Part shown: in pieces, positions 1 through 47,980 of the stretch
How positions within the stretch are numbered: the first letter of the stretch is position 1
How the letters are laid out: the number at the start of each line of letters is the position of its first letter
From: Bifidobacterium breve
GTDB taxonomy: Bacteria; Myxococcota_A; UBA796; SXON01
Reading direction: 5' to 3'
Assembly (NCBI GenBank): GCA_943328795.2
Contig: CALQBK020000015.1
Span: 1 to 47,980, forward strand
DNA: 47,980 bases
Program-made: the position numbers and the translations under genes
The notes under the pieces: model-generated
What the model was told of the DNA's origin: nothing
What the model saw: the letters and a program-made list of their open reading frames with translations, nothing else
The model's database searches: none

Positions 1-1792
1 CCATCTCCGCCTGTCGCAGCAGCGAGAGGAATACCACCGGCTTGAGCGCGACGAGTAGCCTCGCCTCTACGTCGGCGAGCGGCTTCAAGTGCCCCGGATC
101 GGTGACCGCCTGCCGGGCCATCCGCACGCAGTCGTTCGCCAGCCGGTTGCACTCCGCCAATCCCCGCCCCATTTCCCTCGTCCGGTCCAGCATCTTCTGC
201 TTCCTGGCGAGCAGGTCCACAGACCCGAGCGCCTCCTCGATCGCGGCCTCCACGGTCACCGCGGCGCCGAGGTGGCGTTCGATCGCGGTGGCGAGGGAGA
301 CGTGCTCCATGCCGTCGATGTAGGCGCCGCCTTCCGTGGCGTTCAGGAACCGCAGGCCACGCGTGTCGGCCTGGACAAACCCCGTCATCCACGTCCGGAA
401 CCGCTCGAAGGCGCCGGACGTCTGGACCTTGCCACCGAGGTATCCCCGGGTCTCCACGATCGGTTCGGCGGCGAGCGTCCGGTTCGCCTTTTCCACCATG
501 TTGGCCAACCCTGCGCCCAGGCCAGCGAACCCGAAGGATTGGCCGTCTCCGCTCACCTCGACCTTGAGCGCGGCGTCCACGCCCAGGCTCGAATAGTACT
601 TGTCCCCAGAGAACGCGAGGTCCTGCCCGATCAAGATGATGGGGTCGCACCCCCACTCGGCGGCGAGTGCCAGCGCGCTGCAGGCGACCGACCCGCCGCT
701 TGGGAGCTGGGCGTTGTCCCCGAGCCCCCGGTAGATCCACTCGTCCAGGCGACTGTTGCCCCCGAACGTCATGATCCTTCGCGCCGGGAGCGAAAAGAGA
801 TCGGGGTGGACCGTGGCCCCGAGGATCAGGTTCACGTCCTCCACCGGGCAGTTGTCGAAGTGGTAGCGTAGGTCCTGGGCATCCAGGGCCAAGCACACGT
901 CGGGGACCACGCCGGCCCCCGAGAGGGCCGACATCGCATGGGAGGAGGTCATCAGGAGAACCCGGTCCCGAATGGCCGGCACGAGGTGGATGTTCTTGTC
1001 GAGCGAGGGCCCCGGCGAGGCGATGATGCACGGCTTTCCTCGGAAGGCGTCCCGCAGTGCGTCGATCGACGGATGGGACGCGATCTCCGGCAGGTTCGCC
1101 GCGCCCTGGAGGATCCAGAGCGGCCCCATGGCGTTGAGCGTGAGCTTCCCCGTCGAGAGCCGGTCGGCCTCCGTCTTGAACAGCGTGCTCACCTCGTCGT
1201 AAAGCTCGGCGGTGACCGCCGGATCGTCCAGTCGCCAGCGAACGGTTCGACGCGGCGGGCGTCCCGCGACCGCCCCGACCGACCGCACGAGCTCGGACAA
1301 CGTCCGGAGCACCACGACCTCCTCCGGGAGCTCGCCTGCCCTCGCCCCGGCCGGCAGGTACGCGAACAGCCGCCTCTGGCCCATGTCCAGCAGCGAGCGT
1401 GCGCGCCCCCCACCACCGCCGCCCACGAGGAGCAGCATGTCCACCGCGAAGTCCCAATCCTCGGGCAGCCTGCCCCCGATCGCGTCCCGCGTGTCGGCCG
1501 GTGCGGAGCTCTCCGCGTCGAGCCAGCCCTGGACGACGACGCTCCCGGCCTGGACCCGCGCCATGGCCGCGCGGGTCCGAGCCATGCTCCCCGCCGGGAT
1601 GTTCACCGGGGGGGACGCCCGCAGCAGGGCGTTCGCCTCGCCGACGGTCGCGTGAAGGTGCCGGGACCGTCGCGCCAGCGCCCTGGCCAACGCGACATCG
1701 CCGGCGTCGATTGCCACGCACGTCTGCTCATAGACGTCGGCGAGCACCTCGAGGCTCGAGTAGAGCGGCTGCAGCGGGTCCGGAGCTTCCAT
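1..1792 (-). CDS. maf: Maf-family (DUF115) flagellin glycosyltransferase, 3' end cut by window edge
   Basis: Probable motility-associated glycosyltransferase of the Maf/DUF115 (MptE-like) family. In other bacteria these cytoplasmic enzymes attach nonulosonic-acid sugars to Ser/Thr of flagellin before export. I read one unbroken frame from the ATG at 1792; the stop lies beyond position 1, so at least 597 residues exist. The family signatures are clear: CIIASP followed by GPSLDKNI at residues 261-268, PDVCLALD at 297-304, and IILIGQDLAFSG at 385-396. A run of six glycines occupies residues 124-129. It is the last visible gene of a minus-strand group with a GT4 glycosyltransferase and a methyltransferase, and the flagellin gene lies in the same island about 15 kb away. 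Flagellin glycosylation is therefore the natural reading. The sugar donor and acceptor sites cannot be told from sequence. A 12-bp interrupted hairpin lies just upstream (1805-1840). Confidence 0.85.
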   Translation of the reverse strand, partial: MEAPDPLQPLYSSLEVLADVYEQTCVAIDAGDVALARALARRSRHLHATVGEANALLRASPPVNIPAGSMARTRAAMARVQAGSVVVQGWLDAESSAPADTRDAIGGRLPEDWDFAVDMLLLVGGGGGGRARSLLDMGQRRLFAYLPAGARAGELPEEVVVLRTLSELVRSVGAVAGRPPRRTVRWRLDDPAVTAELYDEVSTLFKTEADRLSTGKLTLNAMGPLWILQGAANLPEIASHPSIDALRDAFRGKPCIIASPGPSLDKNIHLVPAIRDRVLLMTSSHAMSALSGAGVVPDVCLALDAQDLRYHFDNCPVEDVNLILGATVHPDLFSLPARRIMTFGGNSRLDEWIYRGLGDNAQLPSGGSVACSALALAAEWGCDPIILIGQDLAFSGDKYYSSLGVDAALKVEVSGDGQSFGFAGLGAGLANMVEKANRTLAAEPIVETRGYLGGKVQTSGAFERFRTWMTGFVQADTRGLRFLNATEGGAYIDGMEHVSLATAIERHLGAAVTVEAAIEEALGSVDLLARKQKMLDRTREMGRGLAECNRLANDCVRMARQAVTDPGHLKPLADVEARLLVALKPVVFLSLLRQAEM

Positions 1793-1804
1793 CCGACGAA
1801 ACTA

Positions 1805-1840
1805 CCACGCGGCGCGGCTCTCCGCCGCCGCGCTGCGTGG
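1805..1840. other. Interrupted hairpin between the GT4 gene and maf
   Basis: CCACGC and CGCGGC pair with GCCGCG and GCGTGG, 12 bp with a 2x2 internal loop and an 8-base loop, in a 62-bp gap. No T-tract is present. It may mark a weak terminator, an mRNA processing site or a leader structure of maf. Confidence 0.45.
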
Positions 1841-1854
1841 CGCCGCAGGGCAGT

Positions 1855-2847
1855 TCACCGCGCGCTGCGTGCGCCGGGCAGTCCCCGCCACTTCTGGCGT
1901 GCAACCTCTATCGCGCCGTCAAAGCGCTCGGCGAACAGCCGGACATCGAACCGCCGGCGGATGGTCTCGCGCGCCGCGGCCCCCATCTTGCCCGCCAGCT
2001 CGCGATCCTCGAGGAGGAGCCGAGCGAACGCGTTGACCTCCTCCGGGTCATCCGAGGCAAAGCCGTTGACGCCGTGCTCGATCGGCGAGGACGGATGCCG
2101 GTTCGACAGGATGGGCAGACCCGCGGCCATCGCCTCGAAGGTCGCCATGTTGTAGCCGTCCTCGAGCCGGGGATCCGCGGTGTGGACGAAGAACCGGTGA
2201 CTAGCCAGGATCTGCTTCAGATCCCCCCAGCTTCGCGACGGGAGCACGTCGGGCATGTCCGGATTGTGGCCGACGAGGCGCACCGGAATCCCGGCGAACG
2301 CCGCCTCGTGGAACGGCCAGTACAGGACGGCCGACTTGACCCGGATCTGGTTGGCGATCCGAAGCCCGCAGGCGAGGTGCCCGCTCCAGGGACCGTACGC
2401 GGCGGGGTCGGCACCGAACGGGATCACCTCGTGGGGGATGCCCCAGGAGCTCCCCTTCAACGCGGAGACCGCCACCACGTGGATGCCAAGCTGCTCCGTG
2501 TAGCGCTCCAACTGCCGGACGTCCGGGCGCTCAAGGAGCCCCTCTTGGGCCATCCTGCCATCGAGCGTGCCGTGCAGCACCAGGACGCGCGGCGCATCAA
2601 TGGTCTTGACGTCGAGCAGGTCCGAAACGCCGTGCGCGATGATGCATCCGTACGCGACCTTCGACGCGAGGGCCTCGTCGAGGCGCAAGAGGGTGGCCCC
2701 GCGCGGCACGGGCCGCACGTTTCGGTCCCACTGCGCAGTGTACCGACCGGCCAGCCCGTCGATGACGTGCAGCGGCCGGTGCAGGTGCTCGAGCTGGTGA
2801 ACCCAGGCCTCGTGGCAGTTCAGGGTGAGCAGCGGGGAGTTGCGCAC
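1855..2847 (-). CDS. GT4-type glycosyltransferase (GT-B fold)
   Basis: Retaining glycosyltransferase of the large GT4/Glycos_transf_1 group, about 330 residues and probably cytoplasmic. The C-terminal Rossmann half carries the typical acidic motif EDGYNMATFEAMAAG near residues 230-245, where two Glu residues bracket the nucleotide-sugar site. It is followed by a short loop (PILSNRHPSSP) and the usual SDDPEEVNAF segment. The N-terminal half is divergent but has the sequence VLHGTLDG and a linker VIPFGAD typical of the family. I chose the GTG at 2847 because a GAGG-like ribosome site lies just before it and because it avoids overlap with the preceding gene's stop at 2873. An upstream GTG at 2868 is possible. 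Placement between a methyltransferase and maf suggests a role in building or attaching a flagellin glycan, but another surface glycan cannot be excluded. Confidence 0.8.
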   Translation of the reverse strand: MRNSPLLTLNCHEAWVHQLEHLHRPLHVIDGLAGRYTAQWDRNVRPVPRGATLLRLDEALASKVAYGCIIAHGVSDLLDVKTIDAPRVLVLHGTLDGRMAQEGLLERPDVRQLERYTEQLGIHVVAVSALKGSSWGIPHEVIPFGADPAAYGPWSGHLACGLRIANQIRVKSAVLYWPFHEAAFAGIPVRLVGHNPDMPDVLPSRSWGDLKQILASHRFFVHTADPRLEDGYNMATFEAMAAGLPILSNRHPSSPIEHGVNGFASDDPEEVNAFARLLLEDRELAGKMGAAARETIRRRFDVRLFAERFDGAIEVARQKWRGLPGARSAR

Positions 2848-2872
2848 CCGCCTCGGTGGACCGCGCACCGGG

Positions 2873-3772
2873 CTATCGCCCGGCCCGCGCGGCCTTGCGC
2901 CACGCATCGGCGCGGGCCCGGTCGCCAAGGGCCTCGGCGGCGTCCGCGCAGAGCTCGAGCCCACCCGGATCGCCCGGGTGGAGCCGCAGCCAACCTACGG
3001 CCTGGCGGAGCGCCTCGGTGGGCTGGCCTGAGCCGAGGAGCACCCCGACGTGGGCGCTGAGGAGCCGGGCACCGTCGCTGCGCCCCCGAGCCGCCGCGAG
3101 CACCGCGATCGCGCCGCCGAGGTCGTCGCTCGCGCAGCGCTCGGCGGCGACGGAGATCGCGGCTTCGCCGTCGACCAAGCTGCTGGCCGGGGCGGGAAAC
3201 GGGCGCGGGACGAACGGCCTCGTGATCGCCGCGCCCACGGAGCCCGTGCTCTCGAAGAGGAAAACTTCGACATGGTCGTTCGGCTCGTCGATGAAGGGAC
3301 GCAGCGTGTTGAGAAGGGTGTAGGGCGAATACCACGCCTTGTGGTCCGGATGCACTTGCTCGTGGAACACGCCGTCGACACGCCCGCCGCGGCTCGACCA
3401 CTGGAAGCTGGGCGCCGTGAGGAGGTACTGGCGGGCCCGCACGGAGAAGATCTCCTCGAGAAAGGCCCCCGGGTCGCGGGTGTGCTCGAGCACCTCCGGC
3501 ACCAGCACGAGGTCGTACTCGCGGGAGATCTCGCCGGCGTGCGTGTAGTACTCGCCGGGCACGAAACGACGCAGGACGTCGATCCCCTCGGCGCTCACGT
3601 CGAGCCCATCGAGCCGGTCCGCGTGGCGGGCAAGGAACAAGTGGAGGTTTTTGTCGGGATCGAACACCGGCACGTCACAACAGCCCACGTGGAGTACACT
3701 GCGTCCCGCGCAGCGCTCGGCAAGCAGCGGGCGCCGGTCCTTGACCTCGACGACGTCTACCTGGTGTTCCAT
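2873..3772 (-). CDS. Class I SAM-dependent methyltransferase with a C-terminal repeat region
   Basis: The N-terminal domain is a class I S-adenosylmethionine methyltransferase. A glycine-rich motif I variant, VLHVGCCD, is at residues 26-33, an acidic residue that should bind the ribose is at D58 (LDGLDVS), and YDLVLVPEVLEH at 86-97 is the post-motif II segment. The last 90 or so residues (about 205-299) look like two to three degenerate TPR helices (AAERCASDDLGGAIAVL, then GQPTEALRQAVGWLRLHPGD). The ATG at 3772 puts the fold immediately at the N-terminus. In-frame ATG 3808 and GTG 3838 are alternatives, and 3838 would abut the stop of the upstream gene. Its place with two glycosyltransferases suggests methylation of a sugar or of a glycosylated protein, possibly flagellin. 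The substrate is unknown. Confidence 0.75.
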   Translation of the reverse strand: MEHQVDVVEVKDRRPLLAERCAGRSVLHVGCCDVPVFDPDKNLHLFLARHADRLDGLDVSAEGIDVLRRFVPGEYYTHAGEISREYDLVLVPEVLEHTRDPGAFLEEIFSVRARQYLLTAPSFQWSSRGGRVDGVFHEQVHPDHKAWYSPYTLLNTLRPFIDEPNDHVEVFLFESTGSVGAAITRPFVPRPFPAPASSLVDGEAAISVAAERCASDDLGGAIAVLAAARGRSDGARLLSAHVGVLLGSGQPTEALRQAVGWLRLHPGDPGGLELCADAAEALGDRARADAWRKAARAGR

Positions 3773-3838
3773 GAATCCCGTGGAACGCAATACCTGCGAG
3801 AGGAGCATGCCGGCCAGATAACCGGACGCGCACCCCAC

Positions 3839-6800
3839 CTACGCCCGGCCGCCCCCGGCGAACGCCCGGAGCACCGCCAGCGGATCAGTCACCACGGAGC
3901 GGAGGGAGCGTTCGGCGTCGATGCAGGCGGCGACCCGCTGCTGCTGGAGACGGAGCTCCCGAACCAGCGCCTCGGGCAGGTCGCCAGGGAGCACTGCGAC
4001 CAACGCCCCCAGCACCTCGGCGGCGAGCGCCGGAGGCTGCGACGCCAACGGCTCGAGCACCTCGCGGAGCAAGGATGTCCGAACCTCGACAGCCGCCAGC
4101 ATGCGGGCGACGAGGTCCACCCAGCCCGGCGCGGCCCACCCGCTGGCCGCAGCCCCGACGATGGCGGCGCCGATCGCCGCCTGGACGCCCGGGTCGGGGT
4201 CACGGTCATGCCCGTCCTTTCGGAGACAGAGTGGGTCGAGGAGGTAGCGCACGGTGGCGTCGTCCAGGCCCCCGGTGCCGCCGAGGGCCTCCACCGCGAG
4301 CGTACGGAAACGCGCGTCCGGCTCCCGACAGGCGATCGCCCGGAGCCTCGAGCCCATGCGAGCGTCGGCCGCGTGCTGGGCGAGGAGCTTCAGCGCCGAT
4401 GCGCGGACTCGCCGATCGTCCCGGTGATCGGGCCGTCGCGCAAGGCGGAGCTCCAGCTCCAGCATCCACCGCTCCGGGCCTGGAGCAAGCTGGCCCATGA
4501 CCGTGACCGCCGCCGCCCGAACGGCGGCGTCCCCATCGGCTTCGACGACGCGGGCAAGGGACGGAAAGGCCCTGCGATCCGCGATCTGCCCGAGCGCGGT
4601 GATCGCGGCGCACCTCACACCGGGGTCCCGCTCGGCGCCCGCGTCGAGGGTGCCCGCAAGCGCCGCGACAGCGCCCGGATCGCCTATCGAGCCGAGGGCG
4701 ATCGCCGCGGAGGCGCGCTCCGCTGGGTCAGTCTCCGGGTCACGGAGGAGGTGGGAGAGGGGGCCGACCGCCGCGGTGTCACCGATGCGGCCCAGCGCAG
4801 CGGCGGCAGCGTCCCGGACCACGCCATCGAGCTCGATCGAGGGGTGAAGTGACCGGATCAGCGCGGGGGCCGCCGCGCGATCCCCAATCTCGCCGAGCGC
4901 TGTCGCCGCAGATCCGCGCACGAAGGCGTCCGACTCGAGGCCAAGCACCCCCGCGAGAGCGGGGACGGCAGCGCGCGCCCCGATCAGGCCGAGCGCCTTG
5001 GCCGCCGAGCCGCGGACGACGGGGTCCTTCTCCGCCCCGGGCTCGAGGACGTGAACCAGTCCGGGGATGCCCGCCCGATCGCCGATCGCTCCGAGGGCGC
5101 CGGCCGCGGATCCGCGCACGACCGCGTCAACATCGACTTCGAGGGCCCGTACGAGGCCGCTGACCGCGACGCGATCGCCGATCTGCCCCAGCGCGCTGGC
5201 GGCCGAAGCGCGGACGAAAGCATCCTGCTCCGCTTGGAGCGCCCGGGACAGGGCGGGGACAGCGCGGGGATCCCGGATCTGGCCGAGGGCATCCACCGCG
5301 GAGGCACGTACGTTGGCATCGGCCTCACCCCCCGGGTCAAGCACCGCGGAGAGCGCGGGGACCCCGTCCGGGTCGCCAATCCGCCCGAGCGCGTTGGCCG
5401 CCGAGGCTCGGACCCTCGCCTCGCTCTCCCCCCCGGGCGCCAGCACCCGGGCGAGCGCCGGGATGGCAAGGCTATCGCCGATGTTGCCGAGGGCGTTCGC
5501 AGCCGACCCGCGCACCCGAGGCTCGGCCTCGATCGCCGGATCGAGCACGAGCGCGAGCGCGGGGAGTCCGCGGCGATCCCCGATGTGCCCGAGAGCCGTG
5601 GCCGCGGAGGCACGCACCCGCGGTTCCGGGTCGACCCCGGGTTGGAGGACGCTGGCGAGGGCCGGGACGGCGCTCCGGTCCCCGATCTGGCCGAGAGCGT
5701 TCGTCGCCGATCCTCGGACCTTCGGCTCAGGCTCGACCCCGGGGACGAGCACCTGGGTGAGCGCGAGGATGGCGCCAGCGTCCCCGATCTGGCCGAGCGC
5801 GTTCGCGGCGGCTCGCCGGAATGGCCCCTTGGCGAGCCGTAGTTGGCGGATCGCCCCGGCAAGGGGATCACCGCCGTCCTGCTCTGGCTCCCGCTCGGCC
5901 TCCTTGACCGAGCGCGCGCGGAGATCCTCGAACCGCCCCACCGTCAGGGTGCGCCGCAGCAGCCCGGAGCGGACCGCCTGGTACATTGGCAGGTCAGTGG
6001 TCTCCACCGTGTCGAGGAGGCCGTGTTGGAGAGCCTCCCGCAGCAGCGGGCCAGGGAGCGCCACGAGACGTTCGATCGTCCTGTTTCCCGGACCGCGCTC
6101 AGCGCCCAGACTGCGTCCGACCGCCACCCAGCACTCGGCCTGCAGCGACGGGGATAGCACTCCGCGGTTCGCGACGACGACGCCCGGAAGAAGGTCCGCC
6201 CTGCCCCGCCAGGGGGCCTCCAGGAGCAAGCTCCGGGCGGCGCGCTCTGGGTCGTGATGCAGGCCCACCCAGTCCGCACAGAATTGCTCCGGGCCCTCGG
6301 CGTGCCAGGCGAGCGCGGGCAAGGGCTGGCCCCGAAAGGCGAGCGCGAGATGGAGGGAAACGTGCGAGTCGTGAACGAAGCGCCAGCACCCAGCCCCTGC
6401 CGGGGCCAGCAGGCAGCGCGGCAGCGTAGCATGGAGCGCTGGAACGTCCGGCCAGACCGCGCGAAGGGCAGCGGAGAGCTGGTCCAGCTCGAACTCACCG
6501 GAGCGAAGGGACAGCAGCGCAGCCGCCACGCACAGCGTCTTCAGGCGCTCGGCAGTCCAGTGGTCGCCCTGCGAACAGCGCCAGGCGAGCTCCCGCGCGG
6601 CCAGCAGCGCGCCCGCTCGACTTTTTGGAAGCGAGGGCGAGTCGAGCGCCTCGAGGAGCGGCAGGAGCATCGCGAGCACCCACGGGTTCGACGCGCTCCC
6701 CTCCAGCCCCGCAGCCGAGATCCGCGCGAGCGCCGGCCCCGCCGGGACCCCGTGCTCGTCGAGGTAGCGGCTGATCTCCTGCCCGGAGAGCGCGGCGAAC

Positions 6801-7420
6801 GAGAGGCGGCTCGGCGCGGGTTCTAGTCCCCGCGGCTCCCGCCGGGCCGTGACGACGATCGGGAAGCGGCGCGGGCTCCCGAGGAGCCGGCCCAGGTACT
6901 CCGCGCCTTGCCGGGGGTTGCCGGGGAAGAGGTCGTCCCCCGCGTCGATGAACAGCACGATCGCCCCCCGCTTCACCCGAGCGCGCCACAGGGCCTCGTC
7001 CACGTCCGGCGGACACAGCGACAGCACGAGTGCCCGGGCATCCTCCGGGGGCCCGGGCCACGACGGGGAAGCCGGGGTCAAGCAGGCGCAGGCAATCCCC
7101 TGCTGGAGCAACCGGACCATCAACTCGACTACCATGCTGGTCTTGCCGCTCCCCGGAGGCCCGACGAGCACCCAGCTGCGCGGGCTCGCCTGCTCGACGG
7201 CCGCAGCGAGCATCGCCTGGAGCCGCTCGAAGGCGACAGCCACCGGTTCGAGGGGCACCGGCTCGTCGATCCCATCGGCCCAGGTCCGCAGCGACAGGAA
7301 ACCGGGCACGCAGCGAAGGCGGAGTCGCTCGAGGTAGCCGGCGAAGCCGGACGGGGGGGCAATCGGGGCGCGAGCCTGACTATCGGACAAGGCGTACCGT
7401 GGGAGGGGCGAAGTTAGCAC
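3839..7420 (-). CDS. STAND/NACHT-like NTPase with long HEAT-repeat array
   Basis: Large protein (about 1193 residues from the GTG at 7420) in two parts. The N-terminal part is a P-loop NTPase with Walker A GPPGSGKTS at residues 87-95 and Walker B IVLFIDAGDD at about 134-143. A following segment, SFAALSGQEISRYLDEHGV, resembles the NACHT helical region. Residues roughly 525-1045 form a PBS-lyase/HEAT array of at least thirteen units of 31-34 residues with the recurring core NALGQIGD..AVPAL. Tandem HEAT units usually form a protein-binding solenoid, so this looks like a signal-transducing STAND ATPase with a built-in sensor or scaffold. The start is uncertain: the longer frame opens only with TTG at 7516, and no convincing ribosome site precedes GTG 7420. 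It is the first gene of the minus-strand group ending in maf and diverges from a porin. A target or trigger cannot be inferred. Confidence 0.8.
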   Translation of the reverse strand: MLTSPLPRYALSDSQARAPIAPPSGFAGYLERLRLRCVPGFLSLRTWADGIDEPVPLEPVAVAFERLQAMLAAAVEQASPRSWVLVGPPGSGKTSMVVELMVRLLQQGIACACLTPASPSWPGPPEDARALVLSLCPPDVDEALWRARVKRGAIVLFIDAGDDLFPGNPRQGAEYLGRLLGSPRRFPIVVTARREPRGLEPAPSRLSFAALSGQEISRYLDEHGVPAGPALARISAAGLEGSASNPWVLAMLLPLLEALDSPSLPKSRAGALLAARELAWRCSQGDHWTAERLKTLCVAAALLSLRSGEFELDQLSAALRAVWPDVPALHATLPRCLLAPAGAGCWRFVHDSHVSLHLALAFRGQPLPALAWHAEGPEQFCADWVGLHHDPERAARSLLLEAPWRGRADLLPGVVVANRGVLSPSLQAECWVAVGRSLGAERGPGNRTIERLVALPGPLLREALQHGLLDTVETTDLPMYQAVRSGLLRRTLTVGRFEDLRARSVKEAEREPEQDGGDPLAGAIRQLRLAKGPFRRAAANALGQIGDAGAILALTQVLVPGVEPEPKVRGSATNALGQIGDRSAVPALASVLQPGVDPEPRVRASAATALGHIGDRRGLPALALVLDPAIEAEPRVRGSAANALGNIGDSLAIPALARVLAPGGESEARVRASAANALGRIGDPDGVPALSAVLDPGGEADANVRASAVDALGQIRDPRAVPALSRALQAEQDAFVRASAASALGQIGDRVAVSGLVRALEVDVDAVVRGSAAGALGAIGDRAGIPGLVHVLEPGAEKDPVVRGSAAKALGLIGARAAVPALAGVLGLESDAFVRGSAATALGEIGDRAAAPALIRSLHPSIELDGVVRDAAAAALGRIGDTAAVGPLSHLLRDPETDPAERASAAIALGSIGDPGAVAALAGTLDAGAERDPGVRCAAITALGQIADRRAFPSLARVVEADGDAAVRAAAVTVMGQLAPGPERWMLELELRLARRPDHRDDRRVRASALKLLAQHAADARMGSRLRAIACREPDARFRTLAVEALGGTGGLDDATVRYLLDPLCLRKDGHDRDPDPGVQAAIGAAIVGAAASGWAAPGWVDLVARMLAAVEVRTSLLREVLEPLASQPPALAAEVLGALVAVLPGDLPEALVRELRLQQQRVAACIDAERSLRSVVTDPLAVLRAFAGGGRA
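4400..5850 (-). repeat. DNA-level tandem array encoding the HEAT units
   Basis: Coding repeats of about 93-102 bp, each translating to a 31-34 residue HEAT unit whose core is xALGxIGDxxAVPAL. Adjacent units are similar enough that copy-number change by recombination or assembly collapse is plausible. No unit contains a stop codon. Confidence 0.75.
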
Positions 7421-7539
7421 GACGGAAACCGGGCATCCGCCTGAACCTTCACGCCACTCCGCATTGCGGCAGGCGGGAGGCCGCGTGACATTCGGGTCCG
7501 GGCAAGCCCGCGACAAAACTCCTCCGACGAAGGCCCGAC

Positions 7540-8613
7540 ATGCTGCTCCTGCTGCTCCCCTGTCTCATCGCCCGCGCGCAGGCTGACCCGGGCGCCCCGC
7601 TCGCCGACCAGCCTTTCACCGCCCGCCCGTTCGGCTACCTGATCGGATCGTTCTCCCCAGTGCCGGCCGTCGCGGCTGCCAACGACGGCTTCGAACTCGA
7701 CGCGCACCTCGGGGCCGAGGCCCGCTTGAACCTCGGAACGGCCGGACAGATGGGCGCCCTGGTGGAGGCGCGCCTCTCGCCAACGCCCTCATTGAAGGAC
7801 GGCCTCGCGTTCTACCGGCCCGCGCCGTTCCTCCGCCTTGACCTTGGCCAGTTCAAGGTGCCCTACTCCGTGGGCTTCCTCGCGTCGGAGACGCGGCGGC
7901 TGCTCCCGGCCCCCCCACTCGCCGACGCCGGGATGGTCGGGCGCGACGTCGGCTTCATGGTGACGGCCTCCTTGCCGATCAAAGGGGCGAGCCGCGCGAG
8001 CGCCCAGCTCGCCGCCTTCAACGGAGAGGGCCCGAACGAGCTGGGGAACGCGGACTTGCACTACCTCTACGCGGTCCGCGCGATGATCACGCCCCTCGGC
8101 GCGCGGTCCCGGCCGTACGAAGGCTCAGACGGGTCGCTCTACCTCGGGCTCGGCGGGGGCATGCTCTACAACCGGATCCACCCAGCCAGTGGCTCCGAAC
8201 GGCTCTTCCAGTACGGCGCTGACCTGCAGTTCGCGTGGAACGTCCTGTCTCTCCAGGGGGAGTTCCTCTACGGGCAGCACACTGCGCTGGGCCTTGCGAG
8301 CACGGACTACGACCAGGTCGGTGGCTACGGGATGATCTCGCTGTTCATCCCGTTGCCCTGGGTGAAGGACCACCTCCAGCTCGTCGGGCGGTACGGCCGG
8401 TCGGACCCCAACGACAGCGTGTCGGGGGCGGCGAGTGAAGACGAGTTCGTCGCCACGCAGGAGATCACGGGGGGCCTGAACCTCTATTGGTTCGCGGCGC
8501 CGGGCCCGTTCAACGACGTGAAGCTCCAGGCGGCGTACTCGCACTTCGACGAACTGGCGGGCCGGGCGTTCCGCAACGACCGCCTGTTGGCGGCTGCAAG
8601 CATACGGTTCTGA
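7540..8613 (+). CDS. Outer-membrane porin (phosphate-selective O/P-like beta-barrel)
   Basis: A 357-residue outer-membrane barrel. Residues 1-16 are a short Leu-rich signal peptide ending in ARAQA. The mature part alternates polar and hydrophobic residues through many strands and ends in aromatic phenylalanine (ASIRF), the outer-membrane assembly signal. The block FLRLDLGQFKVPYS followed by DVGFMVTASL is typical of the porin O/P family, where such proteins pass phosphate or other small anions. The substrate here is inferred only at family level. It is a single gene on the plus strand, divergent from the HEAT NTPase across a 119-bp gap (7421-7539) and convergent with the kinase gene (5 bp between stops). 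No clear promoter was recognised. The 5' gap holds a small hairpin (CGGGC-AA-GCCCG near 7497). Confidence 0.75.
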   Translation: MLLLLLPCLIARAQADPGAPLADQPFTARPFGYLIGSFSPVPAVAAANDGFELDAHLGAEARLNLGTAGQMGALVEARLSPTPSLKDGLAFYRPAPFLRLDLGQFKVPYSVGFLASETRRLLPAPPLADAGMVGRDVGFMVTASLPIKGASRASAQLAAFNGEGPNELGNADLHYLYAVRAMITPLGARSRPYEGSDGSLYLGLGGGMLYNRIHPASGSERLFQYGADLQFAWNVLSLQGEFLYGQHTALGLASTDYDQVGGYGMISLFIPLPWVKDHLQLVGRYGRSDPNDSVSGAASEDEFVATQEITGGLNLYWFAAPGPFNDVKLQAAYSHFDELAGRAFRNDRLLAAASIRF

Positions 8614-8618
8614 CGCCG

Positions 8619-10874
8619 CTAGTGCGTGGTCTGGCGCACCTTTCGCCATGCGACGTCAGCAGCGTCCAACCCGCGCACAGCCACCTCGTTGGGGAACCCA
8701 AGCGAGGTGAGCGCGACAAACCCATCAAACGTCCGGGCCTGCCCCAGCGCCCATGCCTCGTGGGCCGCGATGCTCGCCGCCCGCGTAGCAAGGGCCGCGA
8801 GCTGGTGGCCCCGCGGCGTGAGCTCCGGGGACGGCGCAAACCCGATCCCGACGGCGGTCGTCGAACCCAGGTTCCAGGCCTGCGCCAGGAGCATGCCGAC
8901 GCTCGGATAGACGAGGTCCGCCACGCCTGACACGAACTCGGCACTCGCCGACTCCTCCGGCTTGCGAGATGGCCCGCAGCGGTAGACCACGAGCTTTCCG
9001 AGTCCATGCAGCAGCGCCGCGAGGTAGGCATCCCCTGCGGGGTCGAACACGATGCTCACCTCCGCTGCCACCGTTGAAACCTCGCGCAGGTGGTCCGCCT
9101 TCGCCTGGTGGTTCCGGGCCTGGAACACCTTGGCGTTCATGCTGGCCGACATCGCGATCTGCCAAAGCCGCCGATGCCCGAGGCGCATCACCGCCTCCGG
9201 GACGTTCGCAGGAGGCGAGGCGCCGAAGGCAGCGCTGCTCGCCTCCTCCCAGACCCGCTTGAGCATACCCGGCTCGCGGATCACGACTTCGACCACCTGT
9301 TTCTGGTCGATGTCTCCCGCGCGCAACAGCCAGTCTAGCCGACGGGCGCCCGTTGGAAAGAGGGGGAAGTCCAGCTGCGGGGCGCTGCACGCGCGGACGA
9401 GCCTGTCGATGAACAGCCAGTCGTTCCGACTCGGCGCCGTCTCGCGCAGCGAATGAAGACGCTCCGTGAGGTGCACCCGGACGTTGGGCACGTCCGGCTC
9501 GGCGACGACCTCTCCGCCGTCCCAAGGAGCGGGGCTCTCGACGAACAAAGATCGGGCGGTTGTGCGGGGCTCCGTCCGCGGCGCCTCGGACGGGCCGGCG
9601 ACCGACTCTTGAGCCGGGGCTCTGCGGGCGAAGAAGCGTCGCCACCAAGTCCGCCACAGGCTCGGGGTCGGCCGACGCCGCTCCAGGCTGTCGGCCGGCC
9701 CGTCGAACATCCGCTCGACCTGCCCCTGGGTATACGGCGGGACCATCGTGCGTCCTGCGACGAGGCGGGGCCGGGCGCCGCTGGGCGCCGTGGGTATAGG
9801 CAGGAAGCGGGTGTTCCCGGGCTCGCCGACAGCCCGCGGCTGCTCATGCATCCGGCGGGCCTGCACGCTCCCGGCCAGCGCGCGCTCCCGCTCGCAACGC
9901 TCTTCGTAAGCAAACCGCTCCAGCATGAATCGGGAGAGGAGCTCCTGGATGAGTTCCGACGAAGCGGGGCGGAGGAAGTCCACAAGCTCCGCCTGCATTT
10001 CGCGAGCACTCTGGTACCGATTGTCGGGTTCGAGGGCGAGGGCGCGCATCACGATGGCGTCGAGCCGCGGGGGGACAAGCGCGTTCGTCGCGCTTGGCGG
10101 CAAGACCTCGGCGCGACGAACGCGCTCGAGCGTGTCCACCTCGGACACGCCCTTGAACAGCCGGCGGCCCGTCAACATCTCGTGCAGCAACACCCCGAGC
10201 GCAAAGATGTCCGACCGATGGTCCAGGTGAAGCCCGTAGGCCTGCTCCGGCGACATGTACCCCAACTTCCCAGTGATCGCGCCCACGTCTGTCTTTTCGA
10301 CGCAAGTGGCAGCGCGGACGATCCCAAAGTCGCCGACCTTCACCTCACCAAGGTAGGACACCAGGATGTTGGACGGGTTGATGTCCCGGTGAACGATGTT
10401 GAGCGGCTCGCCGGTGATCGACGTGCGCTTGTGCGCGTACTCGAGGCCCTTCGCGGCCTCCATAGCGATGTACACGGCGAGCGCGGTCGGGAGCAGCGCG
10501 CGACGGCGCGCGAGCTTGGAGAGGATGACTTTGACGTCCTTCCCCTCCACGCACTCCATCGCGATGTAATAGTTGTCCTCGACCTTCCCGAAGTCGTACA
10601 TCCGGACGATGTTCGCAGCCTGCAGGACGGCGAACACCTTCGCCTCGTCCATGAACATTCGAACAAACCGATCGTCACTCGACGGCGGCGCGGAGATGCG
10701 CTTGATCGCCAGCAGGCTCTCGACGCCACCCGCGCCGAAGCTCATCGCGCGGAAGATCTCCCCCATGCCGCCAGAACCAATCCGATCGATCAGGTAGTAC
10801 TTGCCGAAGACCTCGATTCGTACAGGCGCGAGCTCGCGCTCCTCCTCGGCGGTAATCGGCTCACCGTCGTTCAT
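8619..10874 (-). CDS. Ser/Thr protein kinase fused to an HDOD domain
   Basis: About 751 residues. The N-terminal part is a Hanks-type kinase: P-loop GSGGMG at 33-38, catalytic Lys K58, alpha-C Glu E77, HRD at 152-154, DFG at 172-174 and the SPEQ motif near 198. The catalytic loop reads HRDINPSN, with Asn in place of the usual Lys two residues after the Asp, as often seen in myxobacterial kinases. A proline- and arginine-rich linker (about 330-480) follows. The C-terminal part (about 500-740) is an HDOD domain, seen in MRLGHRRLWQIAMS and HGLGKLVVY, which has HG rather than the catalytic HD. No membrane helix was seen, so it is probably cytoplasmic. The ATG at 10874 is preferred; an in-frame GTG lies at 10907. 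It follows fliE after 189 bp and may share its transcript. Targets are unknown. Confidence 0.88.
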   Translation of the reverse strand: MNDGEPITAEEERELAPVRIEVFGKYYLIDRIGSGGMGEIFRAMSFGAGGVESLLAIKRISAPPSSDDRFVRMFMDEAKVFAVLQAANIVRMYDFGKVEDNYYIAMECVEGKDVKVILSKLARRRALLPTALAVYIAMEAAKGLEYAHKRTSITGEPLNIVHRDINPSNILVSYLGEVKVGDFGIVRAATCVEKTDVGAITGKLGYMSPEQAYGLHLDHRSDIFALGVLLHEMLTGRRLFKGVSEVDTLERVRRAEVLPPSATNALVPPRLDAIVMRALALEPDNRYQSAREMQAELVDFLRPASSELIQELLSRFMLERFAYEERCERERALAGSVQARRMHEQPRAVGEPGNTRFLPIPTAPSGARPRLVAGRTMVPPYTQGQVERMFDGPADSLERRRPTPSLWRTWWRRFFARRAPAQESVAGPSEAPRTEPRTTARSLFVESPAPWDGGEVVAEPDVPNVRVHLTERLHSLRETAPSRNDWLFIDRLVRACSAPQLDFPLFPTGARRLDWLLRAGDIDQKQVVEVVIREPGMLKRVWEEASSAAFGASPPANVPEAVMRLGHRRLWQIAMSASMNAKVFQARNHQAKADHLREVSTVAAEVSIVFDPAGDAYLAALLHGLGKLVVYRCGPSRKPEESASAEFVSGVADLVYPSVGMLLAQAWNLGSTTAVGIGFAPSPELTPRGHQLAALATRAASIAAHEAWALGQARTFDGFVALTSLGFPNEVAVRGLDAADVAWRKVRQTTH

Positions 10875-11063
10875 GCCGCACGCCCCAAACCCCCTGCCCG
10901 GCTCCACTCAGCGGAGGCCAGACCCTGCTCACGCGGCGCCCCCGCCCCGCGGTGGGCGACGTCCGTTGCGATCGGCAAGGTGGAGTTGGCTTCCATTCGG
11001 GAGATTCTCTCATGGTGAACCACCGGGGTCTACCCGGGGGCGGTCGCCGGTCGGCGACGGGGC
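10875..11063. other. Intergenic stretch between fliE and the kinase gene
   Basis: A 189-bp gap without a credible gene. A GTCGCC-GACC-GGCGAC hairpin lies close after the fliE stop (about 11044-11059), with no T-tract on the transcribed strand, so it is not a convincing terminator. A GCCGATCG box is present but has no matching -35 box at the right distance. Confidence 0.4.
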
Positions 11064-11357
11064 TCAAATCGGCATGTTCCAAAGGGCTTGGTACGCGTCG
11101 ACGAGCTTGTCACGAACGCTGACCATGGCGCGCAGTGAGATGTTGGCCTCCTCCAACGCGATCATCGTGCCGTGCAAGTCCACGTCGCGACCGCTCGCCA
11201 GACCTTCCAGTTTGCCATCGGCGGCCTGCTGCGTCGCGTCCACGGCCCTCACGGCAGACTCCAGCATCCCCGCGAAACCGCCGGACCCGGGCTTGGCGGC
11301 GGCGGGCACACCCACGAGGTCGGCGCTCGGTGTGATGCCCTGGACGAGAGGTATCAT
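11064..11357 (-). CDS. fliE: FliE, MS ring-rod junction protein
   Basis: A 97-residue protein with the FliE pattern: a disordered start, then FAGMLESAVRAVDATQQAAD, the conserved VDLHGTMIALEEANISLRAMVSVRDKLVDAY helix pair and a short hydrophobic end. FliE joins the MS ring to the proximal rod and is one of the first exported flagellar subunits. The length is close to the usual 100-110 residues. It is the third gene of flgB-flgC-fliE and its ATG overlaps the flgC stop by 4 bp, indicating translational coupling. Confidence 0.93.
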   Translation of the reverse strand: MIPLVQGITPSADLVGVPAAAKPGSGGFAGMLESAVRAVDATQQAADGKLEGLASGRDVDLHGTMIALEEANISLRAMVSVRDKLVDAYQALWNMPI

Positions 11358-11779
11358 CGTCCAATCTCGAGCGCGCGCAGCGCCATGTCACGTGTCGCCT
11401 CGACAGCCGAACTATCTGCTTCATAGGCTCGGTTTGTCGACATCAGGTCCACCATCTCCTGCATGACGTCCACGTCCGGATACGAGACGTACCCGTCCGG
11501 TCCGGCGTCGGGGTGGCTGGGGTCGAAAACCCTCACCGGCGGCCGCCCGTCCGAGCCGATCCCCGTGACCACGACGCGTGACGTCGCGCGGTCGAGCTCG
11601 TCCCCGAACGGGTCCAACTGTCGGGCCTCGAAGGTCGGCACCTGACGTTGAAAAGGGCCGCCGGCGGCCGTGCGGGTCGTCCGGGCGTTCGCCATGTTGG
11701 TGGCGATCGTCTGCAGCCGGAGCCGCTCGGCCGAAAGCCCCGACGCGGCGACGTTGAATGTATCAATGATGTCGGACAT
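11354..11779 (-). CDS. flgC: FlgC, proximal rod protein
   Basis: A 141-residue rod protein. The N-terminus has the flagellar basal-body rod signature (FNVAASGLSAERLRLQTIATNMANA). The C-terminus has VDVMQEMVDLMSTNRAYEAD and MALRALEIGR, the conserved coiled-coil end shared by rod and hook proteins. The middle contains YVSYPDVDV, characteristic of FlgC. It is exported by the flagellar type III system without a cleaved signal. The start overlaps the end of flgB by one base, typical of a coupled flgB-flgC-fliE operon. Confidence 0.94.
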   Translation of the reverse strand: MSDIIDTFNVAASGLSAERLRLQTIATNMANARTTRTAAGGPFQRQVPTFEARQLDPFGDELDRATSRVVVTGIGSDGRPPVRVFDPSHPDAGPDGYVSYPDVDVMQEMVDLMSTNRAYEADSSAVEATRDMALRALEIGR

Positions 11780-12159
11780 CAGGTCCTCCCGTTGCTTGCG
11801 GCGAAGCGCAACAAGGCGAGGTGGCGGCCCATCCCCGTGCTGAGCGCGTTGTAAAGAAGGGAGTTCTCCGTGAGCTTGACCGACTCGGCCTCGGGCGAGA
11901 CCGAGTTGCCATCCAGCGCCCAGGCGACAGGCTCAATCTCACGAACGTCCTCCGTCACTGGGGTGGACTCCCCACGCTCGGCCGCGTCTACTGCGCGACC
12001 GAGGATGTCTGCAAACGGCACCTCCCGGGCGTGGTACCCGGGCGTGTCAGCGTTCGCGAGGTTTGCGGCAGATAACGTATGTTGAACCTGTCGAAGATCG
12101 AGCGCGCGGTGCACTCCGTCAGCGACAGAGTCAAAAAGCCGGAATGCGGTGGGCGTCAT
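11779..12159 (-). CDS. flgB: FlgB, proximal rod protein
   Basis: A 126-residue protein with the rod-protein N-terminus LRQVQHTLSAANLANADTPGYHAREVPF and the FlgB-type ending KLTENSLLYNALSTGMGRHLALLRFA. FlgB builds the most cell-proximal part of the rod. It is the first gene of the flgB-flgC-fliE unit. The ATG at 12159 has a GGAG ribosome site seven bases upstream. A sigma-28-like promoter lies at 12178-12204, its -10 box overlapping the stop codon of the preceding TPR gene. Confidence 0.92.
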   Translation of the reverse strand: MTPTAFRLFDSVADGVHRALDLRQVQHTLSAANLANADTPGYHAREVPFADILGRAVDAAERGESTPVTEDVREIEPVAWALDGNSVSPEAESVKLTENSLLYNALSTGMGRHLALLRFAASNGRT

Positions 12160-12177
12160 GGCTCACTCCACTTTCCT

Positions 12178-12204
12178 CTATCGGTCGGAAGCCGGTGGAC
12201 TTGA
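12178..12204 (-). promoter_or_regulatory. Sigma-28-like promoter of flgB-flgC-fliE
   Basis: On the minus strand: TCAAGTCC, 11 bases, ACCGATAG. The -10 box overlaps the stop codon of the TPR gene, and the flgB ATG is 19 bases beyond the end of the -10. The same -35 and -10 octamers occur unchanged before fliN. Confidence 0.75.
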
Positions 12205-14253
12205 GGCCTTTTTGCTCCGGCTCGCCGCGACACGTGCGTCAAAGCCAGCTTGCGCCTCGTCTTCCGTGCGCAGCCGGCTCCAGATGTCCCCGGGGACGCT
12301 CGGCGTTCCGGCGGTCCACGCGAGAAACCCGAGAGCGTCGGGGTCCACGAGGACCTTCGCGGCCTGTGCAGCGATCACCCGGGCATCATCCGGGTGCCCG
12401 GTCGCTACCAGGCAACGTGCCTCGTCCTCCTGCACCTCGGTCAGGGAGACCGAGGCAGGAAGGGGGTCCGGCCTCTTGCTGAACCCCACGAGCGCCTCCG
12501 CGCAGCGCCCGCTGTGGGCGTCGATCATCGCCCGGCGCAGCGCGGCCTCGGCGGCCTGCGGCGGGGGGCCCATCACCGTGGTGTACAAGGCCCAGGCGCC
12601 GAGGTCATTGCCGAGATCCTCCTGAATCGCCGCGCGCAGCAGCGTCATCCCCGCCGCGACTGCGGGATCGGGGGGGCGCGTGGCCAGCAGTTCAAGCGAC
12701 TGCTCGGCTTCGGGCGTGCTCCCGGACAGGCGATACAAACGCGCAATCGTGAGAATGGACGCCCGATCGTCAAGGCCCCGCCTGCCTTCGACCTCCGCCG
12801 CCGTGCGCATCAGATCGAGCGCGGGCTCGTACATGCTCAAGCGCTCGGCGGCCGCCGCAAGGTCGTAGAGCGGCTTCGGGTCATCGAGGTGGGCCACGAG
12901 CCCAGGCCGCCACACTCCGTCGTTCATCGCGAGCGCGTCCATGTCCCGGCCCGCCGCGAGCAGGTCCTCGACGCGAACCCGCCAGTCGCGAGTCAGGCGC
13001 ACCCCCGGCTCCCCCTCCAGGAAGCGACGGTCGCGGTCCACCAGCGTAGTCCACGCGTAGATCGCAAGCCGGGTGTCCGCTAGCGTCTCGCTGATCTGGC
13101 CGAGCAGGAACAGCGACTCGTACGCCTCGTCCCCGCCGCCCCGGCCCAGCCGCTCCAACACGGGGACCATCAGCGCCCACGCATCTGGCGACTGCTTGAG
13201 CAGGTTGAGCAGTGACGAGCGCGAGCGGAGCAAGGGGAGCCAGACGGCCGGCGGCCCACGGTTCGCGAGATCGGCGAGCGCCGCATCCGCGCCGGGCACG
13301 TCCCCAAGCAGGATCCGCGCGTCCACGACCAGGCGCAAGGCCATCATGGCCACGCCCTCGTCGCGATTCCCCACGGCCCTTTGCAGCACCGAGGCAGCCT
13401 CGTCCGCGCAGCCCCCGCGAAGGAGCAGCTCGCCCGCAACCAGCGACGACGACGCGCGCCCGGAGGTCAGGGCGAGCGTGCGCCCCGCAGTCACTGGATC
13501 GATGCCCGGCGTCATCAATGCGACGATCCCTTGGATCTCGGCCACGACCTCCGCATCCCCGCCCAAGCCCCGCGCCTCGACGGCCGAGGTCCCCGCGGCC
13601 GCCCACTCGCCGAGGGCGAGCTGGGCGCTGGCGCGCTGCAGGACGGCGGTGGCGCCGGGCGCCCCCAAGCGGGCGGCGACCGAAAAGTAGTACGCCGCCT
13701 CCCGTGAATGACCGAGATCCCGGTGCAGCGCGCCGAGGGCGTAGTGTGCGGCGGCATCGGCGGGGTCGAGCTTCGCGCGGAGCACCGCGACATGCTCCCA
13801 GGTGGGGTCCCCGACCTCGGCGTCGGTCCACCGCGGCATCGCGGGCATCACCAGCTCCGGACGGACGTCGCGCAGCATTTCGCGACCGCGCAACGGCACG
13901 AGCGGCGTACGCGGCGTGGCATCACATGCCCCGTCCCGTTGGAGAGGCGTCGGCCGGGCGGCCACGACGCTGGAGGTCCAGACGTCACCCTCCCGTCCAA
14001 GGGAGATCGAGGTGCCGGGCTCACGCATCGTCAGCGTGAACAGCCACACCGCCCCCATGTCCAGGAGCCTCCAGCTCCGGATGCCATCCAACGGCGCGTC
14101 GCCCAACTGCGGGCGCAAGTCGACGCTGTTGCCGTGCACTACGACCTCGACGCGACCCGGCACCACCATGGGGAGGACCTCCGCCGTCGCGCCGGGCGAG
14201 GGCGCGAAGCGGAGCGGTGCAGCGGCGGCAATGCCGATGAGCAACCAGATCAC
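12178..14253 (-). CDS. Secreted TPR-repeat protein of the fliD operon, function unknown
   Basis: A 691-residue protein not recognised as a standard flagellar component. The GTG at 14253 overlaps the upstream stop (GTGA) and gives a short signal peptide (residues 1-13, ending IGIAAAA), so it should be periplasmic or surface-located. Residues about 15-110 look beta-rich. From about 150 onward there are many helical pairs of TPR type (AAAHYALGALHRDLGHSREAAYYF, GGCADEAASVLQRAVGNRD, SMYEPALDLMRTAAE). The C-terminus is a charged Lys/Ser tail. It is the last gene of fliD-fliS-fliT-like-barrel-TPR. Periplasmic TPR proteins such as PflA/PflB scaffold flagellar motors in Campylobacter, so a motor-accessory role is a reasonable guess. 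No detailed similarity to PflA/PflB was visible. Confidence 0.7.
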   Translation of the reverse strand: MIWLLIGIAAAAPLRFAPSPGATAEVLPMVVPGRVEVVVHGNSVDLRPQLGDAPLDGIRSWRLLDMGAVWLFTLTMREPGTSISLGREGDVWTSSVVAARPTPLQRDGACDATPRTPLVPLRGREMLRDVRPELVMPAMPRWTDAEVGDPTWEHVAVLRAKLDPADAAAHYALGALHRDLGHSREAAYYFSVAARLGAPGATAVLQRASAQLALGEWAAAGTSAVEARGLGGDAEVVAEIQGIVALMTPGIDPVTAGRTLALTSGRASSSLVAGELLLRGGCADEAASVLQRAVGNRDEGVAMMALRLVVDARILLGDVPGADAALADLANRGPPAVWLPLLRSRSSLLNLLKQSPDAWALMVPVLERLGRGGGDEAYESLFLLGQISETLADTRLAIYAWTTLVDRDRRFLEGEPGVRLTRDWRVRVEDLLAAGRDMDALAMNDGVWRPGLVAHLDDPKPLYDLAAAAERLSMYEPALDLMRTAAEVEGRRGLDDRASILTIARLYRLSGSTPEAEQSLELLATRPPDPAVAAGMTLLRAAIQEDLGNDLGAWALYTTVMGPPPQAAEAALRRAMIDAHSGRCAEALVGFSKRPDPLPASVSLTEVQEDEARCLVATGHPDDARVIAAQAAKVLVDPDALGFLAWTAGTPSVPGDIWSRLRTEDEAQAGFDARVAASRSKKASSPPASDR

Positions 14254-14813
14254 AGCGTCACCACGACCCCAAGCCCAATCTTCACCGCGCTCAAGTCGAA
14301 GCCGCACACGGGTTCGTCGCCGCAAACCTCCCCGTGACGGCGCATCATCGCCCGGTATCCTCCGGAGATGTCGAGGAAGAACGCAGAATCGGTCGCCTGG
14401 AGCTCCCCGAGGTGGATTCGCGCGTTTCCCTCCACGAGCCCACCCCACTTCCACCCCCGACTGGTGGAGGCGTCGCCCTGTCCGGTCTGCTCGGCGAACG
14501 ACACCGTTGCAGGGCCCACGCCGAGGCCCAGGTCGACCCGGCCGAGAGCCTTGTGGAAGCCCACTAGTCCCGTGATCGGCAAGTAGCGGATCCAGCTCGT
14601 TGCATCGGTGACCTCACCCTCCGCGTCCACGAGGTTACCGCCCATCCGCCGGTACCCGACGAGCAATGTCACGCGGAGCCCACGGGGGAAGTCCGAGGAG
14701 GCCAGGACCTCTCCCGAGAGCGACTGGTCGCCGTACATCTGCGCGAGCATCGCATCGTTCACGCTCTCGCCCGAGAGACGAAGGCCCAAGGAGAGCCCCG
14801 ACAGGCCTGTCAC
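14250..14813 (-). CDS. Predicted beta-barrel or beta-rich protein, no recognisable signal peptide
   Basis: A 187-residue protein made largely of alternating hydrophobic and polar residues typical of amphipathic strands (GLRVTLLVGYRRM, GRVDLGLGVGPATVSF, AFFLDISGGYRAM, VKIGLGVVVTL). It therefore resembles a small outer-membrane barrel. Two cysteines (VCGDEPVCGF) could form a disulfide in an external loop. Oddly, the GTG start at 14813 leads straight into a strand-like sequence, and the frame extended upstream inside the preceding gene shows no signal peptide. It overlaps its neighbours by 4 bp on both sides (GTGA), so coupled translation with the fliT-like and TPR genes is likely. Function unknown; an outer-membrane partner of the TPR protein is possible. 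Confidence 0.6.
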   Translation of the reverse strand: MTGLSGLSLGLRLSGESVNDAMLAQMYGDQSLSGEVLASSDFPRGLRVTLLVGYRRMGGNLVDAEGEVTDATSWIRYLPITGLVGFHKALGRVDLGLGVGPATVSFAEQTGQGDASTSRGWKWGGLVEGNARIHLGELQATDSAFFLDISGGYRAMMRRHGEVCGDEPVCGFDLSAVKIGLGVVVTL

Positions 14814-15100
14814 TCTATCCCCGCCCGGTCGGCGTAAGCGCTGACGGCCCGCCGCCCCGCCCGCGCGCCCCGCAGCCGAGCCGTTATCCCCGCCTGACCA
14901 AGCCGCAGCGCTGCGAGCACGCGGTCCACCCGGGCTGCTAGCGCTGCTCGCTCGGCATCCGGGAGCACAGGGGCCAATGCCTGCACGCGAGCCACCAGGT
15001 CGCTGTACGTCGCCGAGTCGACGGGAAGCTCACGCTCGATGCTCCACACGCAGGTATCCAACCGGAGCAGGAGACCAGGCAGGTCGGACGCGTCCTTCAC
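14810..15100 (-). CDS. FliT-like flagellar export chaperone
   Basis: A 96-residue, almost all-helical protein immediately after fliS, the usual place of fliT. The C-terminal helix RLGQAGITARLRGARAGRRAVSAYADR matches the FliT pattern of a basic helix ending in GR-x-A-x-x-AY. The N-terminus has leucine-rich helices (LPGLLLRLDTCVWSIEREL). In enterics FliT guards the FliD cap protein and inhibits FlhDC; only the chaperone role would apply here. The ATG overlaps the fliS stop by 4 bp. The identification rests on position and a short motif. Confidence 0.6.
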   Translation of the reverse strand: MKDASDLPGLLLRLDTCVWSIERELPVDSATYSDLVARVQALAPVLPDAERAALAARVDRVLAALRLGQAGITARLRGARAGRRAVSAYADRAGIE

Positions 15101-15492
15101 GCCGGCGACTCCTCATGGTTGGCGAAGCGCGCCATCTCCAGCGCCTTTCTCCACGTCTCCTCGACCACCGCAGTGACCCGCTGGACCTCGGCCATCAGGG
15201 TCTGGTCGCGCGAGCGGCCAACCGCAGTGAGCTGGTGGATGCACCACGAGTACGTCTCGACCAGCGACTTTGCGATGCCGGGCGCAATCGACGGGTCAAA
15301 CGCAAGACGAAGCTCGATGAAGACGGCGCGAGCCACGTGAAGGTGAGCAACCAGGCCGTCGTGGTCACCCGCCGCGAGGCACTCTGCGGCCAGAGCCTCG
15401 CGTCGAACAGCCTCTGCGACGAGCATCACCAGGATGTCCTCGTTGGATGCGTGCTCAAGTTGGGTGCGGCGGTAGCTGGCGATGGCGCTCAT
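15097..15492 (-). CDS. fliS: FliS, flagellin export chaperone
   Basis: A 131-residue helical protein with the FliS layout: YRRTQLEHASNEDILVMLVAEAVRR at the start, a middle helix HLHVARAVFIELRLAFDPSIAPGIAKSLVETYSWCIHQL, and a C-terminal helix ending VVEETWRKALEMA. FliS binds the disordered C-terminus of flagellin in the cytoplasm, keeps it from polymerising and delivers it to FlhA. It starts 4 bp after fliD and overlaps the fliT-like gene. Its length matches the family (about 130 residues). Confidence 0.92.
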   Translation of the reverse strand: MSAIASYRRTQLEHASNEDILVMLVAEAVRREALAAECLAAGDHDGLVAHLHVARAVFIELRLAFDPSIAPGIAKSLVETYSWCIHQLTAVGRSRDQTLMAEVQRVTAVVEETWRKALEMARFANHEESPA

Positions 15493-15496
15493 GGGT

Positions 15497-16864
15497 TCAA
15501 CTCGAAGAAGAGGAGGATGAGGAGGACGTGGTGGAAGGCAACAGCGCGCTGATCGCGGACATGCCGGCGTTGAACCCTGCGATGGCCAGCTCCATTGCGG
15601 TGAATTGCTTCTCGAGACGCGCCTGGTAGGCCGCGAGCTGGTCCTCGTACGTCGCGATCCGTTGATCGTAGCTGCTGAGCTCCTCGTCCAGCGACTCGCT
15701 CCGGGTGGTGATCGACCCGTCGTCTCCGGTGAGCCCCTCGATGAGGCTCGTCATCGCTGCCGCGAAGCCGGCCGTCGAGTCTGTCACGAAGGAGGTGACG
15801 TCGTTCATGCCATCGTTCAGTGCTGTGGTGAGCGTAGCAGAGTCGAACTCGAGATCGCCGGTTTGCGTGGTCGTGATGCCGAGGCTCGACAGCGTGTCGT
15901 ATTCGCCGCCCGTCGAGTACTGGGAGCTGATCGCCGACTGGAGAGCACGGACCATGTCGGTGGGCTTACTCTCCCCGATGAAGCTGCCCTGAATGCCCTC
16001 GTCTGGATTCCAGGCCTTCTGCCCCCGCACGTAGGACATCACGGAGTTGTAGGCGGTCACGAGCGCACTCACCTTGGTGACCATGGACGTCGTGTTTCGA
16101 GCCACCGTGAGCGTGGCGGCCGATGCCGTGACATCGAGCGCGTTGATAGTGACCCCCTGGATGACGCCCGTGACCTCGTTGTTGGCGGAGGTCACGCTCA
16201 CCCCGTTCACCTGCAGCTCCGCGTCCAGCGCGTGCGTCACCTCGGTGAAGGCCGGCACCGTCCCGGTCCCACCGTCGAGGCCGGACGTGTCGATCGACAC
16301 GGTGTTGGCGGCGCCAGTGGAATCGGCGGCGACGACAAGTCGATACGGCGTCGTCGCGTCTCCGGTGTCCATCACATAGGCCGTTACGCCCGACACCTGC
16401 GCGTTGATGGCAGAAACGAGGTCGTCCAGGCTCGACTCGTCCGCGCCGATCGTGACGCTCGTCGTGACACCGGCGACCGTGAACCCCCAGGTGCCCTGGG
16501 CCATGGTGCCGCTCGACGTGCGGCTGGCGACGGCGTCGGAAACCTCCATCGCGCTCGACGCGAGCTGGTCCACCTGCACGGAGAGATGCCCGACCACTGC
16601 GTCGCCGGTGACGCTGATGCCCACGGCATCACTGTTCGAAGACCCGGTGACAGACCGGAACTCCGAGGACGTGTCGATAGCCTCAACCGCCGAGGACAGC
16701 GTCGCGAGCCGTGAAGCGAGCGTTCCGTACGCGTCCTTCCGAGCCGATACGACGCTCTTCTGTGCCTTGACGAGGTCAACGGTCGTCGAGTTCGCTGCGA
16801 CGAGCGAAGCGATGAGGGAGGCCGTGTCGATGCCGCTGACGATTCCACCCGTGAATGTGGACAT
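15497..16864 (-). CDS. fliD: FliD, filament cap protein
   Basis: A 455-residue hook-associated protein 2. The N-terminal FliD domain begins FTGGIVSGIDTASLIASLVAAN and includes a coiled-coil stretch. The C-terminal FliD domain contains NTTSMVTKVSALVTAYNSVMSYV, then MVRALQSAI, LSSLGITTTQTGDLEFD and a final coiled coil (EELSSYDQRIATYEDQLAAYQARLEKQFTAMELAI). Five subunits cap the growing filament. I chose the ATG at 16864 because GGAGG lies five bases upstream; an earlier in-frame start at 16897 is unlikely. The protein ends in nine consecutive serines, an unusual tail on the side expected to meet the FliT chaperone. It leads the fliD-fliS-fliT-like-barrel-TPR unit. Confidence 0.92.
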   Translation of the reverse strand: MSTFTGGIVSGIDTASLIASLVAANSTTVDLVKAQKSVVSARKDAYGTLASRLATLSSAVEAIDTSSEFRSVTGSSNSDAVGISVTGDAVVGHLSVQVDQLASSAMEVSDAVASRTSSGTMAQGTWGFTVAGVTTSVTIGADESSLDDLVSAINAQVSGVTAYVMDTGDATTPYRLVVAADSTGAANTVSIDTSGLDGGTGTVPAFTEVTHALDAELQVNGVSVTSANNEVTGVIQGVTINALDVTASAATLTVARNTTSMVTKVSALVTAYNSVMSYVRGQKAWNPDEGIQGSFIGESKPTDMVRALQSAISSQYSTGGEYDTLSSLGITTTQTGDLEFDSATLTTALNDGMNDVTSFVTDSTAGFAAAMTSLIEGLTGDDGSITTRSESLDEELSSYDQRIATYEDQLAAYQARLEKQFTAMELAIAGFNAGMSAISALLPSTTSSSSSSSSS

Positions 16865-16886
16865 GAAGTCCTCCGACATCGCCGAT

Positions 16887-16913
16887 ATCTCGGGCAATGC
16901 GACCGCGTGTTTC
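16887..16913 (-). promoter_or_regulatory. Weak sigma-28-like promoter of fliD
   Basis: On the minus strand: GAAACACG, 11 bases, CCCGAGAT. The spacing and the CCGA core agree with the other sites, but the -35 and the -10 end are the poorest of the set. The distance from the -10 end to the fliD ATG (23 bases) fits flgB, fliJ and fliN. Confidence 0.35.
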
Positions 16914-16970
16914 GTGAATTTGGCCCGGGGGCCGGGGGGCTAATACTACGACGACGAAAATGCCTCCGCG

Positions 16971-17006
16971 AAACCAAAAGAACGCCCGGGGGAGCCCCCG
17001 GACGTT
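16971..17006 (-). terminator. Intrinsic terminator after fliC
   Basis: Arms 16981-16992 and 16995-17006 form a 12-bp stem with one G-U pair in the transcript, closed by a very tight turn. It is followed on the minus strand by CTTTTGGTTT. It lies 18 bp after the fliC stop and separates fliC from fliD. Confidence 0.8.
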
Positions 17007-17023
17007 CTCTGGTCACTCGCGAG

Positions 17024-17854
17024 CTACTGGAGCAAGGAGAGGGCGCCCTGGTTGATGCCCTTCGCCTGCGAGAGGACGGCTACGCCGGCCTGCTGCAGGA
17101 CCTGGTTCTGGGTGAGGTGCGCGGTCTCGAGGCCGAAGTCGGCGTCGCGGATGCGGCTCTCCGCGGAGAGCGTGGCCGTCGAGAACGTCTCGAGGTTGGC
17201 CAGCGCGTTGCCGAGGCGGTTCTCGACCGCGCCGAAGCCGGACCGGTAGCCGCTGACCGTGCTGATCGCGGCGTCGATGGAGTCGATGGCCGCGGCACAG
17301 CCGCTCGACGTCGTCATGTCACAGGTGCCGGTGTCGACGGTCAGGGTCGCCGCGGTGAGGTCGCCGGTCGTGATCGCGATCTGGTCGTTCGAGCTGTTCT
17401 GGATGCCGACCTGCACGTTCAAGGTGGTGGTCACGCCGTCCGCGAGCTTGGTGCCGTTGTACTCGGTGACCTGGGAGATCCGGTCGACTTCGTGCGAGAG
17501 CGCCGTGAACTCGTCAGACACGTAGGTGCGGTCCGACGCGCTCAGGGTGTCGGAAGCGCCCTGCACCGCCAGCTCGCGCATGCGGATGAGGATCGAGCCC
17601 ACCTCCGACGCCGCGCCTTCCGCCACGGAGATGATGCTGATACCGTCGTTGACGTTCCGCGCCGCGACGTTGGCGGAGGTGCTCGCCGCGTGCAGCTTCT
17701 CGGCGGCGCCGAGGCCGGCAGCGTCGTCCGCAGCGCGCGAGATGCGCTTGCCGCTGGAGAGCCGCTCGAAGGAGCGCTGCAGGGCGCGCGAGGTCTTGTT
17801 GAGGTTCGTGAGTGCCGATTCGGCGGTAGCGTTCGTGCGTACGGTGAGAGCCAT
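17024..17854 (-). CDS. fliC: FliC, flagellin
   Basis: A 276-residue short flagellin made mostly of the conserved D0/D1 ends. The N-terminus has the NLNKTSRALQRSFERLSSGKRI block, then NDGISIISVAEGA and MRELAVQGASDTLS. The C-terminus has GAVENRLGNALANLE, SRIRDADFGLETAHLTQNQVLQQAG and ends ALSLLQ. The YNGTKLADG motif at 132-140 is also typical. The variable region is reduced to about 50 residues and holds two cysteines (C178 and C186), unusual for a flagellin. It is a single-gene unit: a GAGGT ribosome site precedes the ATG at 17854, a sigma-28-like promoter is at 17915-17941 and a strong terminator follows. Glycosylation by the Maf-type enzyme is possible. Confidence 0.96.
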   Translation of the reverse strand: MALTVRTNATAESALTNLNKTSRALQRSFERLSSGKRISRAADDAAGLGAAEKLHAASTSANVAARNVNDGISIISVAEGAASEVGSILIRMRELAVQGASDTLSASDRTYVSDEFTALSHEVDRISQVTEYNGTKLADGVTTTLNVQVGIQNSSNDQIAITTGDLTAATLTVDTGTCDMTTSSGCAAAIDSIDAAISTVSGYRSGFGAVENRLGNALANLETFSTATLSAESRIRDADFGLETAHLTQNQVLQQAGVAVLSQAKGINQGALSLLQ

Positions 17855-17876
17855 GGGATTACCTCTTTGGGTGTGG

Positions 17877-17916
17877 GACTGACGAGTGAGCTCGGGAAAC
17901 CTTGCTCACTTCAGTC
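17877..17916 (-). promoter_or_regulatory. Inverted repeat over the predicted fliC transcription start
   Basis: Arms GACTGA plus AGTGAGC pair with GCTCACT plus TCAGTC, 13 bp in all, with a two-base bulge and a 12-base loop. The promoter-side arm overlaps the end of the -10 box and the predicted start of transcription. It could be an operator or, if transcription starts earlier, a leader stem-loop. Confidence 0.45.
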
Positions 17917-17941
17917 ATCGGGGAACTCGGTCCGATCTTGA
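17915..17941 (-). promoter_or_regulatory. Sigma-28-like promoter of fliC
   Basis: On the minus strand: TCAAGATC, 11 bases, CCCGATGA. The fliC ATG is 61 bases past the -10 end, giving a normal leader with a GAGGT ribosome site. A TTGAGCG/CGCTCAA inverted repeat (17938-17958) overlaps the -35 box. Confidence 0.72.
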
Positions 17942-17976
17942 GCGGAAGTTTCGCTCAAATTTTAGGTGCCCCGAAC

Positions 17977-18000
17977 GCCCCGCCCCGGCGACGGGCGGGG
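17977..18000 (-). terminator. GC-rich hairpin after flgL
   Basis: CCCCGCCC pairs with GGGCGGGG around a short loop, 76 bp after the flgL stop. There is no T-tract after it on the minus strand, so it may stabilise the message end or be an attenuated terminator rather than a classical one. Confidence 0.35.
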
Positions 18001-18075
18001 TCAACCCAGCCGATGGTGACCACGGCGGCACCAGCGGCCGAAAGTCCCCGGCCCGCACAGCCTGGGCGCTTTCGA

Positions 18076-18954
18076 TCAGGACAGGTAGTCGAGCAGCGAA
18101 CGCGAAGTTGCCGAGCCGGCCACGCGCAGCGTCGCATCGTAGGCCGTCCGGAGCTCGGCGAGCCTCGTATAGGCCGACACGGGATCCACGTTGATAAGCT
18201 GGGCCAGTCGGCTGTTGAACACCGTCCCGAGAGACTCCGCGTTGTCGATGGCGTCGGACGCGGCGCGCGTCTCCGCACCGACTTCCGCGCGCGCATCGGT
18301 CAGCATCGTGGTGGATGCATCGAGGTCGGTGAGCGTGGTGCCGACCGCCGGTGCGTTGTTCGCTTCGAGCGCTACAGCGAGCGCTTCCAGCGTACCAAAG
18401 ATGTCGGCGGCCCCGTTGAACACGGCGGACCCGTCCAGGCCGGTCTTCACCCACCGAGACTCGGCCACTTGCGTGGTGGGCTCCGCGGTGCTCCCGGCAT
18501 AGGTCCCGGTGGCGTCGAACGGCGGCGTGTCGTAGGCCGTGCCCGCGAACAGGTAGCGGTCGTTGAACCGGGTGTTGGCCGCGGTGACCATGGACTGCTG
18601 CAGGCCGCGAACCTCGAGCGCCGCTGCACTACGCGCCTCGGCGGATGCCGTGTCGCTCGCCATCGCGACCGCGATCTCCCGCGCGCGGACGATGATGGTT
18701 CCCGCCTGGTCAAGAGCGGCGTCCATGCCGTCAAGCTCACCCGTAGCGGACTCGGCATTCTGCTTCCAGGTGTCCTGGTCGCCGATCGCGGCGCTCAACT
18801 GGTGCACCTCGAACAGGTCGGCAGGAGCGTCCGACGGGCGGTTGATCCGTCGGCCACTAGAAGCCTGCTCCTCGGCCGCCCCGAGCCGCACGGAATTTGC
18901 CCCCTGGAGCCGGGCCGTGAGGTCGTAGAGGCTCGAGCGGGGGAGCCGGATCAT
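18076..18954 (-). CDS. flgL: FlgL, hook-filament junction protein 3
   Basis: A 292-residue flagellin-like junction protein. The N-terminus is IRLPRSSLYDLTARLQGANSVRLGAAEEQASSGRRINRPSDAP, the FlgL form of the D0/D1 helix. LQQSMVTAANTRFNDRYLFAGTAYDTPPF is the classical FlgL block. The C-terminus ends with LNSRLAQLINVDPVSAYTRLAELRTAYDATLRVAGS. It joins hook and filament together with FlgK. The ATG at 18954 overlaps the flgK stop (ATGA), so I rejected the longer frame that runs back inside flgK. It is the last gene of the flgI-to-flgL unit. Confidence 0.92.
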   Translation of the reverse strand: MIRLPRSSLYDLTARLQGANSVRLGAAEEQASSGRRINRPSDAPADLFEVHQLSAAIGDQDTWKQNAESATGELDGMDAALDQAGTIIVRAREIAVAMASDTASAEARSAAALEVRGLQQSMVTAANTRFNDRYLFAGTAYDTPPFDATGTYAGSTAEPTTQVAESRWVKTGLDGSAVFNGAADIFGTLEALAVALEANNAPAVGTTLTDLDASTTMLTDARAEVGAETRAASDAIDNAESLGTVFNSRLAQLINVDPVSAYTRLAELRTAYDATLRVAGSATSRSLLDYLS

Positions 18955-20324
18955 CCGATCGCCAGGAGGGATTGGAGCATCTGGTCTCCCGCGGAAATGA
19001 CGCGCGAGGCCGCGCGGTAGGCGGTCTGGAACTCGATGAGGCGGATCGCCTCCTCGTCCGTGTCGACCTTGGAGACGGCGTCCCGCTGGCTCTGCAGATC
19101 GTTCAACTGGGCGTTGAGCGAGGTCCAATCGGACGAGGCTGCAGCGATCTCGGTGCCGACGCTGCTCGTGAGGGAGCTGAGCGCGTTGGCGCCCGTGCTG
19201 CCTGCGAACGACGTCGCGGTTCGCTGTGCCATCAACAAAGCGAGGTTGTCACCATCCCCAGGGTCGGCGGTGGCCGCGCCCGCCGCAGCCAGGAGCGACG
19301 GGTCCGCGGCGAGGGCCTCATCGACATCCAGTGACGCCGCGGGCGCCGTAGGGTCGAGCGAAAACACGTCACCCCCTGGAGCGCCGTTAGAATCGAAGCC
19401 TAGGGCGTGCTGCGCGTTCACGGTGGTCGCGAGCGTGGTCGCAAAGTCATCGAGCTGGCCAAGCCAGCCCTCCATCGTCGTGCGCGCGGACATCAGCCCG
19501 CCCAGTTCACCGCCCAGCCTGTCGGTGACCCGCATCTTTCCTGAGTCGCAGGAGACGTAGATCTGCGCGATCCCAGCTGAGTCGTCGGCAACGGACACGG
19601 TGCGGGCCTCCTTGCCGCTAACCACCGCGAAGCCACCCAGGAATACGGTGGCCTGCCCGTTGGCGTCGAGGTCCACGGTCGCCCCCGCCGTCTCGCCCAG
19701 CTCCCGGATGACCTGGTCGCGGCGGTCCAGCAGGTCCCCCGGCCCGGTGGAAGCGCCCTGCCTACCGATCTGGGCGTTCAGCGAGGCGACCTCGCGCAGG
19801 CCGGTGTTCACCGCGTCCACCCGGTCGGAGAGCGAGCCATTCACACTGTCGATGCTGTCTCCTACGCCCCGCGCCGTCCTGGAGACCGTGCCAGCGAGCC
19901 CCCTCGCGGCCTCGACCACGGCGCGGCGGGCGCCGGCGTCCGCCGGATCCGCCGTGAGGCTCGACATCGACGAGTAGAACGTCGCGTAGGCTTCGGAGAG
20001 CCCTGTGCCCGACGTCTCGTCGAAGTAGCCCTGGGCGACGCTCAGGGTGGACTCAACAGTGCTCGCCTGTGCCTCGGCGCCCGCGGCCGCCACCACACGC
20101 ACTCCGAGCAGGCGATCGGAGGCCCGGTTGATCCCGGCGACGCGGCTCCCGGTGCCCACCCAGAGGCCGCCGCGCCGCAGTGGATCGGACGTCTGCAGGA
20201 GCACCCGGCGTCGCGAATACCCAGGGGTAGCCGCATTCGCCACGTTCTGGCTCGTGACGTTGATGCCCGCCGAGGCTGCGGAGAGGGCGCTGCGGCCCAC
20301 GGCGATGGAGTCGAGTACCCCCAT
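18951..20324 (-). CDS. flgK: FlgK, hook-filament junction protein 1
   Basis: A 457-residue hook-associated protein. It begins LDSIAVGRSALSAASAGINVTSQNVANAATPGYSRRRVLLQ, the standard FlgK N-terminus. It carries GDLLDRRDQVIRELGETAGATVDLDANGQATVFLGG in the middle and ends DEEAIRLIEFQTAYRAASRVISAGDQMLQSLLAIG, the conserved C-terminal helix. FlgK forms the first junction zone on the hook and is exported by the flagellar type III system with FlgN. It directly follows the flgN-like gene, with its stop overlapping the flgL start. Confidence 0.95.
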   Translation of the reverse strand: MGVLDSIAVGRSALSAASAGINVTSQNVANAATPGYSRRRVLLQTSDPLRRGGLWVGTGSRVAGINRASDRLLGVRVVAAAGAEAQASTVESTLSVAQGYFDETSGTGLSEAYATFYSSMSSLTADPADAGARRAVVEAARGLAGTVSRTARGVGDSIDSVNGSLSDRVDAVNTGLREVASLNAQIGRQGASTGPGDLLDRRDQVIRELGETAGATVDLDANGQATVFLGGFAVVSGKEARTVSVADDSAGIAQIYVSCDSGKMRVTDRLGGELGGLMSARTTMEGWLGQLDDFATTLATTVNAQHALGFDSNGAPGGDVFSLDPTAPAASLDVDEALAADPSLLAAAGAATADPGDGDNLALLMAQRTATSFAGSTGANALSSLTSSVGTEIAAASSDWTSLNAQLNDLQSQRDAVSKVDTDEEAIRLIEFQTAYRAASRVISAGDQMLQSLLAIG

Positions 20325-20639
20325 CTACAGCGAACTCAGCTGGCCGCGACGGCCGTACGTTCGCGGACCCGCATCCGGCAACACGCGATCGATCACCGCC
20401 ATCACGTTGACGGCGCACGTGCGCGTCCTCAAGTCGAGCTGCCGGATCTGCCGAGCAACGTCCACGGCGTGCTCGCGAGCGGCTGGGCTCAGGGCCGCTA
20501 GCTGCACGCGGCTCGCCTCAATCTGGGCCTCCTGCCGGGCGCGGGTAGCTACGTTCATCGCCGCGGCGTCCACACTCCGCGCAGCGATCAGCTGAGCCTC
20601 CGCAGCCGCGAGCCAGCGATCAAACACTGCTTTCCCCAT
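20325..20639 (-). CDS. FlgN-like export chaperone
   Basis: A 104-residue helical, Ala/Arg-rich protein placed directly before flgK, with its stop abutting the flgK start. FlgN chaperones for FlgK and FlgL are small helical proteins encoded at this position, and the length fits. Motif-level similarity is low, since the family diverges quickly. I start it at the ATG at 20639 because the upstream frame overlaps flgM and lacks coding character. The C-terminus is basic (RTYGRRGQ). An unrelated helical protein is the alternative. Confidence 0.55.
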   Translation of the reverse strand: MGKAVFDRWLAAAEAQLIAARSVDAAAMNVATRARQEAQIEASRVQLAALSPAAREHAVDVARQIRQLDLRTRTCAVNVMAVIDRVLPDAGPRTYGRRGQLSSL

Positions 20640-20641
20640 GT

Positions 20642-20962
20642 TCACAGCTCCTGCAGCAACCGGCAGATTGCTCGTTCGATGTCCGCCTTGCGGTCGTTGT
20701 GGCCGAGGGCGAGATCGTGCTTCAGCTGGGCGACCACGTGCGGCCGGATCCCCCCTTGGCATCCAGCTAACGCGCGCATCCGGTTCACAATCGCCGCTGT
20801 CTCGGACAGGGAGGCGTGGTCCGATTCCGGCGCCGCGGGCGCGGGATGGGTGTTCGTTGCGGTAGTGCCCTCGACAGGCCGGGCCACGGGAGGCTCGCTT
20901 CCGACAGGCCGGACTACGGACGGCTCGCTTCCGATCTTCGCGATGAGTTCGACGTAGCGCAT
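20642..20962 (-). CDS. flgM: FlgM-like anti-sigma-28 factor
   Basis: A 106-residue protein with a disordered, Pro-rich first half containing two SEP-x3-RPVGSEP-like repeats. The C-terminal half fits FlgM: SLSETAAIVNRMRAL, then IRPHVVAQLKHDLALGHNDRKADIERAICRLLQEL, corresponding to the FlgM R-x-x-x-V-x-x-L-[KR]-x-x-[IL]-x-x-G core that binds FliA. FlgM holds sigma-28 inactive until exported through the finished hook. It lies in the flgI-flgL unit but has its own sigma-28-like promoter (20972-20998), a classical feedback arrangement. The ATG at 20962 is only 10 bases past that -10 box. Confidence 0.75.
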   Translation of the reverse strand: MRYVELIAKIGSEPSVVRPVGSEPPVARPVEGTTATNTHPAPAAPESDHASLSETAAIVNRMRALAGCQGGIRPHVVAQLKHDLALGHNDRKADIERAICRLLQEL

Positions 20963-20971
20963 GCTCGAAGC

Positions 20972-20998
20972 TTATCGCACATTCGTTAGAAAAGTTCA
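20972..20998 (-). promoter_or_regulatory. Sigma-28-like promoter of flgM
   Basis: On the minus strand: TGAACTTT, 11 bases, TGCGATAA. It lies in the short gap between flgJ and flgM and overlaps the flgJ end by 3 bp. The start codon begins 10 bases after the -10 end, leaving room for a leader of only about 2-3 bases. Confidence 0.6.
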
Positions 20999-21673
20999 AC
21001 GATTTTCCCGCACGAAATTCTCAGGATCCACGGCGACGCCGTCCTGGCGCACCTCGATGTGCAAGTGCGGACCCGTTGACCGGCCCGTACTCCCGACCGT
21101 CGCGATGACCGCACCCTCTCCCACCCGATCCCCGGGCTTGACCCCCAGCGAGGAGCAGTGCGCATACCGCGTTTCCAGCCCGGCACCGTGATCAATGATG
21201 ACAACGTCCCCGTAGCCGCCCCGCTCGCCCGCGAAGGACACTACCCCTGCCCGCTCCGCGCGAACCGCCGCGCCGGACGGGAGACCCAGGTCCAAGCCAT
21301 CGTGCATCTTGGTTGATCCGTCGATCGGGTCCCGGCGCTCGCCGAAGCCGCTCGTCACACGGGTTCGCACGCGCTCGAGCGCGTCCACCTCGGCGGCGTG
21401 GGGCGGCTCGGGGTGCTCGTGGCGCGCGAGCGCCAGTTCGAGCTCGGCGCGCAGACCGATCCCCTGCCCCGCCGCCGCCCGCTTGCCGATCTCCTGGTCG
21501 AACAGCTCGGCAAACATCCCCGCCGCGCCAGCGTTCAGCGGGCCGTCGGGGACAGCCTCGCGCATCTGCTTTGAAAGGAAGCCGATCAGGTAAGCCTCGA
21601 ACGCCTCGGCGGCCTCCGGCCCCTTCGGAAGCTCCACAATGGGCGTGTGCGCATCGAGTCCCTGCACCTTCAT
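20996..21673 (-). CDS. flgJ: FlgJ-type rod-binding domain fused to an M23 peptidase
   Basis: A 225-residue two-domain protein. Residues about 20-73 are a rod-binding domain like the FlgJ N-terminus (AFEAYLIGFLSKQMREAVP, GMFAELFDQEIGKRAAAG). From about 100 on it is an M23 metallopeptidase: zinc ligands H124 and D128 in MHDGLDLG, H172 (YAHCSS) and H203/H205 (GPHLHIE). In enterics the second domain is a glucosaminidase-type muramidase that opens the peptidoglycan for the rod; here a DD- or DL-endopeptidase would do this. No signal peptide is present, consistent with export through the flagellar channel. It overlaps flgI by one base and precedes flgM. Confidence 0.88.
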   Translation of the reverse strand: MKVQGLDAHTPIVELPKGPEAAEAFEAYLIGFLSKQMREAVPDGPLNAGAAGMFAELFDQEIGKRAAAGQGIGLRAELELALARHEHPEPPHAAEVDALERVRTRVTSGFGERRDPIDGSTKMHDGLDLGLPSGAAVRAERAGVVSFAGERGGYGDVVIIDHGAGLETRYAHCSSLGVKPGDRVGEGAVIATVGSTGRSTGPHLHIEVRQDGVAVDPENFVRENR

Positions 21674-22740
21674 CAGATCGCCTCGATCTCGGCCATGAGG
21701 CCGCCCGCTGAGTGCATGGCCTGGAGGATGACGATCAGGTCGCGCGGGGTCACCCCCATGCGATTGAGCGCGCCGACGACATCTCCAACCGTGACACCTT
21801 CGATCATCTGGATGTGGCCCGTCGCCTCGTCCACGTGCACCGAGGAGTCACTCGCGACGACCGTCTGACCATTCGAGAGCGGCCCGGGCTGGCTGACCGT
21901 CGTCTGCCGGGCGACTTCGATGGTCAGCCCGCCGTGGGCCACGGCCACGGGGCTAACGGTGATGTCCGCCCCCATCACCACGGTGCCCGTGCGCTCGCTG
22001 ACGACCACCCGGGCCACCTGATCGATCTCGACGTGCACCGCGTCCACCACGGCGATGAGCTCGGATTGCCGCCCTAGATACGGGTCGGGCACGTGCACTC
22101 GAACGGTTCCACCGTCGACTGCCTCCGCATAGTCCCCGCCAAGCGCAGCATCCACGGCGGCAGCAATGCGACTCGAGTTGGTGAAGTCAGGGACGTCGAG
22201 CACCCAGTCGAGAGTGACCGACTGCTGGACGTTGAGCGCGTTCGGGATCTCCACCTCGACGAGGCCGCCCCGGGGCACTGTGCCGACGGTCGGGTGGTTC
22301 TTGACCGTGCTGGAACCCCCGGCGGCGACCGAGTACCCGCCGACGAGGACCGTGCCCTGAGCTTCTGCGATCGCCATGCCGTTCGCCGAGTACAGCGGTG
22401 TGAGCAGGAGCATGCCGCCCTCCAGCGACCGGGCGTCTCCCGCGCTCGATACGGACACGTCCAGGGGGCTGCCGGGTCGCGTCCCCGCCGGCAGCACGGC
22501 CGTGACCATCACCATCGCGACGTTGCGCGACTTGATGTCCGAGTCCGACATGGTCATGCCGAGCCCTTGCAGCCGGTTCCCCAGCGCTCGCACTGCGGCG
22601 AGGTTCTGCGCCGAGTCTCCGGTGCGGTTCAACCCCACGACCAGCCCGTAGCCGACCAGCGGGTTGTCGCGCACCCCGTACAGCGCCGTGACGTCCTTCA
22701 CCCGCGCGGCGAGGGCGATGCTGACGGCGAGAATCCACAT
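21673..22740 (-). CDS. flgI: FlgI, P-ring protein
   Basis: A 355-residue periplasmic P-ring subunit. A short signal peptide (MWILAVSIALAA) is followed at once by the family start RVKDVTALYGVRDNPLVGYGLVVGLNRTGD. RNVAMVMVTAVLP, SSAGDARSLEGGMLLLTPL and GVTVGDVVGALNRMGVTPRDLIVILQAMHSAGGLMAEIEAI are all typical. It leads the flgI-flgJ-flgM-flgN-flgK-flgL unit. A strong sigma-28-like promoter (22747-22773) ends just seven bases before the ATG, and no ribosome site lies between, so the message should be leaderless or nearly so. Confidence 0.95.
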   Translation of the reverse strand: MWILAVSIALAARVKDVTALYGVRDNPLVGYGLVVGLNRTGDSAQNLAAVRALGNRLQGLGMTMSDSDIKSRNVAMVMVTAVLPAGTRPGSPLDVSVSSAGDARSLEGGMLLLTPLYSANGMAIAEAQGTVLVGGYSVAAGGSSTVKNHPTVGTVPRGGLVEVEIPNALNVQQSVTLDWVLDVPDFTNSSRIAAAVDAALGGDYAEAVDGGTVRVHVPDPYLGRQSELIAVVDAVHVEIDQVARVVVSERTGTVVMGADITVSPVAVAHGGLTIEVARQTTVSQPGPLSNGQTVVASDSSVHVDEATGHIQMIEGVTVGDVVGALNRMGVTPRDLIVILQAMHSAGGLMAEIEAI

Positions 22741-22746
22741 GCCTTG

Positions 22747-22773
22747 CTATCGGTTGGCCTCGCGAAAAATTGA
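22747..22773 (-). promoter_or_regulatory. Sigma-28-like promoter of flgI
   Basis: On the minus strand: TCAATTTT, 11 bases, ACCGATAG, in the 37-bp gap between motB and flgI. The flgI ATG begins 7 bases after the last -10 base, about where transcription should start. Confidence 0.75.
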
Positions 22774-22777
22774 GCCG

Positions 22778-23509
22778 TTATTTGCCCTCACCGACAAGCC
22801 CGTTGGCCACCTCTGCGGCCGGCCCCGGATCGGCGACCCGAACCTTCATGCTCACCGCGCGAGCCTCCGCGTTCTCCACGGTGGAGAGGGTCGCGCTAGC
22901 GGTCAAGTGGCTCGCCGGGATGCCATGCTTCTGGAGATAGCGCACGGTCACAAGTGCACGCTCCGCGGATAGTGCCCAATTGTCAACGAACAGCCCGCCG
23001 GGCCCGAGAGGCACGCCATCGGCGTGCCCGGTGACCTCCACGGATGCTGCCGCCGCGTTCAACTTCTCGGCAATCTCAGTGAGGACCCCGAACGCGCTTG
23101 GCCGGAGCTCGGCGCGGCCGAGAACGAACAGGAGCCTCTCCGGCAGGACCAGCACGAGGTCCTGGTCCACAAACCCGATCTGGACGACGTTGTCGGACAT
23201 CGACCCCTCCAGGTTTCGCTTGAGGGTGACGATGGTGGGCTCGGCGGCCTCCATCGTCAGGTGGTTGGGAACGATGTTCGGCACGTCGGGTGGGGGCTGG
23301 ACATCGAGCACGTCGAGCAGCGCCTCCGGCATTCCCCCGTTGAACGCGGCGTCCATCGCATTGATGATCGCGCTCAGCTTCTTCTGGTCGGTCTGCGCGC
23401 TCGCGTAGAGCACGGTGAAGAACGCAAACAGCAGGGTGATGAAATCGGCGTAGCTCACGAGCCAGCGCTCGTGGTTTTCGTGCTCCTCGTGCTTGACCTT
23501 GCGCGCCAT
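22778..23509 (-). CDS. motB: MotB, stator protein with peptidoglycan-binding domain
   Basis: A 243-residue stator subunit. The single membrane helix WLVSYADFITLLFAFFTVLYA (16-36) holds the proton- or cation-binding Asp D22. The periplasmic OmpA-like domain includes VEVTGHADGVPLG and NWALSAERALVTVRYLQKHG, which bind peptidoglycan. The sequence between 60 and 130 is the plug and linker. It is encoded two bases after motA, as usual, and ends the fliA-flgF-flgG-flgA-flgH-motA-motB unit. The coupling ion is not clear from sequence. Confidence 0.93.
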   Translation of the reverse strand: MARKVKHEEHENHERWLVSYADFITLLFAFFTVLYASAQTDQKKLSAIINAMDAAFNGGMPEALLDVLDVQPPPDVPNIVPNHLTMEAAEPTIVTLKRNLEGSMSDNVVQIGFVDQDLVLVLPERLLFVLGRAELRPSAFGVLTEIAEKLNAAAASVEVTGHADGVPLGPGGLFVDNWALSAERALVTVRYLQKHGIPASHLTASATLSTVENAEARAVSMKVRVADPGPAAEVANGLVGEGK

Positions 23510-23511
23510 GC

Positions 23512-24300
23512 CTACGCTGCCCGCTCGCTCTCCGCCGCTGGAGCGCCCTTCGGCCCGGCGTGCTTGCCGAACGGCGCGAGCATTTCGGTCATCTGCCGCG
23601 AGTTGGCTCCGGCGACGATCCCGCTGATCCCGACGAGGAGCATCTCGCGGTCCTCGGTGTCGCCACCCACGATCTTCTTCAATCGCGCCCCAAGGGGCAG
23701 GAAGACGAGGTTCGCGACGCCAACACCATAGATCGTCGCGACGAACGCGACGGCGATGCCAGAGCCGAGCTTGCTCGGATCACTCAGGTTCTGCATGACG
23801 TGGATGAGCCCCAACACCGCGCCCAGGATCCCGATGGTCGGCGAGTAGCCGCCCGCCGACTCGAGCAGCTTGGCCGACGCGTTCCCGTGGTGCTCCTCCA
23901 TGTCCATCTCCAGCTCAAGCATGTGCTTCACGTGGTCGCCGCTGCTGCCGTCGACCAGCATCTGAAGCGCCTTGCGCAGGGTCGGGTCGACCAGGGAGGG
24001 GAGCTGGGCCTCAACCGCGAGCATGCCATCCCGGCGCACGATCGTGGTGATCCGGAGGATGTCCTGCTGCATCCTCACGCGGTCCGCCCGGCCGGGTAAG
24101 ATGATGCGCCGCATCAGCGAGGCCAGGCCCTTTACCTCCTGCGGAGTTGCGCCGAGCCACGTAGCGCCGATCGTGCCGCCGAAAACGATCATGCCCGCGG
24201 TCGGCTGGATCAGCGACGAGATGTGCCCCCCCTCGACGGCGTTGCCCCCGAGGATCAAGCCGAACGACAGGCACAGGGCAAAAACGGCGGTCAGATCCAT
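23512..24300 (-). CDS. motA: MotA, stator ion-channel protein
   Basis: A 262-residue membrane protein with four helices: LTAVFALCLSFGLILGG, AGMIVFGGTIGATWLG, YSPTIGILGAVLGLIHVMQNL and IAVAFVATIYGVGVANLVFLPLG. Between helices 2 and 3 is the cytoplasmic domain (RADRVRMQQDILRITTIVRRDGMLAVEAQL) whose charged residues meet FliG. The conserved Pro in helix 3 (YSPTIG) and the GAVLGLIHVM block are characteristic. Together with MotB it forms the torque-generating stator. It starts 9 bp after flgH. Confidence 0.94.
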   Translation of the reverse strand: MDLTAVFALCLSFGLILGGNAVEGGHISSLIQPTAGMIVFGGTIGATWLGATPQEVKGLASLMRRIILPGRADRVRMQQDILRITTIVRRDGMLAVEAQLPSLVDPTLRKALQMLVDGSSGDHVKHMLELEMDMEEHHGNASAKLLESAGGYSPTIGILGAVLGLIHVMQNLSDPSKLGSGIAVAFVATIYGVGVANLVFLPLGARLKKIVGGDTEDREMLLVGISGIVAGANSRQMTEMLAPFGKHAGPKGAPAAESERAA

Positions 24301-24309
24301 GCGGCGGTC

Positions 24310-24969
24310 CTAGAAGGGCCAGAGTGTATCTGCAAGGCGGGTGCCCCACCCTGGGCCCTGCTTGTCTGCGAGCACCCCGGCGCCCGTGAATTCGATGCGC
24401 GCATCGGCGATGAGATCCGAGCGCACTGTATTGTCCAGCAGGATGTCCCGAGGGCGCACCACGCCATCGAGGGTAAGGTACTGTGTCTCCCGGTTCACCT
24501 TCACCTGCTTTGTCCCGCGGATCCGTAGGTTGCCGTTGGGCAGCACCTCCTGCACCTGGCACGTGATGGTCGCTGCCAGCGATCCCTGCCGCGAGGTCGA
24601 GCCCGTGCCGACGTGCTTCGATGACGAGTCTCCGCCGATCCCGATCGTGGAGCCCATGGACGGGTTGGCGCTTAGTATCTGCTGGTCGAGCCCCAGCGCT
24701 GCAGTAATATTGAACTCGGCGCTGCCCTCGCGAGAGGTCGAGGTGTCCGCTCCGAGCGACGTGCTCGAGGTGTCTTCGATCCGAACGGTGATCAGGTCAC
24801 CGACGCGGCGTGCATTCCCGTCCGCGCCGATCAGCGCGCGCGTGCCGACCTCGGACCAGAGCGAGCCGGGGGTGAGGACGGGCACAGGGACATCAGGGGG
24901 GGGCGTGGCGACGACGACCGGAGCCGGAGGGGCCATGTGCAGACAAGCGAGCAACTGCAGGAGGATCAT
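24310..24969 (-). CDS. flgH: FlgH, L-ring lipoprotein
   Basis: A 219-residue outer-membrane L-ring subunit. It starts MILLQLLAC, with a lipobox (LLA-C9). Conserved FlgH blocks are GSLWSEVGTRALIGADGNARRVGDLITVRIED, KHVGTGSTSRQGSLAATITCQVQEVLPNGNLRIRGTKQVKVNRETQYLTLDGVVRPRDI and the C-terminal RLADTLWPF. The ATG at 24969 overlaps the flgA stop (ATGA), which defines the start. The L ring forms the outer-membrane bushing around the rod. Confidence 0.94.
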   Translation of the reverse strand: MILLQLLACLHMAPPAPVVVATPPPDVPVPVLTPGSLWSEVGTRALIGADGNARRVGDLITVRIEDTSSTSLGADTSTSREGSAEFNITAALGLDQQILSANPSMGSTIGIGGDSSSKHVGTGSTSRQGSLAATITCQVQEVLPNGNLRIRGTKQVKVNRETQYLTLDGVVRPRDILLDNTVRSDLIADARIEFTGAGVLADKQGPGWGTRLADTLWPF

Positions 24970-25580
24970 TGGGATTGCACCGTCACCACGTTGTTCCCTG
25001 CGTATGTGCCGGAGAGCACCGCACGTGTGGCGAGGTTGAGCACGGAGACCTTTCGGCCCGTATAGCCGTCCTGCAGTACCTGGCCGGGAGCGGTGACCGT
25101 CAGCGCGCCGGCGATCGCCTCGATCCGGACGCTCGCGCCTTTCTGGACGTCCGGCCACTTGTGGACGCGGGCTGTCGTGACGGGGTCGCCCGCGGCCAGG
25201 GCCACATTGGCCTGCCAGGAGGTCGACGCGTCGACCGGCGACTCGCCGTGCAGCGCAGAGCAGGGGACCCGGGACGTAGCGAGCGTCACGCGGTCTCCAG
25301 GGCGAGCTGCAGCACTCGCTACCGGAACGTTCTTCCAAACGGTCACCGGCGCCCGTAGAGCATAGCGATGCCCGCCTGCTGAGAGCACGACCGGGACGGC
25401 ACCACAAAGGCCCGTGCTCGCCGGCAGTCCCACGGTCCAGACGGCCTCCGCCGGCGCGTTGACCATCACGTCGAGCCCACCCACCTCTACGTCGTCCACC
25501 GGGACCGCCTCGTGCTCTGCGACGGCGTCGCGCACGGCATCCGCCGGCGTGAACGCGCACAACAGGGCCAGTCCGATCAT
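24966..25580 (-). CDS. flgA: FlgA, P-ring assembly chaperone
   Basis: A 204-residue periplasmic chaperone. It begins with a signal peptide (MIGLALLCAFTPADA). The C-terminal SAF/FlgA domain has ALAAGDPVTTARVHKWPDVQKGASVRIEAIAGALTVTAPGQVLQDGYTGRKVSVLNLATRAVLSGTYAGNNVV, the usual FlgA ending. It aids P-ring polymerisation by FlgI. It overlaps flgG and flgH by 4 bp on each side, in a coupled flgF-flgG-flgA-flgH run. Its length is near the usual 220 residues. Confidence 0.9.
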   Translation of the reverse strand: MIGLALLCAFTPADAVRDAVAEHEAVPVDDVEVGGLDVMVNAPAEAVWTVGLPASTGLCGAVPVVLSAGGHRYALRAPVTVWKNVPVASAAARPGDRVTLATSRVPCSALHGESPVDASTSWQANVALAAGDPVTTARVHKWPDVQKGASVRIEAIAGALTVTAPGQVLQDGYTGRKVSVLNLATRAVLSGTYAGNNVVTVQSQ

Positions 25581-26338
25581 CGGCGGAGCCCAACCGCGGT
25601 CTGCAGCATCTCGTCCGCTGCCTGGATGACCTTGCTGGATAGCTCGTACCCGCGCTGGGCCGTGATCATGTTGATCAGCTCCTCGGCCACATCCACATTA
25701 CTGCCCTCCGTGGCGTACTGGAGCACCTGCCCGGCGCCGTCCTGCCCCGGGGTCCCGCGCGACACCTCCCCGGCGCCCGGCGTGGCGCGGAACAGGTTGC
25801 CACCCACGGCCTCGAGCGCCTCGGGGTTTTGGAAGTGTGCAATCTCCAGCGTTCCGAGGGAGAGCCGCTCAACGACTCCGGCATTCACGACGTCCGCGGA
25901 GAGCGAGCCGTCGCTGCCCACCACCAGCGTGCCGCCGTCCGGCACCTGGATCCCCGGCGACACGAGGTCGCCCGACTGCGTGGTGAGGTTGCCATCGACG
26001 TCGGTGCGGAAGTGGCCGTCGCGTGTGTAGAGCGTCTCCCCGCCCGGCGTCTCGACGATGAAGAACCCCGGGCCATCGATGAGCATGTCCGCGTCGTTGC
26101 TGCTCGGCACGGTATCGCCATTGGCGAAGTTGCGAGTGAGCGAGGCGACGCGCACGCCGCTGCCGATCTGCATCGCGTCCGCGCCGGAGCCCGCGACGCG
26201 CTGGTAGACGAGGTCCTCGTAGCTCTCGCGGACCTTCTTGTACCCGGAGGTGCTCGCGTTCGCGATGTTGTTCGCGATGTTCTCGATCTTGAGCTGGTTC
26301 GCCGCCATGCCGGTGGCCGCCGTGTAGAGAGCGCGCAT
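25577..26338 (-). CDS. flgG: FlgG, distal rod protein
   Basis: A 253-residue distal rod subunit. The N-terminus MRALYTAATGMAANQLKIENIANNIANASTSGYKKVRESYEDLVYQ is diagnostic. The centre has GPGFFIVETPGGETLYTRDGHFRTDVDGNLTTQSGDLV. The C-terminus ends SNVDVAEELINMITAQRGYELSSKVIQAADEMLQTAVGLRR. It lies between flgF and flgA, three bases after flgF. The length is close to 260, as in E. coli. Confidence 0.96.
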   Translation of the reverse strand: MRALYTAATGMAANQLKIENIANNIANASTSGYKKVRESYEDLVYQRVAGSGADAMQIGSGVRVASLTRNFANGDTVPSSNDADMLIDGPGFFIVETPGGETLYTRDGHFRTDVDGNLTTQSGDLVSPGIQVPDGGTLVVGSDGSLSADVVNAGVVERLSLGTLEIAHFQNPEALEAVGGNLFRATPGAGEVSRGTPGQDGAGQVLQYATEGSNVDVAEELINMITAQRGYELSSKVIQAADEMLQTAVGLRR

Positions 26339-26341
26339 TTC

Positions 26342-26998
26342 CTACCCCTTGATCCGGTTGAGCCGGGCCTGCATTTCGTCGCTTGTTTGCATGACTTTTT
26401 CCTGCGCGTCGAAGAATCGCGACGCCTCGATGAGATCCACCATCGCCCGCATGGCATCCACGTTGCTGCCCTCGCGGGCCCCCTGCACCACCGTCATGTT
26501 CTCGGCGGGAGTGGCGGTCCCGGACCAGCGCCCGCCGCCCAGGGGCGTCGCGTCGGCCAACCGCACCAGCTGGAGTCGACCGATCTCGCCGGACAGCGAG
26601 CCGGTCACCATCCCCTCGGTCGAGACGGTCAGGTACTCCCCGGGATCAAGTTGAATGGGCCCGCCCTCCGTCATCACCGGCGTCCCGTCGGAGGTGACGA
26701 GCTGCCCCTCCGTGTCGAGGCGAAAGCCACCGTCCCGTGTCGCCGTGCCGTCTGCCAGGGCGAAGAAGCCATCCCCGCGCAGTGCCAGGTGCGTGGGGAC
26801 CCCGTCAGTCGCGAGCTCGCCGTCCGACCGGTTGAACGTCGTGCCCGCGGACTTGACCGACGTCACGTCGACGAGCTCGAAGTGCTGGCGCGCCTCACGG
26901 AACCCCTGCGTGTTCGCATTCGCCACGTTGTTGGCGATCATCTCGAGCTGTTTCCAGGCCGCTGATGCGCCGGTAAACGAGGTATAAAGGTCACGCAT
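26342..26998 (-). CDS. flgF: FlgF, proximal rod protein
   Basis: A 218-residue rod protein, shorter than FlgG but of the same family. It starts MRDLYTSFTGASAAWKQLEMIANNVANANTQGFREARQHFELVD, has the core GDGFFALADGTATRDGGFRLDTEGQLVTSDG and ends SNVDAMRAMVDLIEASRFFDAQEKVMQTSDEMQARLNRIKG. Its ATG at 26998 overlaps the end of fliA by 8 bp. A longer frame reaching back through fliA is not supported. Confidence 0.9.
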   Translation of the reverse strand: MRDLYTSFTGASAAWKQLEMIANNVANANTQGFREARQHFELVDVTSVKSAGTTFNRSDGELATDGVPTHLALRGDGFFALADGTATRDGGFRLDTEGQLVTSDGTPVMTEGGPIQLDPGEYLTVSTEGMVTGSLSGEIGRLQLVRLADATPLGGGRWSGTATPAENMTVVQGAREGSNVDAMRAMVDLIEASRFFDAQEKVMQTSDEMQARLNRIKG

Positions 26999-27815
26999 GG
27001 GGCTTCTCCACCGGATCGAGCAAGAGGACCTCCATGTCGTTTCCGTAGTCCGCATCGATGTCGACGTCGATGCCGATCGCCTTGCGCAGCTTGACCCGCG
27101 CGCTGGAGAGCACCTGGCAGACCCGGGAGGGCGTGACATCGAGGACCGCCCCGATTTCGGCCAAGGAGCAATCACGGGCGTAGTAGAGCAGCACGACCTG
27201 ACGCTCCCGAGTCGGCAGCGAGGTGATCGCTGCGCGCAACGCCGCACGGGCATCCTCGTCCATGAACCGCCTCGGGCCATCCGCCTCGGAGACACCGAGC
27301 CGCGGGTCCTCGGAGTGGACCGAACTCGATTCGCGCCTGACTGGTAGCGAGAGCGAGCGCATCCGCCAGTAGGTTTCGAGGTTGACGCCGAGGTGCGCCG
27401 CCATCTCCGCGTGGCACGGCTCCCGGCCAAGCGCCTCGCGGGTCACGCTGGTGGCCTTCGCAAGCTCCCGACTGACTTGGCTCTGCCGGCGCGTGATTCC
27501 AGATCCGCGCCGCTCGGCGTCGAGCATGGCGCCGAGGATCCGATACGAGGCGTAGCTCGAGAAGTCGACGTTCAGGCTTGGTTCGAACCGGTCGAACGCT
27601 TCCAGGAGCCCCACGACTCCATACCCCACGAGGTCCTCGACCGGGACGTCGCCGCCGCCCGGTGCCCTGTCCGACACCCGCCGTGCGAGCAACAGGATGC
27701 GCCGGGAGAACCGCTCACACGCTTCACCCCGGGTCAAGCCCTCCACGATGCGCTCGCCTTCACAGCGATTGTAGCCACGGGGAATCACGCTCAGTTGAAT
27801 CTCAAGCACATGCAT
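26991..27815 (-). CDS. fliA: FliA, flagellar sigma-28 factor
   Basis: A sigma-70-family factor of the FliA type, about 274 residues. Region 2 is seen in VEDLVGYGVVGLLEAFDRFEPSLNVDFSSYASYRILGAMLDAERRG. Region 3 follows (ITRRQSQVSRELAKATSVTREALG). Region 4 contains LPTRERQVVLLYYARDCSLAEIGAVLDVTPSRVCQVLSSARVKLRKAI with its helix-turn-helix. A short acidic tail follows. The ATG at 27815 lies inside the -10 box of the promoter at 27812-27838, so if that promoter alone drives the gene, translation should begin downstream, for example at the GTG at 27788. The gene leads the fliA-flgF-flgG-flgA-flgH-motA-motB unit and is divergent from fliL. It should read all the sigma-28-like sites found here, including its own. 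Confidence 0.9.
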   Translation of the reverse strand: MHVLEIQLSVIPRGYNRCEGERIVEGLTRGEACERFSRRILLLARRVSDRAPGGGDVPVEDLVGYGVVGLLEAFDRFEPSLNVDFSSYASYRILGAMLDAERRGSGITRRQSQVSRELAKATSVTREALGREPCHAEMAAHLGVNLETYWRMRSLSLPVRRESSSVHSEDPRLGVSEADGPRRFMDEDARAALRAAITSLPTRERQVVLLYYARDCSLAEIGAVLDVTPSRVCQVLSSARVKLRKAIGIDVDIDADYGNDMEVLLLDPVEKPHA

Positions 27816-27838
27816 CGGTCGTGTCGGTTCGTTCTTGA
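27812..27838 (-). promoter_or_regulatory. Sigma-28-like promoter of fliA (autoregulatory)
   Basis: On the minus strand: TCAAGAAC, 11 bases, ACCGATGC. The ATG of the longest credible fliA frame is part of the -10 box. It implies that FliA activates its own operon. Confidence 0.6.
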
Positions 27839-27860
27839 GCTTGCCTGCAAAAGACTTCCG

Positions 27861-27956
27861 TCCCCGCCCGGACCGGGCCTCGGCTGCCCCGAAGCGGCGC
27901 GCGGCGAGTCCCCGCCCGGACCGGGCCTCGGCTGCCCCGAAGCGGCGCGCGGCGAG
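27861..27956. repeat. Perfect 48-bp tandem duplication in the fliA-fliL intergenic region
   Basis: Copy 1 is 27861-27908 and copy 2 is 27909-27956, identical at all 48 positions. Each unit contains an inverted GGCCCGGTCCGGGC-like palindrome at its start and a GGCGCGCGGCGAG end. It lies between the divergent fliA and fliL promoters. An open plus-strand frame through it would extend FliL, but the fliL promoter lies downstream of it, so it is probably non-coding. Confidence 0.9.
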
Positions 27957-27989
27957 GGCGGGAACCGGCACCTCGGTGCTCACCTTCGC

Positions 27990-28016
27990 TAAAGAACTGT
28001 TCGGGGCGACCGATAG
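27990..28016 (+). promoter_or_regulatory. Sigma-28-like promoter of fliL
   Basis: TAAAGAAC, 11 bases, ACCGATAG. This -35 is nearest to the enteric TAAAGTTT form. The fliL ATG is 86 bases past the -10 end. Confidence 0.78.
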
Positions 28017-28075
28017 GAGCGCAACGGCCTTGACAGCTTCCCGGAGTTCGCGTGCAGTCTTCAGCCCTCGTCGCC

Positions 28076-28105
28076 ATGTCACCCCGCCCGGCCGTCTCCA
28101 CATGA
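28076..28105 (+). other. Possible 9-codon upstream ORF coupled to fliL
   Basis: ATG at 28076 opens a nine-codon frame (MSPRPAVST) whose TGA (28103-28105) overlaps the fliL ATG at 28102 in an ATGA arrangement. It lies in the predicted leader. No ribosome site is evident, so it may be chance. Confidence 0.3.
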
Positions 28106-28704
28106 GTCCAACCGCCCCCCAGTCCGCTGGTGCCAAGTTCGACGACCAGTCCGCGACGAATCCCCGCCTGCCGGCGAAGCCAGCGCGGGCGGGCCTCTTT
28201 GGTCGCGCGACGATCATCCCGCTGGTGCTGCTCCTCGTGGGGGTGGGGGCGGGCTTCTCGGGCGCGATCTTCTCCGGCAAGACGACCACGAATGCCACCA
28301 CCGAGGAAGGTTCCGAGGAGGCCGCCAGCCCGATCGCCACCGACGGCGCCGCGCCCCCGAGTATCGGCGGCACAGCTTCGCCCGTGACCACGACCGCAGG
28401 CCCGGGCACGGCCGTTACCAACCTCGGCGCATTCACTGTGAACCTCCGGGGCGGCGCGGGCGGGCGCGTGCTCCGACTCGAAGTGCAGATCGAGACCCCC
28501 TTGGCCGACGCTGCCGGGGTCACCGCGCGGTCCGCGCCGCTGCGGGACTCGATCATCACGGCGGTCAGCGACTACACCTGGTCCGAGCTCGAGGGTGCCG
28601 AGGGCAAGACCCGGCTCCGCGACGAGCTCATCACCCGCGTGAACGGGGTGCTCGCACCGTCCACGATCGGCCGGCTCTATTTCACCCAGTTCGTGATTCA
28701 GTGA
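28102..28704 (+). CDS. fliL: FliL, basal-body-associated stator-supporting protein
   Basis: A 200-residue single-pass inner-membrane protein. A cytoplasmic start of about 35 residues precedes the membrane helix TIIPLVLLLVGVGAGFSGAIF (about 37-57), then a Thr/Ala/Gly-rich linker. The FliL domain follows, with TNLGAFTVNLRGGAGGRVLRLEVQIET, VTARSAPLRDSIITAVSDYTWSELEGAEGKTRLRDELITRVNGVL and IGRLYFTQFVIQ, the conserved end. FliL surrounds or supports the stator. The ATG at 28102 is chosen because a sigma-28-like promoter lies downstream of any earlier start in the frame. Confidence 0.9.
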   Translation: MSPTAPQSAGAKFDDQSATNPRLPAKPARAGLFGRATIIPLVLLLVGVGAGFSGAIFSGKTTTNATTEEGSEEAASPIATDGAAPPSIGGTASPVTTTAGPGTAVTNLGAFTVNLRGGAGGRVLRLEVQIETPLADAAGVTARSAPLRDSIITAVSDYTWSELEGAEGKTRLRDELITRVNGVLAPSTIGRLYFTQFVIQ

Positions 28705-29585
28705 GCCTCCAGGCGCCGCCCCGCTCGCCTCCGGACGAGGGCTTCGCCGTCGTCCCCCTCCTGCACGAGGTGTTCGGCGGCGTCGCGCGGCGTCTCCGTG
28801 CCCAGCTGACGACGCGCACGGGCGTCGACTCACCGACCTGCGTGGCGATGGTGACCGTCTCCACCCTCGAGGCGCTCTGTAGTGACTCCGAGTACGAAGA
28901 CGCAGCGCTCTGGTGCTCGAACACCGTCGTGGGGACTCCGGACCCCGCCTACGTCGTATTCGAGCGCCGCCTCCTCGGCCGGCTGATGGGTCGGCTGTTC
29001 GGAGAGGGGGATGTCGAGGCCTTCGAGCCTCGCGCCAACGCGGTCACCGAGGTCGAACAGGTGATCGGCGCACGGATGTGTCGAGAACTGACGGAGGCCA
29101 TCTGCTCCTGCTGGGGTGGTGCCGAGCCTCTCGTGATCCGTCCGGGCGCGGTTGCGCGGTCCCGGCGGGTCTGCGCCGACGTGGACCCCGTGACCCCCTA
29201 CGCGATCATCGCGCTGGAGCTGAGCGGTGAAACGCCTCACGGCCGCCTGTTCGTAGCGCTCCCGCTGGGCGTGACGGCGACGCTGGCACCGCGGCGCCCG
29301 CCGCCAAAGCCACCGCTCGCCCGGCGGATTCCGCGGTTCGAGCGGGTGCTCGACGTGCAGGTGGAGGTCGTGATCGAGCTTGCGCGGCTCGAGATGCCGC
29401 TGCGGCGGCTTCATGGCCTGCGCGCGGGAGACGAGCTGCCGCTGGGCGCCTTGGGCGAGGCCTGCGCGTGCTTCGCTGAGCGGCAGGTCTTCCTCGGCGA
29501 GCCGGGAACCAGCGGCGGGCTCCGATCCTTCCGGGTCAAGCGCCGCGTAGATTCACCCTCAAGTCCCGGCGAGGGCGACCGATAG
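28701..29585 (+). CDS. fliM: FliM-like C-ring switch protein lacking the CheY-binding N-terminus
   Basis: A 294-residue switch protein, shorter than typical FliM (about 330). The GTG at 28701 overlaps the fliL stop. The middle CheC-like domain is recognisable (LLGRLMGRLFGEGDVEAF, then TEVEQVIGARMCRELTEAICSCW). The C-terminal SpoA domain is clear (FERVLDVQVEVVIELARLEMPLRRLHGLRAGDELPLG). Two expected elements are missing: the N-terminal LSQ-EIDALL helix that binds phosphorylated CheY, and an intact GGxG motif, which here reads GEGD. The order fliL-fliM-fliN supports the identity. Rotational switching may be absent or work through another contact. A sigma-28-like promoter for fliN lies in its 3' end. 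Confidence 0.82.
   Translation: MSLQAPPRSPPDEGFAVVPLLHEVFGGVARRLRAQLTTRTGVDSPTCVAMVTVSTLEALCSDSEYEDAALWCSNTVVGTPDPAYVVFERRLLGRLMGRLFGEGDVEAFEPRANAVTEVEQVIGARMCRELTEAICSCWGGAEPLVIRPGAVARSRRVCADVDPVTPYAIIALELSGETPHGRLFVALPLGVTATLAPRRPPPKPPLARRIPRFERVLDVQVEVVIELARLEMPLRRLHGLRAGDELPLGALGEACACFAERQVFLGEPGTSGGLRSFRVKRRVDSPSSPGEGDR
29559..29585 (+). promoter_or_regulatory. Sigma-28-like promoter of fliN-fliO-fliP-fliQ-fliR-flhB
   Basis: TCAAGTCC, 11 bases, ACCGATAG, entirely inside the last codons and stop of fliM. Both boxes are identical to those of flgB. The fliN ATG is 26 bases past the -10 end with a GGAG ribosome site between. Confidence 0.75.
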
Positions 29586-29610
29586 CCGGATCCGTCAACG
29601 GAGATGTTTC

Positions 29611-29877
29611 ATGTCGCTCGCGAGAGGCCTTGGGTTTCTTCAGGATTTTCCTGTGGAGGTGGTCGTCGTGCTCGGGCGAGCGAAGATGACCATCCGGGAG
29701 CTCGCCTCGCTCACCGCAGAGGACGTCGTGGAGCTCGACCGTGCGGCAGGCGACCCCGTTGAGCTGGTCGTCGGCGGAAAGGTGATCGCGCGGGGCGAGA
29801 TGATCGTGGTCAAGGACCGCGTGGCGCTCAAGATCCTCGAGGTCGACGGCGAGCCCCTCGAGCGACCGACGGGATGA
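29611..29877 (+). CDS. fliN: FliN, C-ring switch protein
   Basis: An 88-residue protein that is essentially one SpoA/FliN domain: FLQDFPVEVVVVLGRAKMTIRELASLTAEDVVELDRAAGDPVELVVGGKVIARGEMIVVKDRVALKILEV. FliN forms the lower C ring with FliM and docks the FliH-FliI export ATPase. An N-terminal extension found in many FliN proteins is missing. It has its own sigma-28-like promoter inside fliM, and the stop overlaps fliO. Confidence 0.93.
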   Translation: MSLARGLGFLQDFPVEVVVVLGRAKMTIRELASLTAEDVVELDRAAGDPVELVVGGKVIARGEMIVVKDRVALKILEVDGEPLERPTG

Positions 29878-30341
29878 TCGCACTCCTCCTCCTCGCGTCG
29901 CTCGGCCGGGCCGAGGGGCCGAGCACGGAGCCGAGCACGTACTCGCGATTGTTCGGGGACGAGCCCGGCGGGGTCACCGCCGTTCAGTCGGAGGCCCCCT
30001 CGTCGTCGCCGTGGCGCACGATCGGGCCCGCAGCGCTCGGCGTGGTGGGCATCTTCTGCCTCTGGCGCCTGCGCGCGACCACCCCCCGAATCGCGGCCGG
30101 GAAGCCGCTCGAGGTGATCTGCCGCCAGCCGCTCGGTGACCGCAACGCGCTCGTGCTGCTCGAAGTGATCGACGCGGACGGCGAGCGCCGGAGGCTCCTC
30201 GTCGGGACCGGCGCCGGGGCGCCTTGCCTCGTCGCGGACCTCGGGCAGGCACCAGGGCCGAGCGTCGCCGAAGAGGTGCTCGCCGAGCGACGCAGCGAGT
30301 CCTACGCAAGCCACGCGGCGCGGCGCGGAGGGTCCACGTGA
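29874..30341 (+). CDS. fliO: FliO, export-gate assembly protein
   Basis: A 155-residue protein with an N-terminal signal-like segment (IALLLLASLGRAEG) and one membrane helix (IGPAALGVVGIFCLWRLRA). The FliO domain follows, with PLEVICRQPLGDRNALVLLEVIDADGERRRLLVGTGAGAPCLVADLG. FliO is a scaffold for FliP ring formation. Its stop overlaps the fliP GTG start (GTGA). The position between fliN and fliP is conserved in many bacteria. Confidence 0.85.
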   Translation: MIALLLLASLGRAEGPSTEPSTYSRLFGDEPGGVTAVQSEAPSSSPWRTIGPAALGVVGIFCLWRLRATTPRIAAGKPLEVICRQPLGDRNALVLLEVIDADGERRRLLVGTGAGAPCLVADLGQAPGPSVAEEVLAERRSESYASHAARRGGST

Positions 30342-31069
30342 CGCTCTGGCTATTCGCCAGCGCCCACGCGGCGCCCATTGGGGACCTCGCTGGCCCCGTC
30401 AGCACGTTGCTGAACCAGACCGTCGGGGAGGGGCCCGTGCCCACGAGCACCGCCGTGCGGATGCTCCTTTTCTTGACCGGCCTCAGCTTCCTCCCGGCGA
30501 TGATCCTGGTGATGACGCCATTCATCCGCTTCGTCATGGTATTTTCGCTGATGCGGCAGGCGCTTGGCCTGAACCAGAGCCCCCCGAACCAGGTGATTGT
30601 CGGGCTCTCGCTGTTCCTCACGCTGCTCGTGATGCAGCCGGTGTTCGAAGCCTCGTGGACCAAGGGGCTCGCCCCGTTCTTGGATGGCACAGCAGAGCCC
30701 GCCGAGGCCCTCGACGCCACCATCGCCCCCCTTCGCACCTTCATGCTGGCGAACACGCGCCGCGACGACATGGCGACGGTGCTCGAATCCGCCCGGATAC
30801 CCCGACCTCCAACGTTGGACGCGGTCCCGACCGCCGCGGTAGCGAGCGCGTTCATCCTCTCGGAGCTCAAGACCTCCCTGATCATCGGCATCTACACGCT
30901 GGTGCCCTTCCTGGTGATCGACCTCGTCGTCAGCAGCATCCTGCTGGGCATGGGGATGATGATGCTGCCGCCGGTCGTGGTCTCCCTCCCGTTCAAGCTG
31001 ATGGTCTTCGTGCTGATGGACGGCTGGGGCCTGCTCGTCCGCGACGTCGTCTCGGGCATCTCCCGATGA
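30338..31069 (+). CDS. fliP: FliP, flagellar export-gate protein
   Basis: A 243-residue inner-membrane protein of the export gate. It starts with a cleavable signal (LWLFASAHAA), then has MLLFLTGLSFLPAMILVMTPFIRFVMVFSLMRQALGLNQSPPNQVIVGLSLFLTLLVMQPVF, the hallmark FliP block. AFILSELKTSLIIGIYTLVPFLVIDLVVSSILLGMGMMMLPPVVVSLPFKLMVFVLMDGWGLL forms the last helices. Five FliP subunits form the core of the FliP-FliQ-FliR gate. The GTG at 30338 overlaps fliO, and the stop overlaps fliQ. Confidence 0.96.
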   Translation: MTLWLFASAHAAPIGDLAGPVSTLLNQTVGEGPVPTSTAVRMLLFLTGLSFLPAMILVMTPFIRFVMVFSLMRQALGLNQSPPNQVIVGLSLFLTLLVMQPVFEASWTKGLAPFLDGTAEPAEALDATIAPLRTFMLANTRRDDMATVLESARIPRPPTLDAVPTAAVASAFILSELKTSLIIGIYTLVPFLVIDLVVSSILLGMGMMMLPPVVVSLPFKLMVFVLMDGWGLLVRDVVSGISR

Positions 31070-31335
31070 GCTTTGCAGAGGCGGCGAGGGTCGGACGCGA
31101 GGCACTGTGGATGGTGCTCCTGCTCGCCGGACCAGCGCTGTTCGTCACGCTCATCGTCGGCACCCTGGTGTCGGTGTTCCAGGCGGTCACCCAGGTGCAC
31201 GAGATGACGCTGACCTTCCTGCCCAAGCTGTTCGCGATTGCGCTGCTGCTGGCGGTCTCCGCCGGGTGGATGGCCGAGATCGCGACGACCTACGGAGCCA
31301 GCTGCTTTGGGCGCATCCCGACGGTCGGCCGGTGA
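31066..31335 (+). CDS. fliQ: FliQ, flagellar export-gate protein
   Basis: An 89-residue protein with two membrane helices: REALWMVLLLAGPALFVTLIVGTLVSVFQAVTQVHEMTLTFLPKLFAIALLLAVSAGWM. The GLxxxxxQxxTQxxExTLTFxPK pattern between helices is the family hallmark. It packs around the FliP-FliR gate. It overlaps fliP (ATGA) and fliR (GTGA), so the three genes are translationally coupled. Confidence 0.95.
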   Translation: MSFAEAARVGREALWMVLLLAGPALFVTLIVGTLVSVFQAVTQVHEMTLTFLPKLFAIALLLAVSAGWMAEIATTYGASCFGRIPTVGR

Positions 31336-32090
31336 TCCCCGTCGTGACAGGCGGCGTGCTCGTCTATGCCCGGCTCGCAGGCCTGCTCATGACCTTACCG
31401 GGCGTCTCGGTCCGGGCTGTGCCGTCCTACGCCCGGCTGTTCGTCGCCGTGCCGCTCACGCTGCTCATGCTACCGGGCGTGGGCACCACGGAGGTGCCGA
31501 GCGCGCTCTCCGTGCTCTTCAGCCAGCTGGCATCGGAGGCGCTGTTCGGAGTGGCGATGGGGCTGTGCGTGACCCTGGTGTTCGGCGCCCTGGCGACCGC
31601 GGCTGAGGTGATCTCCACCCAGAGCGGCCTGCACATCGCCGCGATGCTTGACCCGCTGACCATGACCCAGCCGGGCGCAGCGGGGGTGCTCGTGACCTGG
31701 CTCGGTACGGGGGTGTTCCTCGGGGAGAACCTGCACCTGCGCTGCATCCGCGCGCTCGGGGACTCACTGCACCAAGTGCCGCCGGGGCACGCCTCCGCGG
31801 CGTTCATGGCGGCGAACCAACTGATCCCGCTGGCCGGGGTCGCGATCACCACGGGTATCCAACTCGCCGGCCCGATCACGGCCTTCGTGTTCTGCGTGAA
31901 CCTCGGGCTCTCGTTGCTGGGGCGAATGGCGCCGGGCCTGCAGATCTTCTTCGCGATCGGCCCAACCATCACCGTGGCCGCCTCCTTCGGGCTGATGGCG
32001 ATCTCCCTCCCCGCGATCCTCGAGACCTGGTACGACACGCTGCCGCGCGCCTTCGTGGCGATCGCCGACCTCCTCGGGCCGCCCCGTTAG
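31332..32090 (+). CDS. fliR: FliR, flagellar export-gate protein
   Basis: A 252-residue multi-pass inner-membrane protein. It begins IPVVTGGVLVYARLAGLLMTLPGVSVRAVPSYARLFVAVPLTLLMLP, followed by LASEALFGVAMGLCVTLVFGALATAAEVISTQSGL with the conserved polar membrane residues, and NLGLSLLGRMAPGLQIFFAIGPTITVAASFGLMAISLPAI near the end. It plugs and completes the FliP-FliQ export gate. The GTG at 31332 overlaps the fliQ stop. Confidence 0.95.
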   Translation: MIPVVTGGVLVYARLAGLLMTLPGVSVRAVPSYARLFVAVPLTLLMLPGVGTTEVPSALSVLFSQLASEALFGVAMGLCVTLVFGALATAAEVISTQSGLHIAAMLDPLTMTQPGAAGVLVTWLGTGVFLGENLHLRCIRALGDSLHQVPPGHASAAFMAANQLIPLAGVAITTGIQLAGPITAFVFCVNLGLSLLGRMAPGLQIFFAIGPTITVAASFGLMAISLPAILETWYDTLPRAFVAIADLLGPPR

Positions 32091-32092
32091 CC

Positions 32093-33154
32093 ATGTCGGA
32101 CGATGGGGAGAAGACGGAGCAGGCCACAGAGCGACAGGTCCAGAAGTTTCGGGAAGACGGCAAGGTCGCGACCTCCAAGGAGCTCCTCGCTGCGGTGGGG
32201 CTGTGCGTCGGTGCCTTCGCGCTGATCTCGAACATGTCGGGCATCAGCGGGGGCGTCGTCCGCGTCGCCCGCGACAGCTTCGCCCGCGGCGTGACCCGGG
32301 AGTTCGTGAGCGCCGACCTCACGTCGCTGACGCAGCGCACGATCGCGGCCGTCGGGCCGGGCGTGTTCGGCGCCCTGACGCCCGGGGTGCTCGCATGCCT
32401 CGGGGTCGGCCTCGTCATCACCGGGTTCAACCTAAGCACCGAGGCCATCAGCCCCGACCCCGCGCGTCTCGACCCCGTCGCGGCGGCCAAGAGCACGTTC
32501 TTTTCGATGTCGCCCTGGGTCAACCTCGCGAAGGCGTCCACCATCGCCGTGCTGCTGACCTGGTCCGTGTACTCGGCGCTCGCTGGTCACGCCAGCGCGC
32601 TGCCGATCGTCGGGGCGTGGCCCGTGGGGGCCCAACTGCGCTTCCTCGGCGTGCTCACACAGGCGGTACTCACTCGCGCGCTCCCCATGGCGCTGGCGCT
32701 CGGGGGCGCGGACTTCGCGTGGCAGAAGTACCAGCTCTCCGAGCAGATGATGATGACGCGGCACGACGTGCGGCAGGAGCACAGAGAGTCCGAGGGCGAT
32801 CCCCAGGTCCGCGCCCGCCGCAAGCTGCTCGCCCGGCAGCTGCGCAACCTCCAGCAACTCGTGGAAGTGGCACGCGCCGACGTGATCGTCACCAACCCGA
32901 CCCACTACGCGGTCGCGTTGCGGTACCGCAAACTCGAGAACGCCTCTCCGGTGGTCGTCGCACGCGGCGTGGACCACCTCGCCTTGAAGATCCGCACTGA
33001 GGGGAGCCGCCACGACGTCCCCATCATCGAGAACCGCGGGCTCGCCCGGGCGCTGTACGCCCGCTCAAAGGTCGGGGCGCCGATCCCGAGCGAGTTCTTC
33101 GGTCCGGTGGCCCAGGTCCTCGCGCTGGTCTACCGCCGGCGACAGCGCAAGTAA
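32093..33154 (+). CDS. flhB: FlhB, export-substrate specificity switch
   Basis: A 353-residue inner-membrane protein with four helices and a cytoplasmic domain. It starts DDGEKTEQATERQVQKFREDGKVATSKE, the classical FlhB N-terminus. The autocleavage motif NPTH is at residues 268-271, in VTNPTHYAVALRY, and the C-terminal sequence VARGVDHLALKIRTEGSRHDVPIIENRGLARALY follows. Self-cleavage at this site switches export from rod and hook to filament subunits. It starts two bases after fliR and ends the export-gate block. Confidence 0.96.
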   Translation: MSDDGEKTEQATERQVQKFREDGKVATSKELLAAVGLCVGAFALISNMSGISGGVVRVARDSFARGVTREFVSADLTSLTQRTIAAVGPGVFGALTPGVLACLGVGLVITGFNLSTEAISPDPARLDPVAAAKSTFFSMSPWVNLAKASTIAVLLTWSVYSALAGHASALPIVGAWPVGAQLRFLGVLTQAVLTRALPMALALGGADFAWQKYQLSEQMMMTRHDVRQEHRESEGDPQVRARRKLLARQLRNLQQLVEVARADVIVTNPTHYAVALRYRKLENASPVVVARGVDHLALKIRTEGSRHDVPIIENRGLARALYARSKVGAPIPSEFFGPVAQVLALVYRRRQRK

Positions 33155-33173
33155 GGGGCGGCGAAAATAGGCC

Positions 33174-33200
33174 TCAACTCGGGGCTGGAGCGGCCGATGA
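33174..33200 (+). promoter_or_regulatory. Sigma-28-like promoter of the surface-protein operon
   Basis: TCAACTCG, 11 bases, GCCGATGA, in the 109-bp gap after flhB. The -10 box is close to the enteric GCCGATAA. The first gene starts 64 bases past the -10 end. This ties the three non-flagellar surface genes to flagellar expression. Confidence 0.65.
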
Positions 33201-33263
33201 AGGGGAAATGCACACCCGGCCCCGCCGTCACGGAACCCCCTTGCTCTCCGGCGAGTATCGCAC

Positions 33264-34613
33264 ATGCTGCTCCTAGCGAGCGTGGCCTGGGCCACGACCA
33301 GCGCCGCCTCCTTCACGACGGACTCCGGCGACTGGGTAGGGGGCACGACCGATGGCGGCGTGCTCACGGTCACGGACGGCGCCGCTACGCTCACGACAGG
33401 CGCGATGGCCACCTTCGTGCTGGACGCGCGCATCCGGCTCACCACGGGCGCGTCGATCACCACCCAGGCGGGCGATGCCGAGCTCGTCACGACCTGGGGC
33501 TCCGGCGGCGAGGTCGCGCTGGGTGGGACGACCACCGCCCTCCCGCTGGCGGAGCAGGCGTGGAACCCGATCGGCACCGGACTCGAGGGGGGGGAGCCCG
33601 AGCTGCTGCGAATGGACGGCAGCTGGCTGCTGTACAGGTCAGTCGGCGACAGCATCGAGGCCGCCAGCTCTGCCGACGGGGTCGTCTGGACGGAGATCGG
33701 GGTGGTCGCAGATGGCACCTCCCCCAACGTCGTAGACCTCGGAGACAGCGTCGTGCTGTACACCAGCTGCGGCACCGCGATCTGCCGCGTCGACTCTGAC
33801 GACGGGCTCGACTTCGGGTCGCCGGCGGCGGTCCTCGACGGCGCGCTCTCGGCCGTCGCCCGCGACGCCGATGGCGCCTGGTGGATCTGGTACACCGACG
33901 CGGACGGGTTCGAGCTGGCGACGTCGACCGACGGCGTGACGTTCAGCCTCTACTCGCCCCTCGCGGACGACGGGCGCCTCGGAGACCTGGACGTGTACGG
34001 GAGCTACAACGGTGCCTGGGATGCGTCGGACGGCCTCCACCTGTCCCGGGACACCGACCCCACTTTTGGCAGCTCCGCGGGGGATGCGGGCCCCCTCGCC
34101 TTCAGCTGCGACGCCCCGACGGACCCGTCGCTCGCGATGGAAGGCGTTGCCTGGTACCTCGCGGCGGTGTGCGACGGCGCGCCCAGCGTGGCGCTGGGCA
34201 CGCCAGCGCCGGGGAGCTGGACCGACCTGCACGCGGAGTGGGACGGCACCACGCTCACGGCCACCTGGGGCGATGCTGACCCGCTCACGGTCGCGCTCGC
34301 CGCCGCGGAGAGCATCTCGTTCGAGGCGAACGGGACGCTCGAACTGGACGAGGCCGTCCTGGTGTACGACGCCAGCGGCGACACCGCCGAGACGGGTGAC
34401 ACCGGGGAGACTGCCGACACGGGCGACACCGGTGACACCGCGGCAGACACCGCCGGCATCGGAGACAGCGCCGGCCCGCTCTACACCGGCGCAGATCTCA
34501 CCGGGGAGCCCGGGGGGTGCGGCTGTGCAACGGCGGCCCGCAACCCCGGCTGGCTGGTGCTGGGCGCGCTGCTCGTGCTGGTGGGTCGCCGTCCGGCCCG
34601 ACGCGAGTCATGA
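33264..34613 (+). CDS. Secreted beta-propeller-like protein with MYXO-CTERM-like tail
   Basis: A 449-residue exported protein, no flagellar homologue recognised. It has a signal peptide (MLLLASVAWATTSA). The middle (about 90-290) has repeated blade-like blocks (PELLRMDGSWLLYRSV, NVVDLGDSVVLYTSC, AVARDADGAWWIWYTD, ELATSTDGVTF) resembling five-bladed glycosidase-type propellers. A linker of TGDTGDT-type repeats follows. The tail has a Cys-Gly-Cys (about 417-420), a hydrophobic helix (WLVLGALLVLVG) and a basic end (RRPARRES), the layout of MYXO-CTERM surface-sorting signals. It is the first gene of a three-gene operon, overlapping the next by 4 bp. A carbohydrate-binding or enzymatic role is conceivable, but catalytic residues are not obvious. 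Confidence 0.72.
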   Translation: MLLLASVAWATTSAASFTTDSGDWVGGTTDGGVLTVTDGAATLTTGAMATFVLDARIRLTTGASITTQAGDAELVTTWGSGGEVALGGTTTALPLAEQAWNPIGTGLEGGEPELLRMDGSWLLYRSVGDSIEAASSADGVVWTEIGVVADGTSPNVVDLGDSVVLYTSCGTAICRVDSDDGLDFGSPAAVLDGALSAVARDADGAWWIWYTDADGFELATSTDGVTFSLYSPLADDGRLGDLDVYGSYNGAWDASDGLHLSRDTDPTFGSSAGDAGPLAFSCDAPTDPSLAMEGVAWYLAAVCDGAPSVALGTPAPGSWTDLHAEWDGTTLTATWGDADPLTVALAAAESISFEANGTLELDEAVLVYDASGDTAETGDTGETADTGDTGDTAADTAGIGDSAGPLYTGADLTGEPGGCGCATAARNPGWLVLGALLVLVGRRPARRES

Positions 34614-37600
34614 CATCGCTGCTGCTGGTCCTGTCAGCCCGAGCCGCTACCCTCGCCGTGGGTCCGCGGGAGGCCTACTCCACCATCGGGTCCGCGGTGG
34701 ATGCCGCCGTAGATGGCGACACCATCGAGGTCGCGCCCGGCATCTACGCGGAGGCCATCGACCTCGGCGGGCGTGACCTCTCAGTGCGCGGCACGGGGGG
34801 CTCCGGCGCGACGCTGCTCGCCCCGGGCCCCGGCGAGGACGGGATCGTGCTGGCCGCCGGCGAGGACGCCACGTTCACCGGCTTCACCATCACCCCTTCT
34901 GGCGGGCGAGGCATCGTCGTCTCCGGCGGCACGCTCGTGGTGGACGACGTGGTCATCGCGGCGGCAGGTTCGGCGGACAGCACGGGCGGGGCGCTGTACG
35001 TAGACGCCGCCACCGTCTCGCTTGCGAACGTCGAGCTGAGCGGAAACACCGCGGCGTCGGGTGCACACGCCTACCTCACGGGCGGCGCGACGCTGTACGC
35101 GTCCGATCTCGTGCTCACGGGCGGCGCCGCCACGAACGGCGGCGCGTTCTGGGCCGATGGCGGTTCCACCATCACGCTCGTGAGCGTGACCGCCACGAGC
35201 CCCGTCGCGGAGCAGGAGGGAGGCTTCGCCTGGCTCGAATCGGCCTCGCTCACGGCCGATGGGCTCATCCTCGACTCCCCCGCGGCGGGCAACGGCGGCG
35301 GGTTCATGCTCGGCGCATCCGCGAGCCTCGACCTCACCGGCTCCAGCATCAGCGGGGCCCGCGCGGACACCGGCTCCGGCGGCGCCATCTGCGCCACCGA
35401 CTCAAGCCTCGCGCTCACCGACACGGAGCTGATCGGGGGCGCGGCGTTCACGGGCGCCGGGCTCGACCTCTCCGGTGCCTCGACCGCAGCCCTGGTCCGC
35501 GTGACGGTCTCCGGCCAGACCAGCGCGTCCGACGCCGGCGCGGCCTGGGCCCACGATGACGCGGCGATCACCTGCACGAGCTGCACTTTCCAGGGCAACA
35601 CCTCCGGCGGTGACGGCGGCGCGGTGCGGTTGAGCACCGGCGGGGCCCTCGACGACGTGGATGGCACCTGGCAGGACAACGTCGCAGCAGGCAGCGGCGG
35701 GGCGGCGGCCGCCGACAGCACGGGGTCGCTCACGTTCACGGGGACGGCGGTCTCTTCGAACGCGGCGGGCCTCGACGGCGGCGGGGTGTACACCCAGGGC
35801 GGACTGGCGCTCGACTCCGCGACGTTCTCCTTGAACACGGCCTCGACGGGCGACGGCGGCGGCATCTGGGCGGGCTCCAGCCTCGTGATCACGGACGGGA
35901 CCTTCGACAGCAACGTCGCCACGCAAGGGAGCGGCGGCGCCATCGCCGTGCAGGGCGACGTCTACGTTGACGGCCCCACTTTTCGGGACAACACGTCCCT
36001 CGGGGATGGCGGAGCCATCCTCGGGACAGGCGGCTGGGTGAGCATGATCGGGCTCGTGGCGCTCGGGAACCAGGCCGGCGGCGACGGCGGCGCCCTCTGC
36101 CTCGATGGCAACAACGAGGTCTCGCTCGTTGGCGGCTACCTGTATGGCAACACGGGTACGGATGGCGGCGCGATCGCGCTGCGCGCGCCAGCAGTCTCGG
36201 CGACGCTCCAGAACCTCGCCGTCACCGACAACGCGGGCGTGGACGGCGCCGGCGTGTGGATCGACGGGACCGTGCAGGTCGAGGTCCTGAACAACACCTT
36301 CGCCGGGAACGACGCGAGCGGGGCCGGCGCGCACCTGTACACCGAGGCGCCCGTGAGCTTCGTCGACAACGTGATGCTGGACGCGCTCGGCGGTGGCGGC
36401 GCGTACGGGTCGACGGACGCAGGCTCCGATCGGTCCTACACTGTCGCGTGGGACAACGCAGGCGGGGACTGGGCGGGCTGGTCGGACGTGGACGGCACGA
36501 GCGGGAACCTGGCGGCAGACCCGCTGCTCGTCAGCTACACAGCCGACGGGGACCGGTCAAACGACGACCTCCACCCGCAGGCCGCCAGCCCGTGCATCGA
36601 CGCCGGCTCGCCGGCGATCTTCGATCGCGACGGCTCCCGCGCAGACGTCGGCGTGTACGGCGGGCCGAACGCCGCGCTCGAGGACCTCGACGGCGACAGC
36701 TGGACCGACGACGTGGACTGCGACGATGCGGACGGCAGCACCTACCCAGGGGCCCCCGAGGTGCCCTATGACGGCATCGACCAGGACTGCGATGGGGTCG
36801 ATGCCGAGGACCTGGACGCAGACGGGTACGCGTCCAGCACCGTGGGGGGCCCGGACTGCGACGACGCAGACGCCAGCGTGTTCCCCGGCGCCCCCGACGC
36901 CTGGTACGACGGCGTCGACAGCGACTGCGGCGGCGGCTCAGACTTCGACTCCGACGGTGACCTCCACGACGCCGCGCTCGGTGGCGGCGGCGACTGCGAC
37001 GACACGGATCCCACGGTGTACGACGGAGCACTCGATGCCTGGTACGACGGCGTCGACAGCGACTGCGACGGTGGGAGCGACTTCGACCAGGACGGCGACG
37101 GTCAGGACGCAACGCCGTGGGGCGACGACTGCGACGACAGCAACGCCGGACGCTACGCCGGCAACATCGAGACCCCGTACGACGGCATCGACCAAGACTG
37201 CTCCGGCGCCGACCTCGTGGACGTGGACGGAGACGGCTGGGTAGGGACGACCGCGGGCGGGACCGACTGCGACGACGGCGACCCCTCCACCTACCCGGGC
37301 GCCCCTGAGGACCCCGTGGACGGCGTGGACAGCGACTGCGACGGCTCCGACGAGTGGGACTACGACGCCGACGGCTACGAGAACGACCTCGGCGACGGCT
37401 CCGACTGCGACGACAACGACGAAGACGTGAACCCCGGGGCGACCGAGACCTGGTACGACGGCATCGACCAGGACTGCGACGGGCGCGACGACGACCAAGA
37501 CGGCGACGGGTACGGCGTCGCCACGGACTGCGACGACATCGACCCGGCCGTCCACCCCGGCGCGACCGAGATCGAGAATGGCCTCGACGACGACTGCGAC

Positions 37601-38074
37601 GGCTGGGCCGAGACCGAGGACCAGGACGGCGACGGCCTGACCGAGCTGCAGGAGAAGGCCCTCGGGACCGATCCGATGAACCCCGACACCGACAACGACT
37701 CGCTCCTCGACGGGTTTGAGTACACGTCGGGCCCCGACCGCGACGGGGACGGCGTGATCGACCCGCTGGACACCGACGACGACGGAGACAGCATCCCCAC
37801 GGCCCACGAGCTCAGCTACGACGTGGATTTCGACGGCATCCTCGACACCGACGTGGACGACGACGGGCTCATCAACTCCTGGGAGCTCGACAGCGACGGG
37901 GACGACGACCCAGACCGCCTCGAAGGCGAGGTTGACAGCGATGGCGACGGCGTTCCCGACTTCTTGAGCTACGACGGGCCGCTCGTCGGCAGCGGGTGCG
38001 GCGGTGGGAAATGGGCAGGCGCGCTCGTGATCGGCGGGTTGATCCGCCGGGTCCGCCGCGCGGAGCGCTCGTGA
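34610..38074 (+). CDS. Giant secreted beta-helix protein with MopE and TSP3 repeats
   Basis: A 1154-residue exported protein. A short signal (TSLLLVLSARA) is followed by AVGPREAYSTIGSAVDAAVDGDTIEVAPGIY, the usual entry to a right-handed beta-helix. That region runs to about 640 and is built from Gly/Ala/Ser-rich turns (SGGDGGAV, GSGGAIAV, DGGAIALR). Residues about 690-1005 hold seven MopE-type units, each with DCDD-x-D, then YPGAPE-like, then YDGIDQDCDG. Thrombospondin type 3 Asp-rich calcium repeats follow (about 1005-1125). The C-terminus is a Cys-Gly-containing, basic, helix-bearing sorting tail (GSGCGGGKWAGALVIGGLIRRVRRAERS). An adhesin, sheath or filament-like surface structure that binds metal or calcium is likely. 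The start overlaps the preceding gene, and the stop overlaps the next. Confidence 0.82.
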   Translation: MTSLLLVLSARAATLAVGPREAYSTIGSAVDAAVDGDTIEVAPGIYAEAIDLGGRDLSVRGTGGSGATLLAPGPGEDGIVLAAGEDATFTGFTITPSGGRGIVVSGGTLVVDDVVIAAAGSADSTGGALYVDAATVSLANVELSGNTAASGAHAYLTGGATLYASDLVLTGGAATNGGAFWADGGSTITLVSVTATSPVAEQEGGFAWLESASLTADGLILDSPAAGNGGGFMLGASASLDLTGSSISGARADTGSGGAICATDSSLALTDTELIGGAAFTGAGLDLSGASTAALVRVTVSGQTSASDAGAAWAHDDAAITCTSCTFQGNTSGGDGGAVRLSTGGALDDVDGTWQDNVAAGSGGAAAADSTGSLTFTGTAVSSNAAGLDGGGVYTQGGLALDSATFSLNTASTGDGGGIWAGSSLVITDGTFDSNVATQGSGGAIAVQGDVYVDGPTFRDNTSLGDGGAILGTGGWVSMIGLVALGNQAGGDGGALCLDGNNEVSLVGGYLYGNTGTDGGAIALRAPAVSATLQNLAVTDNAGVDGAGVWIDGTVQVEVLNNTFAGNDASGAGAHLYTEAPVSFVDNVMLDALGGGGAYGSTDAGSDRSYTVAWDNAGGDWAGWSDVDGTSGNLAADPLLVSYTADGDRSNDDLHPQAASPCIDAGSPAIFDRDGSRADVGVYGGPNAALEDLDGDSWTDDVDCDDADGSTYPGAPEVPYDGIDQDCDGVDAEDLDADGYASSTVGGPDCDDADASVFPGAPDAWYDGVDSDCGGGSDFDSDGDLHDAALGGGGDCDDTDPTVYDGALDAWYDGVDSDCDGGSDFDQDGDGQDATPWGDDCDDSNAGRYAGNIETPYDGIDQDCSGADLVDVDGDGWVGTTAGGTDCDDGDPSTYPGAPEDPVDGVDSDCDGSDEWDYDADGYENDLGDGSDCDDNDEDVNPGATETWYDGIDQDCDGRDDDQDGDGYGVATDCDDIDPAVHPGATEIENGLDDDCDGWAETEDQDGDGLTELQEKALGTDPMNPDTDNDSLLDGFEYTSGPDRDGDGVIDPLDTDDDGDSIPTAHELSYDVDFDGILDTDVDDDGLINSWELDSDGDDDPDRLEGEVDSDGDGVPDFLSYDGPLVGSGCGGGKWAGALVIGGLIRRVRRAERS
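36690..37620 (+). repeat. Seven MopE-type DNA-encoded units
   Basis: Tandem units of about 110-150 bp, each coding DCDD and a YDGxDxDCxG motif with GACTGCGACGAC-like cores. The spacers vary. The Cys in each unit is conserved, suggesting a metal- or disulfide-based role. Confidence 0.75.
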
Positions 38075-39519
38075 TCACGCTGATCTCGGTGGCGCTCGCC
38101 CTGGATGTCGACACCTTCACCACCGGGGCGACAACCGGGGACCCCACGGCCTTCACGCGGCTCGGCTCGCAGGCGACCGGAGAGGGCGGTGACTGGGACG
38201 CTGGCCTGGTGATGGACTACGCCGACGCCCCGCTCTCCGAGCAACTGCCGGCAGGCCGGGCCCCCGTGATCGACGCGCTCGCCACGGCGAACCTGCTCGG
38301 AGGCTACAGTTTTGGGGGGCTGCGGCTCGACGGGACCCTCCCCCTGCACTTCGGGGCCGAGACCGACGGCGCCTACGCGGTCACGGGAGACGCCCGCCTG
38401 GGCGCACAGCTCGTGGTACCCGGCGTACGACCCCTCGCGCTTGGGCTCACCGTGATCCTGCCGACCGGCGCGAACGCGCGCTACGTCGGCGGGCCGCCCC
38501 GCCTCGTCACCCTCGTACGCTGGGGCCACGAGTTCGGCCGCGTGGGGGTGCTCGCCGTTGGCGGTGCGGTCCTGTCGTTGCCGGAGGATTCGCCCGGGCT
38601 CACCTCGGGCGCGGGGCCGGTGATCGGCGCGGGCGCAGGCTACCGCGTGAACGACGCGCTCTCGGCGATGTTCGAGCTCTCGGCGCAGGGCGAGTGGGGG
38701 TTTACCTCCGTGCCGGTCGAGGCCACGCTGTCGGGGAGGATGCGGCTGCCCGACGGGGTCTGGGCGAGCGCCGGGGCAGCCGCCGGCCTGGGCAATGGCA
38801 TAGGCGCCAGCCGCTGGCGGGCGATCGCCGGGATCGGGTACTCGGGGAGGACACGGAAGGTCCTAGTCCCGACGGCCGAGCAGATCGCGGGGGACCCCAC
38901 CGCAGATCAGGATGACGACAGCATCCTGAACGGGGCCGACCGGTGTCCCGACCAGGCCGAGACCGTCGACGGGGTCCAGGACGAGGACGGCTGCCCCGAG
39001 TTCGACGGGGACGGCGACGGCGTGCCGTTCGCGAGGGACGTGTGCCCTACCCAGCCGATCCTCCCGGAGCAGGACCCGCGCTACTCCGACGGATGCCCGC
39101 ACGTCGCAGAGCTCGCGGGGGACCATGTCGCGGTCACAGAGACGATCCTGTTCCGGGAGGGCCGGACGGAGCTCCTTGCGAGCGCTGACCCCCTCCTCCA
39201 GGCCGTGCGCGACCAGATGCTCGCGCACCCCGAGATCCAGCTGTTCCTCATCGAGGGCCACGCCAACGCAGACGGCCCCGATGACTACAACCTGCGCCTC
39301 TCGGACGCGCGGGCGTTCTCCGTCATGCGTTGGCTCGTGGACCACGGCGTGGACCGCACCCGCCTGATCTCGAAAGGGTACGGCGAGGCCGTGCCGCTCG
39401 CCGAGGACGGCACCCCCGACGCCCTCGTCGTGAACCGGCGCGTCGAATTTCGGGTCGTCCACGTGGAGGAGATCCCCGCAGACGCCCGCCACGTCGAGAT
39501 CCCCGCCGACGTGCGCTGA
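38071..39519 (+). CDS. Outer-membrane protein with barrel, TSP3 linker and OmpA peptidoglycan-binding domain
   Basis: A 482-residue protein. A signal peptide (ITLISVALAL) leads to a beta-barrel of about 280 residues (LGGYSFGGLRLDGTLPLHFG, PLALGLTVILPTG, MFELSAQGEWGF). A TSP3-type calcium linker follows (DQDDDSILNGADRCPDQAE, DEDGCPEFDGDGDGVP). The OmpA domain has VTETILFREGRTELL, IEGHANADGPDDYNLRLSDARAFSVMRWLV and LISKGYGEAVPLAEDGTP. It would anchor the outer membrane to peptidoglycan. The GTG overlaps the end of the beta-helix gene. Together with the two preceding proteins it probably forms an envelope-anchored surface assembly. Confidence 0.82.
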   Translation: MITLISVALALDVDTFTTGATTGDPTAFTRLGSQATGEGGDWDAGLVMDYADAPLSEQLPAGRAPVIDALATANLLGGYSFGGLRLDGTLPLHFGAETDGAYAVTGDARLGAQLVVPGVRPLALGLTVILPTGANARYVGGPPRLVTLVRWGHEFGRVGVLAVGGAVLSLPEDSPGLTSGAGPVIGAGAGYRVNDALSAMFELSAQGEWGFTSVPVEATLSGRMRLPDGVWASAGAAAGLGNGIGASRWRAIAGIGYSGRTRKVLVPTAEQIAGDPTADQDDDSILNGADRCPDQAETVDGVQDEDGCPEFDGDGDGVPFARDVCPTQPILPEQDPRYSDGCPHVAELAGDHVAVTETILFREGRTELLASADPLLQAVRDQMLAHPEIQLFLIEGHANADGPDDYNLRLSDARAFSVMRWLVDHGVDRTRLISKGYGEAVPLAEDGTPDALVVNRRVEFRVVHVEEIPADARHVEIPADVR

Positions 39520-39538
39520 CCGCCGAGCTCTTTTCTCC

Positions 39539-39565
39539 TCAACTGTGGGCACACCCGACCGATGG
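39539..39565 (+). promoter_or_regulatory. Sigma-28-like promoter of flhA
   Basis: TCAACTGT, 11 bases, ACCGATGG, immediately after the OmpA-like gene. An ATG at 39562 is inside the -10 box; the next ATG at 39574 is 9 bases after the -10 end. Confidence 0.7.
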
Positions 39566-39573
39566 AGAGGGTG

Positions 39574-41658
39574 ATGGCCTCCCAGGTACCCGCCGCTGGC
39601 TCGATGATGGCCCTCGTCCGTGAAAACGGGGATATCGCGCTCGCGGTCGGCGTGTTCGGCATGCTCGCGCTGCTCATGGCGCCCCTGCCGCCGATTCTCC
39701 TCGACGTGTTCCTCGCGCTGTCGATCACGCTCTCGCTGCTCATCTTCCTGGTCTCGCTCTACGTAAAGCGCCCGGTGGAGTTCTCGGCGTTCCCGATCAT
39801 CCTGCTCATCTCGACGCTGTTCCGGTTGTCGTTGAACGTGGCCTCCACGCGGCTCATCCTGCTCCACGGCGGCGATGGCCCGGGGGCAGCCGGGCACGTC
39901 ATCCAGGCGTTCGGAGACTTCGTGGTCGGCGGGAACTACGTCGTCGGGTTCATCCTGTTCTGCATCCTGCTGGTGATCAACTTCATCGTCATCACCAAGG
40001 GCGCCGGCCGCGTCGCAGAGGTCGCAGCCCGGTTCACCCTCGACGCGCTTCCCGGCAAGCAGATGGCCGTAGACGCCGAGATGAACGCCGGGATCATCGA
40101 CGAGAAGGTGGCGAAGCGCCGACGCGCCGAGGTTGCCCGCGAGGCGGACTTCTACGGCGCGATGGACGGCGCGAGCAAGTTCATCAAGGGCGACGCCATC
40201 GCCGCCATCGTGATCATGCTCATCAACCTTCTCGCGGGAATCGTGATCGGCGTCGGGATGCACGGCCTCGATCTCAAGACCGCGGCCGCCAACTACACCT
40301 TGCTCACGATCGGGGAGGGGCTCGCCAGCCAGGTGCCGGCGCTGATCGTCTCGGCCGCCGCCGGGTTGCTGGTCACCCGCGTGGCCTCCATCGACGAGGA
40401 GAGCCTGGACGCTCAGTTCGGAACCCAGCTGCTCGGCAGCCCCCGCGCCCTCGCGGTGCTGGCCGCGCTGGCGGGCACGTTCATCCTGGTGCCCGGGCTC
40501 CGGGCCCCCTTCGCCGTGATCTCTGCGCTGCTTGGGGGCCTGGCGTACTCCCTTCGTGACGTGCCCGTCCCGGTGGCGGTCGCGACCTCGTCCGAGGCAA
40601 TGGCAGTCACCAACGAGCAGCGGATCGAGGACATGCTGCGCGTGGAGCCGCTCGTCGTGGAGGTCGGTCTCGACCTCGTGTACCTCGTGGACGAGAAGCG
40701 CGGCGGGGCCCTCGTCGAGCGTATCCAGAAGATCCGTCGACAGGTCGCGCAGAACCTCGGCGTCGTGCTGCCGCCCGTGCGCCTGCGCGACAACGTGCGC
40801 CTCGGGGTAGGGCAATACAAGGTGCTCCTGCGGGGAGAAGCCGTCGGGAGCGGCAAGATTTACGCGAGGCAGCTCCTTGCGCTTGACCCGGGGACGGCGT
40901 CGGGCACGCTCTCCGGCGTCCGCGGGGTGGACCCCGTGTACGGGCTGAAGGGCTTCTGGATCCCGGAGGCGATGAAGCTCCGCGCCCAGTCTCAGGGGTA
41001 TACGGTCGTCGACGCGCCCACGGTGCTCACAACCCACCTCGACGACCTGCTTCGGCGGCACGCCCACGAGCTGTACGGGCGCCAGCAGCTCGCGGAGGCA
41101 CTCGAGCGGGTCGCCTCGCAGAACCCGCGCCTGGTCGAGGAGTTGATCCCGGATCCCCTGCCACGCGCCGCCGTCCTCCGCGTGTTCCGGAACCTCATCC
41201 AGGAGGGCGTCGGTGTCCGCGATGCCCAAGCCGTCCTAGAGGCGCTGGCCGACTACGCGCCCCGCACCCGGGACCCCGAGGTGCTCACAGAGTTCGTCCG
41301 CCAGCGCCTGAGCCGGTCGGTGACAGCGCGATTCGTCAGCGAGGATGGCACGCTCTGCTACCTCGGCCTCGGCGCCGAGGCCGAGGACGTCGTCGTACGC
41401 GGGCTGCAGGGAGGCGAGGGCGGCGCGATGACGCTCGTGCTCGACCCCGACACCACCCGGCGCCTGATCGGCGCGATCCGCACGCAGACCGAGAGCTGGA
41501 GCGGCACAGGCGACCTCGTGTTCCTCGTCCCTCCCCTCGCCCGCGGCCCCATGCGCCGGTTGCTCGAGAAGGTCCTGCCCCGCGTACCGGTGCTCAGCCC
41601 CGGCGAGATCGTGCCCGGCACCCCGCTCTCCCGGGCGGCCGAGATCCGCCTGAAGTAG
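39574..41658 (+). CDS. flhA: FlhA, flagellar export apparatus protein
   Basis: A 694-residue inner-membrane export protein. The N-terminal half has eight predicted membrane helices and the FHIPEP-type block KQMAVDAEMNAGIIDEKVAKRRRAEVAREADFYGAMDGASKFIKGDAIAAIVIMLINLLAGIVIG. The C-terminal cytoplasmic domain begins near residue 345 (RIEDMLRVEPLVVEVG), contains KIYARQLLALDPG and ALADYAPRTRDPEVLTEFVRQRLSRS, and docks chaperones such as FliS and FlgN. I prefer the ATG at 39574: an earlier ATG at 39562 falls inside the promoter -10 box, and 39574 gives an almost leaderless message. Its usual partner flhB is separated from it by the surface operon. Confidence 0.95.
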   Translation: MASQVPAAGSMMALVRENGDIALAVGVFGMLALLMAPLPPILLDVFLALSITLSLLIFLVSLYVKRPVEFSAFPIILLISTLFRLSLNVASTRLILLHGGDGPGAAGHVIQAFGDFVVGGNYVVGFILFCILLVINFIVITKGAGRVAEVAARFTLDALPGKQMAVDAEMNAGIIDEKVAKRRRAEVAREADFYGAMDGASKFIKGDAIAAIVIMLINLLAGIVIGVGMHGLDLKTAAANYTLLTIGEGLASQVPALIVSAAAGLLVTRVASIDEESLDAQFGTQLLGSPRALAVLAALAGTFILVPGLRAPFAVISALLGGLAYSLRDVPVPVAVATSSEAMAVTNEQRIEDMLRVEPLVVEVGLDLVYLVDEKRGGALVERIQKIRRQVAQNLGVVLPPVRLRDNVRLGVGQYKVLLRGEAVGSGKIYARQLLALDPGTASGTLSGVRGVDPVYGLKGFWIPEAMKLRAQSQGYTVVDAPTVLTTHLDDLLRRHAHELYGRQQLAEALERVASQNPRLVEELIPDPLPRAAVLRVFRNLIQEGVGVRDAQAVLEALADYAPRTRDPEVLTEFVRQRLSRSVTARFVSEDGTLCYLGLGAEAEDVVVRGLQGGEGGAMTLVLDPDTTRRLIGAIRTQTESWSGTGDLVFLVPPLARGPMRRLLEKVLPRVPVLSPGEIVPGTPLSRAAEIRLK

Positions 41659-41690
41659 GCGCGGCCCGGCGCCCCGAAAAAAGAATCCCC

Positions 41691-41717
41691 TCAATTCCCG
41701 ACCATCCCGACCGAAAG
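41691..41717 (+). promoter_or_regulatory. Sigma-28-like promoter of fliF-fliG-fliH-fliI
   Basis: TCAATTCC, 11 bases, ACCGAAAG, in the gap after flhA. The fliF GTG starts 8 bases past the -10 end. Confidence 0.65.
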
Positions 41718-41724
41718 AGCCCCA

Positions 41725-43311
41725 GTGACGTTCACCGAACAGCTCCAGACGTTCTATGAGGGCCTCGACCCCTCCCGGCGTCGCGTGCTGTGGGGCGCGA
41801 CGGCGCTGAGCCTGGCGTCGGTCGCGGGAGTGGGGATCTGGTCCATGCAGCCCGACAACGTGCTGCTCACGCGGGCCTCCGACCCCTACGAGGCGCAAAC
41901 GATCGCCCGGTCGCTGGCGCAGGCCGAGGTGCCCTACACCATCGACGCGGACGGGATCAGCGTGCGGGTACCCCGCGCCTCGCAGGTGCAGGCGCGCCTG
42001 GCCGCCAGCGGAGACGGCGGCATCGTCGGCCTGGAGGGACTCGACCAGATCGACCCGTGGGTCACGCCCTTCCAGGAGCAGCTCCACCGACTGCGGATGA
42101 TGCAGGGCGAGCTCGTCCGTACCCTCGACGCGATCACCGGCATCGCCACGAGCACCGTCCACATCACGTTCCCCGAGCGCACGGCGTTCATCGGCGACGC
42201 GGACCGCCCAACCGCCGCGGTCACCCTCCGGGCGGACCCCGGGACCACGCTCGACCGCAACACTGCCCGGAGCGTCGCCGAGCTCGTGAGCCACGCCGTT
42301 ACCGGGATGACCGCGGATGATGTCACCGTCGTGGACGCCAGCAACGGGCGGCTGTTGTGGACGGGCGCCAAGGACGATGACGACGGGACGCAGAACGTGT
42401 CCGACCTCGCAGTGCTGCAGGCGCGGCAGGAGGGCCAGCTCGCCGAGGGCGTACGTGCCGCCCTGGCGCATCTCCTCGGTCGGGACGACGCGGCGACGGT
42501 GACCGTGAAGGTGGAGCTCGAGCGGGCGGCGGTACAGTCCACGGTCAACGCCGTAGACCCCGACAGCTCGGTCACGAGCACGGAGAAGATCGAGAACGAG
42601 ACGAACGGCAGCGCGACCACGGATCCGAGTGGGGTGCCGGGCACGGACTCCAACCTCCCCGAGCGCGCGGGCTCAGGGAGCTCGAGCGGGTCGAGCGCGC
42701 GGACCCGCGAGTCCCTGCAGTCCACCTACCAGTTCACGACGACGACAACGACAACCAGCACTCCCGCCGGGGACGTGCGGCGCCTGAGCGCCTCAGTCAT
42801 GATCGACCAGGCGGCGGTGACCGCTGCAGCCGCGGGGGGTGACGAAGCCGCGCTGCGCACCCAGCTCGAAGCCGGCGTTCGTGCCGCGCTCGGCGCGACC
42901 GACAAGCGCGGCGACTCGGTGATCGTGAGCTTCGTGCCCTTCGCCCCCGAGGCGACAGAGACGGCCGATGCCGCAGCCGCAGCCGCAGCCGCAGCCGAGG
43001 CCGCCTCCTGGCAGCGCTTCCTCCCCGCCGGCCTCGTTGCGGCCGTCCTGATCGCGATCCTCGCGTTCTTCGTCCGCCCGCTCCTCGCGGCGGTGCGCGG
43101 AGCGGGCGCCCCTCGAACGGGCAACACCCTCGCGTTGACCCCGGACGGGATCATCGAGGACGACGGCGTCGAGAACGTCTCGCGCCTTGATGATCGCCTC
43201 CGCGCCCGGATCGCCCGCCTCGACTCCCACCAGCCTCGCCACGTCAGCGCCCTCGTCCTCGAGGAGTCCGCCCACTCCGCCGAGGTGCTCCGGCGCTGGA
43301 TCCGGACCTGA
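41725..43311 (+). CDS. fliF: FliF, MS-ring protein
   Basis: A 528-residue membrane ring protein. N-terminal membrane helix (VLWGATALSLASVAGVGIW), then the first ring-building domain (NVLLTRASDPYEAQTIARSLAQAEVPYTIDADGISVRVPRASQVQARLAASG) and the second (PWVTPFQEQLHRLRMMQGELVRTLDAITGIATSTVHI, FPERTAFIGDADRPTAAVTLRADPGTTLDRNTARSVAELVSHAVTGM). Asp/Gly/Ser-rich third-domain loops follow. A C-terminal helix (FLPAGLVAAVLIAILAFFV) comes before a cytoplasmic tail that should bind FliG. The GTG at 41725 has no ribosome site and lies 8 bases past the -10 box, so a leaderless start is likely. The stop is followed two bases later by fliG. Confidence 0.94.
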   Translation: MTFTEQLQTFYEGLDPSRRRVLWGATALSLASVAGVGIWSMQPDNVLLTRASDPYEAQTIARSLAQAEVPYTIDADGISVRVPRASQVQARLAASGDGGIVGLEGLDQIDPWVTPFQEQLHRLRMMQGELVRTLDAITGIATSTVHITFPERTAFIGDADRPTAAVTLRADPGTTLDRNTARSVAELVSHAVTGMTADDVTVVDASNGRLLWTGAKDDDDGTQNVSDLAVLQARQEGQLAEGVRAALAHLLGRDDAATVTVKVELERAAVQSTVNAVDPDSSVTSTEKIENETNGSATTDPSGVPGTDSNLPERAGSGSSSGSSARTRESLQSTYQFTTTTTTTSTPAGDVRRLSASVMIDQAAVTAAAAGGDEAALRTQLEAGVRAALGATDKRGDSVIVSFVPFAPEATETADAAAAAAAAAEAASWQRFLPAGLVAAVLIAILAFFVRPLLAAVRGAGAPRTGNTLALTPDGIIEDDGVENVSRLDDRLRARIARLDSHQPRHVSALVLEESAHSAEVLRRWIRT

Positions 43312-43313
43312 GC

Positions 43314-44333
43314 ATGGCCGCCACCCGCGCGACCCCCGCCGCTGAGCTCACCCCGATCCAGAAGGCGGCCGTCTTCGTCATGTACCTGGAGCGCGAGGCT
43401 GCCCGCGCCCTGCTCCGGAACCTGAGCGACGACGAGGTGAAGCTGATCGGCGCCGCGATCAACTCCCTCGGCGAGGTAGACGAGGGCGTGATCGAGGGCG
43501 TGGTCGGCGACTTCGTTGACGAGCTCTCCGCGGTGAGCTTGCTGCCGTCAACGGGTCCGGACTTCGCCCGCAACGTGCTGCCGGAGCTCATGGACGAGGA
43601 GCGGCGTCCGCGGATCGCCGCCGCGCTCCGCCGCCAGGGAGTCAACGAATTCGAGGCGTTTATCCAGCTACGTCCGCCCCACTCGGTGGCCAGTGCGCTC
43701 CGAGACGAGCACCCCCAGATCCGCGCGATCGCCCTCCTGCGGATGGGGACCGAGAACGCCGCGAGGGTCCTGAGCTGCTTTCCCGAAAACGAGCGCTCCG
43801 ACGTCACGATCCGGATGGCGCGGGCGGAGCGCGTGGACGCCGAGATGGTCGACGACGTCGAGGCCGCGCTGCGGAACGCGCTCGGGCCGCTCGCCGGGCC
43901 CACACAGATGGGAGGGGTCGAGAACACGGCCCGCATCCTCGGCCGCATGCCCCGCGAGGCGAACATCGCGCTCCTCGAGCAGGTGCGCAGCTCGCACGAG
44001 GAGCTCGCGGAAGATCTGCAACGGCGCATGGTCGTCTTCGAGGACCTCGGCAGCCTCGACGGTCGCGCGATCCAGGCGCTCCTGCGCGCCGTCGATCGCC
44101 CCGATCTCCTCTTGGCCCTCAAGGGCGCCTCCCCCGGGCTCCGCGACGCCTTCCTGGCCAACCTCTCCAGCCGCGCGGCGGCTGACCTCGTGGAGGAGAT
44201 GGAGCTCGCGGGACGGGCCCGGCGCTCGCAGGTGCGCGAGGCGCAGGACCGCATCGTCGCGGTCGCCCGCAAGCTCGCCGACGACGGCGCCATCGAGCTG
44301 GACGTCGGTGGCACCGACGAAGGGGTCGGGTAG
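43314..44333 (+). CDS. fliG: FliG, C-ring switch protein
   Basis: A 339-residue rotor protein. N-domain: TPIQKAAVFVMYLEREAARALLRNLSDDEVKLIGAAINSLGEVDEGVIEGVVGDFVDEL. The middle domain has DEHPQIRAIALLRMGTENAARVL with the EHPQ motif that binds FliM. The C-terminal torque region has LLALKGASPGLRDAFLANLSSRAAADLVEEMELAGRARRSQVREAQDRIVAVARKLADDGAIEL; the usual GPVR turn reads AGRARR here. It transfers torque from MotA to the MS ring. The length (about 340) is typical. Confidence 0.93.
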   Translation: MAATRATPAAELTPIQKAAVFVMYLEREAARALLRNLSDDEVKLIGAAINSLGEVDEGVIEGVVGDFVDELSAVSLLPSTGPDFARNVLPELMDEERRPRIAAALRRQGVNEFEAFIQLRPPHSVASALRDEHPQIRAIALLRMGTENAARVLSCFPENERSDVTIRMARAERVDAEMVDDVEAALRNALGPLAGPTQMGGVENTARILGRMPREANIALLEQVRSSHEELAEDLQRRMVVFEDLGSLDGRAIQALLRAVDRPDLLLALKGASPGLRDAFLANLSSRAAADLVEEMELAGRARRSQVREAQDRIVAVARKLADDGAIELDVGGTDEGVG

Positions 44334-44336
44334 CCC

Positions 44337-44900
44337 GTGGCCGCCTTTGTTAGCCTCAAGCTTCACCTGCTCGGTGAGCCGAAGCCTCCCCGGGCCGCGC
44401 CGATCGATGCGCCCGTCGACTCCCCCGACAAGGTCGACCGGCGCGAGTTGGACCGCCAGCAGGCGCACCGGGCAGCGATGGACTCCCTGCGCGACGCCGA
44501 GGCAGAAATGCGCGCCGCGACGAAGCTGCTCACCGACACCGCGAAGGCAATCGAAGACACGCGCAGAGGCCTCCTCGACGAAGTGCGCGCCTCGACGGCG
44601 GGCGTAATCCTCGAAGCCGCCCGGCGGATCGCGGGGGAGGCACTGCACGCCGATCCTCGCCTGCTCGAGGCCATAGTAGACGAGGCGGTGCGCACGCTGG
44701 GCCGGAGTGGGCTCGTGGTCAAGGTCTCACCGCTCGACGGTGAGATGCTGCGAGGTGTCCTGCAGGGACGGGGGATCGAGGTCGTCGAGGACTTCTTCAT
44801 GGAGGGCGGCTGCGTCTGCGAGGGACCCGCAGGGTGCATCGATGCCTCGGTGGAGCGCGCGGTGGCCGGGGTAGCGGCAGTGCTGGATCAATGGAAGTAG
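44337..44900 (+). CDS. fliH: FliH, export ATPase regulator
   Basis: A 187-residue protein with a long central coiled coil (RELDRQQAHRAAMDSLRDAEAEMRAATKLL) and a C-terminal FliH/YscL domain (LDEVRASTAGVILEAARRIAGEALHADPRLLEAIVDEAVRTLG, then VVEDFFMEGGCVCEGPAGCIDASVERAVAGVAAVLDQW). It holds FliI and links it to the C ring through FliN. It is placed between fliG and fliI and overlaps fliI by 10 bp. The start is a GTG. Identity rests on both fold pattern and context. Confidence 0.85.
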   Translation: MAAFVSLKLHLLGEPKPPRAAPIDAPVDSPDKVDRRELDRQQAHRAAMDSLRDAEAEMRAATKLLTDTAKAIEDTRRGLLDEVRASTAGVILEAARRIAGEALHADPRLLEAIVDEAVRTLGRSGLVVKVSPLDGEMLRGVLQGRGIEVVEDFFMEGGCVCEGPAGCIDASVERAVAGVAAVLDQWK

Positions 44901-46228
44901 GCTCGCTGAACCTCTCCGGCCTCGCCTCCGCCCTCGCGGAGGCGCCCGTTCGGAGGCGGAGCGGGCGCGTGGTGCGGCTGGTCGGCACGCTCGTAGAGGC
45001 CGAGCTCCCCGGGGCGCGGGTCGGCGAAGAGTGCACGATCGAGGGCACCGGCGTAGCGGAGACCGTCGGCTTTCGCGAGGAGCGGGCGTTGCTGATGCCG
45101 TTCCATTCGGTGGAGGGCGTCCGGTTCGGGGCGAGGGTCGAGACCGTGGGGGAGATGCCGTCCGCGCCGGTGGGCCCCGCGCTGCGCGGCCGGGTGCTGG
45201 ACGGGTTCGGCGAGCCGATCGACGGGAAGGGCCCGCTCTCGACCGTGACCCGCCGCCCGCTGCACGCGCTCTGCCCGGACCCGCTGCGCCGGGGGCTCAT
45301 CCGCAAGCCGCTGCACACGGGCGTTCGGGTGCTGGACGGCCTCCTCACCCTCGGCCATGGACAGCGCGTGGGGCTGATGGCCGGCTCGGGCGTCGGCAAG
45401 TCCACGTTGCTCGGCATGATCGCACGGCGTGCGTCCGCGGCCATCAACGTCATCGCGCTCATCGGCGAGCGCGGCCGGGAGGTCCGCGAGTTCCTCGAGG
45501 ACGTGCTCGGCCCCGAGGGCCTCGCCCGATCCGTGGTCGTCGTGGTCACCTCGGACAAGGCACCCGTGCTCCAGGTCCGAGGCGCGTTTGTCGCCGCTAC
45601 GATCGCCGACTGGTTCCGCGACGATGGCATGGACGTCATGTTCTTCATGGACAGCGCTACCCGTTTGGCGATGGCGCAGCGCCAGATCGGCCTCGCCGCC
45701 GGTGAACCCCCAACCACAAAGGGCTACACCCCCTCCGTCTTCGGCCTGCTCCCGCGCCTCATGGAGCGCGCGGGCCACGGCATCGGCGCGGGCAGCGTCA
45801 CGGCGCTCTACACTGTGCTCATCGACGGGGACGACCTCCAGGACCCAATCGGGGACGCCGTCCGGGGCATCGTAGACGGCCACATCGTGCTCTCGCGACG
45901 GATCGCCTCCCACGGCCAGTTCCCGGCGGTGGACGTGCTCCAGAGCCTGAGCCGTGTAATGCCGCTCGTTACGTCGCCCGCACACCGTGCCGTCGCGAGC
46001 AAGGTTCGCGGCCTGATGGCCACCTGGTCCGAGAACGAGGAGTTGATCCGACTCGGCGCCTACCGCGCCGGGTCGAACGCCGGGGTCGATGCGGCCATCG
46101 CGAGGAGCGAGCCAATCCGGAGGTTCTGCGCGCAGGGCGTGTCCGAAGTCACCTCGATGGCAGACACGGTGGCAGCGATGGAGGCGATCTCAAATGATTC
46201 CTCAACTGTTGCCGCCTCCGCCCGATAA
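44891..46228 (+). CDS. fliI: FliI, flagellar export ATPase
   Basis: A 445-residue F1-like ATPase. Walker A AGSGVGKST is at 164-172, the Walker B-like strand MDVMFFMD ends at D254, and LIGERGREVREFLEDVLG at 190-207 is the family signature. The ending SVTALYTVLIDGDDLQDPIGDAVRGIVDGHIVLSRRIASHGQFPAVDVLQSLSRVMP is characteristic of FliI. It hydrolyses ATP to help unfold and deliver export substrates. The ATG at 44891 overlaps the fliH end. The fliJ promoter is inside its last codons. Confidence 0.96.
   Translation: MEVGSLNLSGLASALAEAPVRRRSGRVVRLVGTLVEAELPGARVGEECTIEGTGVAETVGFREERALLMPFHSVEGVRFGARVETVGEMPSAPVGPALRGRVLDGFGEPIDGKGPLSTVTRRPLHALCPDPLRRGLIRKPLHTGVRVLDGLLTLGHGQRVGLMAGSGVGKSTLLGMIARRASAAINVIALIGERGREVREFLEDVLGPEGLARSVVVVVTSDKAPVLQVRGAFVAATIADWFRDDGMDVMFFMDSATRLAMAQRQIGLAAGEPPTTKGYTPSVFGLLPRLMERAGHGIGAGSVTALYTVLIDGDDLQDPIGDAVRGIVDGHIVLSRRIASHGQFPAVDVLQSLSRVMPLVTSPAHRAVASKVRGLMATWSENEELIRLGAYRAGSNAGVDAAIARSEPIRRFCAQGVSEVTSMADTVAAMEAISNDSSTVAASAR
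46202..46228 (+). promoter_or_regulatory. Sigma-28-like promoter of fliJ
   Basis: TCAACTGT, 11 bases, CCCGATAA, wholly inside the 3' end of fliI, with the TAA stop being part of the -10 box. The fliJ ATG is 19 bases past the -10 end and has an AAGGAG ribosome site. Confidence 0.72.
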
Positions 46229-46246
46229 GAAAAAAGGAGCACCCGC

Positions 46247-46666
46247 ATGTCGACCGTCCTGGCGTCCCTGCACCGGTTGCGCGCCCATGCCCGGCAGGAA
46301 GCCGAGGTGTCCCTCAGGAACGCCGAGGCCGCTCGTGATCAGCAAGAGCAGCGGCTTGCAAACGTGACGAGCGGGATCCGCGCGGCACAGGCCGCCGTGG
46401 ACCCGTCCGACGTCGTGGCGCTCGCAGCTTACCAGGCATACCGGATCCGCGAGGAGTTCACCGAGCGGCGGGAGCGGGTCCGGCTTCAGCAGAAGGAGCG
46501 CGACGTCATGCTCACCGGTGATCGGCACGTGAAGTGCGTTCGCGAGGAGCTCACCTTGGAGGCGGTGATCGAAGAGCGGTTCGTCGGCGCCCAGGAGGAG
46601 CTCAAGCGGGTGGAAGCGCGCGGGATGGATGAGATCGCGGCGCGCGCACGGCGCGTGGCGGGATGA
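46247..46666 (+). CDS. fliJ: FliJ, export central-stalk coiled coil
   Basis: A 139-residue protein, almost entirely helical and highly charged (HRLRAHARQEAEVSLRNAEAARDQQEQRLANV, then AYQAYRIREEFTERRERVRLQQKERDVML). This is the antiparallel coiled-coil layout of FliJ, which sits like a rotor inside the FliI hexamer. It has its own promoter in fliI. The stop overlaps the ATG of the next gene. Confidence 0.88.
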   Translation: MSTVLASLHRLRAHARQEAEVSLRNAEAARDQQEQRLANVTSGIRAAQAAVDPSDVVALAAYQAYRIREEFTERRERVRLQQKERDVMLTGDRHVKCVREELTLEAVIEERFVGAQEELKRVEARGMDEIAARARRVAG

Positions 46667-47211
46667 CCCGGCGGCGTGTTTGGGCGATCTTCGGCGTGGT
46701 CGCGGCCGCGGTGGCCAGCGGCGTCGCCCTCGCGTCGACGATGGACGCGCCCACGGAGGTAGCGGCAGAAGTCGCAGCCACGCTGCGGTGGTGCGGGGAG
46801 GAGCAGGCGGGAAACCGGGAGCTCGCCGACCAGCTCCGACACCGGGCGCGCGAGCTCGACGAGCGCGACCACTCCTTTGACGCCAGGAAGAAAGAGCTGG
46901 CGGAGACCGAGAAGCGTCTGGATGCCCGGATGGCCGAGCTGACGGCCCTTCGCACGGAGGTCGCCGCGAGCCTTGATCGGGCCGACAAGGCTCAGGACGA
47001 GCGGGTCAAGGGCCTCGTCAAGATGGTAGAGAGCAACCGCGCCGCATCGATCGCGCCCATGTTCGCGGGCCTCGACGAGGCGCTCGCTGTGGAGGTCCTC
47101 GACCGCATGAACCGCCAGAAGGCGGGCAAGCTGCTCGCCGCCCTGCCGCCGGCAAAGGCGGCCGCCCTCGCAGACAAGCTCACCCGCTCGCTCCAATCGA
47201 AGGTCCAGTGA
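46663..47211 (+). CDS. MotE-like (MgtE N-domain) flagellar chaperone candidate
   Basis: A 182-residue protein with a signal or anchor helix (VWAIFGVVAAAVASGVALA), a charged coiled coil (ELADQLRHRARELDERDHSFDARKKELAETEKRLDARMAELTALRTEV) and a C-terminal MgtE-N-like helix bundle (KMVESNRAASIAPMFAGLDEALAVEVLDRMNRQKAGKLLAALPPAKAAALADKL). This matches the MotE/FlaE group of periplasmic proteins usually encoded beside fliJ. In alphaproteobacteria MotE helps MotC secretion. A flagellar or stator-assembly role is inferred from family and context. Confidence 0.78.
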   Translation: MTRRRVWAIFGVVAAAVASGVALASTMDAPTEVAAEVAATLRWCGEEQAGNRELADQLRHRARELDERDHSFDARKKELAETEKRLDARMAELTALRTEVAASLDRADKAQDERVKGLVKMVESNRAASIAPMFAGLDEALAVEVLDRMNRQKAGKLLAALPPAKAAALADKLTRSLQSKVQ

Positions 47212-47980
47212 TCGAGGCCGTCGACGGTTCGAGCGCCCTCCGCGCCAGTGGTCCGGGCCCCACGGTCGAGCGCGGGTTCGCGGCGATCTTCGACGGGGCA
47301 GCCAGCGATCTCGACGCACGTGGCGCGCCCGAACGAACCGGACGCGGCGAGCTGGCGCACGCACCCGCGCCCCGGGTGGTTGGTGGTTCGCCGGGCGGGC
47401 GCCGACGGCGTCGGACCGGGTGTCGGGGTGACGAGCCTGCTCAGCCGCCCGGCTTCGCGCCTGCCACCGACGCCTGGCGACGAGATGTCGCCCAGGCGCC
47501 CGTTCCAGACGACCGTGGTCCCCGGGTGCCGCAAGGGGGGATCGACGCCTCCTCGCGGCCTGTGACGCGGCCCGGCACGGTCGAGCCCACGATGCCGGGC
47601 ACCATTGGGCCCCTCCACCCGCCGAAGGCGGCCAGCACCCCCAGCGTTGCCCCCCCGGAGCCTGGCGCGCGGCCCACGCCCAGCACGGCCGGCGCCCCGC
47701 CCCCCGGGCCCCTCCACCCCTCGAACGCCGCAACCACCGCCACGCCCGGCGCCCCCACCGTTGCCCCCCCGGCGCCTGGCGCACAGCCCGCGCCCAGCAC
47801 GGCCGGCGCCCCGCCCCCCGGGCCCCCCCACCCCTCGAACGCGGCCACCACCAACGCGGCGGCGCCCGACACCGCCGTAGCACCCGCCGACACCGTCGAG
47901 AAGGGCGCACCAGAGCTGCGCGCCAACCTTTTGCTCGCCGGCCTCACCCTGGAAGAAGCCCCCCCCTTGACCACACCCCC
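47208..47980 (+). CDS. Probable FliK (hook-length control) N-terminal part, cut by window edge
   Basis: The GTG at 47208 overlaps the MotE-like stop and opens a frame that runs off the window with no stop (about 257 residues seen). The protein is Pro/Ala/Gly/Thr-rich and disordered, with a duplicated 38-residue unit (VAPPxPGA, PSTAGAPPPGP, HPSNAATT). FliK proteins have just such a disordered N-terminal part before a conserved C-terminal core, and the gene position after fliJ fits. The deciding C-terminal part lies outside the window. A different secreted Pro-rich protein is possible. Confidence 0.55.
   Translation, partial: MIEAVDGSSALRASGPGPTVERGFAAIFDGAASDLDARGAPERTGRGELAHAPAPRVVGGSPGGRRRRRTGCRGDEPAQPPGFAPATDAWRRDVAQAPVPDDRGPRVPQGGIDASSRPVTRPGTVEPTMPGTIGPLHPPKAASTPSVAPPEPGARPTPSTAGAPPPGPLHPSNAATTATPGAPTVAPPAPGAQPAPSTAGAPPPGPPHPSNAATTNAAAPDTAVAPADTVEKGAPELRANLLLAGLTLEEAPPLTTP
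47646..47854 (+). repeat. 114-bp coding repeat in the probable fliK
   Basis: Two near-identical 38-codon units, the first at 47646-47759 and the second from 47760 onward. They share the PSTAGAPPPGP and HPSNAATT cores. An earlier partial copy is suggested by GPLHPPKAASTPS. Confidence 0.7.

Follow-up and report, generated by a model that had tools for sequence, protein, structure and literature searches.

A three-gene operon for putative surface proteins between flhB and flhA carries a flagellar-type promoter and co-occurs with flagellin

The stretch of DNA analysed here, referred to as the window, was 47,980 nt in length and represented the complete contig C15 of a 4.79-Mb metagenome-assembled genome that was 86% complete; the genomes compared with it were draft or metagenome assemblies throughout. 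The minus strand of the window carried genes for flagellin and FlgK/FlgL-type proteins, flgI, flgH, flgG, motAB, and fliA-type genes, and the plus strand carried fliL, a FliN-type gene, fliO-fliP-fliQ-fliR-flhB, a block of three genes, flhA, fliF, fliG, fliH, fliI, and fliJ, with some of these genes being assigned by position only. The three genes of the block, designated genes 1, 2, and 3 with the products P1, P2, and P3, were coupled by two 4-bp overlaps, ATGA between genes 1 and 2 and GTGA between genes 2 and 3, so that gene 2 overlapped both of its partners (Table 1). The open reading frames, their lengths, and the overlaps were all as described in an earlier sequence-only reading of this DNA, which had placed three overlapping genes between flhB and flhA. 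Elsewhere in the flagellar cluster, genes for conserved 691-aa and 187-aa proteins without a clear Pfam family were located on the minus strand at nt 12178-14253 and 14250-14813, respectively, and were also present in genome G007 (L081); a kinase-HDOD fusion was encoded at nt 8619-10874 of the window.

Table 1. Coordinates of the three-gene block, its promoters, and flagellar genes relevant to it (nt positions in the window)
Feature	Position	Strand	Evidence and remarks
Sigma factor of the FliA family that may recognise the promoter motif	26991..27677	-	TIGR02479 149 bits, below cut-off 189.6; sigma-70 r2/r3/r4
flhB, upstream neighbour	32093..33154	+	PF01312, 305.8 bits
Sigma-28-type promoter of the operon, CTCAACTCGGGGCTGGAGCGGCCGATG	33173..33199	+	CTCAA 33173-33177, N16, CCGATG 33194-33199
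Gene 1 (P1), 449 aa	33264..34613	+	Signal peptide; putative propeller of glycosidase type (GH130/GH43/GH32); linker rich in Thr/Asp/Gly; C-terminal tail of MYXO-CTERM type
MYXO-CTERM-type tail of gene 1 (GEPGGCGC...VGRRPARRES)	34503..34610	+	TIGR03901 16.7 bits, cut-off 20
Gene 2 (P2), 1154 aa	34610..38074	+	Signal peptide, right-handed beta-helix (PF13229), 7 MopE metal-binding repeats (PF11617 x7), TSP3, POMP_repeat, MYXO-CTERM-type tail
MYXO-CTERM-type tail of gene 2 (GSGCGGGKWAGALVIGGLIRRVRRAERS)	37988..38071	+	Comparison covered the tails of 14 P2 proteins and the readable fusion junctions; retained within fused P2-P3 frames
Gene 3 (P3), 482 aa	38071..39519	+	Signal peptide, predicted outer-membrane beta-barrel, TSP3 repeats, OmpA domain PF00691 55.7 bits
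OmpA domain of gene 3	39148..39435	+	Asn399 (codon 39265-39267) replaces DAP-binding Asp; Arg414 kept
Separate sigma-28-type promoter for flhA, CTCAACTGTGGGCACACCCGACCGATG	39538..39564	+	CTCAA-N16-CCGATG; same motif 5' of flhA in most relatives
flhA, downstream neighbour	39562..41658	+	PF00771, 782 bits; start 39562 or 39604, the latter likelier by coding usage

The window protein of gene 1 itself had no Pfam match; the P1 family shared weak but consistent matches to GH130/GH32/GH43-type folds (best in orthologues, PF04041, 1.7e-6), in keeping with the beta-propeller-like nature suggested earlier. For gene 2, previously described as a 1154-residue beta-helix/MopE/TSP3 protein, length and domains were recovered; these three were the only domain types obtained from Pfam and NCBIfam, and no TraA-type model was matched. 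MYXO-CTERM-like tails had been attributed to two of the proteins. That of gene 1 scored below the cut-off of the curated model, but 10 of 17 gene 1 orthologues matched the model at E<=0.1, while that of gene 2, GSGCGGGK-TM-RRVRR, fitted the MYXO-CTERM pattern by eye and was not called by the model.

Gene 3 orthologues showed 68% mean column identity (n=19). The best curated model for gene 3 was TraB, with 144 bits versus a cut-off of 700; the match covered the TSP3 and OmpA regions, and in relatives it extended into the barrel part. The N-terminal region is predicted to form an outer-membrane beta-barrel, since a few family members matched PF13505/PF13557 weakly. Structure models of genes 1 and 3, built from 3-sequence alignments (window, L018, and L021), were poor, with pLDDT of 49 and 35, respectively. 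OmpA of A. baumannii binds DAP through Asp271 (D271) and Arg286 (R286) (PMC5974059), residues that an alignment by motif equated with Asn399 and Arg414 of gene 3. All 28 flagellum-linked P3 sequences inspected possessed the form GH(T/A)N, in which the DAP-binding Asp is changed to Asn, and the Arg was kept in the window and the family; three paralogues had the form GHTD. In a tree, the 28 flagellum-linked proteins were separated from the paralogues with a support of 99/98. Since the DAP-binding Asp was Asn in every flagellum-linked P3, peptidoglycan binding is not to be assumed; thus, of the OmpA-type barrel holding peptidoglycan that the sequence-only reading had proposed, the OmpA domain stood and the barrel was backed by weak matches, whereas the peptidoglycan binding became doubtful. 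Paralogous P2-like and P3-like genes, with the GHTD form, without the promoter motif described below, and located outside the flagellar cluster, were paired on contig C1 of the same genome (L175, 4217-10363) and in L176 (8789-12297).

Sigma-28 sites have the geometry TAAA-N15-GCCGATAA, into which CTCAA-N16-CCGATG fits. The motif 5' of the operon conformed to the FliA-type pattern T(A/C)AA-N15-nCCGAT, and both sites postulated in the earlier reading, one before gene 1 and a separate one before flhA, were found. Enrichment of the motif was judged by pattern searches against a reversed-pattern control. The 4.79-Mb genome had 16 matches to CTCAA-N16-CCGAT, eight of them within this 48-kb contig, and a stricter pattern with a final R gave 14 matches genome-wide versus 4 for the reversed control; the motif was therefore rare in this genome. 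The chance of a match in the 109-bp gap between flhB and gene 1 was about 6e-5. A further match was situated directly 5' of a flgD-like gene on contig C45. In total, 206 matches versus 93 for the control, about double, were observed in 19 flagellin-positive genomes of the family, as compared to 11 versus 12 in three flagellin-negative ones.

Comparisons were extended to 22 genomes of the family and 63 of the order. In two genomes of the same genus (G003 and G005), the block lay between flhB and flhA as in the window. In G008, G009, and G010, P2-P3 preceded flhA and was separated from it by a single gene, either small or of the HDOD type, the P1-P2 end of G009 being on a second contig; the HDOD-domain gene between P3 and flhA was located at L084 5745-6644 and L101 14083-14925 (G008 and G010). 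Altogether, P2-P3 lay directly or nearly directly 5' of flhA in six genomes of four genera. Most members of genus g6 had the P1-P2-P3 operon elsewhere, not adjoining flagellar genes; its distance before flhA was 5.5 kb in G015 and 21 kb in G014. The three genes thus stood beside flhA in G003 and G005, and P2-P3 close to it in G008 to G010, but not in most of g6, and adjacency to flhA is not the essential feature.

The promoter motif accompanied the genes to these other loci. At 21 motif sites before P1, P2, or P3 genes of the family, the boxes were 98% conserved and the spacer 54%. Nine g6 genomes with the operon away from flagellar genes had the motif 7-8 nt 5' of gene 1, and in G019 and G021, where genes 1, 2, and 3 were scattered, each had its own copy of the motif 7 nt 5' of its start. 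This retention at remote loci and in front of split genes, the strongest single result of the analysis, indicates that the promoter belongs to P1-P3 and not to their flagellar neighbours. Outside the family, the motif was not convincingly found before the P2-P3 frames of G043, G044, and G028, nor with the usual spacing in G036; flagellar control there was therefore clear only for G031 and G032 and weak for G022. Because the flagellar core genes carry the same motif, it cannot place the module early or late in assembly. In g6 (L086, L088-L097, L148, L149, L152, and L153), numerous promoters of the flagellar type had a CCGATR box ending only 7-9 nt 5' of the start codon, so that leaderless or nearly leaderless mRNAs would result. 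Genes weakly similar to that of a FliA-type sigma factor were noted upstream of P1 in G007 (L085, 9610-10413) and upstream of the fused P2-P3 in G022 (L165, 11812-12726).

Flagellin, instead of FlhA, was used as the marker of flagella, since G011 and G021 possessed flagellins but no FlhA, presumably owing to assembly gaps. Within the family, a full-length gene 3 orthologue was present in 19 of 19 flagellin-positive and none of three flagellin-negative genomes (G002, G004, and G006; Fisher 6e-4), the latter keeping many other OmpA proteins despite the missing orthologue. Within the order, a strong match to the gene 3 barrel (at least 134 bits) was obtained in 29 of 44 flagellin-positive genomes, the other 15 having no such match, versus 0 of 19 flagellin-negative ones (Fisher 5e-7); both Fisher values ignore shared ancestry and are optimistic for that reason. 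Joint absence of flagellin and module recurred in at least the genera g1, g3, and g9; relatives in the families of these genera possess the two together. Eight genomes from other orders of the class gave no match at E <= 1e-60. The sequence-only reading had regarded wide occurrence of the block in non-flagellated relatives as evidence against its proposal; the flagellin-negative genomes lacked a gene 3 orthologue. Its view of the block as its own regulated unit, expressed with the flagellum, was strongly supported by the motif at remote and split loci together with the co-occurrence with flagellin, and genes 1-3 very probably belong to the flagellar regulon.

A full-length relative of gene 1 was present in 17 of the 22 family genomes; weak gene 1 matches in L098-L100 were paralogues without the motif. 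In G010 and G001, and in genomes outside the family, no P1 gene was found next to P2-P3. Thus, P1 is not essential and P2-P3 constitutes the core of the module. P2 and P3 were adjacent with short overlaps, or formed one frame, in most genomes. Single open frames joining the two were observed in three genomes of the family (G007, G008, and G009) and in G022, G028, G031, G032, G043, and G044 of other families, and probably occur in G023 and G060 as well. Wherever the junction was readable (G007, G008, G009, G022, and G031), a Cys-TM-Arg tag was followed by a signal-peptide-like stretch and then by the start of mature P3. Retention of the tag and of a second signal peptide suggests one precursor that is cut into two proteins in a fixed ratio.

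This layout has known counterparts. TraA-TraB of Myxococcus xanthus is an overlapping two-gene operon that pairs a surface protein of the MYXO-CTERM class with an outer-membrane protein carrying an OmpA domain (PMC3325183, PMC11980579). P2-P3 is likewise an overlapping pair of a MYXO-CTERM-type and an OmpA protein, the latter matching the TraB model, but gene 2 is of the beta-helix/MopE type, whereas TraA is a PA14 lectin/Cys-rich protein; gene 3 falls far below the TraB cut-off; and a flagellar-type promoter, the tie to flagella, and an additional propeller gene distinguish the present system. MXAN_5598 of the same species consists of an adhesin region, an internal MYXO-CTERM, and a barrel/OmpA region, and adjoins ftsA/ftsZ (PMC11980579). 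The fused P2-P3 of the five genomes with readable junctions agrees with it in the described order of parts and differs in having a sigma-28-type promoter on the module in place of the ftsA/ftsZ neighbourhood. Sorting at an internal tag was proposed for MXAN_5598, and called rare, in the paper on myxosortase, in which MYXO-CTERM tails are said to be a trait of Myxococcota (PMC11980579). The tails of this type encoded here thus point to Myxococcota as the source group. The Cys-TM-Arg tails of genes 1 and 2 resemble those of myxosortase-sorted proteins, but those in the window are below or outside the curated model (TIGR03901/TIGR03382) and belong to proteins very probably co-regulated with flagella. 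The flagellar proteins MotY, PomB, and MotB have the OmpA fold in common with gene 3; they match it less well than other outer-membrane OmpA proteins do, and gene 3 adds the N-terminal barrel-type region and TSP3 repeats. The architecture, considered undescribed in the earlier reading, is therefore not wholly new, as the P2-P3 layout is that of TraA-TraB and MXAN_5598 (PMC11980579, PMC3325183). P2 and P3 probably form a TraAB-like surface complex; the module would work like TraAB but, by curated score and gene 2 architecture, is not TraAB.

A possible mechanism can be outlined from these features. Gene 3 would be an outer-membrane beta-barrel with a periplasmic TSP3/OmpA tail, holding the gene 2 protein, which would be exported, cleaved at its MYXO-CTERM-type tag, and lipid-anchored on the cell surface. 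The two would be present at about 1:1, a ratio secured either through translational overlap or, where relatives have a fused frame, through a single precursor. Another surface protein of the MYXO-CTERM type, this one bearing a carbohydrate-type propeller, would be provided by gene 1. A FliA-type sigma factor would restrict the module to cells making the flagellum, so that swimming cells would carry an adhesin or receptor, whose likeliest use may be catching particles, polysaccharide, or prey, or recognising other cells. We favour this reading, an accessory adhesin or receptor of swimming cells made only with the flagellum, over a part of a collar or sheath, with a probability of roughly 0.6.

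Collar, sheath, and adhesin are indistinguishable at the level of sequence, and other explanations have to be weighed against the preferred one. The module might belong to the flagellar structure itself, at the outer membrane, as a collar, disc, or sheath-linked ring surrounding the rod or hook; gene 3 would then be in the membrane and genes 1 and 2 outside. Its invariable company with flagellin at the order level, the placement of P2-P3 at or near flhA in six genomes of four genera, the promoter motif shared with core flagellar genes, and an OmpA domain that, without the DAP-binding Asp, may bind something besides the cell wall would suit such a role; however, the 15 flagellin-positive genomes without the module show that it is not a core part, the domain layout is that of surface adhesins and receptors (TraAB and MXAN_5598), unlike known collars, and searches of Pfam and NCBIfam gave no FlgH/FlgO/FlgP/FlgT-type match. 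A flagellar part thus appears rather unlikely. Slightly more doubtful still is a version in which a TraAB-type module of this uncultured myxobacterium-type order was turned into a physical flagellar accessory (collar, disc, or sheath attachment), its OmpA domain being re-purposed through the Asp to Asn change so as to bind a flagellar partner instead of the cell wall; the whole would in many cases be made as a single precursor containing an internal sorting tag and signal peptide.

A true outer-membrane-exchange or kin-recognition receptor, orthologous to TraAB and recruited to swimming cells, is improbable: its layout and overlap would be those of traAB (PMC3325183), and the TraB model does reach the barrel part in relatives, but gene 3 attains 144 of the 700 bits required and gene 2 matches no TraA-type model. 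Chance insertion of an unrelated surface operon between flhB and flhA, with no flagellar connection, might be imagined in a genome with dozens of OmpA-type surface genes (28 OmpA-type matches) and with a P2-P3-like pair without the motif on contig C1. This very improbable explanation was rejected on account of the motif, which accompanies the genes at remote loci and precedes each split gene, and of the co-occurrence (29/44 versus 0/19).

With the adhesin or receptor reading, flagellar swimming and MYXO-CTERM surface adhesion or recognition, usually treated apart, are joined by a signal of promoter and co-inheritance, which each further genome of the group allows one to verify, and the module offers a concrete candidate for attachment or recognition by swimming cells in a lineage about which little is known. 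Fused frames, which carry a MYXO-CTERM-type tag internally and a second signal peptide, lend themselves to tests of internal-tag sorting, and the Asp to Asn change is a testable sign of an OmpA domain with a changed ligand. In G019 and G021 (L089, 8420-16318; L091, 9911-17821), gene 1 headed a different operon under the same motif, encoding a 623-aa tail-anchored protein, a 552-aa OmpA protein, and a protein of 850-940 aa; here, gene 1 is the partner of another P2/P3-like pair.
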